A stretch of DNA of 53,573 bases from the NCBI GenBank assembly GCA_016234925.1, contig JACRNI010000033.1, positions 1 to 53,573 of the forward strand, read 5' to 3'. This document shows positions 1 through 53,573 of this stretch, piece by piece (positions within the stretch are counted from its first letter, which is position 1; each line of letters starts with the position of its first letter). Position numbers and translations under genes: made by a program. This DNA is from Deltaproteobacteria bacterium (GTDB lineage: Bacteria; Desulfobacterota; GWC2-55-46; UBA9637; GWC2-42-11). The notes below the pieces were generated by a model that was given only the letters and a program-made list of their open reading frames with translations, was not told the DNA's origin and did not search any database.

Positions 1-389
1 GAGTGTTTGATTTTGCAGGGGATTCTTTTGTAGGGGCTTGATTTATCAAGCCCATTATTGCGGGTGTCATAAATGCCACCCCTACATTTTTTGGTTCAAT
101 GAATTGAACCCCTACATCACTCACTGCTATTTTTGGCTTCCATGCCAAAAATTTTATTGTAATCAAACCTAAAGGTTTGAGTTACTGTAACTCAAGGCTT
201 TAGCCTTGAGGTTTTTTCAAGGTATCAGCACAGTCATTATTACGCAGGCTAAAGCCTGCGGCTACCCCCATCACCTCCTTTCCGACCATATTACCTTTAC
301 CTTTGATAAGTATATCGGATTGGGGAATAAAAACTTTAGGGAAATTTTTTGAGCGTAACATCTTGATACTATTAAATAATTTACAATAA

Positions 390-832
390 CTAAATCCTAA
401 TGTCTAATTTCTAATAAAATGACCAATGACTAAATTCCCAATTTGTTTTTTTGACGCGATTTATTAACAATTGAAGAAAAAATTAAGTTTAATTCATTTG
501 CTTCTCGCCAAAGAATTCTGGCGTCATCTTTGAGTTCAGGCACAGATACAGAAATCATCCTTAACCAATGTTTAGTTTCCTTAGATTCTTTTTTGCAAAT
601 ACCTAATTTGTGTTCAAAATCTTTTTTAGATTCAGCGCAATCGGCTTCACAATAATTTGCGCCAACACTTGTGCCGGCTTTAACCAATTGACTTATTAAA
701 GGAACCGTTATTGTGGTTTTGGGTATCTTTTTTGCGAATTCAATAATATCTTCACCGAACTTTGCTGTCCTATCTTCCAAATCATATTTTGTTTTTTTGA
801 CATTTGACATTTTATTAGAAATTAGGATTTAG
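390..832. repeat. Inverted repeat pair flanking the four-helix-bundle gene (390..421 and 808..832)
   Basis: Right arm CATTTTATTAGAAATTAGGATTTAG; reverse complement CTAAATCCTAATTTCTAATAAAATG matches left arm ctaaatcctaat[gtctaat]ttctaataaaatg perfectly apart from a 7-nt insertion. Confidence 0.8.
430..810 (-). CDS. four helix bundle protein (23S rRNA intervening sequence / S23-IVP-like), copy 1
   Basis: 126 aa ORF; IVP-like pattern (PLISQLVKAGTSVGANYCEADCAESKKDFEHKLGICKKESKETKHWLRMI). Start and stop codons both lie in flanking short repeats. Confidence 0.85.
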   Translation of the reverse strand: MSNVKKTKYDLEDRTAKFGEDIIEFAKKIPKTTITVPLISQLVKAGTSVGANYCEADCAESKKDFEHKLGICKKESKETKHWLRMISVSVPELKDDARILWREANELNLIFSSIVNKSRQKNKLGI

Positions 833-841
833 AAATTGTTT

Positions 842-1447
842 TTATGAATTCTCCTCCCCAAACATCTCTTTTTCAATCTCTTCAAATAACGGCATTACCT
901 CATATTCCAGCAAATCCCCTAAAAGGACCATGTCCTGATTTTCCTGAGCCTTTTTCATCTCTTCCATATTTTTAAGGATACGGCTGTGGTATTTAGAAGG
1001 GTCTTGTTTAAACAGGGTTATGTTGTCAGACATTGCGCCTTTGTTAATGACATCAACTGTCTTTATCCACTGCCTTATGTCATCCAAAGTCTTTGACAGC
1101 ATAAAATGCGCATGTTCTTCATTGCCTGAACGAAGCAGTTTTACAATATTTTCAATATTTGATTTTATTGTATTCAGATATTCCTTTGAATGTTCAAGTG
1201 AAGACAGAAAAAACTCGTTCATTGCAGAGGTGAAAATCTTAATCACCTTTTTTTCTGATAAAAGCGCATCAGCAACCTCTTTAGAATGCCAGTCAGGGAC
1301 TAAACTGCCGTCCATCTCAACAGCAGCAACCAGATGTCTCTCTTTATGGAGTTCTTTCTCCAGAGAATTTATCAGGTCAAAAACAGTCGCCTTTTTATCC
1401 TCGTCAGTAAAATCCAGTTTTGTTTCATCAAGATAGATTTCGGTCAT
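842..1447 (-). CDS. conserved hypothetical protein adjacent to Maf genes
   Basis: 201 aa helical ORF; no family recognised with confidence. Confidence 0.6.
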   Translation of the reverse strand: MTEIYLDETKLDFTDEDKKATVFDLINSLEKELHKERHLVAAVEMDGSLVPDWHSKEVADALLSEKKVIKIFTSAMNEFFLSSLEHSKEYLNTIKSNIENIVKLLRSGNEEHAHFMLSKTLDDIRQWIKTVDVINKGAMSDNITLFKQDPSKYHSRILKNMEEMKKAQENQDMVLLGDLLEYEVMPLFEEIEKEMFGEENS

Positions 1448-1458
1448 GTTTACCTCAT

Positions 1459-1608
1459 GATTACACAGATTTTTTAAACACAGATTACACAGATTAAAAG
1501 TTTGTTGAAAAACTCAACAAACTCTGATTGCACAGATAAAAGATTAGATTTCACAGATTAAAACCCATTGAAATATCTGTGTAATCGCTTTTCCTAATCT
1601 GTGTAATC
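1459..1608. repeat. GATTACACAGATT repeat array (locus 1)
   Basis: Several copies of gattacacagatt / aatctgtgtaatc in both orientations. Confidence 0.9.
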
Positions 1609-1638
1609 AAGGCTGTTGATGCCTTTTTCAACAGCCTA

Positions 1639-2106
1639 TTAAAACACTAGTCTTTTCACTTGACAACTCTTATTGCCAAAATTAACCAATAAACCAACTT
1701 TTAGATTAGATGCCTTTAGATAAGAAAGCACCTGATATTCAAAAATTTGTGGAATATTGCCATTCAATGCTTTAAGTTCAACTATAACTTTATTTTCAAT
1801 AATTAAGTCTACAATAAGATTGCCTACTTTTTTGTCTTGATAATAAACATCAAACCGCTTTTCTGTTCTATATTCTAAACCTTCTTGTTCTAAAGTCAGT
1901 TTGAGCGCATTGTGATATACCTTCTCATTAAATCCAGGTCCCAATTCAGAATGAACTTTATAACAACAGGCTATTATTCGTTCTGTAAGAGGGTCTCTAT
2001 CTTTCATCTGTGTAATCTGCCTTTTAATCTGTGTAATCAAGACATCATCAGATGTCTGCGCCTCTAATCTCCGCCCCATTGCTTGTGGCATTGAGCCATT
2101 TGACAT
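1639..2106 (-). CDS. GxxExxY protein (PD-(D/E)XK-like, function unknown)
   Basis: LTERIIACCYKVHSELGPGFNEKVYHNALKLTLEQEGLEY...DLIIENKVIVELKA; N-terminal 'VLITQIKRQITQMKDRD' is encoded by GATTACACAGATT repeats (2005..2038). True start uncertain, probably downstream of 2106. Confidence 0.85.
   Translation of the reverse strand: MSNGSMPQAMGRRLEAQTSDDVLITQIKRQITQMKDRDPLTERIIACCYKVHSELGPGFNEKVYHNALKLTLEQEGLEYRTEKRFDVYYQDKKVGNLIVDLIIENKVIVELKALNGNIPQIFEYQVLSYLKASNLKVGLLVNFGNKSCQVKRLVF
2005..2038. repeat. GATTACACAGATT repeats (locus 2), inside 5' end of the GxxExxY ORF
   Basis: catctgtgtaatctgccttttaatctgtgtaatc. Confidence 0.9.
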
Positions 2107-3325
2107 CTTTGTGTTCCGCTATATACCTTTCTAATTCCCTTAAATATGCTATTAGATTTTTGGAACTCCACAGCATTTTGCCGTCTTTGCCTTTTATCTG
2201 TCTGTAAAGGGGCAGTGTCTTTATCTCCCGCCTGTATAAAACCCCTTCTGAATGGCTGTATCCATTAGAATATGAAAAGTCCGCGCCAATAAAGGTAATG
2301 GGATTGCACCCCATTTTATACGCAAGGTCAACTGCTGCGTGAATTACAGAGCCTCCGGAATATAAAATACCCTTTTCAACCTGCTCATCTGTTAATGGAT
2401 TATCCAAAGTTAAAAATGCCATATATCTCTTGCCTTTCCATGCCTCTAATACACCCGGATCTACCATAGGTCTGTATATAAGGCTTCCTTTTGCTGGCAG
2501 TCCTTTGAAAAACTCAGGCATATCTGACAGCGGGTCTATGGAAACAACATAGTCTATGTCAATGCCTGCTGCAACTAAAGGCTTGTATGCAGCATCAACT
2601 GTGATGATTATAGGAAAATAGGGTTCAAGGGTTCGAGGGTTCGAGTAGCCGCAGGCTTTAGCCTGCGTTAACGCACCCATAAAGGGTGCGGCTGCCAATA
2701 TATTCTCTATATCTTTAGCAAGCGACGGCCCCGCGCCTGCGACAATGCACGGTTTATTTTTATAAATCCCAAAAAGTTCCTTAACGGCTTTGTCATTTCT
2801 GCCGGTCTCCCAGTTTGCAGCAAGATTGCCTTTCAGCAAACCGTCCATCTTTTCCCAATGTTCCTCTATAAACCCTTTGTAAAGCCCTTCTTCAAGCATA
2901 TCCCGCAAAGGGGCAAAATCAGGGGATGCAATCTTTAATGAAGGAGGATGAGAGATGACCAGTATATCTTTCACCTCTCCTTGTTTCATAATATCCGTAA
3001 GTCTTCTTAAATCAAGGAGCAGTTCTATGCGCTCATCTTGAAATATCGGTTCATAGTCAAAATACTTGAACGTTTCCTTAAATAAAGACAGGTTTGTCGG
3101 GAATATATAAAGTTTTTTTATTGCAGGCAGTTCCTTTAATATCTCATTTATAAAATAATCCGCGCCCCATCCGAACAGGATTGCCTTTGGTTTAACCTTG
3201 TCCTTATAGTTTGAAAGAAAATCCCTTATGTCCTTTATTGGGTCGTATTTGCTGTGTATGTAAAGGTTGTTGAATTTAAGCGTCAGAAGACCTGTTCGGG
3301 TCTTTTCAATTTCTACCTGTTTCAC
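2048..3325 (-). CDS. Maf/DUF115 motility-associated factor glycosyltransferase family protein
   Basis: 425 aa; CIVAGAGPSL, IIITVDAAYKPL, YSGGSVIHAAVDLAYKMGCNPITFIGADFSYSNG typical of the family; contains an in-frame palindromic insert near 2645..2696. Confidence 0.85.
   Translation of the reverse strand: MKQVEIEKTRTGLLTLKFNNLYIHSKYDPIKDIRDFLSNYKDKVKPKAILFGWGADYFINEILKELPAIKKLYIFPTNLSLFKETFKYFDYEPIFQDERIELLLDLRRLTDIMKQGEVKDILVISHPPSLKIASPDFAPLRDMLEEGLYKGFIEEHWEKMDGLLKGNLAANWETGRNDKAVKELFGIYKNKPCIVAGAGPSLAKDIENILAAAPFMGALTQAKACGYSNPRTLEPYFPIIITVDAAYKPLVAAGIDIDYVVSIDPLSDMPEFFKGLPAKGSLIYRPMVDPGVLEAWKGKRYMAFLTLDNPLTDEQVEKGILYSGGSVIHAAVDLAYKMGCNPITFIGADFSYSNGYSHSEGVLYRREIKTLPLYRQIKGKDGKMLWSSKNLIAYLRELERYIAEHKDVKWLNATSNGAEIRGADI
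2645..2696. repeat. BIME-like paired hairpin (GTAGCCGCAGGC family), in frame inside maf
   Basis: gtagccgcaggctttagcctgcgttaacgcacccataaagggtgcggctgcc; encodes AAAPFMGALTQAKACGY within Maf. Confidence 0.85.
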
Positions 3326-5228
3326 TCTTTACCTCTGCCTGCATCTCCTCTATCTCCTCAATCGCCTTATCCAGTTTTGGCAGATACATATCGCATGCCT
3401 CAATTACACATTTATATGACTCTGCAACTATATTCAGGTCTTTTTCAAACTGTTTCTCCATATCCTCGTCAAGTTCCTTTCTTAAATATTCCTTTAACTG
3501 ATATGTGGGGTTTGTTACAATCTCCCACAGAAATGCGGCGTCTTCTGATTTATCAAAGAGTTTCTTTTCCAGTTTTTTAATCCTGTCTGTATGTTTTTTA
3601 AATTCATGCGTCATGCCCTTTGCCTTAAAAATCTTGTCTATAATCTTTGTCTCTTTATTTATCGCCTTTGCCGATATGCGGATGCCCTTAACCGCATCTT
3701 TCACCTTTGTAAAAGAATCTATGAGTCCCGCAAAATCAACTTTTGGCTTGTCTTTTTCAACATCAGATATGACATCCTCTATGGATGTTTCTTTATTTAT
3801 GCTGTATTTTTCTATGGCTTCAATAAGTTTAATATGCTCCATGCCCTCTATATATGCCCCGCCCTCTGTCGCATTCACAACAATTTCGGAAGGATGCTCC
3901 TTTTTAAGCCATGCCATATAGTTTTCAAACCACTGATGAAATGTAACCCAGTCATACTTACTGGCAACCCATTCTTCGTTAAGACCTTTCAGCCAGAGGA
4001 CACTGTGTTCCTGAACATATTTTACATCCCCTGAGAGATACATATAATCATAATCAACTTTTACTAAACCTTTTTCCTTATCTATCACTATACTTTTCTC
4101 TTTATACACAGTGCCGTCTGTATAACCCTTGCCTTCACTGAATGAGAGGTCCTGTCCAATAAATACAATGGGATTGCACCCGAACATAAGACCCATATCA
4201 AGCGCAGTGGTTGTAACGCTGCCCCCGCTTGACGGGAAATAACAACTCCCCCATAATTTCATCTGCTCAGCGCTTAAATTTACATATTGGTCATAAAATA
4301 CAAATTTGCCCTTAACATCACTTTTAAACACATTTGGATGAGACAGGTCTCCGAGTATAAGCCTTATCTCCTTATCCTCTTTCCCATTTGTAAAATATTC
4401 AGCAAGGTCTATCTTTTCCGACGCTATAAGAAAATGGGGGATGACGCCGAAATTAAGAAGGGGTTTATAAGCAGTTATGGCGGCGATGATTACTGCCTTG
4501 TCTTTTATATCCTTTAAAAGACGGGCGTTCTTTTTAAGGGAAGGGCCTGCGCCAACAATCACAAGGGGTGTGTCCTTGAACCTGCCATGCAATGCATCTA
4601 TTGCCCTGTATTTTGCAAAGTATTTTAGATTTGCAAGATAATTGTCATTCCACATAACCCTTGATGTTATCTCTGTCTTGATCAGCACCTTATTTGTTAT
4701 ATAGGCGTTCTGCACCCTGTTTGTAAATGCCCTCAATTCTTCAGAAAATGCCTGCTTGTAAGGAGGGGTGTAATAGACAAGCAAATCTTCCATGCCTTCA
4801 GTATGATTTCTTACAGTATCGCCCAGATTATTAAGCGTGTGGCAGAGATGAAAGGAATCTTTTGAAAGCACATCTTTCAGGTCAACTGTTGAAAGCACAG
4901 ATTTTAATATCTCAAGGCGCGGCTCATAAACAATAATCTTTTCTTTCCCTTTTTCCATGAGGAGTCTTGGGATATATGAGCAACCCATGCCGAATAAAAA
5001 CACCCAGTCAAATTTTGATTTGATTATGGCTTCAACCTGCTGATTCGCCTCTTTCCACGGGTCATAGGAACTGTGAAAGTATTTGCCGTTGTATTTGAAT
5101 GTGTCGTCTCCTGTTTTTGTCTTTTCAATCTGGACAGGTTCAACGGCTGGCGATAATTCAAGGGCATCAGCAAGCGCCTTGTTTTTTTTCCTTAATGCCT
5201 CAATGTTTGTATTGAATGTTTGGTTCAT
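3306..5228 (-). CDS. Maf/DUF115 motility-associated factor family protein
   Basis: 640 aa; LVIVGAGPSLKKNARLL, SGGSVTTTALDMGLMFGCNPIVFIGQDLSFSEGKGYTDG. Confidence 0.88.
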   Translation of the reverse strand: MNQTFNTNIEALRKKNKALADALELSPAVEPVQIEKTKTGDDTFKYNGKYFHSSYDPWKEANQQVEAIIKSKFDWVFLFGMGCSYIPRLLMEKGKEKIIVYEPRLEILKSVLSTVDLKDVLSKDSFHLCHTLNNLGDTVRNHTEGMEDLLVYYTPPYKQAFSEELRAFTNRVQNAYITNKVLIKTEITSRVMWNDNYLANLKYFAKYRAIDALHGRFKDTPLVIVGAGPSLKKNARLLKDIKDKAVIIAAITAYKPLLNFGVIPHFLIASEKIDLAEYFTNGKEDKEIRLILGDLSHPNVFKSDVKGKFVFYDQYVNLSAEQMKLWGSCYFPSSGGSVTTTALDMGLMFGCNPIVFIGQDLSFSEGKGYTDGTVYKEKSIVIDKEKGLVKVDYDYMYLSGDVKYVQEHSVLWLKGLNEEWVASKYDWVTFHQWFENYMAWLKKEHPSEIVVNATEGGAYIEGMEHIKLIEAIEKYSINKETSIEDVISDVEKDKPKVDFAGLIDSFTKVKDAVKGIRISAKAINKETKIIDKIFKAKGMTHEFKKHTDRIKKLEKKLFDKSEDAAFLWEIVTNPTYQLKEYLRKELDEDMEKQFEKDLNIVAESYKCVIEACDMYLPKLDKAIEEIEEMQAEVKSETGRN

Positions 5229-5235
5229 AGTTAAA

Positions 5236-5355
5236 TACAGGTAGAGAAAACTACAGGTAGAGTGTAATACAGGTAGAGAGTAATACAGGTAGAGTATTTT
5301 TTACTTTATCTTTACCTGCCTCACCCTTTGCCTGCCTCACCCTTTACCTGCCTCT
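5236..5355. repeat. ACAGGTAGAG / CTTTACCTGCC short tandem repeats, left flank of four-helix gene 2
   Basis: acaggtagagaaaactacaggtagagtgtaatacaggtagagagtaatacaggtagag ... tttacctgcctcaccctttgcctgcctcacc. Confidence 0.85.
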
Positions 5356-5742
5356 CTATCTGTCTTTACTCCTTTTGAGGGATATTATAACTTTATTTAT
5401 CTCATTATCTTTATTTATCTCATTATATACTTTGGATAATCTTTTATTAAGTTTTTCAGAAATGTTTTTATTAAAATACCCCACCCTGATCCCGTATTCC
5501 AAATGACTTTGTGTTTCAGTAACCGAACCTCTGGCAAAGTAGTAAAAGTTGATTTTATCAAGTATATGATTTCGGCCATATGCCTCAGCAATATTAGCAG
5601 AAATACTTAAAGCAGCCCTTCTAATTTGTGAAGTAAAACCATAATCTTCTTTCTTTGGAAGATTCTCTGTAAATTTAAAAAGTTCCTCTGCAACATCCAT
5701 TGCTTCTTGTCAAATAGACATATCTTTAAAAGATTTATACAT
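5356..5742 (-). pseudogene. four helix bundle protein (S23/IVP-like), copy 2, with in-frame TGA at 5710..5712
   Basis: Reading from ATG at 5742: MYKSFKDMSI*QEAMDVAEELFKFTENLPKKEDYGFTSQIRRAALSISANIAEAYGRN; the TGA sits where the family normally has Trp (...xWQxA). Supplied ORF begins at the Met after the stop (5700). Confidence 0.7.
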
Positions 5743-5744
5743 CT

Positions 5745-5779
5745 CTTCCTCTACCTTTACCTGTATTACTCTTTACCTA
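5745..5779. repeat. Inverted partner of the ACAGGTAGAG repeats, right flank of four-helix gene 2
   Basis: Reverse complement ggtaaagagtaatacaggtaaaggtagagg matches left ggtagagagtaatacaggtagag. Confidence 0.8.
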
Positions 5780-7789
5780 TCTTTTTTCTCCTGTAACCGA
5801 AAACCTTATCGTATTATGCCCCCTCCAGACCCAGTATGCTGTGTCGTCTATCTCGCCTATTGAATGATAGACCCTTAAAAAAAACTTGTCATCTACTCCT
5901 TGGTAATGCAGAAGCGGGACTGAAAATAATTGCGCCTTGTCAGTATCAATGCGGATTGACTTTTCCTTGTCGCCGATTGCAAGCCAGCCCTCTGTTGCGC
6001 CAAGACAACTTGATGCAGATACTGTCGGACTCACTGATTCATCGTGTTTCACAACATGCCCGTTCAGATGAAATTTTTCAGGATATAAGCCGCCGTTCAC
6101 TGTCTCAAACCAGAGGCTTTCTTTGTCAAAAACATCGGGCATGATGGTAAATATCCCAAGCCTCAAACACGAGGCAGAAAGTCCGTTGACCTTTAATCTA
6201 TATGTAATATCCACCTGCGGCTTTGATTTGTAAATATCATACTCTTTTAAAACCGTCCCTATTTCAATTGGGATTAAACATGAAACATTAAACCTGTCTT
6301 CGAATTCATTTACCTTTGGCTCAACCTTTTTAAGGTCTGTTATCTTTTTGCCGTCCTTTGCCACATTTATTAAATGACCGGTGAAAAAATCAGCGCCGTA
6401 ATGGACATCGTCATAATAGCCGTGTTCAAGCGTGCCGATAAACGGCTCTTTGCATACTTCGGGAAATGCAAGGGATTTTATTGCCAGCCCCTTGTCGCAG
6501 AGAAATTCAATAGATGTCTTTTCTGTGTTAATCTTTAAGATATTGTCTTTTAGTTGAAACTTTTTAGTTTTGACTTTTGACTTTTGACTTTTGACTTTTG
6601 ACTTTTGACTTTTGACCTCTGTCTCATACTGCAGCCAGCCCATCTTATTCTGAAAATCCAAAAATTTCTCATCTGTTGTGGATGTCCTGAAATCGCTTGC
6701 CCAGAGAAAGCAGAGGGTCTCTTTAAATTCATTAAGTCTATCCTTTGAAACATTTTTTGAAATCTCTAAAATATTTTTATATGCCTGCTCGCACTGGGTA
6801 TTTATATGAACATTGTCCCTGCCTGCAGCCGCCCATCTTGTTGGATTATATTTTTCCTGCTTTTTGCATGGCAGCGGTGTTTCAGGAGATTCAAGATTTA
6901 TCTTATTAAAAGATAATGCTTCCTTACTTTTGCCTTTTGCCTTTTGCCTTTTGCCTTCTTTTATTATCTCGCTTGGCAAAATAAATGCCATCTCTTTATC
7001 TTCAGAAAGTTTCTCAAACAATTCCCTGATTCTATCGTATTCACCTTTCACATCCTTATATTCCCCGGGCCTGTAATCAAATATTTCAGCGTCATTCCCG
7101 TAGATGGGGAAAAAACAGTCGCGGGCCGCAGATTGCGTAGGGGCTTGATTCATCAAGCCCGATTGCTGCTGGTCAAAATGTGAATATAAAAATTTCAAAT
7201 ACTCATCTTGAGACAATTCGCCGTGAACGCATCTTTGAAATTTTTGAAACGCAATGGAGTGGCTCCAGACAACAGTTATATCGTTTTTAATGCCAGCGGC
7301 TGTCTGCGGGAAATAAAGATATTCCTTTGGATAATGGTTATACTGACAGCAGTTATTCCAGTCCATTATAATTGCCTCGTAACCTGCGTCTTTGTATAAA
7401 TCTACAAGCCCTTTTGAATAGACTTGCTCATTTACAAGCGCAATTGCCGGATACCTTCCCAAAAGTTTATTATAATACTTATTGCCGATTTCAAGATTCC
7501 ATTTGTTCACTTGAGCAGGCATAAGAGGCATGATCGCCTGCGAATAGCCTGAGCCTATAAACTCGCATTTGCCTTCGTTCCAGAGTTCTTTTAGCCTCTG
7601 CCTGAATTCAGGACTAATCCTGCTTACCTCTTTAAGCGTCCATGCGGACATCTCAATTGCAGCAGGAAACCCGTGCTCGCACAGTTTCAAGATAGGCCAA
7701 TAGCATCTCTCAACAACTTGCGGAAAATGCTCCTTTGGTATTGCGGAAAATGCAAGGTTGCAGTGAAATATGGTATAAAGATAAAACAT
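5777..7789 (-). CDS. glycoside hydrolase family 57-like protein
   Basis: MFYLYTIFHCNLAFSAIPKEHFPQVVERCYWPIL...FIGSGYSQAIMPLMPAQVNKWNLEIG; contains three in-frame repeat-derived segments. Confidence 0.75.
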   Translation of the reverse strand: MFYLYTIFHCNLAFSAIPKEHFPQVVERCYWPILKLCEHGFPAAIEMSAWTLKEVSRISPEFRQRLKELWNEGKCEFIGSGYSQAIMPLMPAQVNKWNLEIGNKYYNKLLGRYPAIALVNEQVYSKGLVDLYKDAGYEAIIMDWNNCCQYNHYPKEYLYFPQTAAGIKNDITVVWSHSIAFQKFQRCVHGELSQDEYLKFLYSHFDQQQSGLMNQAPTQSAARDCFFPIYGNDAEIFDYRPGEYKDVKGEYDRIRELFEKLSEDKEMAFILPSEIIKEGKRQKAKGKSKEALSFNKINLESPETPLPCKKQEKYNPTRWAAAGRDNVHINTQCEQAYKNILEISKNVSKDRLNEFKETLCFLWASDFRTSTTDEKFLDFQNKMGWLQYETEVKSQKSKVKSQKSKVKTKKFQLKDNILKINTEKTSIEFLCDKGLAIKSLAFPEVCKEPFIGTLEHGYYDDVHYGADFFTGHLINVAKDGKKITDLKKVEPKVNEFEDRFNVSCLIPIEIGTVLKEYDIYKSKPQVDITYRLKVNGLSASCLRLGIFTIMPDVFDKESLWFETVNGGLYPEKFHLNGHVVKHDESVSPTVSASSCLGATEGWLAIGDKEKSIRIDTDKAQLFSVPLLHYQGVDDKFFLRVYHSIGEIDDTAYWVWRGHNTIRFSVTGEKR
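6562..6616. repeat. Tandem repeat of CTTTTGACTTTTGA units inside the GH57-like CDS
   Basis: Encodes KSQKSKVKSQKSKVK; a second related array (ttgccttttgcc, about 6928..6960) encodes KRQKAKGKSK. Confidence 0.85.
7137..7160. repeat. Single REP-like hairpin in the GH57-like CDS
   Basis: GTAG-GGGCTTGAT-TC-ATCAAGCCC; encodes GLMNQAPT. Confidence 0.8.
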
Positions 7790-7792
7790 GGC

Positions 7793-8016
7793 TTAACCCT
7801 TAATCCAATCCTCCCATGCGCCGATAACACTCAAAAGACCTTTCTTTTTTTCAGGCATTATAGTTCCTTCTATGCTCTCCAACTCCTTTATATTAACCAA
7901 TGCCGCCATTGGCTTGCCTTTTTTTCTATTATAAAATGCTTGCCCTCTCGGGCAACCTCAATCATAACCTCAGAGAAATGCCTTTTAACCTCTGCAACCC
8001 CGATAACCTTTGACAT
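7793..8016 (-). pseudogene. Phd/YefM-like antitoxin with a one-nt frameshift in an A-run
   Basis: Not in ORF track. Frame 1: MSKVIGVAEVKRHFSEVMIEVAREGKHFIIEKK; after adding one A to the A7 tract near 7919..7925: GKPMAALVNIKELESIEGTIMPEKKKGLLSVIGAWEDWIKG*. Confidence 0.75.
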
Positions 8017-8092
8017 ATCCAGCCCCTCCTTTATAATATAAATACCATAATGACATTATGGTGAAAATAGGGACACCAAGCTGTCCCAAAAT

Positions 8093-8148
8093 GTAGGGGT
8101 TCAATTTATTGAACCCGATATATTGGGCTTGATAAATCAAGCCCCTAC
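8093..8148. repeat. BIME-like paired hairpin
   Basis: GTAGGGGTTCAATTTATTGAACCCgatatattGGGCTTGATAAATCAAGCCCCTAC. Confidence 0.85.
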
Positions 8149-8209
8149 AATATTTTGGGGTAGAATTGATTTTTATGAGAATTTTGGGACAACCTGACAC
8201 TCCCATTTT

Positions 8210-8671
8210 TCAGTTCTCCTCAAACCAGTTTCTTTCTTCAACAAACGTCTTTGTTCTTTCAATAATTTCTAACAGATTATCGCTGTATTCAAGAACAGCC
8301 TGAAATATCTCTGATATGTCATTCATCTTGTATTCATGAGATATTTCATTTCTTAAGTCCCTTATCAATTTCAGATCGTCAGCGTCGGCTATGTTTAATT
8401 TTTCAAATAAATTTGCCCTATCTAAAAATGTTTTGGCATCTTCCCTTAAAATCAATGTTATCCCTTTCATTATTTTCTGTGTATAAATGTCGCTTGCTCT
8501 TGCAAATCTTGATGTGAGATTTTCAAAGATGTCAAGTTCTTCTAATGAATACGCTGCTTTAATGCCTGTTTCGCTGCATTTCCTTAATGAGTATTTCATT
8601 ATCTCTACAGTGCGATTCAGACTGTTAAAGCTTTCCTTTAACTCGGCTATCATTAATTTTTCTGCCTTCAT
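8210..8671 (-). CDS. HepT-like HEPN toxin
   Basis: LIRDLRNEISHEYKM contains the RX4HXY motif; 4-nt overlap with the upstream nucleotidyltransferase gene. Confidence 0.85.
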   Translation of the reverse strand: MKAEKLMIAELKESFNSLNRTVEIMKYSLRKCSETGIKAAYSLEELDIFENLTSRFARASDIYTQKIMKGITLILREDAKTFLDRANLFEKLNIADADDLKLIRDLRNEISHEYKMNDISEIFQAVLEYSDNLLEIIERTKTFVEERNWFEEN

Positions 8672-8955
8672 AGCCTTATACCTCCCTCTAAAACTATTTG
8701 TTTAAAATGGCTGTCATCTTTAAACGAAAAGGTTATTATATCAATCTTTTGCTCGCCGTATTTCTGAAAATAACTCCATTTTATCACAGCCTTTTCCTTC
8801 CATGTCAGCCTTCTATCAGAAAGAACCATTATGTCTATATCGCCTCCTTTTTTGCTGTCATCCACACGAGAGCCAAAAAGATAAATCAGGGCGTCAGGCA
8901 ACAGGGCTAAAATCTCTTTTTTAAGTAAATTTTTTTGTTCAGTTGAAATTCTCAT
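8668..8955 (-). CDS. MntA-like minimal nucleotidyltransferase antitoxin
   Basis: YLFGSRVDDSKKGGDIDIMVL (GS-X9-DXD). Confidence 0.85.
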   Translation of the reverse strand: MRISTEQKNLLKKEILALLPDALIYLFGSRVDDSKKGGDIDIMVLSDRRLTWKEKAVIKWSYFQKYGEQKIDIITFSFKDDSHFKQIVLEGGIRL

Positions 8956-9036
8956 TTGTCTTCGAAAAAGGGGACAGGCTGCTTTTCATTGGACAACTCT
9001 AAACCCCGTATAAAAATTAGGTTCTTTCGTAAAAAA

Positions 9037-9104
9037 GTAGCAGGGTGGGCTTTGCCCACCGATTCATCGCCGTCATTTTTTTTGGCGGGCACAGCCCGCC
9101 CTAC
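9037..9104. repeat. BIME-like paired hairpin
   Basis: GTAGCAGGGTGGGCTTTGCCCACC...GGCGGGCACAGCCCGCCCTAC. Confidence 0.8.
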
Positions 9105-9159
9105 TTGCTATTGTGTCAAGTTGTTAAAAATAGTGCTTTTTTTGCAACTTCAAGAGAAA

Positions 9160-9225
9160 CTCTCCCTTGGTATTGCAGAAAATGCAAGGTTGCAGTGAAA
9201 AACAGAATAAAGATAAAACAAATTA
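9160..9225 (-). pseudogene. Remnant 5' end of a GH57-like gene (duplicate of 7731..7790)
   Basis: Translates FYLYSVFHCNLAFSAIPRESFS* versus FYLYTIFHCNLAFSAIPKEHFP of the intact gene. Confidence 0.8.
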
Positions 9226-9230
9226 TCTCC

Positions 9231-10748
9231 TTATGGATAAATTTCTTTGATTTTAAGAAAATCGTATTTAACAAACATCTTCAAGGTTTCCCAGAGAACC
9301 TTGAAAAAGAGCGGTGGCTTCCTTTTCCAGACCCCTTTTATGTATCTTAAAATATGCTTTGGGTTAGCCTTTATCAAGTGGTGTGTGCGGTCAGCCTCAA
9401 GGATTACTTCAATATCCTCAGGCGTAAAGTCCTTTGTCGTTATATTTGGTTTTACAACCTCAACCCTGCTGTATGAAAAATTATCAACAAAAAGGTTATT
9501 TTTTTTGCATATATCAAACATCTCGGAACCGGGCAATGGCGTTGCAATGTAGATTTCGCGGCTGTCAAATAGTCCGCTGTAGTTAGCCATGTAAAGCGAC
9601 CTCTGTATATCTTTTTTCGTCTCGCCGGGGAACCCAATGACAAAGGTGCCTGTAAGATGTATGCCCTTTTGTTTTGCATATCTTAATAGTTCCATTGCCC
9701 TGTCCAGTTTGAGCGGTTTTTTTACAATATTTGTAAGCACCTCCTGAACGCCTGATTCCAATGCAAAACCCATGTGCGTGCATCCTATGTCATAGAGTTT
9801 GTCTATCAGTTCCTCATCCATACACCAAAGGGCAAGCACCTGAAAATATATCTCTATGCCGAAGTTATATTTTTTGAATTCATCGCAGAACTGTTTTGTC
9901 CTTTTTCTGTCATGCGTGAAGTTGTCATCTACAATCATAAGTTTACTTATATGATACTTATCCACGAGAAACCTTATCTCCTCAAACACCTTGTCAAGAT
10001 TTCTTGCCCTGAATTTCCTGCCCATAGTTTTATGCACAGAGCAGAATATGCATGTGCCTGCACACCCCCTGCTTGTAAGTATTGAAGGCATGGCCTCAGG
10101 TTTGCCCCATGTAACTGTGTGGGGTTTATATGTGCGGCTGTATTTCTCGTATGGGAACAGGTGCCATGCAGGCATAGGAAGGCTGTCTAAATCTTTTATA
10201 TACCCACCGGGCGGGTTTTTTATTAAACCGCTGTCTTTTCTCCAGACAAGGCCCGGCACAGACTCAAAACCAATGCCTTGGTCTATTTTATTTAGAAGCA
10301 TTGGAAATGTAAGTTCAGATTCGCCGACCATGACATAATCAACACATGGGTTTTCCATAACCTCCTCAGGCATTGAAGACGCATGGTTTCCTCCTACAAT
10401 AACCGCTGTCTTGGGGAAGAGTTCTTTTACAAGTTTTGCGGTCTCATTCATGCTTGCAACCATTACTGAGAAATTGCAGCTTATGCCAACACAGTCAGGA
10501 CGAAATTCTTGAATCCTTTTGCGAACATCATCCATCGGTATCCCAACATCCACATAGCCGTCTATCATATCAACATCCCTGTCAAGCCCCTCTGCATGGC
10601 AGTCTAATATCCTAACCTTGTAGCCTTTTTGTTCAAGCACAGAAGCAATATACATAATCCCAAGAGGCGGATATACTATCCTCTGTCCTGATGTCGCCAC
10701 CTTCATATTAGGCTGAATTAAAAGTATCCTTTCCATATTAACCCCCAA
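9231..10748 (-). CDS. B12-binding domain radical SAM protein
   Basis: N-terminal cobalamin-binding-like region; CAGTCIFCSVHKTMG (CxxxCxxC) radical SAM motif. Confidence 0.88.
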   Translation of the reverse strand: MGVNMERILLIQPNMKVATSGQRIVYPPLGIMYIASVLEQKGYKVRILDCHAEGLDRDVDMIDGYVDVGIPMDDVRKRIQEFRPDCVGISCNFSVMVASMNETAKLVKELFPKTAVIVGGNHASSMPEEVMENPCVDYVMVGESELTFPMLLNKIDQGIGFESVPGLVWRKDSGLIKNPPGGYIKDLDSLPMPAWHLFPYEKYSRTYKPHTVTWGKPEAMPSILTSRGCAGTCIFCSVHKTMGRKFRARNLDKVFEEIRFLVDKYHISKLMIVDDNFTHDRKRTKQFCDEFKKYNFGIEIYFQVLALWCMDEELIDKLYDIGCTHMGFALESGVQEVLTNIVKKPLKLDRAMELLRYAKQKGIHLTGTFVIGFPGETKKDIQRSLYMANYSGLFDSREIYIATPLPGSEMFDICKKNNLFVDNFSYSRVEVVKPNITTKDFTPEDIEVILEADRTHHLIKANPKHILRYIKGVWKRKPPLFFKVLWETLKMFVKYDFLKIKEIYP

Positions 10749-11964
10749 AATCCGACTTGATTGAAATGCTGCTCAATATCCTCTGCGCATTATCTATCGC
10801 CTCTTTCCTTGTCTTGCCTGTTGTCACAATCGTTCCTGCGCGGCATGGATGACTCACAATCTTTGGTATTGCATCCCCTGCCTTAACATATATATTTAAC
10901 ATCTCAAGATTTTTATCATTATATATTCTGGGGTCTGCCTTAACCTCTGTTAAAACCCCCGGTTCAGGAAAGATAAACCTCTGGCATACATGCTGTTTGA
11001 AACACGGGGCATATTTCTTAATATCAATCTTCTCGCCGAGCGCCATAAGTATTGCTGCCTCAACTATGTTTGAACCTGTGGAAAGCGGTATGGTGTGGGA
11101 GCAGAAGTAGCCGCCGCTCAATCTTAACGCAGCCTCTATAACAAGAGGACCGTTTGCCCCTATAACTATATCGCCTTTTATTGTCCAATTCTTCACAGAT
11201 AGACATCTCGCTACATTGGAAATCACCCTGTCAATAGCGTCTTTTTCATCTTGAGAAAGTTCAGCAGGAAGGTCTCCGCCATCTTCAATTACAAAAGGGG
11301 CAAACCTCTCAAGATACTGATAATTCCTGTCTGATAGACCGGGGGTAGTAACGTCATCTTCCGTAACAATAGATTCTGTGCTGATTTGCCTGCCCTCAAT
11401 CCACTGCTCAACCATGAGCCTTTTTGACGGCGAATGTTTTAATGACTCATTATATGCCCAGTCAGGGTCAATATTTTTAAGCAGCCTTATTACCCCCCTT
11501 GCCCCTCTGCTGTCAACAGGCTTTACAATAAGGTTTTTCTCTGTTTCTCTCAAAAGTTTATTTAGATGCTCTTCGTTGGAAATATTGGAAAACCACGGCA
11601 CAGGGATGCCGTGAGTTTTGAAAAACTCCTTCATTGCAAGTTTGTCTGTTGTAATGCGTGCGGATTCTAATGGTATGCCCGTAAGTCCCAATCCATTGCT
11701 TACATAAGAAACTGTATAAGGCACATCAGCAGCAGCAGCCATAACGCCGTGTATGGGATTTTTCTTATTGGACTCTATCGCCAGTTCAATTGTCCTTTCG
11801 TGGTCATATGTGCTTGCAATTATCCTTTCATCAGCAATCTCAAAACCCGGGGCAGAAGGGTTTCCATCTGAAACAACAACGCGAAGCCCCATATCCCTTG
11901 CCTGTTTTATTATTGGGACTGCCTCTATGCCGCCTGATATTATCAGCAGAGTCTTTTTACTCAC
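10738..11964 (-). CDS. ATP-grasp domain protein
   Basis: LIVKPVDSRGARGV, MVEQWIEGRQISTESI, GPLVIEAALRLSGGYF. Confidence 0.85.
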   Translation of the reverse strand: MSKKTLLIISGGIEAVPIIKQARDMGLRVVVSDGNPSAPGFEIADERIIASTYDHERTIELAIESNKKNPIHGVMAAAADVPYTVSYVSNGLGLTGIPLESARITTDKLAMKEFFKTHGIPVPWFSNISNEEHLNKLLRETEKNLIVKPVDSRGARGVIRLLKNIDPDWAYNESLKHSPSKRLMVEQWIEGRQISTESIVTEDDVTTPGLSDRNYQYLERFAPFVIEDGGDLPAELSQDEKDAIDRVISNVARCLSVKNWTIKGDIVIGANGPLVIEAALRLSGGYFCSHTIPLSTGSNIVEAAILMALGEKIDIKKYAPCFKQHVCQRFIFPEPGVLTEVKADPRIYNDKNLEMLNIYVKAGDAIPKIVSHPCRAGTIVTTGKTRKEAIDNAQRILSSISIKSDFGG

Positions 11965-12971
11965 GGATTTACCACAACCTTGACAGCGCCTGTCTTGCCT
12001 TTATTAAACCCAATCTCATAGCCTTTGTTTATGTCCTTTAGTTTTACCCTGTGCGTAATCAATTTATCAAACCCAATGTCTTTGCCGCTTAAAAATTTAA
12101 CAGCCTTTGCAAAGTCCTTTTTATTATACCTCTGAGAGCCTTTTACCTGTATCTCCCTTTCAGTTAGATATTTTAGGTTCATCTGAGGGGTTTTATAATG
12201 AACTCCTGTCAGGACAATAACCCCGCCCGGTTTTAGAATATCAATGGACTGGATTATTGAAGGACTTTCATATCCGCCGACTGTCTCAAAGACAATATCT
12301 GCCTTCTTGCCATTAAACATAGAAAGTATCTTCTGAACAATATCCGTTTCACCGCTGTTTAAAACATCCGCGCCCAATTCCTTTGCCAGCCTTTCCTGAT
12401 GCGGATATTTTGCTATAGCGACAATATATTCCGCGCCAATAGCATTTAAGGCGGCAACGGTCAAAAGTCCAATGGTTCCGCATCCGAACACTACAACCCT
12501 TTTCCCTCTGACCTCCCCGCCTATGTCAATGGCGTGAAGAACATCAGCAAGGGGTTCAATAAGCACTGCTGTGTCAAGGTCAACTGACGCAGGGAGTTCA
12601 AACACATTCTCTTTTGGCGCAATAACATATTCTGCAAAACCGCCGGGCAGATTAAAACTTATAAAGAGGCAGTTTGCGCAGATATTCTCAAGACCGCTTC
12701 TGCACTGCTCGCATTCGCCGCATGGTATAAGCGGCGCAACAGAAACACGCGTTCCTTTTTTTAAAACACCTTCTTCAACAATACCGCTTATCTCATGCCC
12801 CGGCCAGAACTTCGGTATGGGCGGATTTCTGCGGTAGATATTAAGGTCGCTTCCGCATATGCCGCATGCCTTAACCTTAACAAGAATATCGTTATCTTTA
12901 AGTTCCGGCTGCGGCACCTCTCTAATCTCAAGCCTGCCCGGTTCTGTAAAGACCGCTGCTTTCATCATCAT
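11961..12971 (-). CDS. Zn-dependent alcohol dehydrogenase (threonine/sorbitol dehydrogenase-like)
   Basis: [36 protein letters not shown]; start trimmed from the ORF (MMMKAAVF at 12971). Confidence 0.85.
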
Positions 12972-13651
12972 CTGCCCTTTGTAAAACAAGTTCTTACTTT
13001 TTCCGGCATCTTTGCCCATTCATCCAAAAACCCTTTTAAGCCCAGTTCCGTGAGTTCGCTCCTCATCATCTGGTTCAATACATCAGGCGGGATTGTGGCG
13101 ATATCAGCGCCTGAAAGCGCTGCCTTTTTTACATAGATCGGGTTCCTCATGCTCGCTGCAATAATCTTTGTCTTATATCCGTAGTTTTTGTATATCCTCA
13201 CAATCTCGTCAATCAACCCTATCCCGTCTGTTGAAGTCGCATCCAGACGGCCTATGAACGGGCTGACATATGTCGCTCCTACCTTTGCAGCAACAAGAGC
13301 CTGATTTGCAGTATAAAGTATTGTAACATTTGTTTTGATGCCTTCCCTGCTCAAAACATCAGCAGCAGCGAAACCATCAGGCACTGCAGGGATCTTGACC
13401 ACAATATTTTTATGGAGTTTTGAAAGCATCCTTGCCTCTTTAACCATACCTTTTGTGTCTGTGCTTATTACCTCTGCGCTTATAGGCCCATTGACTATGC
13501 TGCATATCTCTTTTATAACACCTTTTAAATCTGCGCATCCTGTGCAATCCTTTGCAATAAGCGCAGGATTTGTTGTTACGCCCTGTATTATGCCCATACG
13601 TGCATATTTTTTTATTTCCTCAATATTTGCTGTATCAATAAAAAACTGCAT
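12968..13651 (-). CDS. transaldolase / fructose-6-phosphate aldolase-like
   Basis: [67 protein letters not shown]. Confidence 0.88.
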
Positions 13652-13671
13652 ATATTCCTCCTATTTGTTAG

Positions 13672-13798
13672 AGTTCACGCTCAAAAATCGCCCAGATGCA
13701 AGGCGGAGCAAGGCTTCAAGCGGAGGCATACTCTTTAGTATGTTGAGCGCAGAAGCCGCAGCGACAACGCCGCAGATGGGTATTTTTCAGCGTGAACT
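13672..13798. repeat. Large palindromic element (P3 class) with terminal inverted repeat AGTTCACGCT/AGCGTGAACT
   Basis: Long imperfect palindrome centred on gcatactctttagtatg; overlaps stop codon of the ADH ending at 13787. Confidence 0.8.
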
Positions 13799-14896
13799 AA
13801 AAGTTATATAATATTTGCCGCCCTTTGCTGCTAATTCATTTATTGCTGTATTGACCTCATCCAATGGAAATGAACCTGAAGACATGCCTTCAAGGTTCAA
13901 TTCCCCTTTTCTGTAATAATCTAATATTTTCGGTATATCCCTCTGCGGATTTGATGAACCATAGAGAGAGCCAATGAGCCTCTTTTCCTGATGAAAATCT
14001 ATTGCCGGGACTTCAAATTTTGAGAGCGGGTGCGGTGAGCCTACCACAACCACAGTCCCACCCCTCCTTGTCATTTCAAAAGAATCCTTAACAGTATCCT
14101 GAACAGCAACGCAGTCAAATGTATAGTCAACGCCGAAATCATCAGTAAGTTTTTTGACTTCTTCAATGGGCATTTTTTCTTTGTTTGAAATAGTGTGCAT
14201 TGCCCCGCATTTTTTAGCAGCATTCCATTTTGCTTCATCAGGTTCAACAAGTATTATATTTGAGGCATTTCTAATCCGCAGAGCCTGTATTATAGACATA
14301 CCTATTGCGCCGCCTCCAATTACAAGGGCAGTCCCGCCCTCAGTAAATCCTGCTGTATTAAAGACAGCGCCCATCCCGCTTACAACAGAGCAGCCAAGTA
14401 TTGATGCAATTTGAGCAGGTATATCCCTGCCAATTGGCACACAGCCTGTTTCATACACAATTGTATATTCGCTGAATGATGAAACCAGATTAAAGTGATA
14501 GACCTCTTTATCGCCGTCTCTAAACCTTGTTGTCCAGTCAGGCAAAAGTCCCTTGCCCCTTGGCCATGCTATTGTATGGCACTGATGCGTAAGCCCTTTA
14601 TTGCAGAAAAAACAATTCCCGCAGTATGATGCCCAGCTGAGTATAACCCTGTCCCCTTTTTTTACTGTGGTCACACCCTGCCCAACATCTTCAATAATCC
14701 CTATGCCCTCGTGTCCAAGCACAAGCGGCATATTATATCTTGTATGCCCGTTTATGGCATTAAGGTCGCTCCTGCAAAGTCCTGCTGCCTCCATCTTAAT
14801 CAAGACCTCCCTCTCTTTTGGAGGCATGAGGGTTAATTCCTTTATCTTTAAAGGCGAATCCTTTGCCTCAAGCACAGCAGCCTTTGTCCTTATCAT
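13787..14896 (-). CDS. Zn-dependent alcohol dehydrogenase
   Basis: GLCRSDLNAINGHTRYNMPLVLGHEGIGII; CGNCFFCNKGLTHQC; final SSR* lies in the palindromic element. Confidence 0.85.
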   Translation of the reverse strand: MIRTKAAVLEAKDSPLKIKELTLMPPKEREVLIKMEAAGLCRSDLNAINGHTRYNMPLVLGHEGIGIIEDVGQGVTTVKKGDRVILSWASYCGNCFFCNKGLTHQCHTIAWPRGKGLLPDWTTRFRDGDKEVYHFNLVSSFSEYTIVYETGCVPIGRDIPAQIASILGCSVVSGMGAVFNTAGFTEGGTALVIGGGAIGMSIIQALRIRNASNIILVEPDEAKWNAAKKCGAMHTISNKEKMPIEEVKKLTDDFGVDYTFDCVAVQDTVKDSFEMTRRGGTVVVVGSPHPLSKFEVPAIDFHQEKRLIGSLYGSSNPQRDIPKILDYYRKGELNLEGMSSGSFPLDEVNTAINELAAKGGKYYITFSSR

Positions 14897-16149
14897 AAAT
14901 CCTTCCTAACAATGATGTTATACGATGCGGCTGAAAAATATATATCTCTTTCTCTGGTCAGGCTGAAGTCCTCTATGCCCCACCTTGCCGCATTGTTAAG
15001 GACTTCTGCAACAGATTCAGCGCCCTTTTTTACAGCATTTTTAAGTTCTCTTTTTAACTCATAGCCCTTTGTATAAGTTGTATAACTCTTTTCTTCAAGT
15101 TTAAATCCTGTTTTTTTCAAAAGCGGAAGCATTGTCTTTTCGCCAAGCGCCTGAATATGCCACGGCCATATTGCCTCGCTCAAGAGTTTGTCTTCAGGCT
15201 CTCCCCATTTGTATTTCGGACACACAGTGTATGGATAATAATCCTGTTCAGGCGTTGTTATTATGAGAACTCCGTCGTCCTTTAAAAGCCTTTTAATCTC
15301 AAGAAGGATTTTTTCCGGCTCTTCAATATGCTCTATTACATCCATAAGAATAACTACATCCAAACTCTTATCTTCAAAATCCTGTTTATCAAGGTCTCCG
15401 GATAATACCTCAAGGTTTGGTCTTAAACTGCCCCAGAGTTTTTTGACAATCTCAACAACCTCCGGAGATTTATCTAAAAAAAACATTTTATCAGCGTATC
15501 TTGATACAAGAAAAGAACCGTAGCCCATGCCGCCGCCTATATCAAGAACTTTCTTTCCTTTTGAATACATTGAAGCAAGCGCATATTTGCAGAATATCTC
15601 TAGGTCGTGGCCAAAGCCTTCAATTATGCCTAGTGTAGGCCTTTCGCCTGAAACAGTAACTTCATCTGCCTTTGCCAAAAGCACTGGAACTATTTCATCC
15701 CTGGTCTTTATTACATCACTGAGTATGGGCTTCCACGGCAGGTATGAACTCTTATCATCTGTATCCAGATTAAATGTTTCCACTAACACATCTTCTTTTT
15801 TGTAAAGGGATGAGTTTATCCTCGTTGTCTTTTTTGCAACTGCTGAACCAAAGAGAAAGGCATTGGCGCCAAATGTATTCAAAGGGAAGTAAACCACATC
15901 ATAGGGGTCTTTCATCTTTTTATTTAGGAAATCCTTGGATTTAGGGTCTCTTATGCTTCCGTAATATTTTTCATCCAGTTCATATATGCGGTCAAAGGGG
16001 TAACTTTTAATAATTTTATCAAAACCATTTCTCTGCTTTTTAAGGATGAGGAGATCCGGCTTATCTACCAAACCTTTATCAAACAAATACTCGCAGAGAA
16101 GTCGCGCCACTGGATATGCCTCTGGAAGCATAATAAGTTTGCTGCTCAT
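14893..16149 (-). CDS. class I SAM-dependent methyltransferase
   Basis: VLDIGGGMGYGSFLVSRY, VVILMDVIEHIEEPEKIL. Confidence 0.82.
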   Translation of the reverse strand: MSSKLIMLPEAYPVARLLCEYLFDKGLVDKPDLLILKKQRNGFDKIIKSYPFDRIYELDEKYYGSIRDPKSKDFLNKKMKDPYDVVYFPLNTFGANAFLFGSAVAKKTTRINSSLYKKEDVLVETFNLDTDDKSSYLPWKPILSDVIKTRDEIVPVLLAKADEVTVSGERPTLGIIEGFGHDLEIFCKYALASMYSKGKKVLDIGGGMGYGSFLVSRYADKMFFLDKSPEVVEIVKKLWGSLRPNLEVLSGDLDKQDFEDKSLDVVILMDVIEHIEEPEKILLEIKRLLKDDGVLIITTPEQDYYPYTVCPKYKWGEPEDKLLSEAIWPWHIQALGEKTMLPLLKKTGFKLEEKSYTTYTKGYELKRELKNAVKKGAESVAEVLNNAARWGIEDFSLTRERDIYFSAASYNIIVRKDL

Positions 16150-16152
16150 TTT

Positions 16153-16347
16153 TTATCTTTCTCCCTTCTTTATACCGTATATAACCATTTCCCTGCCAAT
16201 GTCGTGTTTTGCCATAGTTTTATACATATCCATTTTAAAATCATTTAATATCGGCTCATTCAGTAATATATCCAGCCTCTTTCTCTTTGCATGGCACTCC
16301 CTGCCGAGTTTATCATTCCCAACATAGTTGTCTTGTTTCTGCATCAC
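16153..16347 (-). pseudogene. C-terminal fragment duplicated from the methyltransferase at 18462..19430
   Basis: DNYVGNDKLGRECHAKRKRLDILLNEPILNDFKMDMYKTMAKHDIGREMVIYG nearly identical to the C-terminus of the other gene; DNA also clearly homologous. Confidence 0.85.
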
Positions 16348-16444
16348 AAACCTATTTTTTCCCTTATCTTACCCAAAAAATCCTCTATATCGTTTAATCC
16401 TTTTTGCAGCAATCTCCTGCATGGCTCCCGCCTGCAAATAGCCA

Positions 16445-16515
16445 TATCGCCTGTCCTAGACCGCTCCCGCCGCCTACGACCATAGCTATTTTTTTATCAA
16501 GATTGAATAATTCCT
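16445..16515 (-). pseudogene. N-terminal remnant of an SDR-like gene
   Basis: LFNLDKKIAMVVGGGSGLGQAI resembles a short-chain dehydrogenase N-terminus and then breaks off. Confidence 0.55.
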
Positions 16516-16546
16516 CCTGTATAAATACCAAACATATTATTGAAAG

Positions 16547-17743
16547 TTATACGCACAAAATCTCTTTCAGCAGCCGGTTGGCGCAAATAAGTTCTATATT
16601 GGGAAATTCAGGTTTCAGGTTATTATAGATTTCATCTTCAAATGCTTTGCTGGAGATTAAAACAGCATCCGGTTTCATTACCTTCAATTTAGACGACGGC
16701 AGGACATCCCGGTCAAATAAGGTTTTCCCATATTTCCTGACGTCATTATCAACAAAAGCCAGACAATTTTTAAAGTTATAGCCGAAAAACGAAGGCAGGA
16801 CAACAGTAGTATAAGTTCCAGCGCAATAAACAACTACCCGCTTATACTTATTAATCAGCGAACTAAAAACATTATTCAGTTTAAGTTTCATCTGCCTGTA
16901 TGAATCAATTGCCTCTTTTAATTGGTTAAGTCCTATTAAATCATCCAGCACATTGCCTCCTTCACGAGGCTGTTTAAATGCCAGCACCTTTATCACGGGG
17001 GCCGGCGGTTCAGTATCTATATATAAATCCCTCAAATGCAAACCCTCGGATTTTAAAAAACGTTGAAGCGTCAAAGGAACAAAATGATTGCAGTGATCTT
17101 CCGCAAGTATGTCAGACACATCCATATTCTTCAGGCGGGTATAAGATTCGGGGACTGAAACAGCCAAACATCCGCTATTATTCAACAAGGATGTTATCCT
17201 GCTCAAGACATAAACAGGATTTGGAATATGATCTAAAGTTACTTCAAGAAGGATCGCATCAAATTTCAAATCTCCAAAGTCAATGTCCTGAAATGAACCG
17301 CACCATATATGATGGCCTCTTTCCATGCCAATTTGCGGGCTGAGCGGCGAGATATCAACCCCGTAAGTTTTCCAGCCTCTTTTTTTAAAACTATCCAATG
17401 TTTCACATTTTCTACATCCTATATCAAGAATACTTTTGGGGGTTCTTGAAAAGATTTCATTTAACGAGTTAATAAAAAAATCATGGCGGGCTGGAAAATC
17501 TGGCACATCTGACAGTTCTGCAGGGGTCATGCCAAATGAGGCATACATTTTACTTAAATATTCTGGATTAAGATAACGAGACGCATAAATCAGTCCGCAA
17601 TCGGGACACAACACTTTTTTAATATCCACCTTGAAAAAATCATTTTCAAGAAACAGCGCTGCGCCTGAAAAATCTTCAACAATCTCCTGCCTTGAACTCC
17701 CGCATAAAAAACACTTCCTGTCAATTGATTGAACATCTTGCAT
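16547..17743 (-). CDS. class I SAM-dependent methyltransferase (N-terminal zinc-binding region, C-methyltransferase-like)
   Basis: CFLCGSS...CPDCGLIYASRY; ILDIGCRKCETLDSFKKRGWKTYGVDISP. Confidence 0.8.
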   Translation of the reverse strand: MQDVQSIDRKCFLCGSSRQEIVEDFSGAALFLENDFFKVDIKKVLCPDCGLIYASRYLNPEYLSKMYASFGMTPAELSDVPDFPARHDFFINSLNEIFSRTPKSILDIGCRKCETLDSFKKRGWKTYGVDISPLSPQIGMERGHHIWCGSFQDIDFGDLKFDAILLEVTLDHIPNPVYVLSRITSLLNNSGCLAVSVPESYTRLKNMDVSDILAEDHCNHFVPLTLQRFLKSEGLHLRDLYIDTEPPAPVIKVLAFKQPREGGNVLDDLIGLNQLKEAIDSYRQMKLKLNNVFSSLINKYKRVVVYCAGTYTTVVLPSFFGYNFKNCLAFVDNDVRKYGKTLFDRDVLPSSKLKVMKPDAVLISSKAFEDEIYNNLKPEFPNIELICANRLLKEILCV

Positions 17744-17757
17744 TGTTTTACACCTCC

Positions 17758-17934
17758 CAATTATTTATATTTTATCTTTCTTCGCTGCGCAAGGTAAAAT
17801 ATCTCAGCCAGAACAATGGTGGGGATAATAAGTCTTGAACTTTTTGAATCAAGCATATTTAGAGCATTTCTGCCAAGTTCATTGCTCTCTTCAAAAAACC
17901 AGACAATTGCATGTGTATCAACGACATATACCAT
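17758..17934 (-). pseudogene. Truncated PIN-domain toxin
   Basis: Not in ORF track: MVYVVDTHAIVWFFEESNELGRNALNMLDSKSSRLIIPTIVLAEIFYLAQRRKIKYK*; homologues are about 130 aa. Confidence 0.75.
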
Positions 17935-18129
17935 TTAGAATACCTTAATTTGTATTTCTGCCTCTTTAATTTCATCCATCGTAAAATGAACTTTACCCTT
18001 CCAGATGCCCTTCAAAGATGCAAATGTCTTTTCCACTTTTGCAGGATATTTAATTAATGTCCTTAACGCCTTTAATTCCTCCTCAAGACTTCTAACCTGC
18101 GCATTTATATTTTTAACATTTATGATCAT
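17935..18129 (-). CDS. probable antitoxin partner of the truncated PIN toxin
   Basis: MIINVKNINAQVRSLEEELKALRTLIKYPAKVEKTFASLKGIWKGKVHFTMDEIKEAEIQIKVF, directly upstream of the PIN remnant; start trimmed to this Met. Confidence 0.65.
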   Translation of the reverse strand: MIINVKNINAQVRSLEEELKALRTLIKYPAKVEKTFASLKGIWKGKVHFTMDEIKEAEIQIKVF

Positions 18130-18194
18130 GCAACACCTCCCTATTATTTTAAGTTTAGTATAAATTAACGGGTATGGCAAATGGAAATTTTTAT

Positions 18195-18365
18195 AGAAAC
18201 GAGATTGCTTCGCTTCGCTCTATAACTCCTGCAGCGCCTGAATTTGAAAGTTTATTGGCGACTGTTACTGCGAGCTTTGGGTCATGCTGGTCATCTTCAA
18301 CAAAGAGTTCAATCTTTTTCCCAAGCACATCGCCCTTTTGCTCCGAAAATATATCATTAACGGGG
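18195..18365 (-). pseudogene. Fragment of a periplasmic amino-acid-binding (LivK-like) protein gene
   Basis: VNDIFSEQKGDVLGKKIELFVEDDQHDPKLAVTVANKLSNSGAAGVI, no domain context on either side. Confidence 0.65.
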
Positions 18366-18367
18366 AG

Positions 18368-18420
18368 GTAGCCGCAGGCTTTATGCCTGCGCCAATCGCA
18401 CCCATAAAGGGTGCGGCTAC
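18368..18420. repeat. BIME-like paired hairpin (GTAGCCGC...GCGGCTAC)
   Basis: gtagccgcaggctttatgcctgcgccaatcgcacccataaagggtgcggctac. Confidence 0.9.
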
Positions 18421-18461
18421 CGATTTTCATCCCCCTTTGTGAGCCAAGGCTCGTGAGGGTT

Positions 18462-19430
18462 TCACCTGAAAATACCCTTTGTGTCTCTTTGTGGCATGAA
18501 TGTTTCAGATTTACCATTATTTTCCTCCCCCCTCTCCCCATAGATTATCATTTCCCTGCCTATGTTATGCCTTGCCATAGTTTTATACATATCCTTTTTA
18601 AAATCATTTAATATCGGCTCATTCAACATAATATCCAGCCTCTTTCTCTTTGCATGGCACTCCCTGCCGAGTTTATCATTCCCAACATAATTGTCGCCCA
18701 TGAGCAAAAACATATCAATTGGAAACATCGCTGCCCTTTCAATAATCTTAAAGCCAGCCTTTTTTAATAAATTTTCAAGGCTATCGTAGTCAAAATAATT
18801 TATATGATGCGGCGGCGCAAGCCAGTATGGTTTGAAACCAAGTTTTTCTCTCAAGACCTTTTGAAAAGGGTTATAGTCATTCGGAACAACAACACAGATA
18901 ATGCCTTTATCATCCAATAGACTGTAAGCCTTTTTGCAAAGGTTTATCGGGTCAGGGATGTGTTCTAAAACCTCTGAAAGATGGATAACATCAAACCTTT
19001 TTTTGCCAAAATCCATCTCATTTAAAAAGACGTTCTCTATATCAAGTCCAAGTGATTTTGCATATTTTGCAGCCTGTTTTGACGGCTCAACTCCGAAACA
19101 TTTCCACCCCCTTTCTTTGCCTCTCTTTAGAAAAAACCCAGACCCGCAGCCTATATCAAGAATGTTTCTTCTGTTTTTCGCAAGGTGTTCTTCAAAAAAA
19201 TCATACCTGTCATCATAGACAGTATTCCACGATTCGATGTCTTCCACAGTGCGCTCAATGTATAAAGGTTTTTCCTCTGTGTAATATTCATCTCTATAAA
19301 CCTTGTCTAATTCCGCCTGTGTTGGAACAGGGTCAATATGCGCAAAACCGCACTGTGTGCAGTTGATGATGCTGTAGTCCTTTACCCTGTCTAATGTTTT
19401 GCCAATGTGTTTCATAAAAATTGGGTTCAT
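18462..19430 (-). CDS. class I SAM-dependent methyltransferase
   Basis: NCTQCGFAHIDPVP; ILDIGCGSGFFLKRGKERGWKCFGVEPS; start placed at MNPIFMKHIGKTLDRV because upstream ORF sequence is repeat-derived. Confidence 0.82.
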   Translation of the reverse strand: MNPIFMKHIGKTLDRVKDYSIINCTQCGFAHIDPVPTQAELDKVYRDEYYTEEKPLYIERTVEDIESWNTVYDDRYDFFEEHLAKNRRNILDIGCGSGFFLKRGKERGWKCFGVEPSKQAAKYAKSLGLDIENVFLNEMDFGKKRFDVIHLSEVLEHIPDPINLCKKAYSLLDDKGIICVVVPNDYNPFQKVLREKLGFKPYWLAPPHHINYFDYDSLENLLKKAGFKIIERAAMFPIDMFLLMGDNYVGNDKLGRECHAKRKRLDIMLNEPILNDFKKDMYKTMARHNIGREMIIYGERGEENNGKSETFMPQRDTKGIFR

Positions 19431-19439
19431 GGATCCAAG

Positions 19440-19493
19440 GTAGCCGCAGGCTTTATGCCTGCGATAAAACGCAACCGTAAAGGTTGCGGCTAC
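19440..19493. repeat. BIME-like paired hairpin supplying the pseG stop codon
   Basis: gtagccgcaggctttatgcctgcg...cgcaaccgtaaaggttgcggctac; pseG ends GTC TGG TAG inside it. Confidence 0.85.
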
Positions 19494-20587
19494 CAGACCC
19501 CTTCGACCACTTTTGCTATCCTTTCCGCGCCTTTGCCGCTTATCAAATCCCAACCCTTCTGCCTCATCTTAAGCCACAAGTCTTTATTTTTTATAAAATC
19601 ATTGACTGCGCTGCATATATCCTTTTCAGTTACATCCTTATAATAACCAAGCGGGAGGTTCATTCCCAATTCTTTATATGTATCCATGTCCTTTTTATCC
19701 TCTAAATAATTGGCAACAATTATTGCAGGCACGCCTACTAAAGCCAGTTCATAAAGCGTAGTTCCAAGCGCGGTTATTGCAATATGTGAATCTGCCATAA
19801 TATCTGACAAATCATCTTGACCTCTGAAAAATAAAATCCCCGCATCATTCTCTTTTTCTATCTTATCAAGGACTTCATCTTTGGATGAAGCAGGGCCAAT
19901 AACAACCCTGATTTCAATCGGTTCTTTTATCTTTTTTAATACCGAAACAACCATGCCTGTAAGCCTGTTTGGGTCAGCCCCGCCCATTGTTACAAGTATC
20001 TTAAACGGCAGGGAATGATTCAAAGCCTTTTTTCTTGCATTTATAAATGCCTCATCAATGGGGATGTAATCTCCGCCTGAATAGTTTTTGCCTTTAAACT
20101 TGTCCCCGCAATCTTTAAGCAGGGAACCGTTCCAATCTATATCATCTATAGGAATTAGTGAAGGAAATATATTTACATCTGCCTCAAGCCTTGCATCCGT
20201 TGTATTGTCCATTAGTATCACTTTGCATCCTGCATTTTTTAGTTTCTGTAAAACCTTTGAGACATCCTTCTTTGTGTCAATAAATACGGTTTTGAGTTCC
20301 AAAATAACATCAGGGATATTTTTGAAATCCCCCATGTGCCATTTAAAACCATTCTTCTTAACCCTTTCAATAACAGCGCTGTCATTGTTTATTATAAAAA
20401 CAGGCTCGCAACCCTTTTTTCTCAAAGCCTTTGCAATTACAATGCATCTGCATACATGCCCCATGCCTATGCCAAAACCGCCTTCTGTCCAGATAAAAAT
20501 CCCCCCCCTCACCCTTCCCTCTCCCCTATGGGGAGAGGATTTAGGTGAGGGGCATTTTCTACCAAATACATCCGAAGGTTGCTTCAT
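19490..20587 (-). CDS. pseG: PseG-like UDP-2,4-diacetamido-2,4,6-trideoxy-beta-L-altropyranose hydrolase
   Basis: GFGIGMGHVCRCIVIAKAL; TMGGADPNRLTGMV; ITALGTTLYELALVGVPAI; N-terminus carries an in-frame repeat (PSPKSSPHRGEGRVRGG). Confidence 0.82.
   Translation of the reverse strand: MKQPSDVFGRKCPSPKSSPHRGEGRVRGGIFIWTEGGFGIGMGHVCRCIVIAKALRKKGCEPVFIINNDSAVIERVKKNGFKWHMGDFKNIPDVILELKTVFIDTKKDVSKVLQKLKNAGCKVILMDNTTDARLEADVNIFPSLIPIDDIDWNGSLLKDCGDKFKGKNYSGGDYIPIDEAFINARKKALNHSLPFKILVTMGGADPNRLTGMVVSVLKKIKEPIEIRVVIGPASSKDEVLDKIEKENDAGILFFRGQDDLSDIMADSHIAITALGTTLYELALVGVPAIIVANYLEDKKDMDTYKELGMNLPLGYYKDVTEKDICSAVNDFIKNKDLWLKMRQKGWDLISGKGAERIAKVVEGVW
20502..20556. repeat. CCTCACCC...GGTGAGG palindrome within the pseG N-terminus
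   Basis: cccccctcacccttccctctcccctatggggagaggatttaggtgaggggc. Confidence 0.85.
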
Positions 20588-21615
20588 GTTAAATTTACAA
20601 ACCTTCTCTTTTCTGACGACTCTTTAATTGCAAGGGCAAGTTTAAGCGTCCTCTTGCCTTCATCTAAATCTATTAACGGCTGTTTTTTATTTTTAAGGCA
20701 GTCTAAAAAATATTTTGTTTCTTTCACATACATCGCATTGATTTCAAAATTTACCTTTTCCTGAATCCAGTTCTTTTTTTTAACATCATATCTTTCAATA
20801 AGCCCTGTTGAAAAATCGCATCTTATAGTCCCCTTCTCGCCTGCAATAACCATCCTGTGCTGTCCTGCCCTTTGTAGAAAATCAGTGGATGCAGAGACAT
20901 AAAAACCTTTTTTCATCTTGAATATGCCGGCAACTATATCATCCGCATCAATCTCAAGACTGCTTATCTTATCAACAAATGCTGCAACTTCCTTGACATC
21001 GCCAAAAAGCCATCTTATATTGTCAAACCCGTGGATGCTTGTAAGCAAAACCCCGCCCCCGAGTTTTTTATGCGCAGCATATTCCTTTCTGTAATCCATG
21101 TTCGGATGCCAGTCAGGGAGATAATGACCGCCATAATAATTCACATGATATATTTTGCCAATAGCCTTTTTATCCAGCATTGACTTTATTTTCAAAAACA
21201 CAGGATGAAACCTGTAGCACATTGCCATCATTGCAATGAGTTTTTTCTTTTTTGCAATTTTAATAAGTTCATCAACACCATCCATCTTGTGAGATAATGG
21301 CTTTTCTATAAAAAGATTTATGCCTGCCTTTGCGCAATCCATAGCCATTGGCACATGCAAACTGGACGGGGTTGCAATGACAGCAGCAGTTATGTCTTTG
21401 TTTTCTTTTATAGCCTTTTTATAATCAATATAAATATTTTCTATGCTGAATTCTTTTTTTATTTTTTCAAGCCTTTCTGCAGATGTATCACAAAGGATAA
21501 AATCCCTAACACCAAGCGCCAGAAGATTTTTTAAATGCCTCTGCCCAATAGAGCCGCAGCCGATGATGATAAACCTTTTTTTTGAATTTTGCATTTTGAG
21601 TTTTGACTGTTGCAT
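20584..21615 (-). CDS. Gfo/Idh/MocA family oxidoreductase
   Basis: RFIIIGCGSIGQRHLKNLLALG; NLFIEKPLSH. Confidence 0.88.
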   Translation of the reverse strand: MQQSKLKMQNSKKRFIIIGCGSIGQRHLKNLLALGVRDFILCDTSAERLEKIKKEFSIENIYIDYKKAIKENKDITAAVIATPSSLHVPMAMDCAKAGINLFIEKPLSHKMDGVDELIKIAKKKKLIAMMAMCYRFHPVFLKIKSMLDKKAIGKIYHVNYYGGHYLPDWHPNMDYRKEYAAHKKLGGGVLLTSIHGFDNIRWLFGDVKEVAAFVDKISSLEIDADDIVAGIFKMKKGFYVSASTDFLQRAGQHRMVIAGEKGTIRCDFSTGLIERYDVKKKNWIQEKVNFEINAMYVKETKYFLDCLKNKKQPLIDLDEGKRTLKLALAIKESSEKRRFVNLT

Positions 21616-22914
21616 TTAATTTCTCTGCCTGAACACCACACCAACCTTCTCCCCCTCCATAAACGGGTCAACACTGCCTGCATCAATCGCCTTTTTCATA
21701 ATCTTCAATGCCTCATATGATGCGTCAATGGTTTTTTTTATGTCTTCTTCTGAATGGGAATAACTTATGAAAACAGGGCCGCCAAATAGTATCCCCCTCT
21801 TAACAGTCTCCTGCAAAAACAAACTCTTGAATTCAAGGGAATCCCTGCCCTCGCTGTCCTTTGCGGCAATATGCCCTCTTACATACTGTCCGCCTATTTC
21901 AAAGGGAACATTCAAGTCTTTGGCAATCTTATTCACACCTTCATGCAGTTTTCTGCCAATATCCCAGATATGCTTTAAAACAGGCTTTGTCCGCAGTTCA
22001 TTTATAGTCGCCTTTGCAGCAGCAAGCCCCAATGTGTCGCCTGAATATGTCATTGAAAAAAACACCTCTTTTAACTCATTCATATATTCTTTTTTGCCGA
22101 CTACTGCTGATATTGGAATGCCGTTTGCCATACCCTTTCCAAAACACGCCAGATCAGGCGTTACATTATAATATTCCTGCGCGCCGCCTAATGCAAATCT
22201 AAAGCCAGTAACAATCTCATCCATTATAAACAATGCGCCGTTTTTATGGGCAGCATCCTTTATCTGCTGCAAAAAGTTTTTTCCATTAGTAACAGCAGGC
22301 TCTTTGCCCGGCACCTCCATTATTACACAGGCTATTTTATCTGGATATTCGCTGAATAGTTTTTCAAGGCTGGAGATATTGTTGTATTCAAAGGCATGCA
22401 TGAATTCTGCGTAAACCTTTGGTATGCCTTTGTTTCTGGGTGTTGTAACAGCAAACCAGTCCTGACACCCGTGGTAGCCGCAGTATGCAATGTGGTCTCT
22501 GCCTGTTGCCGCCCTTGCAATCTTTACGCTCGCAGATGTTGCATCTGCGCCATTCTTTGCAAACCTGACCATCTCTGCGCAGGGAATCATATCAACAAGG
22601 AGTTCGGCAACCTCTACCTCAAGCGTGTGCATGAGCGTAAATGTCGTGCCTTCTCTGAGTTGCTTAATAACAGCATCAACAACCGGAGGATAATCGTAGC
22701 CAAGCAGGATTGGGCCAAGCGCTAATGGATAATCAATATATTCATTGCCGTCAACATCCCAAACATGAGAGCCTTTGCCTTTTTGCAGATACTTCGGCGT
22801 AACGCCTCTTACAAACTGGTCAGGGCCCTTGCTCAAGGTCTGTGTGCCGCATGGTATAATCTTCTCTGCCCTCTGCCAAAGGTCTTCTGATAATGGAAAT
22901 TTTACCCTCATCAA
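21616..22914 (-). CDS. class III aminotransferase (glutamate-1-semialdehyde aminomutase-like)
   Basis: LFIMDEIVTGFRFALGGAQEYYNVTPDLACFGKGMANGIPISAVVGKKEYM. Confidence 0.88.
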   Translation of the reverse strand: MMRVKFPLSEDLWQRAEKIIPCGTQTLSKGPDQFVRGVTPKYLQKGKGSHVWDVDGNEYIDYPLALGPILLGYDYPPVVDAVIKQLREGTTFTLMHTLEVEVAELLVDMIPCAEMVRFAKNGADATSASVKIARAATGRDHIAYCGYHGCQDWFAVTTPRNKGIPKVYAEFMHAFEYNNISSLEKLFSEYPDKIACVIMEVPGKEPAVTNGKNFLQQIKDAAHKNGALFIMDEIVTGFRFALGGAQEYYNVTPDLACFGKGMANGIPISAVVGKKEYMNELKEVFFSMTYSGDTLGLAAAKATINELRTKPVLKHIWDIGRKLHEGVNKIAKDLNVPFEIGGQYVRGHIAAKDSEGRDSLEFKSLFLQETVKRGILFGGPVFISYSHSEEDIKKTIDASYEALKIMKKAIDAGSVDPFMEGEKVGVVFRQRN

Positions 22915-22928
22915 GCCTCCTGATAGAT

Positions 22929-23003
22929 GATTACACAGATTTTTTAAAAAAAGCGATTACACAGATTTAAAAAAGTAATCGTGTTGCCTGAATCTGTGTA
23001 ATC
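22929..23003. repeat. GATTACACAGATT repeats (locus 3) upstream of the aminotransferase
   Basis: gattacacagatttttt...gattacacagattt...aatctgtgtaatc; nearly identical compound block at 40932..41027. Confidence 0.9.
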
Positions 23004-23277
23004 ATAGTATCTCCTGTTTATCAATCTCCATGTCTGATATTTGCAACTATTATGCCACAAAACATTGACATTAAAACTAGAGAACTAACTTATTGATATT
23101 GCTTGATAATTATGAGATTTGCAGGATTTCAAATGGAAAAGATAATTTAAATTTAGAAAAAATTCTAGGTAAAGGCTGTCAAATATATGACTTCATTAGA
23201 AAAGTTTGGGGCAAAAAATGCTCGCCAGTATAACTATTATACCGAATCTGCATAATTTACAAAACTACCGCCATCGC

Positions 23278-23399
23278 ACGAAAGCAAGAAATGGCTTTAG
23301 ACAAGGCGGACGACGAGGAAAACCGCAGGCATACTTTTATAGTATGTTGAGGATTTTTCGAGGAGTCCAACACAGTATAAAGGCATTTATTGCTTTCGT
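23278..23399. repeat. Large palindromic element (P3 class) abutting the fabI stop
   Basis: ACGAAAGCAA...TTGCTTTCGT ends; centre ggcatacttttatagtatgttgagg. Confidence 0.8.
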
Positions 23400-23400
23400 A

Positions 23401-24168
23401 TTACATCCCCACAATATTATACCCTGCATCCACATATATAACCTCGCCTGTTACGCCGCTTGACAGGCTGCTTGAAAGATAAAGCGCGGTGTTTGCAACA
23501 TCCTCTGTAGTAATATTTCTTTTTAGAGGCGCCTTGTTTTCAACAGCATGGAGCATGTCTTTAAAACCGCTTATGCCCATTGCAGCAAGGGTCTTTATAG
23601 GCCCTGCTGATATTGCATTTACCCTGATATTTTTCTGCCCCAGGTCTGCTGCAAGATATTTCACGCTCGCCTCAAGCGCAGCCTTTGCAACGCCCATTAC
23701 ATTGTAATTCGGCACAACCTTTTCGCTTCCGTAGTATGTCATTGTTATAATACTCCCGTTGTTTGTCATAAGGGGATACGCCCTCTTTGCAAGCGCAACC
23801 AATGAATATGCGCTTACATCCATTGCAAGTTTAAAGCCTTCTCTTGATGTGTCAACAAACATGCCTTTTAATTCTTCCTTGTTTGCAAATGCAATTGAAT
23901 GGATAAGTATGTCAAGACTTCCCCACTGCTGTTTTATGTTTTCAAACACAGCATCTATCTCGCTGTCATTTGTTACATCGCATGGCAGAATAACCTTTGA
24001 ACTCACTGACTCTGCAAGGGGTCTTACCCTGCTTTCAAGCGCAGCGCCTGCATATGTAAATGCAAGTTCACAGCCTTCTTTATGCAAGGCCTGCGCGATT
24101 GCCCACGCAATGCTCCTTTCATTCGCAACGCCGAATATCACTGCCTTTTTATTATCAAGCATGCCCAT
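23401..24168 (-). CDS. fabI: enoyl-[acyl-carrier-protein] reductase FabI
   Basis: [63 protein letters not shown]. Confidence 0.93.
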
Positions 24169-24204
24169 TAAAAAAACCTCCGTATTAGAATTTCCAGCAA
24201 TTTA

Positions 24205-24328
24205 TACAGAGCGTCATAACTTTACATACCTGCGTTGCTCCTCGGCTCGTCGCTGCGGCGTATACTGGAAATACGCCTCACTCCTCGCCTTCGTCGCGCC
24301 TTGGTCTGTTTTGTTCTAACGCTCTGTA
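24205..24328. repeat. Large palindromic element (P3 class) in the fabI-galT divergent intergenic region
   Basis: tacagagcg...cgctctgta terminal repeats; centre gcggcgtatactggaaatacgcc. Confidence 0.75.
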
Positions 24329-24413
24329 TGCTGTTCTGCTTATAACGCTGTGTATAGCATTCCCCGCATATTTTTTCAATTGATTTATTGCAAAATTTTG
24401 CTATCATTCTATC

Positions 24414-25409
24414 ATGCCTGAATTAAGACTAAATCTAGTAACAAGGGAATGGGTGGTTATTGCCCGTGAAAGGGCAAAAAAGCCGGAGGATTTTAAAAAG
24501 GCAGGCTATATAAAAAAAGAAATAGAGCCTTTTATTGATACATGCCCTTTCTGCCCGGGAAACGAATCAAAAACCCTTGGCGAGATATTCAGGATTTCTG
24601 CTGGGAAAGACTGGAAGGTCAGGGTTGTGCCGAATAGATTCCCTGTGTTTTCCGCCGCAGGCGAAAGGCTCAGAAAAACAGACGGGCTTAAACGAATGGT
24701 AAGCGGAGTAGGCGCGCATGAGGTTATAATAGAAACCCCGCTTCACAATATGACAACTGCGCTCCTTCCTGTTGAACAAACAACTGACATTATCAGGACA
24801 TACAAAAACCGTTTTATTTCGCTGCATCAGGATCCAAGGATTGAGCATGTTATAATCTTTAAAAATCACGGAGAAGGCGCAGGCGTATCTGTTGAACATC
24901 CGCACTCTCAGGTAATTGCAGTGCCAATAATACCTATTCAATTCAGAGACAGGTTTGAGTCTGCCGCTCATTTTTTCGATGACACGGGCGAGTGCCTTAT
25001 GTGCATGACAATAAGAAAGGAAAAAGAGGAAGGGACAAGGGTTATTCTGGACACCGAACACTTTCTGACATTCATTCCATATGCCGCCTTATCGCCGTTT
25101 CACACATGGATATTTCCAAAAAGGCATTCAGCATCATTCTCTGACATAACAGATTTAGAAATCAAAGACCTTGCCAACACATTAAAAACAATACTTTCAA
25201 AACTTTACTATGGTCTTGACAACCCTGATTTTAATTATGTATTACGCTCTCACAGGCCAAGAGACTGCGATATGGAATATTTTCACTGGTATATAAGCAT
25301 TGTTCCGAGGCTGTCAAAAGAGGCAGGCTTTGAACTGGGCAGCGGCATGTACATCAACCCCAGCATCCCTGAAGAAAATGCAAGATTTTTGAGAGAAGTG
25401 AAGGTTTAG
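24414..25409 (+). CDS. galT: galactose-1-phosphate uridylyltransferase
   Basis: PELRLNLVTREWVVIARERAKKPEDF; CPFCPGNE; VSVEHPHSQVIAVPIIP. Confidence 0.92.
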   Translation: MPELRLNLVTREWVVIARERAKKPEDFKKAGYIKKEIEPFIDTCPFCPGNESKTLGEIFRISAGKDWKVRVVPNRFPVFSAAGERLRKTDGLKRMVSGVGAHEVIIETPLHNMTTALLPVEQTTDIIRTYKNRFISLHQDPRIEHVIIFKNHGEGAGVSVEHPHSQVIAVPIIPIQFRDRFESAAHFFDDTGECLMCMTIRKEKEEGTRVILDTEHFLTFIPYAALSPFHTWIFPKRHSASFSDITDLEIKDLANTLKTILSKLYYGLDNPDFNYVLRSHRPRDCDMEYFHWYISIVPRLSKEAGFELGSGMYINPSIPEENARFLREVKV

Positions 25410-26626
25410 TCGGTTGTCAAAAAATGCAACTGCATTTTTTTGGGTTTACACTGAAATATTCTCACCAGAAAATCATTGACCAGTTCAATCAGATTTTTCG
25501 TTGATTGTTTTATTTTCAAAACCGCGTCTTTCGCGGAATCGGGCAATTGGCCGAAAGAACCGCCGTAAAGCAATTCGCTGAAACCTTTTATAATCGCCAT
25601 CGGCGCCTTGATTTGATGCGAAGCGAATGAAAGAAATTCCGATTTGAATCTGTTTAATTCATCAAGCTGTTTATTAACGGCTTGAAACATTTTAGCCAAA
25701 ATCATTAATTCCTCGCGCTGTTGGTCTTGTTTTCTGATGCTGTGGACGAGAAAATAACTGAAAATACTGACCAAAACCAAAGTGATTCCCGCCACCGGCC
25801 GCATTGTGGCGGTATCGCTGATAAAAAGAAGCGAAGCAACCAAAAGCCACAAAGCGACAATCAAAACATTCGCGCCAATGAGTTTAATGTTGAAGGTTTT
25901 GAATTTGACAATAGAATAAGCAAGAAAACCGATAAAAATTGACATTCCGAAATAACCATATTGTTCAAGTCGCCAATTTTGAGTGAAACTCTGAGTAATA
26001 TTCCCCCATTCCAATCCTATTAAAAATAGCAATATACCGATTGTAATATATAAAATCTGTTTCCTTAAAGCAGCATCTTTTTTGACTTGTGTATATCTTA
26101 AAATTGATAAAATAATAATCCAAGAAATAAAAATGAATTCTATTATAATACTATAATAAATAATTGAACCTTCTCCCACTGCTCTATCACAATTTGTAAA
26201 ATCAAAAAATTCTAATGTGAATATGGTTGACAGCCTTATTATCATTGGTAATAATAATCCACTAATAACTAATTTCCCAAAAAAACTTAAATCTTTCTTT
26301 TCTATAAATATATATATTAAATAAAAACCAAGTGCGTAAATTATAGGATCTAATAATATAAGTACAGACCAAAAAAACATTGTATAGTACGATTTTTCAG
26401 TTGCCCATAAAATCAAATCAAAAAATAGCCATAATGAAAAAGAGAGAACAATAGAAATCAATATCTTATTGATTAAAAGTTTCCTACTTTTTAAGAAAAT
26501 CAATAAACCCAGCGCTAATGAAACTAAAATAGGTACTAAATGAGAATAATAAACTAAATGGTTAAAAACATTGCCTGAAAATATCAAAAATTTCGCCGTA
26601 TCCCAATTACAAATTGATGTGTCCAT
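25406..26626 (-). pseudogene. Histidine kinase with N-terminal 7TM region, truncated after HisKA (no HATPase domain)
   Basis: SHQIKAPMAIIKGFSELLYG...LIELVNDFL then unrelated tail VRIFQCKPKKMQLHFLTTD*. Confidence 0.75.
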
Positions 26627-26629
26627 ATT

Positions 26630-27122
26630 TTATAAATTTTTATGATATTTCTTTAAGTATACTTTTTTAAAGTAAGTTGGTATATACGGCAAATACTTTT
26701 TAAAAGTTTTTATTGGTAAAAACTGGATTGAACTAATTATTTTTCTGCAACCTCTTTGCTCACAACAACATTTCATCTTCCAAAAAACATCATGCTCAGA
26801 AATAGAATAATCAAAGGTTATTTCTTTGTCTTTCCTGATATTTTTTAATGCCACAAAAGTGATATTACCTTTAATACCGGCGTTTGGATTGCAAGAAATG
26901 GTTTATAAAACCAAAAGGGGTTCCGGCTATATCTATCCATACATTCTCGCCTATTCCAATCCAATTCGGCCCCATTTGAGATTCTTCAGCGTTTTTAGCA
27001 TCTGTTGTAAATTTTTTAATCAATCCCTTTGCAGTAAAAATTGTTTCTCCTTTTTTAATATCTTTTTCCGCAAAAATTCCTTTTCCTTGTGTTTTACTTT
27101 TTTTAATATAAATTTTTGCCAT
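26630..27122 (-). pseudogene. SET domain protein split by a one-nt frameshift near 26896..26898
   Basis: 27122..26871 ends GFINHFLQSKRRY*; removing one T restores GFINHSCNPNAGIKGNITFVALKNIRKDKEITFDYSISE into the 26854..26630 ORF. Confidence 0.8.
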
Positions 27123-27125
27123 AAT

Positions 27126-27809
27126 TTATTTAACAATAATCGGAGATATCATTGTTTTTGCTTTCCAATATTCACAATTTCTCGGTGGATTAACTCTTAC
27201 AATTGCTTTTTTAATATTTTTTAATTTAAATCCCGCTTCTTGCAACTTTTTTAAATGGGTTCTGCTGAAATTATTCACTTCATCGGAATAATAAGTAAAA
27301 ATTCCGCCTGATTTTAATTTTCTGTAAGCAAAAGGAAAAAAGATAAAATGAATTTTATCAAATTCTTTTTCAGTTAAAGGAAAAGTGTCAAATAAAATTC
27401 CGTCAATACTCTCATCGGGAATTTTATCTATCACTTCTTCCCAAAATCCCTCTAAAATTTCGGTTTTATATTTTGCTTTCTTTGCGAATTGTCTCGCCTT
27501 TTTAGCCACTTCTTTATTTGCCTCAATAATAATGTGTTTTTTAATGTTATGCCGTTGAATAAATCCCGCTGAAATTCCCATTCCAAAACCCAATTCTAAA
27601 ACAGTCCCGCCTTTTAAAGTGGATATTCTTGCCAACTCTTTCATATACGGAGTTTCCCAATCTTCCATAACCGCTTGATCAAAAATTTTTAATTCGTGGT
27701 CGGAATAATCCGCTTTAGCCGTTTTCCAATCAGACTTTTTATTTATCTTGTCCATTTTCTCTTTCAATCCTCTCTCCCATTTTGTTTTAAGCGCATTTTT
27801 ATTTTTCAT
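27126..27809 (-). CDS. guanidinoacetate N-methyltransferase (GAMT)-like methyltransferase
   Basis: WETPYMKELARISTLKGGTVLELGFGMGISAGFIQ...HIIIEANKEV...DGILFDTFPLTE...PPRNCEYWKAKTMISPIIVK follows vertebrate GAMT motif by motif (recalled, not aligned). Start trimmed to MKNKNALKTKWERG. Confidence 0.75.
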   Translation of the reverse strand: MKNKNALKTKWERGLKEKMDKINKKSDWKTAKADYSDHELKIFDQAVMEDWETPYMKELARISTLKGGTVLELGFGMGISAGFIQRHNIKKHIIIEANKEVAKKARQFAKKAKYKTEILEGFWEEVIDKIPDESIDGILFDTFPLTEKEFDKIHFIFFPFAYRKLKSGGIFTYYSDEVNNFSRTHLKKLQEAGFKLKNIKKAIVRVNPPRNCEYWKAKTMISPIIVK

Positions 27810-27813
27810 AAAT

Positions 27814-28053
27814 TTATTTCTTTTTTTCTTTTGCGTTTTTTGCCACATATTCGTCAAATTCAATGGCTATAACTTTTTTTGCCCCTGCTCGTGCCGCAAA
27901 AAGGGCGAGGATTCCGGAGCCAGTCCCCATATCCAAAACAATATGACTCGGCTTAACCGCCCTTTTTATCGCCACTTCAAAACCCCTTGTCCTTTTTTCA
28001 TCTACAAGACATTCATTCACTAAATCTATTTCACTGAAAGCTTGTTCAGGCAT
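27814..28053 (-). pseudogene. Fragment of a PRMT/PrmA-like methyltransferase
   Basis: DLVNECLVDEKRTRGFEVAIKRAVKPSHIVLDMGTGSGILALFAARAGAKKVIAIEFDEYVAKNAKEKKK*, stops shortly after the SAM-binding motif. Confidence 0.65.
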
Positions 28054-28303
28054 AAATGTTTAACCTTATTATTCCCTCTCCCCTTGTGGGAGAGGCGGGT
28101 ACCCATACAAAGTATGGGTGGGGTGAGGGGGATTAAAATAATTTTCACCCTCCCCTTAATCCCCTCCCGTCAAGGGAGGGGAGATATTCTGCGCTCTCTG
28201 CTGCATATAATTCCTATGTTGTTTTTTTGGTGGGCGCAGCACATCCTGCTTACTATTCAATTTTTAAGTTTGACACCTTTGCAGCCTATTTGATAAGATT
28301 GCC

Positions 28304-28567
28304 ATGTATCTAAACATTGGAGATGATATGATTACCGTTAAATCAAGCAAAAAAGACCTGATTGCCTTTCCCGAAAACCTCCTGAATAAACTTGGTATAA
28401 AAGAAGGGGAAAAGATTGATGTAAGGGCAAAAAAGGGCTCACTTGTTATCATTAAAGAGGCAGAAGAATTTTTTGCCCTGGAGGGTTCACTTAAAGATGT
28501 TGACATTGAAACCCCCATTAATGAACTTCGCAAGGATTGGGAAAAGTGGAAACCAGAATTATTGTAG
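28304..28567 (+). CDS. AbrB-type antitoxin (VapB-like)
   Basis: MITVKSSKKDLIAFPENLLNKLGIKEGEKIDVRAKKGSLVI; overlaps the downstream PIN gene. Confidence 0.8.
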   Translation: MYLNIGDDMITVKSSKKDLIAFPENLLNKLGIKEGEKIDVRAKKGSLVIIKEAEEFFALEGSLKDVDIETPINELRKDWEKWKPELL

Positions 28568-28938
28568 ACACGGACATTATTATTGACTACCTCAAAAAGA
28601 GGCAGCCGGGAGCCGAACTTCTTAAAAAGGCTTATCTCAAATACAGCATCCATGTAACCTCTATAACAGTCTATGAACTTCTTTACGGCGTCCAGAAAAA
28701 CGGCAGAGTAGACCTTATAAACAGGCTTCTCAGATATGTAACTATTATCCCTTTTGATGATGCAGCAGCAAGGAAAGCCGCGGCTATCCATTATGCCCTC
28801 AAAAGCAAAGGGATGGATATTGGAATCAAAGATTCTTTTATCGCAGGTATCTGCGAGGCTCATAACATGTCGCTCCTTACTGGAAATTTAAAGCACTTTA
28901 ATCGCATACCGAGTTTAAAACTCCTTTCATTTGAATAA
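28537..28938 (+). CDS. PIN-domain toxin (VapC-like)
   Basis: RIIVDTDIIIDYLKKRQPG; VTSITVYELLYG; KGMDIGIKDSFIAGICEAHNMSLLTGNLKHFNRI. Confidence 0.9.
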   Translation: MGKVETRIIVDTDIIIDYLKKRQPGAELLKKAYLKYSIHVTSITVYELLYGVQKNGRVDLINRLLRYVTIIPFDDAAARKAAAIHYALKSKGMDIGIKDSFIAGICEAHNMSLLTGNLKHFNRIPSLKLLSFE

Positions 28939-28998
28939 AAAGGGGTTAAAAATTTCGGGCATAAGATGTTTAACTTACCTATCTGTTTTCAATTTTTA

Positions 28999-29053
28999 GT
29001 AGGGGTTTGATTCATCAAACCCGCATATCGGGTCGGATAAATCCGACCCCTAC
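28999..29053. repeat. BIME-like paired hairpin
   Basis: GTAGGGGTTTGATTCATCAAACCCgcatatcGGGTCGGATAAATCCGACCCCTAC. Confidence 0.9.
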
Positions 29054-29168
29054 TCCTTATATTCAATTTTCCAAGCGGGTTCAATTTTGCAAATTGAACC
29101 CGAATAGTTTGTATCAAGGTAATCACGAAATTTAGGGAGCAGGTTGCAAAATCTTATCTTTAAATCCG

Positions 29169-30305
29169 TTATCTAAAATATTTCTTTCTTGCGATTTCTG
29201 CCACATATTCGTCAAATTTAATGACTCTGCCTCTTTTTTTCACATCTAGCCACTCTTCAAAGAGTCCATTGAGAACCTTTTTTTTATAATGGTAACGAAA
29301 TACTTCTATTGAGATTATAAATAGGACAGATAAAAAATAAATGAGATATTGGTTCAAAAAATGCCAGAAATTTGCAAAACTAAAACTGTATGGCGGTCCT
29401 ACAAACCTAGAGATCAATACTATAACAAAAACAATAGCACCAGAGTAATCATATAATATATTATTACATTTAGATTTATCCTTCACAATTTTTTTAAGTT
29501 TATCATCCCCAAATTTAGGGTATGAATCAGATTGACTTATTTGCTGCGCTAGAAAGACATTTTTATAATAGTGCCAAAAAGCCCTTTCTGGCAGTGAAAA
29601 TGGGTACACTAATAATAGCAATATCCAAACAAGTGAATTTAACATTGCATTATAAAAATAAGGTTGTGTATATGGTGTAATGCCATTATTTAATATCTCT
29701 GTTAATATCGCATTATTATTGGTTTTCCAAATACTGTGCCTTGAAAGTTCAAAAAATATGTAAAAATAAAAGAACAAAACAACAAAAAATAAAAAATTAA
29801 AGAATGCCCATGCTATTCCACTATCTTTCTCTCCTCCTGAAAAATTAGGTCTACTTTTATTAGTATCATCAGTATCTCCTACAGGTAACAATAAGTAGTG
29901 CTTTATTTCTGGCAAGACATCGCAAAGTATTTTACGAAGGTGTTGTATAGACTTCCAATATCTTATCTTGTGATTTTTAGACTTACTATATTGTCGTTGT
30001 CCCATGTGTAGTAAAAAATACACAAAAATAGATATAAATATGCCGAATCCACCGTATAGTAACCCTACAATGCTTTCAGGATGGGCTAGAACAAGTTTTA
30101 ATCCTAAAATAGTATAAGCAATATATGAAGACAATATTGTTAAAAATACTTTTATGTAAGAAGATATTTTATCATTGATAAATCTAATTTCAGCGAATAA
30201 TTGATTATATTCATTGATTAGATAGTTCGTGGGGAAAGTCCCCTTATATTCTTTATATGGACTTAATCCTTTTTTGATTCCTTTTGTAATTTTATTCTCA
30301 TCCAT
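29169..30305 (-). CDS. multi-pass membrane protein, unknown function
   Basis: 378 aa, multiple hydrophobic segments; C-terminal VIKFDEYVAEIARKKYF resembles the PRMT-like fragment. Confidence 0.65.
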   Translation of the reverse strand: MDENKITKGIKKGLSPYKEYKGTFPTNYLINEYNQLFAEIRFINDKISSYIKVFLTILSSYIAYTILGLKLVLAHPESIVGLLYGGFGIFISIFVYFLLHMGQRQYSKSKNHKIRYWKSIQHLRKILCDVLPEIKHYLLLPVGDTDDTNKSRPNFSGGEKDSGIAWAFFNFLFFVVLFFYFYIFFELSRHSIWKTNNNAILTEILNNGITPYTQPYFYNAMLNSLVWILLLLVYPFSLPERAFWHYYKNVFLAQQISQSDSYPKFGDDKLKKIVKDKSKCNNILYDYSGAIVFVIVLISRFVGPPYSFSFANFWHFLNQYLIYFLSVLFIISIEVFRYHYKKKVLNGLFEEWLDVKKRGRVIKFDEYVAEIARKKYFR

Positions 30306-30313
30306 TTTAATCT

Positions 30314-31400
30314 CTAGTATTTATCCCATGATAAAAATAACCCTTTAAACCTCTCAAAAAACCAAGATAGATTAGGTTTATGCCTGCGTTTTATTTTTGA
30401 ATCAACAAATCCTTGAGCGATGAAGTCCAAGGCGATTGTGGCATCGCAAAAAACCTGATCATTATATCCGCTGCTCACCTCTTTGCCCCAAGAAATCGGC
30501 TCGGTCATAACTCCGCAGCCGGACAATCCTCCCCATTGCGGAGAATCGGTTGTAATTTGAAAGGCGTATTTAAAAGGATAAACCTTTTCGCTCCAATCTT
30601 TTAATGCCTGAGATACGGCAACGAGTTGGATGAAATCCTTTGGCACTCCTCCGCCGATGTAGCCCGCTGATTTTTCATATTTGTTTTTTCTGCCCCATTC
30701 CGCTATTTCCAGAATTTCTTCTTGGTCAAAAAACTGCTCTATAATAAGATTGCGTTTTGTTCTTGAATCTCCATTAAACGCCCTGATATACGCTTCACCG
30801 AAACCGCTGTCAACCAATGCCGGAGAAAACACCGGAACTTTGTGATGAGCCGCGTATGTCAGAATGCTCCAGATGTTTTTCTTTTTAAGCCATAGCCCAA
30901 ATTGATAAAGAAATTGCGAAGTGGAAAATACGGTCGGTTCTTTGAGTTTAGCGTTTAATTCCCTGAAAAACGCGGCAATGAGGTCTTCTAATTTTCTATA
31001 ATCGTATTCGTCCGCCGCATGGTCGTAAAACCTGTCCAGTTTTTGCTTTAATAATTTTTTATCGTCAACAAACCACGGGTCAACTTTGTAATATTTATGC
31101 CCCATTGCCTCGTAAATATCTTCTGATATATTCGCGCCAGTGCTTACTAAAACATCAATAAAGCGGTTTTTTATAAGATAACAGACAAGCGGCCAATATC
31201 CGGCGCTGGAAAGCGAGCCGCTCAATCCCAGAAAAATCATATTGCGGGGCGATAGAATCATCTCTCTCCAAACTTCATAGACTTCTCCCAAAGCCCTTGA
31301 TTGAAAAGACTGATTTTTTATTTCCAGAAGTTTTTTATGGAAATCTTTTTTGGAGATTTCTATGGGCTGACGAATGTTGTTTTTGATGTTGTTTTCCATA
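30314..31400 (-). CDS. deoxyhypusine synthase family protein
   Basis: GLSGSLSSAGYWPLV; VSTGANISEDIYEAMGHKYYKV; ITTDSPQWGGLSGCGVMTEPISWGKEV (retains SWGK lysine). Start taken at MENNIKNNIRQ, since the upstream ORF part is a repeat. Confidence 0.85.
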
Positions 31401-31566
31401 TTGAACCTGAAAATACCTTCTTTTAATCCCCCTGTATCCCCCTTTAGAAAAGGGGGGAAAGTTTTGTCCCCCTCTTTCATAAAGAGGGGTTAGGGGAGAT
31501 TATTTTCATGCCCCTTTGTGAGACAAGGCTCGTGAGGGTTTGTCCCGAAAATGCCCCATATGTCCT

Positions 31567-31622
31567 GTAGGGGCTTGATTTATCAAGCCTGCTTATTCGG
31601 GTGTCATAAATGCCACCCCTAC
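31567..31622. repeat. BIME-like paired hairpin
   Basis: GTAGGGGCTTGATTTATCAAGCCtgcttattcGGGTGTCATAAATGCCACCCCTAC; nearly the same as 30..85. Confidence 0.9.
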
Positions 31623-31653
31623 ATTATTTTAGATGTTTTGGTATTTATCCTAA

Positions 31654-31995
31654 TCATGCAAACCTTGAAAGTAAGATTATTGATGTTATTGCCATGATGA
31701 CCCCGGCAACTTCATAATGGTTTAAGGTTTCATTAAACACAAAGACGCCAAGGAGTGTTAAAAGTATGACTGTAGTAAGGGAATAAACGACTGCAATGGT
31801 AGCCAGTTTTAGATACTTCATAATATATACCCATGGAAATACAGTTAAAGAATAAACCAATAAGGCTATTAAAAACTCTTTGTTTTTAACAGGCTTATCG
31901 TGAAGACTTGCAACCTTGAGAAAATAGTCTGCGATTATGGTTGGAAAGGCTTCAATGATAATTATTGCTGCAATCGCTAGTATTGGTCTGGTCAT
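31654..31995 (-). CDS. SMR/EamA-type small transporter
   Basis: 113 aa, four hydrophobic helices; YLKLATIAVVYSLTTVILLTLLGVFVFNETL. Confidence 0.75.
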   Translation of the reverse strand: MTRPILAIAAIIIIEAFPTIIADYFLKVASLHDKPVKNKEFLIALLVYSLTVFPWVYIMKYLKLATIAVVYSLTTVILLTLLGVFVFNETLNHYEVAGVIMAITSIILLSRFA

Positions 31996-32035
31996 AAGAG
32001 ATAATAAGTGTCAGTGTTTAGTGTTTGCGTCAGAA

Positions 32036-32093
32036 GTAGCCGCGGACATTTATGTCCGCAATTAAAAAATCCGACCTCAAGGTCGGCAACTAC
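32036..32093. repeat. BIME-like paired hairpin, divergent stems
   Basis: GTAGCCGCGGACATTTATGTCCGCaattaaaaaatCCGACCTCAAGGTCGGCAACTAC. Confidence 0.85.
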
Positions 32094-32103
32094 AGCATTT
32101 GCA

Positions 32104-32583
32104 TCAACATACATTCTTTGTCGGATACCTTGTGCCCCGTTTAATGAAGTTTGTTTCTACATCTTTAAGTTCAAACCTTTTCTTGAAATAACTTATTATA
32201 AAGTCAATACCCATATTGTCCTTGCATGTATAAATATCTGCGCTCAAAAAACCTCTGCACGGAAATGTGTGGATGCTTATATGGCTCTCTGCAATCACAA
32301 CAAACCCGCTCCATCCACCGCAGTCTTTGATAGAGTTATCTGGCGCATAATATACATGGGGCTTGCAGAGTTTTTTCATGCCAAGTAATTCTGGTAATTC
32401 ATTCAGGCACTTAACAACCAGCCTCTTGTTGTTCAGTTTTTCAAAACTGCCTTTATATCCGTCTATGCACAGATGTTCGCCAAAGGTGGATGAAGGGGTG
32501 TATGCGGTTTTCGGCTTTTTTACTTTCATGTCAGTTGTATCAATTAGATGATTGCAAAATTTCCCAAAGATTACAAGTTTCAA
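32104..32583 (-). CDS. speD: S-adenosylmethionine decarboxylase proenzyme
   Basis: STFGEHLCIDGYKG; AESHISIHTFPCRGFLSADIYTC contains the ES cleavage site. Confidence 0.88.
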   Translation of the reverse strand: MKLVIFGKFCNHLIDTTDMKVKKPKTAYTPSSTFGEHLCIDGYKGSFEKLNNKRLVVKCLNELPELLGMKKLCKPHVYYAPDNSIKDCGGWSGFVVIAESHISIHTFPCRGFLSADIYTCKDNMGIDFIISYFKKRFELKDVETNFIKRGTRYPTKNVC

Positions 32584-32641
32584 TAGAATTTGTCAATAAC
32601 TTTCGCCTCTTGATTTGTAGATATTTAGAACCTGCGGTTGT

Positions 32642-33067
32642 ATGATTTGCCAAAGAGGTATTATGGATATGGCTAATCGGGAAAATAAGGAGATTGGTTT
32701 AAGGATTAAAAAGGTGAGGACAGCGCTCGGTATTTCTCAGATGAAATTGGCAGATGCGGTTGGCGTATCATTTCAACAGATACAGAAATACGAGAGCGGC
32801 GCAAACAAGGTGTCAATTGAAAAACTTAAAAGGATCGCAGCGATTTTGAATGCACCCCTCTTATATTTAATTGGGGTAGAGAAGAAGCGAGGTAAAGAGG
32901 ATATTATAGCGGAAAAAGGCGCAAGATATGGTCAGATTGGGCTAGAAGACTTGTCAGCAGAGGAAATACACTTGTTGCTACAGTTTCGTTCAATTAAGAA
33001 TGATAGTGCAAAAGAAGGAATTGTTTTGTTATTAAAGGGGTTGGAGCAGAGTGAAAAGCGTAAATAA
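32642..33067 (+). CDS. XRE-family helix-turn-helix regulator
   Basis: IGLRIKKVRTALGISQMKLADAVGVSFQQIQKYESGANKVSIEKL. Confidence 0.88.
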   Translation: MICQRGIMDMANRENKEIGLRIKKVRTALGISQMKLADAVGVSFQQIQKYESGANKVSIEKLKRIAAILNAPLLYLIGVEKKRGKEDIIAEKGARYGQIGLEDLSAEEIHLLLQFRSIKNDSAKEGIVLLLKGLEQSEKRK

Positions 33068-33075
33068 ATTTAACA

Positions 33076-35307
33076 TCACCCTTCTCTCTTATATCCGCAC
33101 CCTTCATTCGGGCATTTGATTGCATTGCCTTCTTTAGAATGTTTCTCAATAAGGATTTTAAAGCCGCATTCAGGGCATTTTTCATTTATTGGCTTATCCC
33201 ACAGCGCATATTTGCATTTAGGATAGTTTGAGCAGCTGTAAAAGATTTTCCTTTTCTTTGACTGCCTTTCAACCATATTGCCGTCGCAGCCTTCTTGAGG
33301 ACATTTTACGCCAATGGACAACGGCTTTGCAGTCTTGCACTGCGGATAGTCTGAACATGCCAGAAACCTGCCAAACCTGCCTGTTTTAACAAGCATTGAC
33401 TTTCCGCAGTTAGGGCATTTTTCTCCTGTATCTTCCTGCACAATCTCAACTACACTAACCTTGCCGTTTTCATCTGTAGAAAATTCCTTTGTGTTTTTAC
33501 ATTCAGGATAAGCGGGGCACGCAAGGAATTTGCCGTTCCTGCCCCATTTTATATTCATGAACTTTCCGCACTTATCGCACTGTATATCAGTTGGAATTTC
33601 CTGCTTCTTGACATCCTTCATCTCAACCTTTGCCTTTTCTAAACTCTGTTTAAAAGGGGCGTAAAATCCCCTCATTGCGTCAAGCCATTTGAGTTTTCCA
33701 TCCTCTATCTTGTCAAGGTCTTCTTCCATATGCGCTGTAAATTCCACATTTAAAATATCAGGGAAACTCTTTACAAGAAGGTCTGTAACCATAAAACCAA
33801 GTTCAGTCGGGATAAACTGGTTTTTTTCTTTTACAGCATATTCCCTGTCCTGAATAGTTGAAATGATCGCGGCATAGGTCGACGGTCTGCCAATGCCGTT
33901 TTCCTCAAGTTCCTTTACAAGCGTGGCCTCTGTAAACCTTGGCTGAGGCTGTGTAAAGTGCTGCTTTGGCAAAAGGTTTAAGAGTTTCAAAACATCTCCT
34001 TTTGCAAGAGAAGGAAGCGCTGCCTCTTCTTCTTCTTCATCCCTTGCCTCTGCATATACTGCTGTGAAACCTGCAAATTTAACAATAGAGCCGTTTGCCT
34101 GAAACAGATATTTTCCAGCATCTATCAAAACCGCTGTCTGGTCAAGGATTTGAGGCATCATCTGGCTTGCAACAAATCTATTCCAGATGAGTTGATAAAG
34201 CGCGAAATGGTCTTTTGAAAGGAATTTTTTTACTGCCTCAGGCGGATGTTGAAAATATGTGGGTCTTATTGCCTCGTGCGCATCTTGAGCGCCTTTTTTG
34301 CTTTGATAGGCATTTGGTTTTGCAGGCAGATATGCGCTGCTGAATCTTTCTTGAATATATGCCCTTGCATCCCTGACTGCATCAGATGAGACCCTTGTTG
34401 AATCTGTTCTCATATATGTTATAAGCCCGACAGAGCCTTTTTCGCCGAGTGGGATGCCTTCATACAACTGCTGCGCAATCATCATTGTCTTTTTTGCTGT
34501 AAAACCCAATTTCCTTGCCGCATCCTGCTGGAGTTTGCTTGTTATAAAAGGCGGCAAAGGATTTCTCTTTCTTTCTTTTTTTTCAACATCCCTTACTGCA
34601 AAATCTTTTCCCTCAACCTCTTTTAATATTTTATTTGCATCCTGCTCATTTTTTATCTCTAATTTCTTGTCATCTTTTTTGGTTAACTTTGCCTTAAAAC
34701 CTGTGCCTGTCTTTTCAAGTTCCGCTGTTATGCTCCAGTATTCCTGCGGCACAAATGCCTTGATTTCCCTTTCCCTCTCGCATATAAGTCTTACAGCAAC
34801 AGACTGAACCCTGCCGGCGCTTAAGCCATATCTCACCTTTTTCCAAAGGATCGGGCTTATCTCGTAGCCGACCAATCTATCAAGGATGCGTCTTGCCTGC
34901 TGCGCCTCAAACTTGCTCCTGTCAAGCCTTGAGGGCGATTTTATTGCCTCAATAACGCCCTTTTCAGTTATTTCGTTAAATAGAACCCGATATATATTAT
35001 CTTTTTTTCCGTCGACCTCTTCTGCAATATGCCATGCAATCGCCTCGCCCTCCCTGTCAGGGTCAGGCGCAAGATATATTTTATCAGCAGACTTGGCAGC
35101 CTTTTTAAGTTCAGCAATCACCTTTGTCTTGCCCTTGATTGTTTCATAATGCGGGGCAAAATCATTTTCTACATCAACGCCGAGTTTGCTCTTTGGCAAA
35201 TCCTTTACATGGCCTATAGACGCCTTGACAGTAAAATCCTTTCCCAGAAACTTATTTATTGTCTTTGCCTTTGCAGGCGATTCAACTATTACCAATGATT
35301 TTGGCAT
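33076..35307 (-). CDS. topA: DNA topoisomerase I
   Basis: MPKSLVIVESPAKAKTINKFLG; YMRTDSTRVSSDA; C-terminal CxxC zinc fingers. Confidence 0.95.
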   Translation of the reverse strand: MPKSLVIVESPAKAKTINKFLGKDFTVKASIGHVKDLPKSKLGVDVENDFAPHYETIKGKTKVIAELKKAAKSADKIYLAPDPDREGEAIAWHIAEEVDGKKDNIYRVLFNEITEKGVIEAIKSPSRLDRSKFEAQQARRILDRLVGYEISPILWKKVRYGLSAGRVQSVAVRLICEREREIKAFVPQEYWSITAELEKTGTGFKAKLTKKDDKKLEIKNEQDANKILKEVEGKDFAVRDVEKKERKRNPLPPFITSKLQQDAARKLGFTAKKTMMIAQQLYEGIPLGEKGSVGLITYMRTDSTRVSSDAVRDARAYIQERFSSAYLPAKPNAYQSKKGAQDAHEAIRPTYFQHPPEAVKKFLSKDHFALYQLIWNRFVASQMMPQILDQTAVLIDAGKYLFQANGSIVKFAGFTAVYAEARDEEEEEAALPSLAKGDVLKLLNLLPKQHFTQPQPRFTEATLVKELEENGIGRPSTYAAIISTIQDREYAVKEKNQFIPTELGFMVTDLLVKSFPDILNVEFTAHMEEDLDKIEDGKLKWLDAMRGFYAPFKQSLEKAKVEMKDVKKQEIPTDIQCDKCGKFMNIKWGRNGKFLACPAYPECKNTKEFSTDENGKVSVVEIVQEDTGEKCPNCGKSMLVKTGRFGRFLACSDYPQCKTAKPLSIGVKCPQEGCDGNMVERQSKKRKIFYSCSNYPKCKYALWDKPINEKCPECGFKILIEKHSKEGNAIKCPNEGCGYKREG

Positions 35308-35411
35308 ATAACCCCTTTACCTTATAAAATTCCAAATCTCAAATTTCAAATTACAAATAAATTCCAATTGCCAAAACTCCAATGACAGAAAGAACTTGAA
35401 ATTTACTGCCT

Positions 35412-35867
35412 TTAATGGCTCATCTCTTTCCAGTCTTCTTCTATAATCTTTATTGCCTTTTCCTTCCAGTTTTTTTTAGAACTTGCGGAAAGCATCATTG
35501 CGGAGATTACCTTTATATCATCTTTTTTGATTTGCGGTATATCAAGCATAAGCGCCCTTTCTATGATTTCTTCCTGCAGTTTAGAGTCAATAAAACCCAT
35601 CTCCTTTAGTTTCAGCAAAAATCCCTGCGCCTCATTGGAAAATCTTGCCTTTTCAAATGAAGCAAAAACCCTCATAGACTTATCCATCATAACAGCCCCT
35701 TTGTCAATCATCACGGCTTTAATCCATGCAATTGCGGCATTTACCTCTTTAGGCGAATAACCCTGAAGATTAAGCGATGCCTTCCACATCCTTTCATCGC
35801 CTATTTCACCTTCTTCTATTACATATTGGATAAGCACAGCGATAATTTCCCAAATCTTCTTTTGCAT
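35412..35867 (-). CDS. smg: DUF494/Smg family protein
   Basis: MQKKIWEIIAVLIQYVIEEGEIGDE...LNLQGYSPKEVNAAIAWI; located between topA and dprA. Confidence 0.7.
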   Translation of the reverse strand: MQKKIWEIIAVLIQYVIEEGEIGDERMWKASLNLQGYSPKEVNAAIAWIKAVMIDKGAVMMDKSMRVFASFEKARFSNEAQGFLLKLKEMGFIDSKLQEEIIERALMLDIPQIKKDDIKVISAMMLSASSKKNWKEKAIKIIEEDWKEMSH

Positions 35868-35883
35868 CTTGCCTCCTTAAATC

Positions 35884-35963
35884 AGGTAAAGTAAAAACAG
35901 GAATAGGTAAAGGGTAAAGATTTTTCTCTACCTATACCTCTACCTGTATCTATCCTATACCTG
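35884..35963. repeat. AGGTAAAG/CTCTACCT short repeat cluster between smg and dprA
   Basis: caggtaaagtaaaaacaggaataggtaaaggg...ctctacctatacctctacctgtatctatcctatacctg; dprA stop codon lies in it. Confidence 0.8.
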
Positions 35964-37073
35964 TTTCTTATAAAATATCTTGCCGGGCCCTTGTCCTATA
36001 AAACCCTTTATCTCCATATCCAGAAGGATTGCATTTATCTTTGAGACAGACAGTCCTGTCTCCTGTATTATTGTGTCTATTAAAAGAGGTGAACCCTCTA
36101 AAAGATTCAATATATTTTCTTCTTCTGGCAGTAAATCCCGATTTTCAGCAATATTTTCTTTTCTAACCCCTCTCTGGACAGGGAGTTCATCAAGTATATC
36201 TTCGGTGCATTCTATTAGTTTGGCGCCGTCCTTTATGAGTTTGTTTGTCCCTTTGCTTCTCTCAGATGTTATCGCGCCGGGCAGGGCAAACACATCTCTG
36301 CCGTAATCAAGCGCAAGCCTCGCAGTAATAAGGGAGCCGCTTTTTAAAGACGCCTCCACAACCAAAACGCCGTGCGACAATCCGCTTATTATCCTGTTTC
36401 TCATAGGAAAGTTTTGCGGTATAGGCGGCATACCCATTGGATACTCTGAAATAACCGCGCCATTTTCAGTAATCTCTCCAAATAGTTTCTTATTCTCCTG
36501 CGGATAAATAATATCTATGCCGCAGCCCAAAACAGCAATCGTCCTTCCCTTGCCAGATAATGCGCCTCTATGTGCGGCTGAATCAATGCCCCTTGCAAGA
36601 CCGCTTACAACCGTAAGCCCTGCCTCTGCCAGTTCCCTTGCGAGCCTTTCCGCTGTTGTAATGCCGTAATGGCTCGGCGTCCTTGTGCCAACAACCGCTA
36701 CTGCAAGATTATCTTGCTCAAGGATATTTCCCTTTACATAAAGATATGGAGGGGGGTCGTTGATGGTCAATAGATTTTTTGGAAAGTTATTATCTTTGAT
36801 TGTTACAATTGATACATTATGTTTTTGAATCAGGCTTATCTCTTTTTCTATTTCTTCCCATTCCTTAAATCTCTTTACTGCAAGCGCTGATTCTTTTTTT
36901 AATCCCTCTACTTCCAAAAGTTCTTCAATGGATGCTTTAAATACATTTTCCGGGCTGTGAAACCTATTTATAAGGGATTTATAAACTGCCTTGCCAATCT
37001 TTGGAATGCAGTTCAATCCAAGCCAGTATCTCAAGTCCTTTGGATTTGATATGTGAACTTTGGCATTTGACAT
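35955..37073 (-). CDS. dprA: DNA-processing protein DprA
   Basis: VVGTRTPSHYGITTAERLARELAEAGLTVVSGLARGIDSAAHRGAL. Confidence 0.93.
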   Translation of the reverse strand: MSNAKVHISNPKDLRYWLGLNCIPKIGKAVYKSLINRFHSPENVFKASIEELLEVEGLKKESALAVKRFKEWEEIEKEISLIQKHNVSIVTIKDNNFPKNLLTINDPPPYLYVKGNILEQDNLAVAVVGTRTPSHYGITTAERLARELAEAGLTVVSGLARGIDSAAHRGALSGKGRTIAVLGCGIDIIYPQENKKLFGEITENGAVISEYPMGMPPIPQNFPMRNRIISGLSHGVLVVEASLKSGSLITARLALDYGRDVFALPGAITSERSKGTNKLIKDGAKLIECTEDILDELPVQRGVRKENIAENRDLLPEEENILNLLEGSPLLIDTIIQETGLSVSKINAILLDMEIKGFIGQGPGKIFYKKQV

Positions 37074-37077
37074 TTCC

Positions 37078-37824
37078 CTATTCTGCTGTCATTACCCAAT
37101 CGCCGGCCACTATAGATTCTATGCTCTGAGTAATTATGGCTGAAGATGTATCATCCTGCGCATTGATTATAATAACCCTTCCTATCTCCTTTTCAGGAAG
37201 AGGAACATCCTTTTCTGTGACAGGATGAGACGCATCTTTTCTTGGCCTAAAAACACTCAATACATTGCCGGCATCAATGCCGTGCTTTTTGCCCTTATCT
37301 ATATAGACTATATCGCCTTTTGCAGAATCAACCCTCTTTTCAAGCCCTGTAATGACAACGCCGTAAACGATTTTCCCTGCCTTTTTTATTTCAACCTCTG
37401 TTATTGGCGGCTCAAAGGATTTCAGTCTGTCTCCTACATTTATCTCCTTATATGTCTTGTTAATCCTTCCAACAGCAGCATCTCGTCTTATCTCAATAAC
37501 TTCAAGACTTCCCAGAATGTCAATTATAACCCCTGCCTTCTTGTCAGTTACAGGGTGTTTTATCTCATCAACCACTCTGAATACATTAAATCTGTCGCCT
37601 ATCTTTGCCGTTACATCGCGAAATAAAACAAACACGACATCGCCCTTGTTAAAAATCGTTTTATCATCTGCGCCCTTAACAATAATGCCTGTGTTTAAGG
37701 CATCATTTGACGATAAAAAACCGCCTCTCTGGAGCATGGTTGATGTTATCTTTTCAGCAGAATCCGCTCTGTTAAACAAAACCAATAAAAAAAATATTGC
37801 CAGTAAAAATTTTGTTTTGTTCAT
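37078..37824 (-). CDS. secreted/envelope protein with signal peptide, unknown function
   Basis: N-terminal signal sequence MNKTKFLLAIFFLLVLFNRADSA. Confidence 0.6.
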   Translation of the reverse strand: MNKTKFLLAIFFLLVLFNRADSAEKITSTMLQRGGFLSSNDALNTGIIVKGADDKTIFNKGDVVFVLFRDVTAKIGDRFNVFRVVDEIKHPVTDKKAGVIIDILGSLEVIEIRRDAAVGRINKTYKEINVGDRLKSFEPPITEVEIKKAGKIVYGVVITGLEKRVDSAKGDIVYIDKGKKHGIDAGNVLSVFRPRKDASHPVTEKDVPLPEKEIGRVIIINAQDDTSSAIITQSIESIVAGDWVMTAE

Positions 37825-37846
37825 AGTATCTCCTTTTACTTTTTAA

Positions 37847-39556
37847 TTATTTTTGCAAAAATTTCTTCACTTCTTTGCAAGAAACTTCATCTCCTAGCTC
37901 ACATGCCCTTTGTAAATCATAAAATATCCGAGGGTAAGATTTGGAGATTGTTTTTCCATTTTCTCTTTCTACCTCTTTTAAAGCCTTGCACCCACCTTCA
38001 TCTCCCATGTTACAAGCCTTTTGTAAATCAGAGATTGCATTGCCTGTCTTTTTTAACATAGCATAAGCAAGCCCACGATTGTAGTAGTTAAGGGCATAAG
38101 TCGGGTCTAATTCAATTGCCTTATTAAAATCCTCAATCGCCCTGTCCTGTTGTCCTTTATTAGCATAAGCAATTCCACGATTGTAATAGACTAAGGCATC
38201 ATTCGGGTTTAATGCAATTGCCTTATTATAATCCTCAATTGCCCTGTCCTGTTGACTTTTATAAGCATAGGCAAAACCACGACCAATATAGGAAGCAGCA
38301 GAATTAGGGTTTAATGCAATTGCCTTATTAAAGTCCTCAATTGCCCTGTCATGTTGTCCTTTGTAACCATAGGTAAGCCCCCGACTGTAGTAGGCTTCGG
38401 CATCATTTGGGTTTAATGCAATTGCCTTATTAAAATCTTCAATAGCCTTGTCCTGTTGTCCTTTGTTAAGATAAGCAAGCCCACGATTGTAGTAGTCAAG
38501 GGTATAAGTTGGATCTAATGCAATTGCCTTATTATAATCATCAATTGCATTGTCAAGTTGTCTTTTATAAGCATAGGTAATACCACGAGCGCTATAAACA
38601 GCAGCATAATTTGGATCTAATGCAATTGCCTTATTAAAGTCCTCAATTGCCCTGTCATATTGGCCTTTGTAACCATATGCATATCCGCGACTTAAATAAG
38701 GAATGGCATTTTTAGGATTTAATGTTATTGCTTTATTATAAAGTTCAATTGCTATATCATATTGACCTTTTCCAATATATGCAATTCCCATATTGCTATA
38801 GGCTTCGGCATAACTCGGATCTATTGCAATTGCCTTATTAAAGTCCTCAATTGCCTTGTCATGTTGCCCTTTGTTATGATAAGCAAGCCCACGATTGTTA
38901 TAAGCGAAGACATCATCCGGGATTAAGGCAATTACATTTGTATATGCCTCTATTGCCTTATCACGTTCTTTATTTAGGCTGTAAGTATATCCTTTTTCAA
39001 ACCACTCATTAGCCTGAAGTAACTTTTCTTCCTCTGCAATCTTTGCTTTTACCTCTTTTCTTTCTTTTTCACCCTTTGCCTGTGCCAATTGTTTCTTTAA
39101 TTCCTCATTCTCCCTCTGGCTCCTTGTATAATCTTCCTGTATCTTTTTGTAATCGTCAACAAATAATTTATCTTTAACCTTAATCTTATTTGCCATCTCC
39201 TCTGTTTTATCAAGATTGACCTTTGCGTTGATTTTTACCCAAAAGTTAATGCCGTCTCCGACAATAGTCCTTTTCTTGTCTAATACAGTAACCTCCATCA
39301 AGCCCGATGCAATGACCTTGATTTCATCTTCTGTCAGTTGGAAGTTTTTTACCTTTGAATAACTCTCAACATAAGTTCCTGCCTCTTCCAATGCAGTCCG
39401 TTTTGCCTGTAATAATGCCCTGCTCTCCGCAACAGTCGGCGTTTCGCCGTCGCCCATGTTGTAAGTTCCTTCTGCAACAATCTCTTTAACTTGCGCAAAA
39501 CTAAGGGATGAATAGAACAAGGAAAAGACAACAATGACTGCAAGGATGTATCTCAT
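37847..39556 (-). CDS. tetratricopeptide repeat protein with Sel1-like C-terminus
   Basis: Signal peptide; about ten near-identical 34-aa TPRs (YYNRGLAYLNKGQQDKAIEDFNKAIALNPN). Confidence 0.9.
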   Translation of the reverse strand: MRYILAVIVVFSLFYSSLSFAQVKEIVAEGTYNMGDGETPTVAESRALLQAKRTALEEAGTYVESYSKVKNFQLTEDEIKVIASGLMEVTVLDKKRTIVGDGINFWVKINAKVNLDKTEEMANKIKVKDKLFVDDYKKIQEDYTRSQRENEELKKQLAQAKGEKERKEVKAKIAEEEKLLQANEWFEKGYTYSLNKERDKAIEAYTNVIALIPDDVFAYNNRGLAYHNKGQHDKAIEDFNKAIAIDPSYAEAYSNMGIAYIGKGQYDIAIELYNKAITLNPKNAIPYLSRGYAYGYKGQYDRAIEDFNKAIALDPNYAAVYSARGITYAYKRQLDNAIDDYNKAIALDPTYTLDYYNRGLAYLNKGQQDKAIEDFNKAIALNPNDAEAYYSRGLTYGYKGQHDRAIEDFNKAIALNPNSAASYIGRGFAYAYKSQQDRAIEDYNKAIALNPNDALVYYNRGIAYANKGQQDRAIEDFNKAIELDPTYALNYYNRGLAYAMLKKTGNAISDLQKACNMGDEGGCKALKEVERENGKTISKSYPRIFYDLQRACELGDEVSCKEVKKFLQK

Positions 39557-39583
39557 AATCTCCTTTTAAGGCACAGCCTGCTT

Positions 39584-39668
39584 ACTTTATTTTTAGAAAC
39601 TCTTCCGCTGAAATTCCTGCCTGTTTTAATATTGCCCTCAAAGTTCCTTCGGGCATATCTCCAGATAC
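39584..39668 (-). pseudogene. HicA-like toxin remnant (C-terminal part only)
   Basis: GDMPEGTLRAILKQAGISAEEFLKIK* downstream of HicB; in-frame stop TAA just upstream. Confidence 0.65.
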
Positions 39669-39693
39669 TTAAATCCCGCAAGATTTCCCACAA

Positions 39694-39933
39694 TCACATG
39701 CCTACTACAATTTCAATATCAATCTCTTTATCAGGTATTACAATCCCCGGCGGCAACGGGTCTCCATGTTCTTCAAATGACTCTATAAGTTTTCTTGCCA
39801 CATCCTGATATATCTCTATTGTTTCAGCAATCGTTCTTCCTTGAGCAACTAAACCGGGTAAAACTGGACTGGTAGCAAGATAACCCCCTTGTTCAAGGGC
39901 AGTGATGTGCAACTTCACAAATATCTCAGACAT
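39694..39933 (-). CDS. HicB-family antitoxin
   Basis: LEQGGYLATSPVLPGLVAQGRTIAETIEIYQDVARKLIESFEEHGDPLP. Confidence 0.8.
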   Translation of the reverse strand: MSEIFVKLHITALEQGGYLATSPVLPGLVAQGRTIAETIEIYQDVARKLIESFEEHGDPLPPGIVIPDKEIDIEIVVGM

Positions 39934-40038
39934 AACGCGCCTCCTGTTTTAAAAAATATCCAAGGCAATTCACTTTTTTTGGGCGCAGCCCAATCCCATA
40001 TCTGTGCAATCTCATTTTATTTCTCTTTTGAAGAAATT

Positions 40039-40129
40039 GATTACACAGATTTTGGGAATACGATTACACAGATTAAAGACTACTATTTTGTTTTAATCTG
40101 TGCAATCTGCCTTTATAATCAGTGTAATC
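40039..40129. repeat. GATTACACAGATT repeats (locus 4)
   Basis: gattacacagatt x2 then aatctgtgcaatc, aatcagtgtaatc. Confidence 0.9.
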
Positions 40130-40131
40130 TT

Positions 40132-40914
40132 TCATATCTTCTCTTTTAATTTTTCCTTTGCCTTTTCAGCAGCATCGCTTTTTGGATATTTATCAATCAA
40201 TTTTTTTAAGGACTCCACTGCCTTATCTTTGTCGCCCATCTCAAGATAAGAAAGACCGACCTTTAAAAAGGCATCGGGGGCTTTATTTTCATCGGGATAA
40301 TTATCTACCACCTTCTTGAACTCAACAACCGCCTTTGCAAAATCCTTGTTTGAGTAATAGACCTCGCCTATCCAGTACTGCGCATTATCAGCAAGGGGAT
40401 TTTTAGGATAATGTTTTATAAACCTCTTGAAACCATTAACAGCCTCTTCAAGTTTCCCTGCCGCATAAAGCTCCTGCGCCTCGCGATAAAGCGTTTCAGG
40501 CTCTTGTATCTTTTCTTCTTTTTTCGCCTGCGCCGATGGCTTTACTTCTTTGCTTTTTTGTTCTTCCTTTGCCGGTTCTATTTTTTTAGGCTCTTCTTTT
40601 TTAGGTTCCTGCTTTACAACATCTTCAGGGGTAATCTTTACAGTCTTTAATTCATCAGGCGGCTTAACAGGGATTGCCATTGTCTTGATTTCATCAACAT
40701 CTTTGTTGACATTATTCAATCTCTCCTGCAGCAAGAAAATCTTGTTGTTTAACTCCTCTGTCCTTACAATATTTTCAGACTGCGCCTTTTTAATATCTGC
40801 AATACTGCCCTGCATATCCTTCATCATCATCTCGTGCCTCTGCGTTTCAGCGCATCCTGAAAATGCAAAGACAATCAATGCGGCAAAAATGATTTTGATT
40901 TTAACGGATTTCAT
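40132..40914 (-). CDS. ybgF: tol-pal system protein YbgF/CpoB
   Basis: Lipoprotein signal, coiled coil, TPRs: LYREAQELYAAGKLEEAVNGFKRFIKHYPKNPLADNAQYWIGEVYY. Confidence 0.85.
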   Translation of the reverse strand: MKSVKIKIIFAALIVFAFSGCAETQRHEMMMKDMQGSIADIKKAQSENIVRTEELNNKIFLLQERLNNVNKDVDEIKTMAIPVKPPDELKTVKITPEDVVKQEPKKEEPKKIEPAKEEQKSKEVKPSAQAKKEEKIQEPETLYREAQELYAAGKLEEAVNGFKRFIKHYPKNPLADNAQYWIGEVYYSNKDFAKAVVEFKKVVDNYPDENKAPDAFLKVGLSYLEMGDKDKAVESLKKLIDKYPKSDAAEKAKEKLKEKI

Positions 40915-40931
40915 AATGCCTCCTGATAGAT

Positions 40932-41027
40932 GATTACACAGATTTTTAAAAAAAACGATTACACAGATTTAAAAAAGTAATCGTGTTGCCTGAATCTGTG
41001 TAATCTGCCTTTATAATCTGTGTAATC
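40932..41027. repeat. GATTACACAGATT repeats (locus 5) upstream of ybgF
   Basis: Compound block nearly identical to 22929..23003, including flanking cctcctgatagat and catagtatctcct. Confidence 0.9.
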
Positions 41028-41204
41028 ATAGTATCTCCTTTTAACGCAATCAACCCAAAAATATTTTAAAAGTTAATCCCCTTTCTCATATTTTGTCAAG
41101 AGAAAAACTTTTGTAAGAACCATGTTTGCTATTGACAACATCTCATTTATTGTTTTAATATTACCGCAGAATTTTATTAAATCAAAAACAAAGGGAGGCT
41201 GAAA

Positions 41205-41609
41205 ATGAATGCAATAAGGAAATGGTTTTTTACACGGCCGCTGGCAATATATCTTGCATTTGCGTGTTTTATTATTGCAAGTGTTCCGTCAAACTCATTA
41301 GCCTTTATAATCCCATCCCAGACAGCACAAACAGCATTTGACAGGTCTAGTGACATGTCAACTGTGCAAAGGGCGCTGGAATCAAAGGCTGTAAGCCAGA
41401 GGCTCTCTGAATTAGGGCTTACAATGGATGAGATAAACAAGAGGATAAATAATTTGACTGATTCTGATCTGCATCAGTTTGCAAGCCGACTTGACAGCAT
41501 ACATGCCGGCGGCGACGGCGGGATTGGTGTTGTTATAGGCGTCCTTTTAGTTGTCGTCCTTGTGCTTGTCATCCTAAACCTGACAGGACACAAGATTATA
41601 GTAAAATAG
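41205..41609 (+). CDS. PA2779-like small membrane protein
   Basis: AFIIPSQTAQTAFDRSSDMSTVQRALESKAVSQRLSELGLTMDEINKRINNLTDSDLHQFASRLDSIHAGG. Confidence 0.75.
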   Translation: MNAIRKWFFTRPLAIYLAFACFIIASVPSNSLAFIIPSQTAQTAFDRSSDMSTVQRALESKAVSQRLSELGLTMDEINKRINNLTDSDLHQFASRLDSIHAGGDGGIGVVIGVLLVVVLVLVILNLTGHKIIVK

Positions 41610-41611
41610 CA

Positions 41612-42208
41612 TTGAAAAACATAATAAATATATCAAAAAGGATGGCGGTTTTTGCCATCCTTTTTTTTATCTTTGAATGTGCAGGAGGGTGCGCAGGCAG
41701 TATAGACAGTTCTGCTCTAAAACAGGATATTGCAAAAAACCCGTCAAAAGGACATTATATAAATGATGTCCCTTTTATCGCGCAGGAAGAATTCTTTTGC
41801 GGCCCTGCCTCGCTTGCAATGGTCTTAAATTTTTACGGAATAACGATTACGCAGGAAGAGATTGCAAAAGATATATATAAAAAAAAACTTAAAGGCGCAT
41901 TAAACATAGACCTTTTGATATATGCAAGGCAAAAGGGCTTTCAAGCAAGATACTACAGCGGCAGTATTGATGATTTAAAGGCAAATATATCTAACAATGC
42001 GCCGCTGATACTTCTTTTAAATCTAGGCTATGAAATCTATCCTGTGTATCATTATATAGTCGCCGCAGGGTTTCACGATGAAAAGAATTTTATAATTGCG
42101 CACTCTGGAAAAGAAAGAGACAAGACATTTTCTTACAAAGAACTGCTAAAGGCATGGGAAAAAACATCCTTCGGAACTCTGCTTATAACCCCTTTTGAAA
42201 AGAAATGA
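41612..42208 (+). CDS. PA2778-like C39-type cysteine peptidase lipoprotein
   Basis: DVPFIAQEEFFCGPASLAMVLNFYGITITQEEIA...HYIVAAGF; TTG start at 41612 or ATG at 41641. Confidence 0.78.
   Translation: MKNIINISKRMAVFAILFFIFECAGGCAGSIDSSALKQDIAKNPSKGHYINDVPFIAQEEFFCGPASLAMVLNFYGITITQEEIAKDIYKKKLKGALNIDLLIYARQKGFQARYYSGSIDDLKANISNNAPLILLLNLGYEIYPVYHYIVAAGFHDEKNFIIAHSGKERDKTFSYKELLKAWEKTSFGTLLITPFEKK
41635..41668 (+). terminator. Intrinsic terminator-like hairpin overlapping the peptidase signal-peptide codons
   Basis: AAAAAGGATGGC-ggttttt-GCCATCCTTTTTTTT. Confidence 0.75.
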
Positions 42209-42840
42209 GAAACTCACGACTCACGACTCGCATCGCACGATTTTATTTGCAACTTGCAGCATGCGTCTTGCAGATTTTCTTATACGGCTGCGCCAACTTG
42301 CCGCAGTTTGTAATTACAAAAGATGTTTTAACCGCAGAGGAGCATACAAATCTTGGTGTGGCATATGAATCAAAGGGAGAACTTGACCTTGCAGTAAAGG
42401 AATACAAAAAGGCTGTAGAAAAATACAGCGGCTATGCAATTGCATATTTCAATCTTGGGAATATCTATCTTGAAAAAGGTCTGTATGATGAGGCAGAGGA
42501 ATATTATCTGTCTGCAATAGAAAAATCCCCTTCAAACGCTATATTTTACAACAACCTCGCATGGCTTTACATCTATGGCAAATATGATTTGGAAAAGGCA
42601 GAAAGATATGCAGGAGATGCCCTTAAACTTGACCCTTCAAAAAAACATATATACCTTGATACGCTTGGGGTAATATATACCTATCAAAAGGAATTTAAAA
42701 AGGCGGAAGAAATACTCATGGATGCCCTAAAGTCTGCGCCAAATGGAGATGCTTCATCGCTTGACCACATATACAAACATCTGTCTGATGTGTATGATAA
42801 AATCGGGGACAGAGAGAATTATCTAATACAAACGCAATAA
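42205..42840 (+). CDS. TPR lipoprotein
   Basis: TPRs ALAY/NLGNIYLEKGLYDEAEEYYLSAIEKSPSNAIFYNNLAWLY; N-terminus includes actcacgactcacgactcg and gcaacttgcag repeats; stop codon in the P3 element. Confidence 0.8.
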   Translation: MRNSRLTTRIARFYLQLAACVLQIFLYGCANLPQFVITKDVLTAEEHTNLGVAYESKGELDLAVKEYKKAVEKYSGYAIAYFNLGNIYLEKGLYDEAEEYYLSAIEKSPSNAIFYNNLAWLYIYGKYDLEKAERYAGDALKLDPSKKHIYLDTLGVIYTYQKEFKKAEEILMDALKSAPNGDASSLDHIYKHLSDVYDKIGDRENYLIQTQ

Positions 42841-42971
42841 ATGTCTTTATACTGCGTTGGACTCCTCGGAAAATCCTCAACATACCAATTAGTATGCCTG
42901 CGGTTTTCCTCGTCGTCCGCCCCCCGATTAAAACATTCGAGGGCAGGCTTGTCTAAAACCATTTCTTGCGT
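42832..42971. repeat. Large palindromic element (P3 class), same family as 23278..23399, with nested 27-bp insert
   Basis: Reverse complement aligns to 23278..23399 except for CCTGCCCTCGAATGTTTTAATCGGGGG inserted after ACAAG. Confidence 0.85.
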
Positions 42972-43182
42972 TCATAATGGCTTAAGGTTTAAAAAGCTTT
43001 TTCATCTATGCCATCGTATGATGTAACTTTATTTAATGCGTTTGTATTAAATATAAAGAGGAAATTGGAAGGATTAAATCATAAATAATTGAAGAACCCC
43101 GCAGCAAGATGCAGGGATTCTCTGGATGGGTAAGGGAAAAGTTATTTATCCGTCCCATCACGGCAAGGGATTTAATTATTTA

Positions 43183-43245
43183 TAGGGTAGGAGCCCTCTC
43201 CTGACGGCGATAACACAATCGCAAACAGGAGTTTGCCCTACCCAG
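43183..43245. repeat. BIME-like paired hairpin
   Basis: Reverse complement GTAGGGCAAACTCCTGTTTGC...GTCAGGAGAGGGCTCCTAC. Confidence 0.7.
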
Positions 43246-43351
43246 CCTTTTGACCCCGCTCCAACCTGCCTGTGCCTGTCTGCTGTCGCACAGGCAGGCA
43301 CGCAGACAGGGGAGCGGGGATTGCGGCGAGCATCCCGTTCAAACGGACTGT

Positions 43352-45166
43352 TTAATAACTCTCATACCTGTTTGTAATCGGCATCCTTCTGTCTTTTCCA
43401 AGGGCTCGGGGGGTGATTTTTATTCCCGGCGGAGACTGCCTTCGTTTGTATTCAGATGCATCAACCATCTTTATTACCTTTTTTACAATCTTTTCATCAA
43501 ACCCCATTGCAATTATTTCTTCAAAACTCTTATCATCTTCAACATAAGCCTTTAATATCGGGTCAAGGATTTCATATGGAGGAAGCGTGTCTTGGTCAGT
43601 TTGGTTTGGGCGAAGTTCCGCAGTAGGGGCTTTTTCCAAAACCCTTTCAGGGATTAGCGCCCCTTGCCCCCACCCATCCCGACCCATCCTTCGGATGGGT
43701 GCCCCGATGGGTACCCGCCTTGCCCCTTCTCTTTTGCCATTTCTATAATCAGCCAATTTATAGACAAGGGTCTTTGGCACATCTTTTATAACAGCAAAAC
43801 CTCCTGCCATATCCCCATAAAGCGTTGCATAGCCTACGCTCATCTCGCTTTTATTGCCTGTAGTCAGCACAAGCCATCCAAATTTGTTTGAAAGCGCCAT
43901 GAGGATATTTCCCCGTATCCTCGCCTGAATATTTTCCTCTGCAGTATCCGGTTTTTTATTTTTAAATGGTTTAGAGAGGATGCTTAAATATTTTTTGAAT
44001 GTTTCTTGAATCGGGATTATTATAAATTCAATGCCCAGATTTTTTGCAAGACTTCCCGCATCTTCTAAACTTGCCTTTGATGAATATCTGGATGGCATAA
44101 ATATGCCTGTAACATTTTTTTTGCCAAGCGCATCAACTGCAATGCTTGCGACAACTGCAGAATCAATGCCTCCGCTCAAGCCTATAACTGCATGATTAAA
44201 GCCGTTCTTTTTTACATAATCGTGTGTGCCTAGAACAAGGGCATTATAGACCTCTTCAATTTGCGAAAAGGGATTGCCGACTTTCGGAACGAGAGGTTTA
44301 AATCTATTTCTATTTTTTGGTTTTGCATGAAGGACTATCTTTTGCACCCTTTTCATTTCTGCTTCAAGAGCGATCTTTTCCTTTCTCCTTCTTGGGTCAT
44401 GGAGCCTGCTGCTGAATATTCCCTCTACATCAAGTTCAGCGATAATCAGGTCTTCTTCAAATGCCTTCCCATTGGCAATAACATTTCCTTTTTCATCTAT
44501 TATCATGCCCTGACCGTCAAACACAAGTTCGTCCTGACCGCCGACCATATTGTTGTAAGCGATAATTACGCCGTTATCAGACGCCCTTGCCGCAAGCATC
44601 TCTTGCCTGAACCTTGCTTTGCCCATGTGATACGGAGAGGCGTTTATATTCACAACAACCTCCGCCCCTGCAATTGCCTGAATCCTTGCAGGACCTTCCG
44701 GATACCAGATGTCCTCGCATATGCCTATGCCGATTGTAATTCCGTTTAAGACTATATTTAACGGCGCTGCACCAGCCTGAAAATATCTCTCCTCGTCAAA
44801 CACGCCGTAGTTCGGAAGGAACATCTTGTGGTAAACCCCTGCAATTTCGCCATCGTGGATTACAGCAGCGGCATTATAGATGTCTTCATAGATGTCTTCG
44901 GGGCTGTCAACAAAACCAACAATTGCAGTTATGCCCTTTGTCTTTGCGGCTATCTTTTTTAAAAATGCAGCATTGTCCTTTACAAACTGCGGTTTTAAAA
45001 GAAGGTCTTCCGGAGGATAGCCTGTAACTGCAAGTTCGGGAAATGCAATGAGGTCTATATCAAGTTCCTTTGCCTTGCTAATAAAGTCAAGTATCTTTTT
45101 AGTATTGCCAGAAAGGTCTCCGACTGTGGGATTTATCTGTGCCATTGCTATACGCAGGGTATCCAT
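43352..45166 (-). CDS. nadE: glutamine-dependent NAD+ synthetase
   Basis: N-terminal nitrilase domain; VIGLSGGIDSAVVASIAVDALG; LTTGNKSEMSVGYATLYGDMAGGFAVIKDVPKTLVY; KAPTAELRPNQTDQD. Confidence 0.93.
   Translation of the reverse strand: MDTLRIAMAQINPTVGDLSGNTKKILDFISKAKELDIDLIAFPELAVTGYPPEDLLLKPQFVKDNAAFLKKIAAKTKGITAIVGFVDSPEDIYEDIYNAAAVIHDGEIAGVYHKMFLPNYGVFDEERYFQAGAAPLNIVLNGITIGIGICEDIWYPEGPARIQAIAGAEVVVNINASPYHMGKARFRQEMLAARASDNGVIIAYNNMVGGQDELVFDGQGMIIDEKGNVIANGKAFEEDLIIAELDVEGIFSSRLHDPRRRKEKIALEAEMKRVQKIVLHAKPKNRNRFKPLVPKVGNPFSQIEEVYNALVLGTHDYVKKNGFNHAVIGLSGGIDSAVVASIAVDALGKKNVTGIFMPSRYSSKASLEDAGSLAKNLGIEFIIIPIQETFKKYLSILSKPFKNKKPDTAEENIQARIRGNILMALSNKFGWLVLTTGNKSEMSVGYATLYGDMAGGFAVIKDVPKTLVYKLADYRNGKREGARRVPIGAPIRRMGRDGWGQGALIPERVLEKAPTAELRPNQTDQDTLPPYEILDPILKAYVEDDKSFEEIIAMGFDEKIVKKVIKMVDASEYKRRQSPPGIKITPRALGKDRRMPITNRYESY
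43661..43735. repeat. CCCATCC/GGATGGG palindromic repeat inside nadE
   Basis: cccccacccatcccgacccatccttcggatgggtgccccgatgggtacccgcc; encodes RRVPIGAPIRRMGRDGWGQG. Confidence 0.8.
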
Positions 45167-45227
45167 ATTTTCAGCCTATCAAAAGGTGTTAAGGTTGTAA
45201 AGTATCAAAACAAGACTTCGTGCTTTA

Positions 45228-45418
45228 CCCGAAAAATGCACTTGGTTTTTATTTTTCGGGGCAAACGCAAGGTTTGAGCCAAAGACAAGGAAAAGATGGC
45301 TGGACAAAACGGAGCATATTGTTTTAAGTATGTGAGTATTTGGACAGCCAGATTTGACGCAGTATTTGGCCAAAGATTGCGTTTGCCAAAAAATGCAACT
45401 GCATTTTTTGGGTTTACA
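45228..45418. repeat. Large palindromic element (P3-like)
   Basis: gcaaacgcaagg ... ccaaagattgcgtttgc arms, plus terminal CAAAAAATGCAACTGCATTTTTTGGGTTTAC shared with 25417..25450. Confidence 0.65.
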
Positions 45419-45448
45419 AATTTTCTCCATTTGCTAGAATAGGTATTT

Positions 45449-46018
45449 ATGAGCAATCTTAAAGAAGATCTGGACATACTTGACGCAAAACTGAATAAAC
45501 TCAAGGTTGATTATGACCAGTATTTCATGAAGATTTTAAAGAAAGAGCCATTTCTACTCAGGGAAGAGATTGACCGCATTGTTTTAAGATACAGCAATCA
45601 GCCTATTCAAAATACTCTCTTACAGTTTCGTTACGGAACATTAACTGCGAAATATACATCTCTCAAGCATCACTGGGATAGGATATTGAGAATGATAGAA
45701 GAAGGGACTTATGAGAGGAATGCCCCGGTAAATAATAAACCTGCTGCACAAAAAAAACAGGTTATCCAGCCTGTTCAGCAAGAGGCGCCGACTGCGGCTA
45801 TTCCCAATAATGATAAATTAGCAGCGCTGTATCAATACTACATTGAGAAAAGAAAGCAGACTAATGAATCTGTAAACGGACTGACATTTGATAAATTCGA
45901 AAAGGCATTGTCATCGCAGACTGAAAAGATTAAAACCGATTACAAGTGTAATGATGTTGAATACAAGGTAAGCGTCAAAGACGGAAAGACAAAGATAATC
46001 ATAGCGCCTAAAAAGTAA
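45449..46018 (+). CDS. conserved hypothetical (possibly MXAN_5187 C-terminal-domain-like)
   Basis: 189 aa: MSNLKEDLDILDAKLNKLKVDYDQYFMKILKKEPFLLREEIDRIVLRY. Confidence 0.5.
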   Translation: MSNLKEDLDILDAKLNKLKVDYDQYFMKILKKEPFLLREEIDRIVLRYSNQPIQNTLLQFRYGTLTAKYTSLKHHWDRILRMIEEGTYERNAPVNNKPAAQKKQVIQPVQQEAPTAAIPNNDKLAALYQYYIEKRKQTNESVNGLTFDKFEKALSSQTEKIKTDYKCNDVEYKVSVKDGKTKIIIAPKK

Positions 46019-46048
46019 AAACGCTGATTTTCAAATCAGCGTTTTTAT
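46019..46048 (+). terminator. Rho-independent terminator
   Basis: aaaACGCTGATTTtcAAATCAGCGTttttatt. Confidence 0.9.
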
Positions 46049-46098
46049 TAGAACCAACACCATCAAACACCCTGCTTTAAAAAACAGGGCTGCGCACA

Positions 46099-47286
46099 CT
46101 ACGCAGGCTCAAAATACTCAAATATCTTGCCCTCGTAGTTTCTTAAAGTTACTTTCCCCTTTGCCTGCGAGATTAAATATGTCGGGCTAACCGGTATCTT
46201 TCCCCCGCCGCCCGGCGCATCAACAACAAATGTCGGAACAGCATAGCCTGTTGTGTGTCCCCTCAATTTTTCAATGATATTTATCCCGACAGACACAGGC
46301 GTTCTGAAATGGCCCGTGCCTACAGCCAAATCGCATTGATATATGTAATATGGCCTTACCCTGATGGACAAGAGTTTCTGCATCAGTCTTTTCATAATAG
46401 AGGGCTTATCATTTATGCCTTTTAATAAAACTGTCTGGCTGCCAAGGGGGATGCCTGCGTCGGCAAGCATACTACAGGCATTTTTTACATCGGGTGTTAT
46501 TTCTTTAGGATGAGAAAAATGTACGCTCATATAAACAGGGTGATATTTTTTGAGCATATTGACAAGTTCCTCATCCACCCTCATTGGAAGCGTAACAGGA
46601 ACCCTTGTTCCAATCCTTATAATATCAATATGGGATATTGAACTGAGTTTTTTAAGATAATATTCAAGATGCTCTGTCTTGAGCATTAAAGGGTCTCCGC
46701 CTGATATAAGAATATCCCTTATGCTGCGCTTTGACTTTATATATTTAAATGCCTCTTCAAACCTTTCAATAGACATCGGAGGCTGTTCATCACCAACCAT
46801 CCTCCGTCTTGTGCAGTAACGGCAGTACATTGCGCATGAATCAGTTACAAGGAGCAAAGCCCTGTCAGGATAACGATGCACAAGCCCTGACACAGGCGAA
46901 TGATTATCCTCGCCGCATGGGTCAATCAAATCGCAGTTTTCTATGCTGAACTCGTTAATCCGCGGGACAGATTGTTTTCTTATTGGACAGTCCGGGTCTG
47001 TCTTGTCTATGAGTGAAAAGAAATAAGGCGTGATTGCCATTGCGAGTCTGCCGCCTGACCTTTTTATGCCTTCTTCTTCTTCAGGGGTTAATGATAAGAG
47101 GGATTTAATTTCATCCAGAGTTGTGATTCGGTTTTTAACCTGCCATTTCCAATCATTCCAGTGCGGCAGGTCTGCATCTTCTTGCTCGTTCGGGGCTATT
47201 ATCAGACCCCCGATAAAAGCACTCGAGGGCAGGTTTCTGGCAAGATTACTGCTTGGGGGTTCTGAACTCAGCGATGGTTCTATCAT
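46099..47286 (-). CDS. kamA: lysine 2,3-aminomutase family radical SAM protein
   Basis: CAMYCRYCTRRRMVG; ILISGGDPLML; VDAPGGGGKIPVSPTY. KamA versus EpmB-like not resolved. Confidence 0.88.
   Translation of the reverse strand: MIEPSLSSEPPSSNLARNLPSSAFIGGLIIAPNEQEDADLPHWNDWKWQVKNRITTLDEIKSLLSLTPEEEEGIKRSGGRLAMAITPYFFSLIDKTDPDCPIRKQSVPRINEFSIENCDLIDPCGEDNHSPVSGLVHRYPDRALLLVTDSCAMYCRYCTRRRMVGDEQPPMSIERFEEAFKYIKSKRSIRDILISGGDPLMLKTEHLEYYLKKLSSISHIDIIRIGTRVPVTLPMRVDEELVNMLKKYHPVYMSVHFSHPKEITPDVKNACSMLADAGIPLGSQTVLLKGINDKPSIMKRLMQKLLSIRVRPYYIYQCDLAVGTGHFRTPVSVGINIIEKLRGHTTGYAVPTFVVDAPGGGGKIPVSPTYLISQAKGKVTLRNYEGKIFEYFEPA
47207..47233. repeat. 27-bp CCCCCGATAAAAGCACTCGAGGGCAGG element, in frame in kamA
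   Basis: Matches the insert nested in 42832..42971; encodes LPSSAFIGG. Confidence 0.8.
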
Positions 47287-47312
47287 AATTTATCATCTCC
47301 TATGAAAGAATT

Positions 47313-47395
47313 GATTACACAGATTTTGAAAAATGATTACACTGATTTTAAAGCAAGTTTTAATCTGTGCAATCTGCTTTGTAATCTGTGTAATC
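47313..47395. repeat. GATTACACAGATT repeats (locus 6) upstream of kamA
   Basis: gattacacagattttgaaaaatgattacactgatt...aatctgtgcaatc...aatctgtgtaatc. Confidence 0.9.
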
Positions 47396-47403
47396 AAACG
47401 TCT

Positions 47404-47796
47404 TTACCTGTTTTCTGTTTTAATCAGATTCATTTGAGGATTGCTTAATTCCTCAATTGCCTTTTCATATGCAATCTTGTATTTAAAACCTTTTTTAAGA
47501 TACTTCCATATGCACTCAATCCTTTTTACATCATCTTCGCTGTATTCCCTGAATTCCTTTTCGCCTATTACGATTTTTTGAGGCGATATATAGCCCTTTT
47601 GTTCAAGGTAATAGAGTTTCTGTCTGGGTATATCAATGAGTTTTAATAGTTCTGGGGTTTTTATGCCCATTGCAGCCTCTTTTAGCCGTGAACTGTTGCT
47701 TTTATTTATAATACCTTGATTTAATTGCATGTATAAATTTAAACTTAATTTTAAAATTAGTTTAAGTATAACATTATTTTTAAACTTGTCAAGCAA
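47404..47796 (-). CDS. MerR-family transcriptional regulator
   Basis: GIKTPELLKLIDIPRQKLYYLEQKGYISPQK...REYSEDDVKRIECIWKYLKKGF; true start may be internal. Confidence 0.78.
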   Translation of the reverse strand: MLDKFKNNVILKLILKLSLNLYMQLNQGIINKSNSSRLKEAAMGIKTPELLKLIDIPRQKLYYLEQKGYISPQKIVIGEKEFREYSEDDVKRIECIWKYLKKGFKYKIAYEKAIEELSNPQMNLIKTENR

Positions 47797-47869
47797 AAAC
47801 TTTCCAAATTTTTAAAAATTTTGTATTGACTTATAATGGGTTAGTGTGTTTTAAATTTTTCTGCTCCAA

Positions 47870-48988
47870 ATGAAAATCAACATCCTAAAACATATCCTTT
47901 TTTTATTTACCATTATCCTTGCGTCCTGCGCAAAGACTATACCAAGCAACGCGCTTTCCCCTGAAAACATAAAGGTTTTAATATTTAAGGATTTAAAAGA
48001 GGTAACAATAGATGGTATTGATGATATAACCTCTGCTGAAAAACTAACCGCAAAAAACACCTCCATATTAGTTACAACAAATGACTTAAAGATAAATTCT
48101 CAGCCAATAAGATTTTCCTCTCAAAATGGAATTTTATATGTAAACAACCGCCCGTTCAGAGGAGAGATTGAGATAACAAGAAATGAAAAAGGTCTCCTTG
48201 TCATAAATAACCTTGATATTGAAATCTATCTTGTCGGGCTTATAAACCATGAAATATCATCAAAATGGAATGTAGAGGCTGTAAAGGCGCAGGCAGTTAT
48301 TGCAAGGACATATGCGCTGCATCAGAAGAAAAAGAATGCAGGCAATCTCTACCACCTTGAAGGCACTGTCATTGGGCAGGTCTATTCAGGAAGCATAACA
48401 GAAGATGAGGCGGCGTTAGAGGCTGTAAAACAAACAATGGGCGAGGTCTTGACATATAATAGCGAATTGGCGCTTGCAGTCTATCATTCCAATGCAGGTG
48501 GTTATACAGAGGCGTCAAAAAATGTATGGGCAAAAGACTATCCATATTTGAGAACAGTTGAAAGCCCGTATGATATATTATCCCCAAACTTTGAATGGGG
48601 CATGTCTATTGCGCCTATTGACCTTTTCAATGCCTTAAATAATACGGGCTATAAAACAGGCGAGATAGAACAAATAATCCCCCTTGAAAAAACATCCACA
48701 GGCAGGATAACAAAAATAAGAATAATCCATAAAAATGGAAAACTTGAAATAACAGGAGAGGATTTGAGAAAGGTTCTCGGCTACGACAAACTAAAAAGCA
48801 CAAGGTTTGAGATAAAACCTGTTTTAGAAGACGGGGCTGTTAAATTATTTGTATTTTCAGGCAAGGGTTCCGGACACGGCGTTGGGCTTTCCCAATGGGG
48901 CGCTAAAGGCATGGCAGAAAACGGATATACATACAAAGAGATTTTGAAACATTATTATAAGGGTATAGAAATTACTAAAATCTACTAA
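47870..48988 (+). CDS. SpoIID/LytB domain protein
   Basis: EIYLVGLINHEISSKWNVEAVKAQAVIARTYALHQKKK; GSGHGVGLSQWGAKGMAENGYTYKEILKHYYKG. Confidence 0.9.
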   Translation: MKINILKHILFLFTIILASCAKTIPSNALSPENIKVLIFKDLKEVTIDGIDDITSAEKLTAKNTSILVTTNDLKINSQPIRFSSQNGILYVNNRPFRGEIEITRNEKGLLVINNLDIEIYLVGLINHEISSKWNVEAVKAQAVIARTYALHQKKKNAGNLYHLEGTVIGQVYSGSITEDEAALEAVKQTMGEVLTYNSELALAVYHSNAGGYTEASKNVWAKDYPYLRTVESPYDILSPNFEWGMSIAPIDLFNALNNTGYKTGEIEQIIPLEKTSTGRITKIRIIHKNGKLEITGEDLRKVLGYDKLKSTRFEIKPVLEDGAVKLFVFSGKGSGHGVGLSQWGAKGMAENGYTYKEILKHYYKGIEITKIY

Positions 48989-50163
48989 TGAAATTATCAG
49001 AATTTGACTACAACCTTCCCAAAGATTTGATTGCCCAGTTTCCTGCTGATAAAAGGGATGAATCAAGGCTGATGGTTCTCTCACGGACTACAGGGACAAT
49101 AGAGCATAAAAGGTTCTTTGAAATAACAGAATATCTAAAAAACGGTGATGTCCTTGTTTTAAATGATACCCGTGTCATCCCTGCAAGACTTTATGGGAAA
49201 AAATCTACTAGCGGAGAAGTAGAGGTTTTTTTATTAAATGTAGCCGCAGGCTTTAGCCTGCGAGAATCTACAAGGCAAGTATGGAAATGTCTTATAGGTA
49301 ATTCAAAGGGCATAAAACCTGAAAGTGAAATTCATTTTGAACATGGTCTAAATGCAAAGGTTATTAAAAAAAACGCGGATGAAAGTTGGCTTATAGAATT
49401 ATCAGTAGGACAGGCGTCTCGCTTGTCAGTAATAGAGGCAATAGATAAAATCGGCATAATGCCTCTGCCTCCGTATATAAAAAGGGGCAAAGGGAATAAT
49501 CCCCTAATCTCCCCCGCCCATCATTCGGATGGGCACCCGCCCTCTTTAGGAAAGAGGGGAACCCCTTTTCTTCCCCCTTTAGTAAAGGGGGACATAGGGG
49601 GATTAAATGCACTTGACAGAGAACGATACCAGACAGTATTTGCAAAAAAAGAAGGCGCTGTTGCCGCGCCGACAGCAGGACTGCACTTTACAAACGAACT
49701 GCTTGCAAACATAAAATCCATTGGAGTTGAAATCCAATATATAACCCTGCACACAGGCTGGGGCACATTCAAGCCTGTCAAAGTTGATGATATAACAAAA
49801 CACAAGATGCCTAAAGAGTATTATGAGATTTCCAATAAAGTTTTTGAGTCAATAAAAAATGCAAAAAAAGAAAACAGGAGAATCATTGCAGTCGGCACAA
49901 CAGCAACAAGAACCCTTGAGACATGCGTAAAAAATGGCTGGGACAACCCGATTTTAGAAGGCTGCACAGATTTATTTGTATATCCGGGTTTTAACTTCAA
50001 GGTGGTTGATGCAATCGTTACAAACTTCCATTTGCCAAAATCAACGCTTTTGATGTTAGTCTCTGCCTTTGCAGGCAGGGACTTTATTATGAAGGCATAC
50101 AAAACCGCAATTGAAAATAACTACAGATTTTTCAGTTACGGCGATGCGATGCTCATTGTGTGA
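48988..50163 (+). CDS. queA: tRNA preQ1(34) S-adenosylmethionine ribosyltransferase-isomerase QueA
   Basis: DYNLPKDLIAQFPADKRDESRLMVL; VIPARLYGKK; GAVAAPTAGLHFTNELL; FFSYGDAMLIV; contains three repeat-derived inserts. Confidence 0.95.
   Translation: MKLSEFDYNLPKDLIAQFPADKRDESRLMVLSRTTGTIEHKRFFEITEYLKNGDVLVLNDTRVIPARLYGKKSTSGEVEVFLLNVAAGFSLRESTRQVWKCLIGNSKGIKPESEIHFEHGLNAKVIKKNADESWLIELSVGQASRLSVIEAIDKIGIMPLPPYIKRGKGNNPLISPAHHSDGHPPSLGKRGTPFLPPLVKGDIGGLNALDRERYQTVFAKKEGAVAAPTAGLHFTNELLANIKSIGVEIQYITLHTGWGTFKPVKVDDITKHKMPKEYYEISNKVFESIKNAKKENRRIIAVGTTATRTLETCVKNGWDNPILEGCTDLFVYPGFNFKVVDAIVTNFHLPKSTLLMLVSAFAGRDFIMKAYKTAIENNYRFFSYGDAMLIV
49240..49262. repeat. REP-like hairpin in queA (insert 1)
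   Basis: GTAG-CCGCAGGCTTTAGCCTGCG; encodes VAAGFSLR. Confidence 0.85.
49405..49427. repeat. REP-like hairpin in queA (insert 2)
   Basis: GTAG-GACAGGCGTCTCGCTTGTC; encodes VGQASRLS. Confidence 0.75.
49494..49605. repeat. CCCCT.../...AGGGG palindromic repeat in queA (insert 3)
   Basis: gggaataatcccctaatctcccccgcccatcattcggatgggcacccgccctctttaggaaagaggggaac...agtaaagggggacatagggggatt; encodes NNPLISPAHHSDGHPPSLGKRGTPFLPPLVKGDIGGLN. Confidence 0.9.
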
Positions 50164-50179
50164 GGAAAGACGACAGGTT

Positions 50180-50944
50180 TCATCTGACAAGGCTTTCAAT
50201 AAGTTTTTTCAGTGATTTCATCTCTTCATATATAATGCTCGCAACAAAAGCCCGCAGGGTGTTCAAATTGCCTTTATTTGATTTCTGCACTGCATCTATA
50301 TATTCCGCCCGTCTTATCAGAGGAATAATCACAGGGCAGCAGCCGTTCTTCATAGTGATTATGCTCAACAAAAGCCTTCCTATCCTTCCGTTGCCATCTA
50401 TAAAAGGATGAATCGACTCAAATTCAGCGTGCATGTCGCTTGCCCATTCAATGATGTGCTGGTTTCCTGCGCCGCTGTTCAAGTTTTCAATATGTCTTTT
50501 CATTAACCTGCTGACTTCTCTGTAATCCGGCGGAAGATAATCCGCTCCAGTAATGATAACATTCTTCTGCCTGTATCTGCCTGCATTCCCTGCATCTATC
50601 TGTTCAAAAAATAGTTTGTGCAGAAATAAAACATCATCTTCTGATATTGGTTTATCCAGCAACGAGTAGATATGGTCGTAAGCCTTTGCATGTCCAATAG
50701 CCTCATAATGCTCCTTTAAAGACTTCCCGCCTATTGTTATCCCATCCTCAATAACAACCTTTGTCTCCGACTCTGTAAGGGTATTTCCTTCTATTGCATT
50801 GGATGTATATGTAAGTCCAATGCGGTAATAATCCCTGAGTTGTTTGACAACATGGTCAGAAAACGGCCGATAGCCGTCAAGGGCGGATTTGAGGGAGGCG
50901 AGTTTTGAAAGGATGTCTTTGGTTTCTGTAGGCATATCAGACAA
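50180..50944 (-). CDS. Fic family protein with N-terminal inhibitory motif
   Basis: HPFIDGNGRIGRLLLSI (HPFxxGNGRxxR); TYTSNAIEGN. Confidence 0.92.
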   Translation of the reverse strand: MSDMPTETKDILSKLASLKSALDGYRPFSDHVVKQLRDYYRIGLTYTSNAIEGNTLTESETKVVIEDGITIGGKSLKEHYEAIGHAKAYDHIYSLLDKPISEDDVLFLHKLFFEQIDAGNAGRYRQKNVIITGADYLPPDYREVSRLMKRHIENLNSGAGNQHIIEWASDMHAEFESIHPFIDGNGRIGRLLLSIITMKNGCCPVIIPLIRRAEYIDAVQKSNKGNLNTLRAFVASIIYEEMKSLKKLIESLVR

Positions 50945-51021
50945 AAAGGGGAGGGAATAAATCCGTTTCCTTTTTATATGTCTTAATGGGAAGTAGAAAA
51001 TTCAATTCTCTAAATAGATAC

Positions 51022-51849
51022 TCAAGTTGCATGATGAGGTATGACAAGTGACTGCTTCCACCTTCTATTAAAGTTTTCAATTAAAGCCTCTACAATATTT
51101 TTATTAGAGTTTTTGTTAAGGATAATAGCGAAGGATTCTTTAGATCCCAAATCTTTAATGCTATGCCCCAAAATAACTACATGCTCAGATGAGACGGCAT
51201 ATCTATCATGTATATCTGTATAAGGATAGCTTTTAAACTCTATAGTTGGATGCTCTGTTTTAAAATCTTTTAATTCACGCAAGAATTGTTCTTTCTCTTT
51301 ATCTCTTATATTTTCAATCTTAGTCAGTAACTTAACATCTTCTTTCCTTTTAAGATTACTCAAAATATCTAAAGTTCTTTCACTGCAATAAGGATCAACA
51401 ATCCTTAACTCGCCATGGAGATTATCTAAAACATTTTTTGATAAAAGTCTTTTGCTTGTGTAATGTTTATCTGGTTCAAAATACAATACTTCTATGGAAC
51501 CCCCTCTAACCTGAGAGGCTAAATAATCTTTTCCTGATTTCATAATCTCAAAACAGACTCTTCCATTTTCTTGATAAGGATGAATTTTGTCTCCCGCTCT
51601 GTTTAAGGAATTAGTAATGACTCTCTCATCAATACTGATTTCCTTTATATCCCTCATTATTGAGGCTATTTCCTCCGCAGATAGTCTTTTTATTCCTAAT
51701 TTTTCCTTTACAACCCATAGAATCCATAGGCTTCTTTCGAAGGGCTTGTTATAACTATAAAAATCAGGAAAATCGGATATATCAACATCCCTGAATTTCT
51801 TTAAAAATTCTATTATGCTCTTATTTTGATCCGAAACCATCTTCAACAT
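51022..51849 (-). CDS. uncharacterised protein with C-terminal phospholipase-D-like (HDR motif) region
   Basis: LRIVDPYCSERTLDIL...IHDRYAVSSEHVVILGHSIKDLGSKESFAIIL. Confidence 0.6.
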   Translation of the reverse strand: MLKMVSDQNKSIIEFLKKFRDVDISDFPDFYSYNKPFERSLWILWVVKEKLGIKRLSAEEIASIMRDIKEISIDERVITNSLNRAGDKIHPYQENGRVCFEIMKSGKDYLASQVRGGSIEVLYFEPDKHYTSKRLLSKNVLDNLHGELRIVDPYCSERTLDILSNLKRKEDVKLLTKIENIRDKEKEQFLRELKDFKTEHPTIEFKSYPYTDIHDRYAVSSEHVVILGHSIKDLGSKESFAIILNKNSNKNIVEALIENFNRRWKQSLVIPHHAT

Positions 51850-52228
51850 GCCCTTCCCCAGAATTAGTTAAATACCATGCTTTTAAATTATCTTTCTTCT
51901 CCTTTGCTTCCGCCATGTAGCCTTTCTCTATATTCTTAATTACTTTATAGTTTATGTTTCCTGGGATTGACTCCTTCGCTGTCCCAAAGCAAGATTCTAA
52001 GTCCTTTGCATTAAAAGAAGAAAACCCTTCATATTTTTCAAGGTAATAACCTATGACTAGAGTTTTTTGAATGTCACCTTTAGGTCTTTTTGAAATAATA
52101 AATTCTTTAACAGAAATTTTCTTTTTAACAGTTTCTGGTTTATCATTAAATAAGCTCTCCAACTGCAATATTCTTTTTTCATGTTCCTCCAATTTTTTCT
52201 TTATTTCAACAATTTCAGTATCAGACAT
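51821..52228 (-). CDS. uncharacterised protein, coiled coil plus winged-helix-like region
   Basis: IVEIKKKLEEHEKRILQLESLF...SVKEFIISKRPKGDIQKTLVIGYYLEKYEGFSSFNAKDLESCFG; 29-nt overlap with the next gene. Confidence 0.6.
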   Translation of the reverse strand: MSDTEIVEIKKKLEEHEKRILQLESLFNDKPETVKKKISVKEFIISKRPKGDIQKTLVIGYYLEKYEGFSSFNAKDLESCFGTAKESIPGNINYKVIKNIEKGYMAEAKEKKDNLKAWYLTNSGEGHVEDGFGSK

Positions 52229-52248
52229 TGCTATACCCTCCTTCTTCT

Positions 52249-52674
52249 TTAAGCATGCTTCTTCAGTTTCTTCTCTATGTGATTTAAAATCTTTTCAACC
52301 AAATTTACAGAGATACTATGATGTACATACTTTCCTTTCTTAATTTGTCTTATTTTGTTCTCCTCCCGAAGTTCCTTTAACCAAGGCAACAGAGAACCTG
52401 AAGGAATCCCAAGTTCGTTTAATAATTCATTATTCCCAGCATCATCAGTGGATGCAAACTCAGCCTCCTTTGCATACAATTTCCCTATAAGATACAACAT
52501 GATTTGTTCCTTGCCATTCAACCTATCCTTATGAAGCACCTCTACCTTTCCATCCTTAGTTATGCGAATAAATTGCTTTGCCAAATTAAAATTTTTTTCC
52601 AGAGCATTGGAATAATCAACGGTCATTTCCTCAATTATTTTTTCTTTTAGGCTACCATCTTTCTTGGTGTCCAT
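52249..52674 (-). CDS. uncharacterised small protein, winged-helix-like C-terminus
   Basis: TVDYSNALEKNFNLAKQFIRITKDGKVEVLHKDRLNGKEQIMLYLIGKLYAKEAEFA. Confidence 0.6.
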   Translation of the reverse strand: MDTKKDGSLKEKIIEEMTVDYSNALEKNFNLAKQFIRITKDGKVEVLHKDRLNGKEQIMLYLIGKLYAKEAEFASTDDAGNNELLNELGIPSGSLLPWLKELREENKIRQIKKGKYVHHSISVNLVEKILNHIEKKLKKHA

Positions 52675-53000
52675 CCTTAACCTCCTCTTATAATAAGAGT
52701 AATATATATAATATAATAAATGTTAATGTCAAGTGTAATTTTAGTTTTGCTTAATATAGATGGTATGGCAATACAGTGATAACGAAAAAGAGGTTGGGTT
52801 TAAAATAGTATCACAATATTATAGTTATTATATTGGTTTTAAGTTGTTTTAAAAATTATGTTTAATTCATCATGATATGAATAGAGTAGAAAGTAACAAA
52901 ATTTACAAATCGAGCACAAGATATTCCTTGCATAGCAACATGGAGCGCAAAAGAGGACAAAGAAACAACTCTTTTTCTTGTATTGCTAAATTTCAAATAA

Positions 53001-53573
<573 letters not shown>

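Follow-up and report, generated by a model that had tools for sequence, protein, structure and literature searches.

GxxExxY genes as the likely single gene of small mobile elements with iterated inverted ends

Several small genetic elements of bacteria combine one gene with short inverted repeats. According to the available sections of two open-access papers on REPIN/RAYT systems (PMC3116915, PMC3733652), short palindromic repeats stand on either side of one gene, inverted repeats paired without a gene are dispersed in large numbers between genes, and each gene lineage has its own repeat type. RAYTs, described there as single-copy, are single-strand transposases of the HUH (IS200-like) kind, and the REPs carry a GTAG tag. 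MITEs and insertion sequences have terminal inverted repeats, a single gene, short non-autonomous derivatives, and presence or absence at orthologous sites. The intervening sequence (IVS) of 23S rRNA, in the accessible part of its description (PMC4990558), is a selfish element of ~0.4-0.5 kb in which inverted repeats enclose one small gene.

The elements built around GxxExxY genes share these features, and differ from each described system in the enzyme and in the ends. High-copy paired inverted repeats that also flank the gene are found as in REPIN/RAYT systems, a likeness of architecture only, whereas the Y1/HUH transposase is absent; the GxxExxY product is predicted to be a PD-(D/E)XK nuclease from Pfam and the fold model, its arms consist of 2-4 iterated 8-10-nt units without GTAG, and a single genome holds up to 12 matches to the gene. 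In contrast to MITEs and insertion sequences, whose terminal inverted repeats they share, GxxExxY elements have ends built of iterated short units and carry no DDE, HUH, serine or tyrosine transposase between the arms; the element studied here encodes no known transposase family. Because these defining enzymes are absent from the element, we do not file it under REPIN/RAYT or IS/MITE. Compared with the IVS, the gene inside is GxxExxY and not S23p/IVP; the latter encodes a four-helix-bundle protein in which no nuclease motifs are known, has 7-nt units and forms a separate heptamer class. Moreover, IVS sit in 23S rRNA, whereas the GxxExxY elements examined sit in protein-coding operons.

GxxExxY proteins are annotated across bacteria without a known role, and environmental genomes recurrently contain unexplained short repeats of the CACAGAGG, CGCAGAT and CACGAAT types. 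In the open-access literature searched, the name GxxExxY occurs in only two papers, one of which describes no function for it, and the passages located on REPINs, MITEs, heptamers and IVS mention no link of the protein to repeats. An open-access search for PF13366/PDDEXK_3 returned no relevant paper, and one with the repeat letters returned mostly primer matches. We found no prior description of the element family in this literature, and our best reading is that it represents a new family of single-gene mobile elements. In this study, we consider it likely that GxxExxY is the sole gene of small mobile elements with non-autonomous, arm-only hairpin derivatives, and that the predicted nuclease binds and cuts the arms.

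The window, that is, the whole 53,573-nt stretch analysed, is contig C22 of a 2.4-Mb genome in 177 contigs (G000) with exactly one PF13366 gene. The ORF at 1639..2106 on the minus strand, named GxxExxY by the first-pass annotation, scores 132.5 bits with TIGR04256 and 126 bits with PF13366 (PDDEXK_3), exceeding the curated cut-offs of 35 and 22 bits, and the identification stands. Its likely true coding region is shorter (1639..2007, minus strand, 122 aa), since the conserved part of the protein sets in at the ATG at 2007, which arises from a one-base repeat variant, GATTACACAGATG. The upstream (5') arm at 2005..2038 on the minus strand contains two GATTACACAGATT units, the inner of which ends in this start codon. 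The downstream (3') arm at 1459..1495 on the plus strand contains two further units in inverted orientation, and the two arms match with a score of 48. Only the PD-(D/E)XK gene lies between them, PDDEXK_3 being the only Pfam match.

The same annotation took two repeat units at the 5' end of the gene to be translated as ITQIKRQITQ. The units do lie within the 5' end of the ORF, at 2005..2038, but the likely start at 2007 comes after the repeats, so this stretch probably precedes the translated region. The arm stops before the start codon is reached in most family members. A functional ITQIKRQITQ peptide was rejected, as other members have arms of unrelated sequence upstream of the start. On the 3' side, an array had been described at 1459..1608. 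Repeats are present there, not as a plain array but as inverted pairs forming hairpins, and the region divides in two: positions 1459..1495 are the gene-bearing element's outer arm, and positions 1526..1608 (unstranded, units ++--) are a full gene-less copy placed between the GxxExxY stop and that arm. The gene-less copy is closely similar to the one at G000:C9:2475 (L010), a likeness that takes in the adjoining AACAGCCTT. A small inner palindrome read from the letters, GTTTGTTGAAAAACTCAACAAAC (1500..1522, unstranded), separates the outer arm from the nested copy and folds as a stem. A second palindrome, GGCTGTTGA..TCAACAGCC (1611..1636, unstranded), lies beside the stop, and a similar one adjoins L010. 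Judged by this layout, the window element is one element nested inside another. Two adjacent MptE-like ORFs at 2048-5228 lie directly upstream of it, one of which also matches the N-terminus of Maf flagellin glycosyltransferase.

GATTACACAGATT has 25 matches in the window at up to 2 mismatches, against 1.35 expected, and 245 matches genome-wide at up to 1 mismatch, against 1 for the reversed control. The copies are nested inverted repeats of the form [+ +] loop [- -], about 66-96 nt in total: 13-mers stand in pairs 22-25 nt apart, followed by a loop of ~20 nt and then by both units inverted. These inverted pairs fold into strong hairpins; a simple tandem array of GATTACACAGATT was discarded as a description. 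The four further window sites reported without a GxxExxY gene were all recovered as unstranded gene-less hairpin elements, at 22929..23003 (units ++-), at 39999..40129 (site 40039, units (-)++--), at 40932..41027 (units ++--) and at 47313..47395 (units ++--). The element at 40932..41027 shares 63 nt at 98% identity with the copy at 22941-23003.

We also notice other repeats in the window. A further inverted-repeat family, TGTAGGGG(CTTGATTTATCAAGCCC)...CCCCTACA, occurs at 29-92, 7137-7164, 8092-8155, 28999-29026 and 31566-31629. Related 77-nt stretches lie at 18423-18499 and 31502-31578, the former including CCCTTTGTGTCTCTTTGTGG, similar to an arm of the CACAAAG type but with no gene. Palindromes of the GTAGCCGCAGGCTTTAGCCTGCG type, which bear the same GTAG tag as RAYT-type REPs, are found at 2645-2667, 18368-18390, 19440-19462 and 49240-49262; one of them, near 2620-2700, falls within the ORF at 2048-3325, whose frame is apparently unbroken.

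The GxxExxY protein had been taken as PD-(D/E)XK-like, and we can now predict a catalytically intact nuclease from its invariant D-ExK and its fold model. Thirteen positions are invariant in 31 GxxExxY sequences, including G23, G25, E28, Y31, D67, E77, K79, Q92 and Y96. Residues D67, E77 and K79 make up the D-ExK active site, and Q92 and Y96 the QxxxY motif, which is typical of RecB/Cas4-type nucleases; the sequences thus carry the D...(E)xK signature of the PD-(D/E)XK superfamily, and the model shows its fold. A sequence search returned no solved homologue. The AlphaFold model has a pLDDT of 95, and its best solved relatives in Foldseek are Cas4 SSO0001 (4ic1), lambda exonuclease, AddAB and MGME1, with Holliday junction resolvases lower down. 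The Foldseek probability to Cas4 and lambda exonuclease is 1.00, with moderate TM-scores (0.5-0.6). The protein is confidently modelled as a compact Cas4/RecB/lambda-exonuclease-like PD-(D/E)XK nuclease. TnsA of Tn7 is likewise a PD-(D/E)XK nuclease, used in transposition; fold and catalytic D-ExK are shared with TnsA, Cas4 and RecB, and QxxxY with Cas4 and RecB. TnsA, however, acts with the DDE transposase TnsB, while the GxxExxY element has no partner gene. Cas4 has conserved iron-sulphur cysteines, whereas no cysteine is invariant in the 31 GxxExxY sequences.

In order to compare gene flanks, we took 30 GxxExxY loci from the phylum of the window genome together with 80 named loci of genomes in GTDB, which belong to Bacteroidota, Verrucomicrobia, Planctomycetes, Spirochaetes, Chloroflexi, proteobacteria, cyanobacteria, one archaeal contig and others; 108 loci in all were usable. 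For each gene, 250 nt of upstream sequence were aligned with 250 nt of downstream sequence in reverse complement, with a threshold score of at least 30. Inverted arms bracket 73% of the 108 loci (median score 37) and, in a second group, 20 of 30 loci (67%), percentages that are no unbiased family averages because the loci are best-scoring matches. Among the controls, 4% of mismatched pairs reach the threshold, as do 2% of the 313 neighbour ORFs, whose median score is 18. Three of the seven high-scoring control ORFs are another GxxExxY gene or IVPs; therefore, the true background is even lower than 2%. About one quarter of GxxExxY loci are without clear arms. The proposed link between the gene and short repeats is thus real, as enrichment near the genes was found in both groups, and it is far broader than GATTACACAGATT, with GxxExxY genes in many phyla bracketed by a repeat type of their own. 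Chance adjacency or an assembly artefact might be suspected, given that the window comes from a fragmented assembly. This has next to no probability: the difference between 73% and 2%, together with the replicate, already refutes it, and the bracketing also occurs in isolate genomes and on plasmids that are complete (L202, Bacteroides finegoldii; L203, Bernardetia). Carriage by phages or plasmids as the main vehicle was rejected, with 0 phage matches and 8 plasmid records. One short contig of Cloacimonadota (L103) holds two GxxExxY genes, at 177-564 and 3726-4070, with different arm types.

The arms follow a common design. They consist of 2-4 direct units, spaced by 8-10 nt in 74 of 79 loci, in many cases with the core C-R-C-R-R-A (CGCAGA, CACGAA, CACAGA, CACGGA, CGCAAA) that often follows ACC or GCC; the remaining types are ACAGGATT or lineage-specific. 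GATTACACAGATT includes the core CACAGA, at about twice the usual spacing of the family. Iterated CRCRRA stands on both sides in the correct orientation at 60 of 134 GxxExxY loci, against 14 and 10 single-side matches in the wrong orientation and 0 in dinucleotide shuffles. Arm similarity tracks protein similarity (Mantel rho 0.29, 0/2000 permutations), with no change when G+C is allowed for, and does so among cross-phylum pairs only (rho 0.30, 0/2000 permutations). For example, similar arms are found in Gallionellaceae (L101, AACCACGAATTAACACGAATGAACACGAAT) and Cloacimonadota (L103, AACCACGAATTAACACGAATTAACACAAAT). Among 32 GxxExxY genomes, repeats of the ACAGGAT type occur at least five times (5-55) in 5/5 genomes with that arm type against 1/27 others, where the counts in part represent the gene arms themselves.

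Co-occurrence of the gene and dispersed repeats across genomes, also proposed in the first-pass annotation, bore out in part. In the phylum of the window genome, the gene is present in 49/63 genomes with at least two iterated CRCRRA sites against 92/332 (OR 9.1, p 1e-13). In the second group, ACARGAT sites occur in 49/136 gene-positive against 7/105 gene-negative genomes (OR 7.9, p 3e-8). Repeats are therefore not equally abundant in genomes lacking the gene. Both comparisons are partly circular, because the sites counted include gene arms and the patterns were picked after viewing gene flanks. After subtraction of possible arm matches, and with kinship ignored, the first group retains an OR of 4.2 (p 0.002) and the second an OR of 1.8-3.1, borderline or not significant. 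The comparison informs on the family and not on the window genome, because a 10-nt pattern misses repeats spaced by 22 nt (G000 counts 0). Meanwhile, some repeat-rich genomes have no detectable gene (G020, G321, G201 and G768, with 82, 121, 27 and 48 sites), and two genomes of the same family as the window genome (G001, G002) have 12 and 21 GATTACACAGATT matches on both strands and 0 GxxExxY genes. These could be explained by lost or missed genes, or by another mobiliser.

Such gene-less genomes and the modest corrected co-occurrence, along with an unrelated protein family (IVP) that shows the same layout with other repeats, lend something to the idea that the arms are moved by something else, such as a RAYT or other transposase in trans or host recombination, while GxxExxY is a frequent passenger, for example a selfish or defence nuclease caught between copies. 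We hold this to be unlikely, since the bracketed gene in many phyla is almost always GxxExxY with 8-10-nt units or IVP with 7-nt units and shows no varied cargo, and the arm sequence follows the protein even across phyla.

Comparison of related genomes, with junction genes named from their translations, reveals gain or loss at orthologous sites. Between menB and menC in Prevotella relatives, a GxxExxY element is present in L172, L173 and L181; the junction is empty (22 nt) in L174 (flanks 89% identical), L175, L179 and L186, while L183-L185, L194 and L195 have hairpins without a gene there. The menB genes of L172 and L173 are 94% identical, whereas their GxxExxY proteins are only 55% identical and their arms differ, so the site has been taken by different elements. 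Between parE and parC in Flavobacterium relatives, at least 8 species carry an element and L243, with flanks 93-94% identical, has no gene there. The element of L062 sits precisely between pheS and pheT. The closest filled and empty pairs (89-94% flank identity) differ over the whole intergenic gap, so that no target-site duplication or base-exact junction is definable. We also observe that the occupants of menB-menC (L172-L201) and parE-parC (L236-L265) vary, comprising GxxExxY elements, gene-less hairpins, heptamer arrays and unrelated small genes. Both junctions behave as if they were insertion hot spots.

Repeated occupation of the same operon junctions would also be expected of a homing-like selfish nuclease, which cuts element-free alleles and is copied in by repair, spreading mainly between orthologous sites and leaving dispersed hairpins as decayed copies. 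PD-(D/E)XK nucleases do include homing endonucleases, and one of these, I-Bth0305I, is among the weak fold matches of the GxxExxY model. Nevertheless, the occupied sites are diverse, and the iterated-unit arms, together with hundreds of closely similar gene-less copies spread over unrelated sites of one genome, are better explained by transposition or copying in trans; we regard homing as quite improbable. The location between genes in operons and the strong hairpin folding could instead suggest that the arms are RNA features (RNase III-processed hairpins, terminators or mRNA stabilisers) and GxxExxY a host regulator, the link being functional and not mobile; 23S rRNA IVS elements are excised by RNase III, according to the accessible part of their description (PMC4990558). 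Presence and absence at orthologous sites, nested copies, cross-phylum resemblance and different elements at one site in close relatives make this reading very improbable.

Our findings thus favour a mobile element family, which is well supported by the bracketing and its specificity, the tracking of arms and protein, gain or loss at orthologous sites, and dispersed gene-less copies. That the GxxExxY nuclease is the engine acting on the arms is the most economical reading but, like arm recognition, cutting and the chemistry of movement, is inferred. In the proposed model, the element is ~0.5 kb long and consists of one GxxExxY gene with an arm of 2-4 short units at each end, the arms being mutually inverted. 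The protein would most likely bind the iterated arms, as duplex DNA or as an extruded hairpin, and cut at them. The gene-bearing element would then be copied to new intergenic sites, as would the gene-less derivatives composed of arms and a short loop. If GxxExxY does mobilise the repeats, the role of the protein and the origin of the repeats become testable together, and scattered gene-less copies would account for common unexplained repeat DNA. Movement of DNA by a lone small nuclease that acts on iterated inverted ends would be a novel mechanism, and possibly a tool.

The window also holds an element of the parallel class. A gene for the four-helix-bundle 23S rRNA intervening-sequence protein (IVP/S23p; PF05635, TIGR02436) lies at 430..810 on the minus strand, between a left arm at 382..427 (CTAAATCCTAATGTCTAATTTCTAATAAAATG) and a right inverted arm at 802..838 (both unstranded), which match with a score of 45. 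IVP genes have inverted heptamer arrays throughout the phylum; inverted arms were found at 65% of 31 IVP loci tested, with a unit of 7 nt in 17 of 20. This agrees with the Coxiella IVS, in which, according to the available sections of its description, three tandem heptamers (GACAGAT) precede the S23p ORF in what is termed a selfish element (PMC4990558). As both IVP and GxxExxY genes are bracketed by inverted arms, two unrelated small proteins therefore share one element design. We put forward, only tentatively and at somewhat less than even chances, that a lone Cas4/RecB-like PD-(D/E)XK nuclease drives an unrecognised transposable superfamily with iterated-repeat ends in many bacterial phyla and on an archaeal contig, that S23p/IVP independently runs the same design with heptamer ends, and that the two jointly explain many short-repeat families. 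If so, the parallel S23p class would set the decades-old rRNA intervening sequences in a wider context.

Tandem arrays of period 7 (ACTTTTG, CTTTTGC and others) occur in the window at 6559-6616, 6927-6957, 21580-21617, 29762-29801 and 35327-35358. They are of the kind that flanks IVP genes elsewhere and are possibly remnants of that class. Finally, the ORF at 37847-39556 contains nine direct repeats of 102 nt at 37961-39076, encoding a TPR-like unit of 34 aa.
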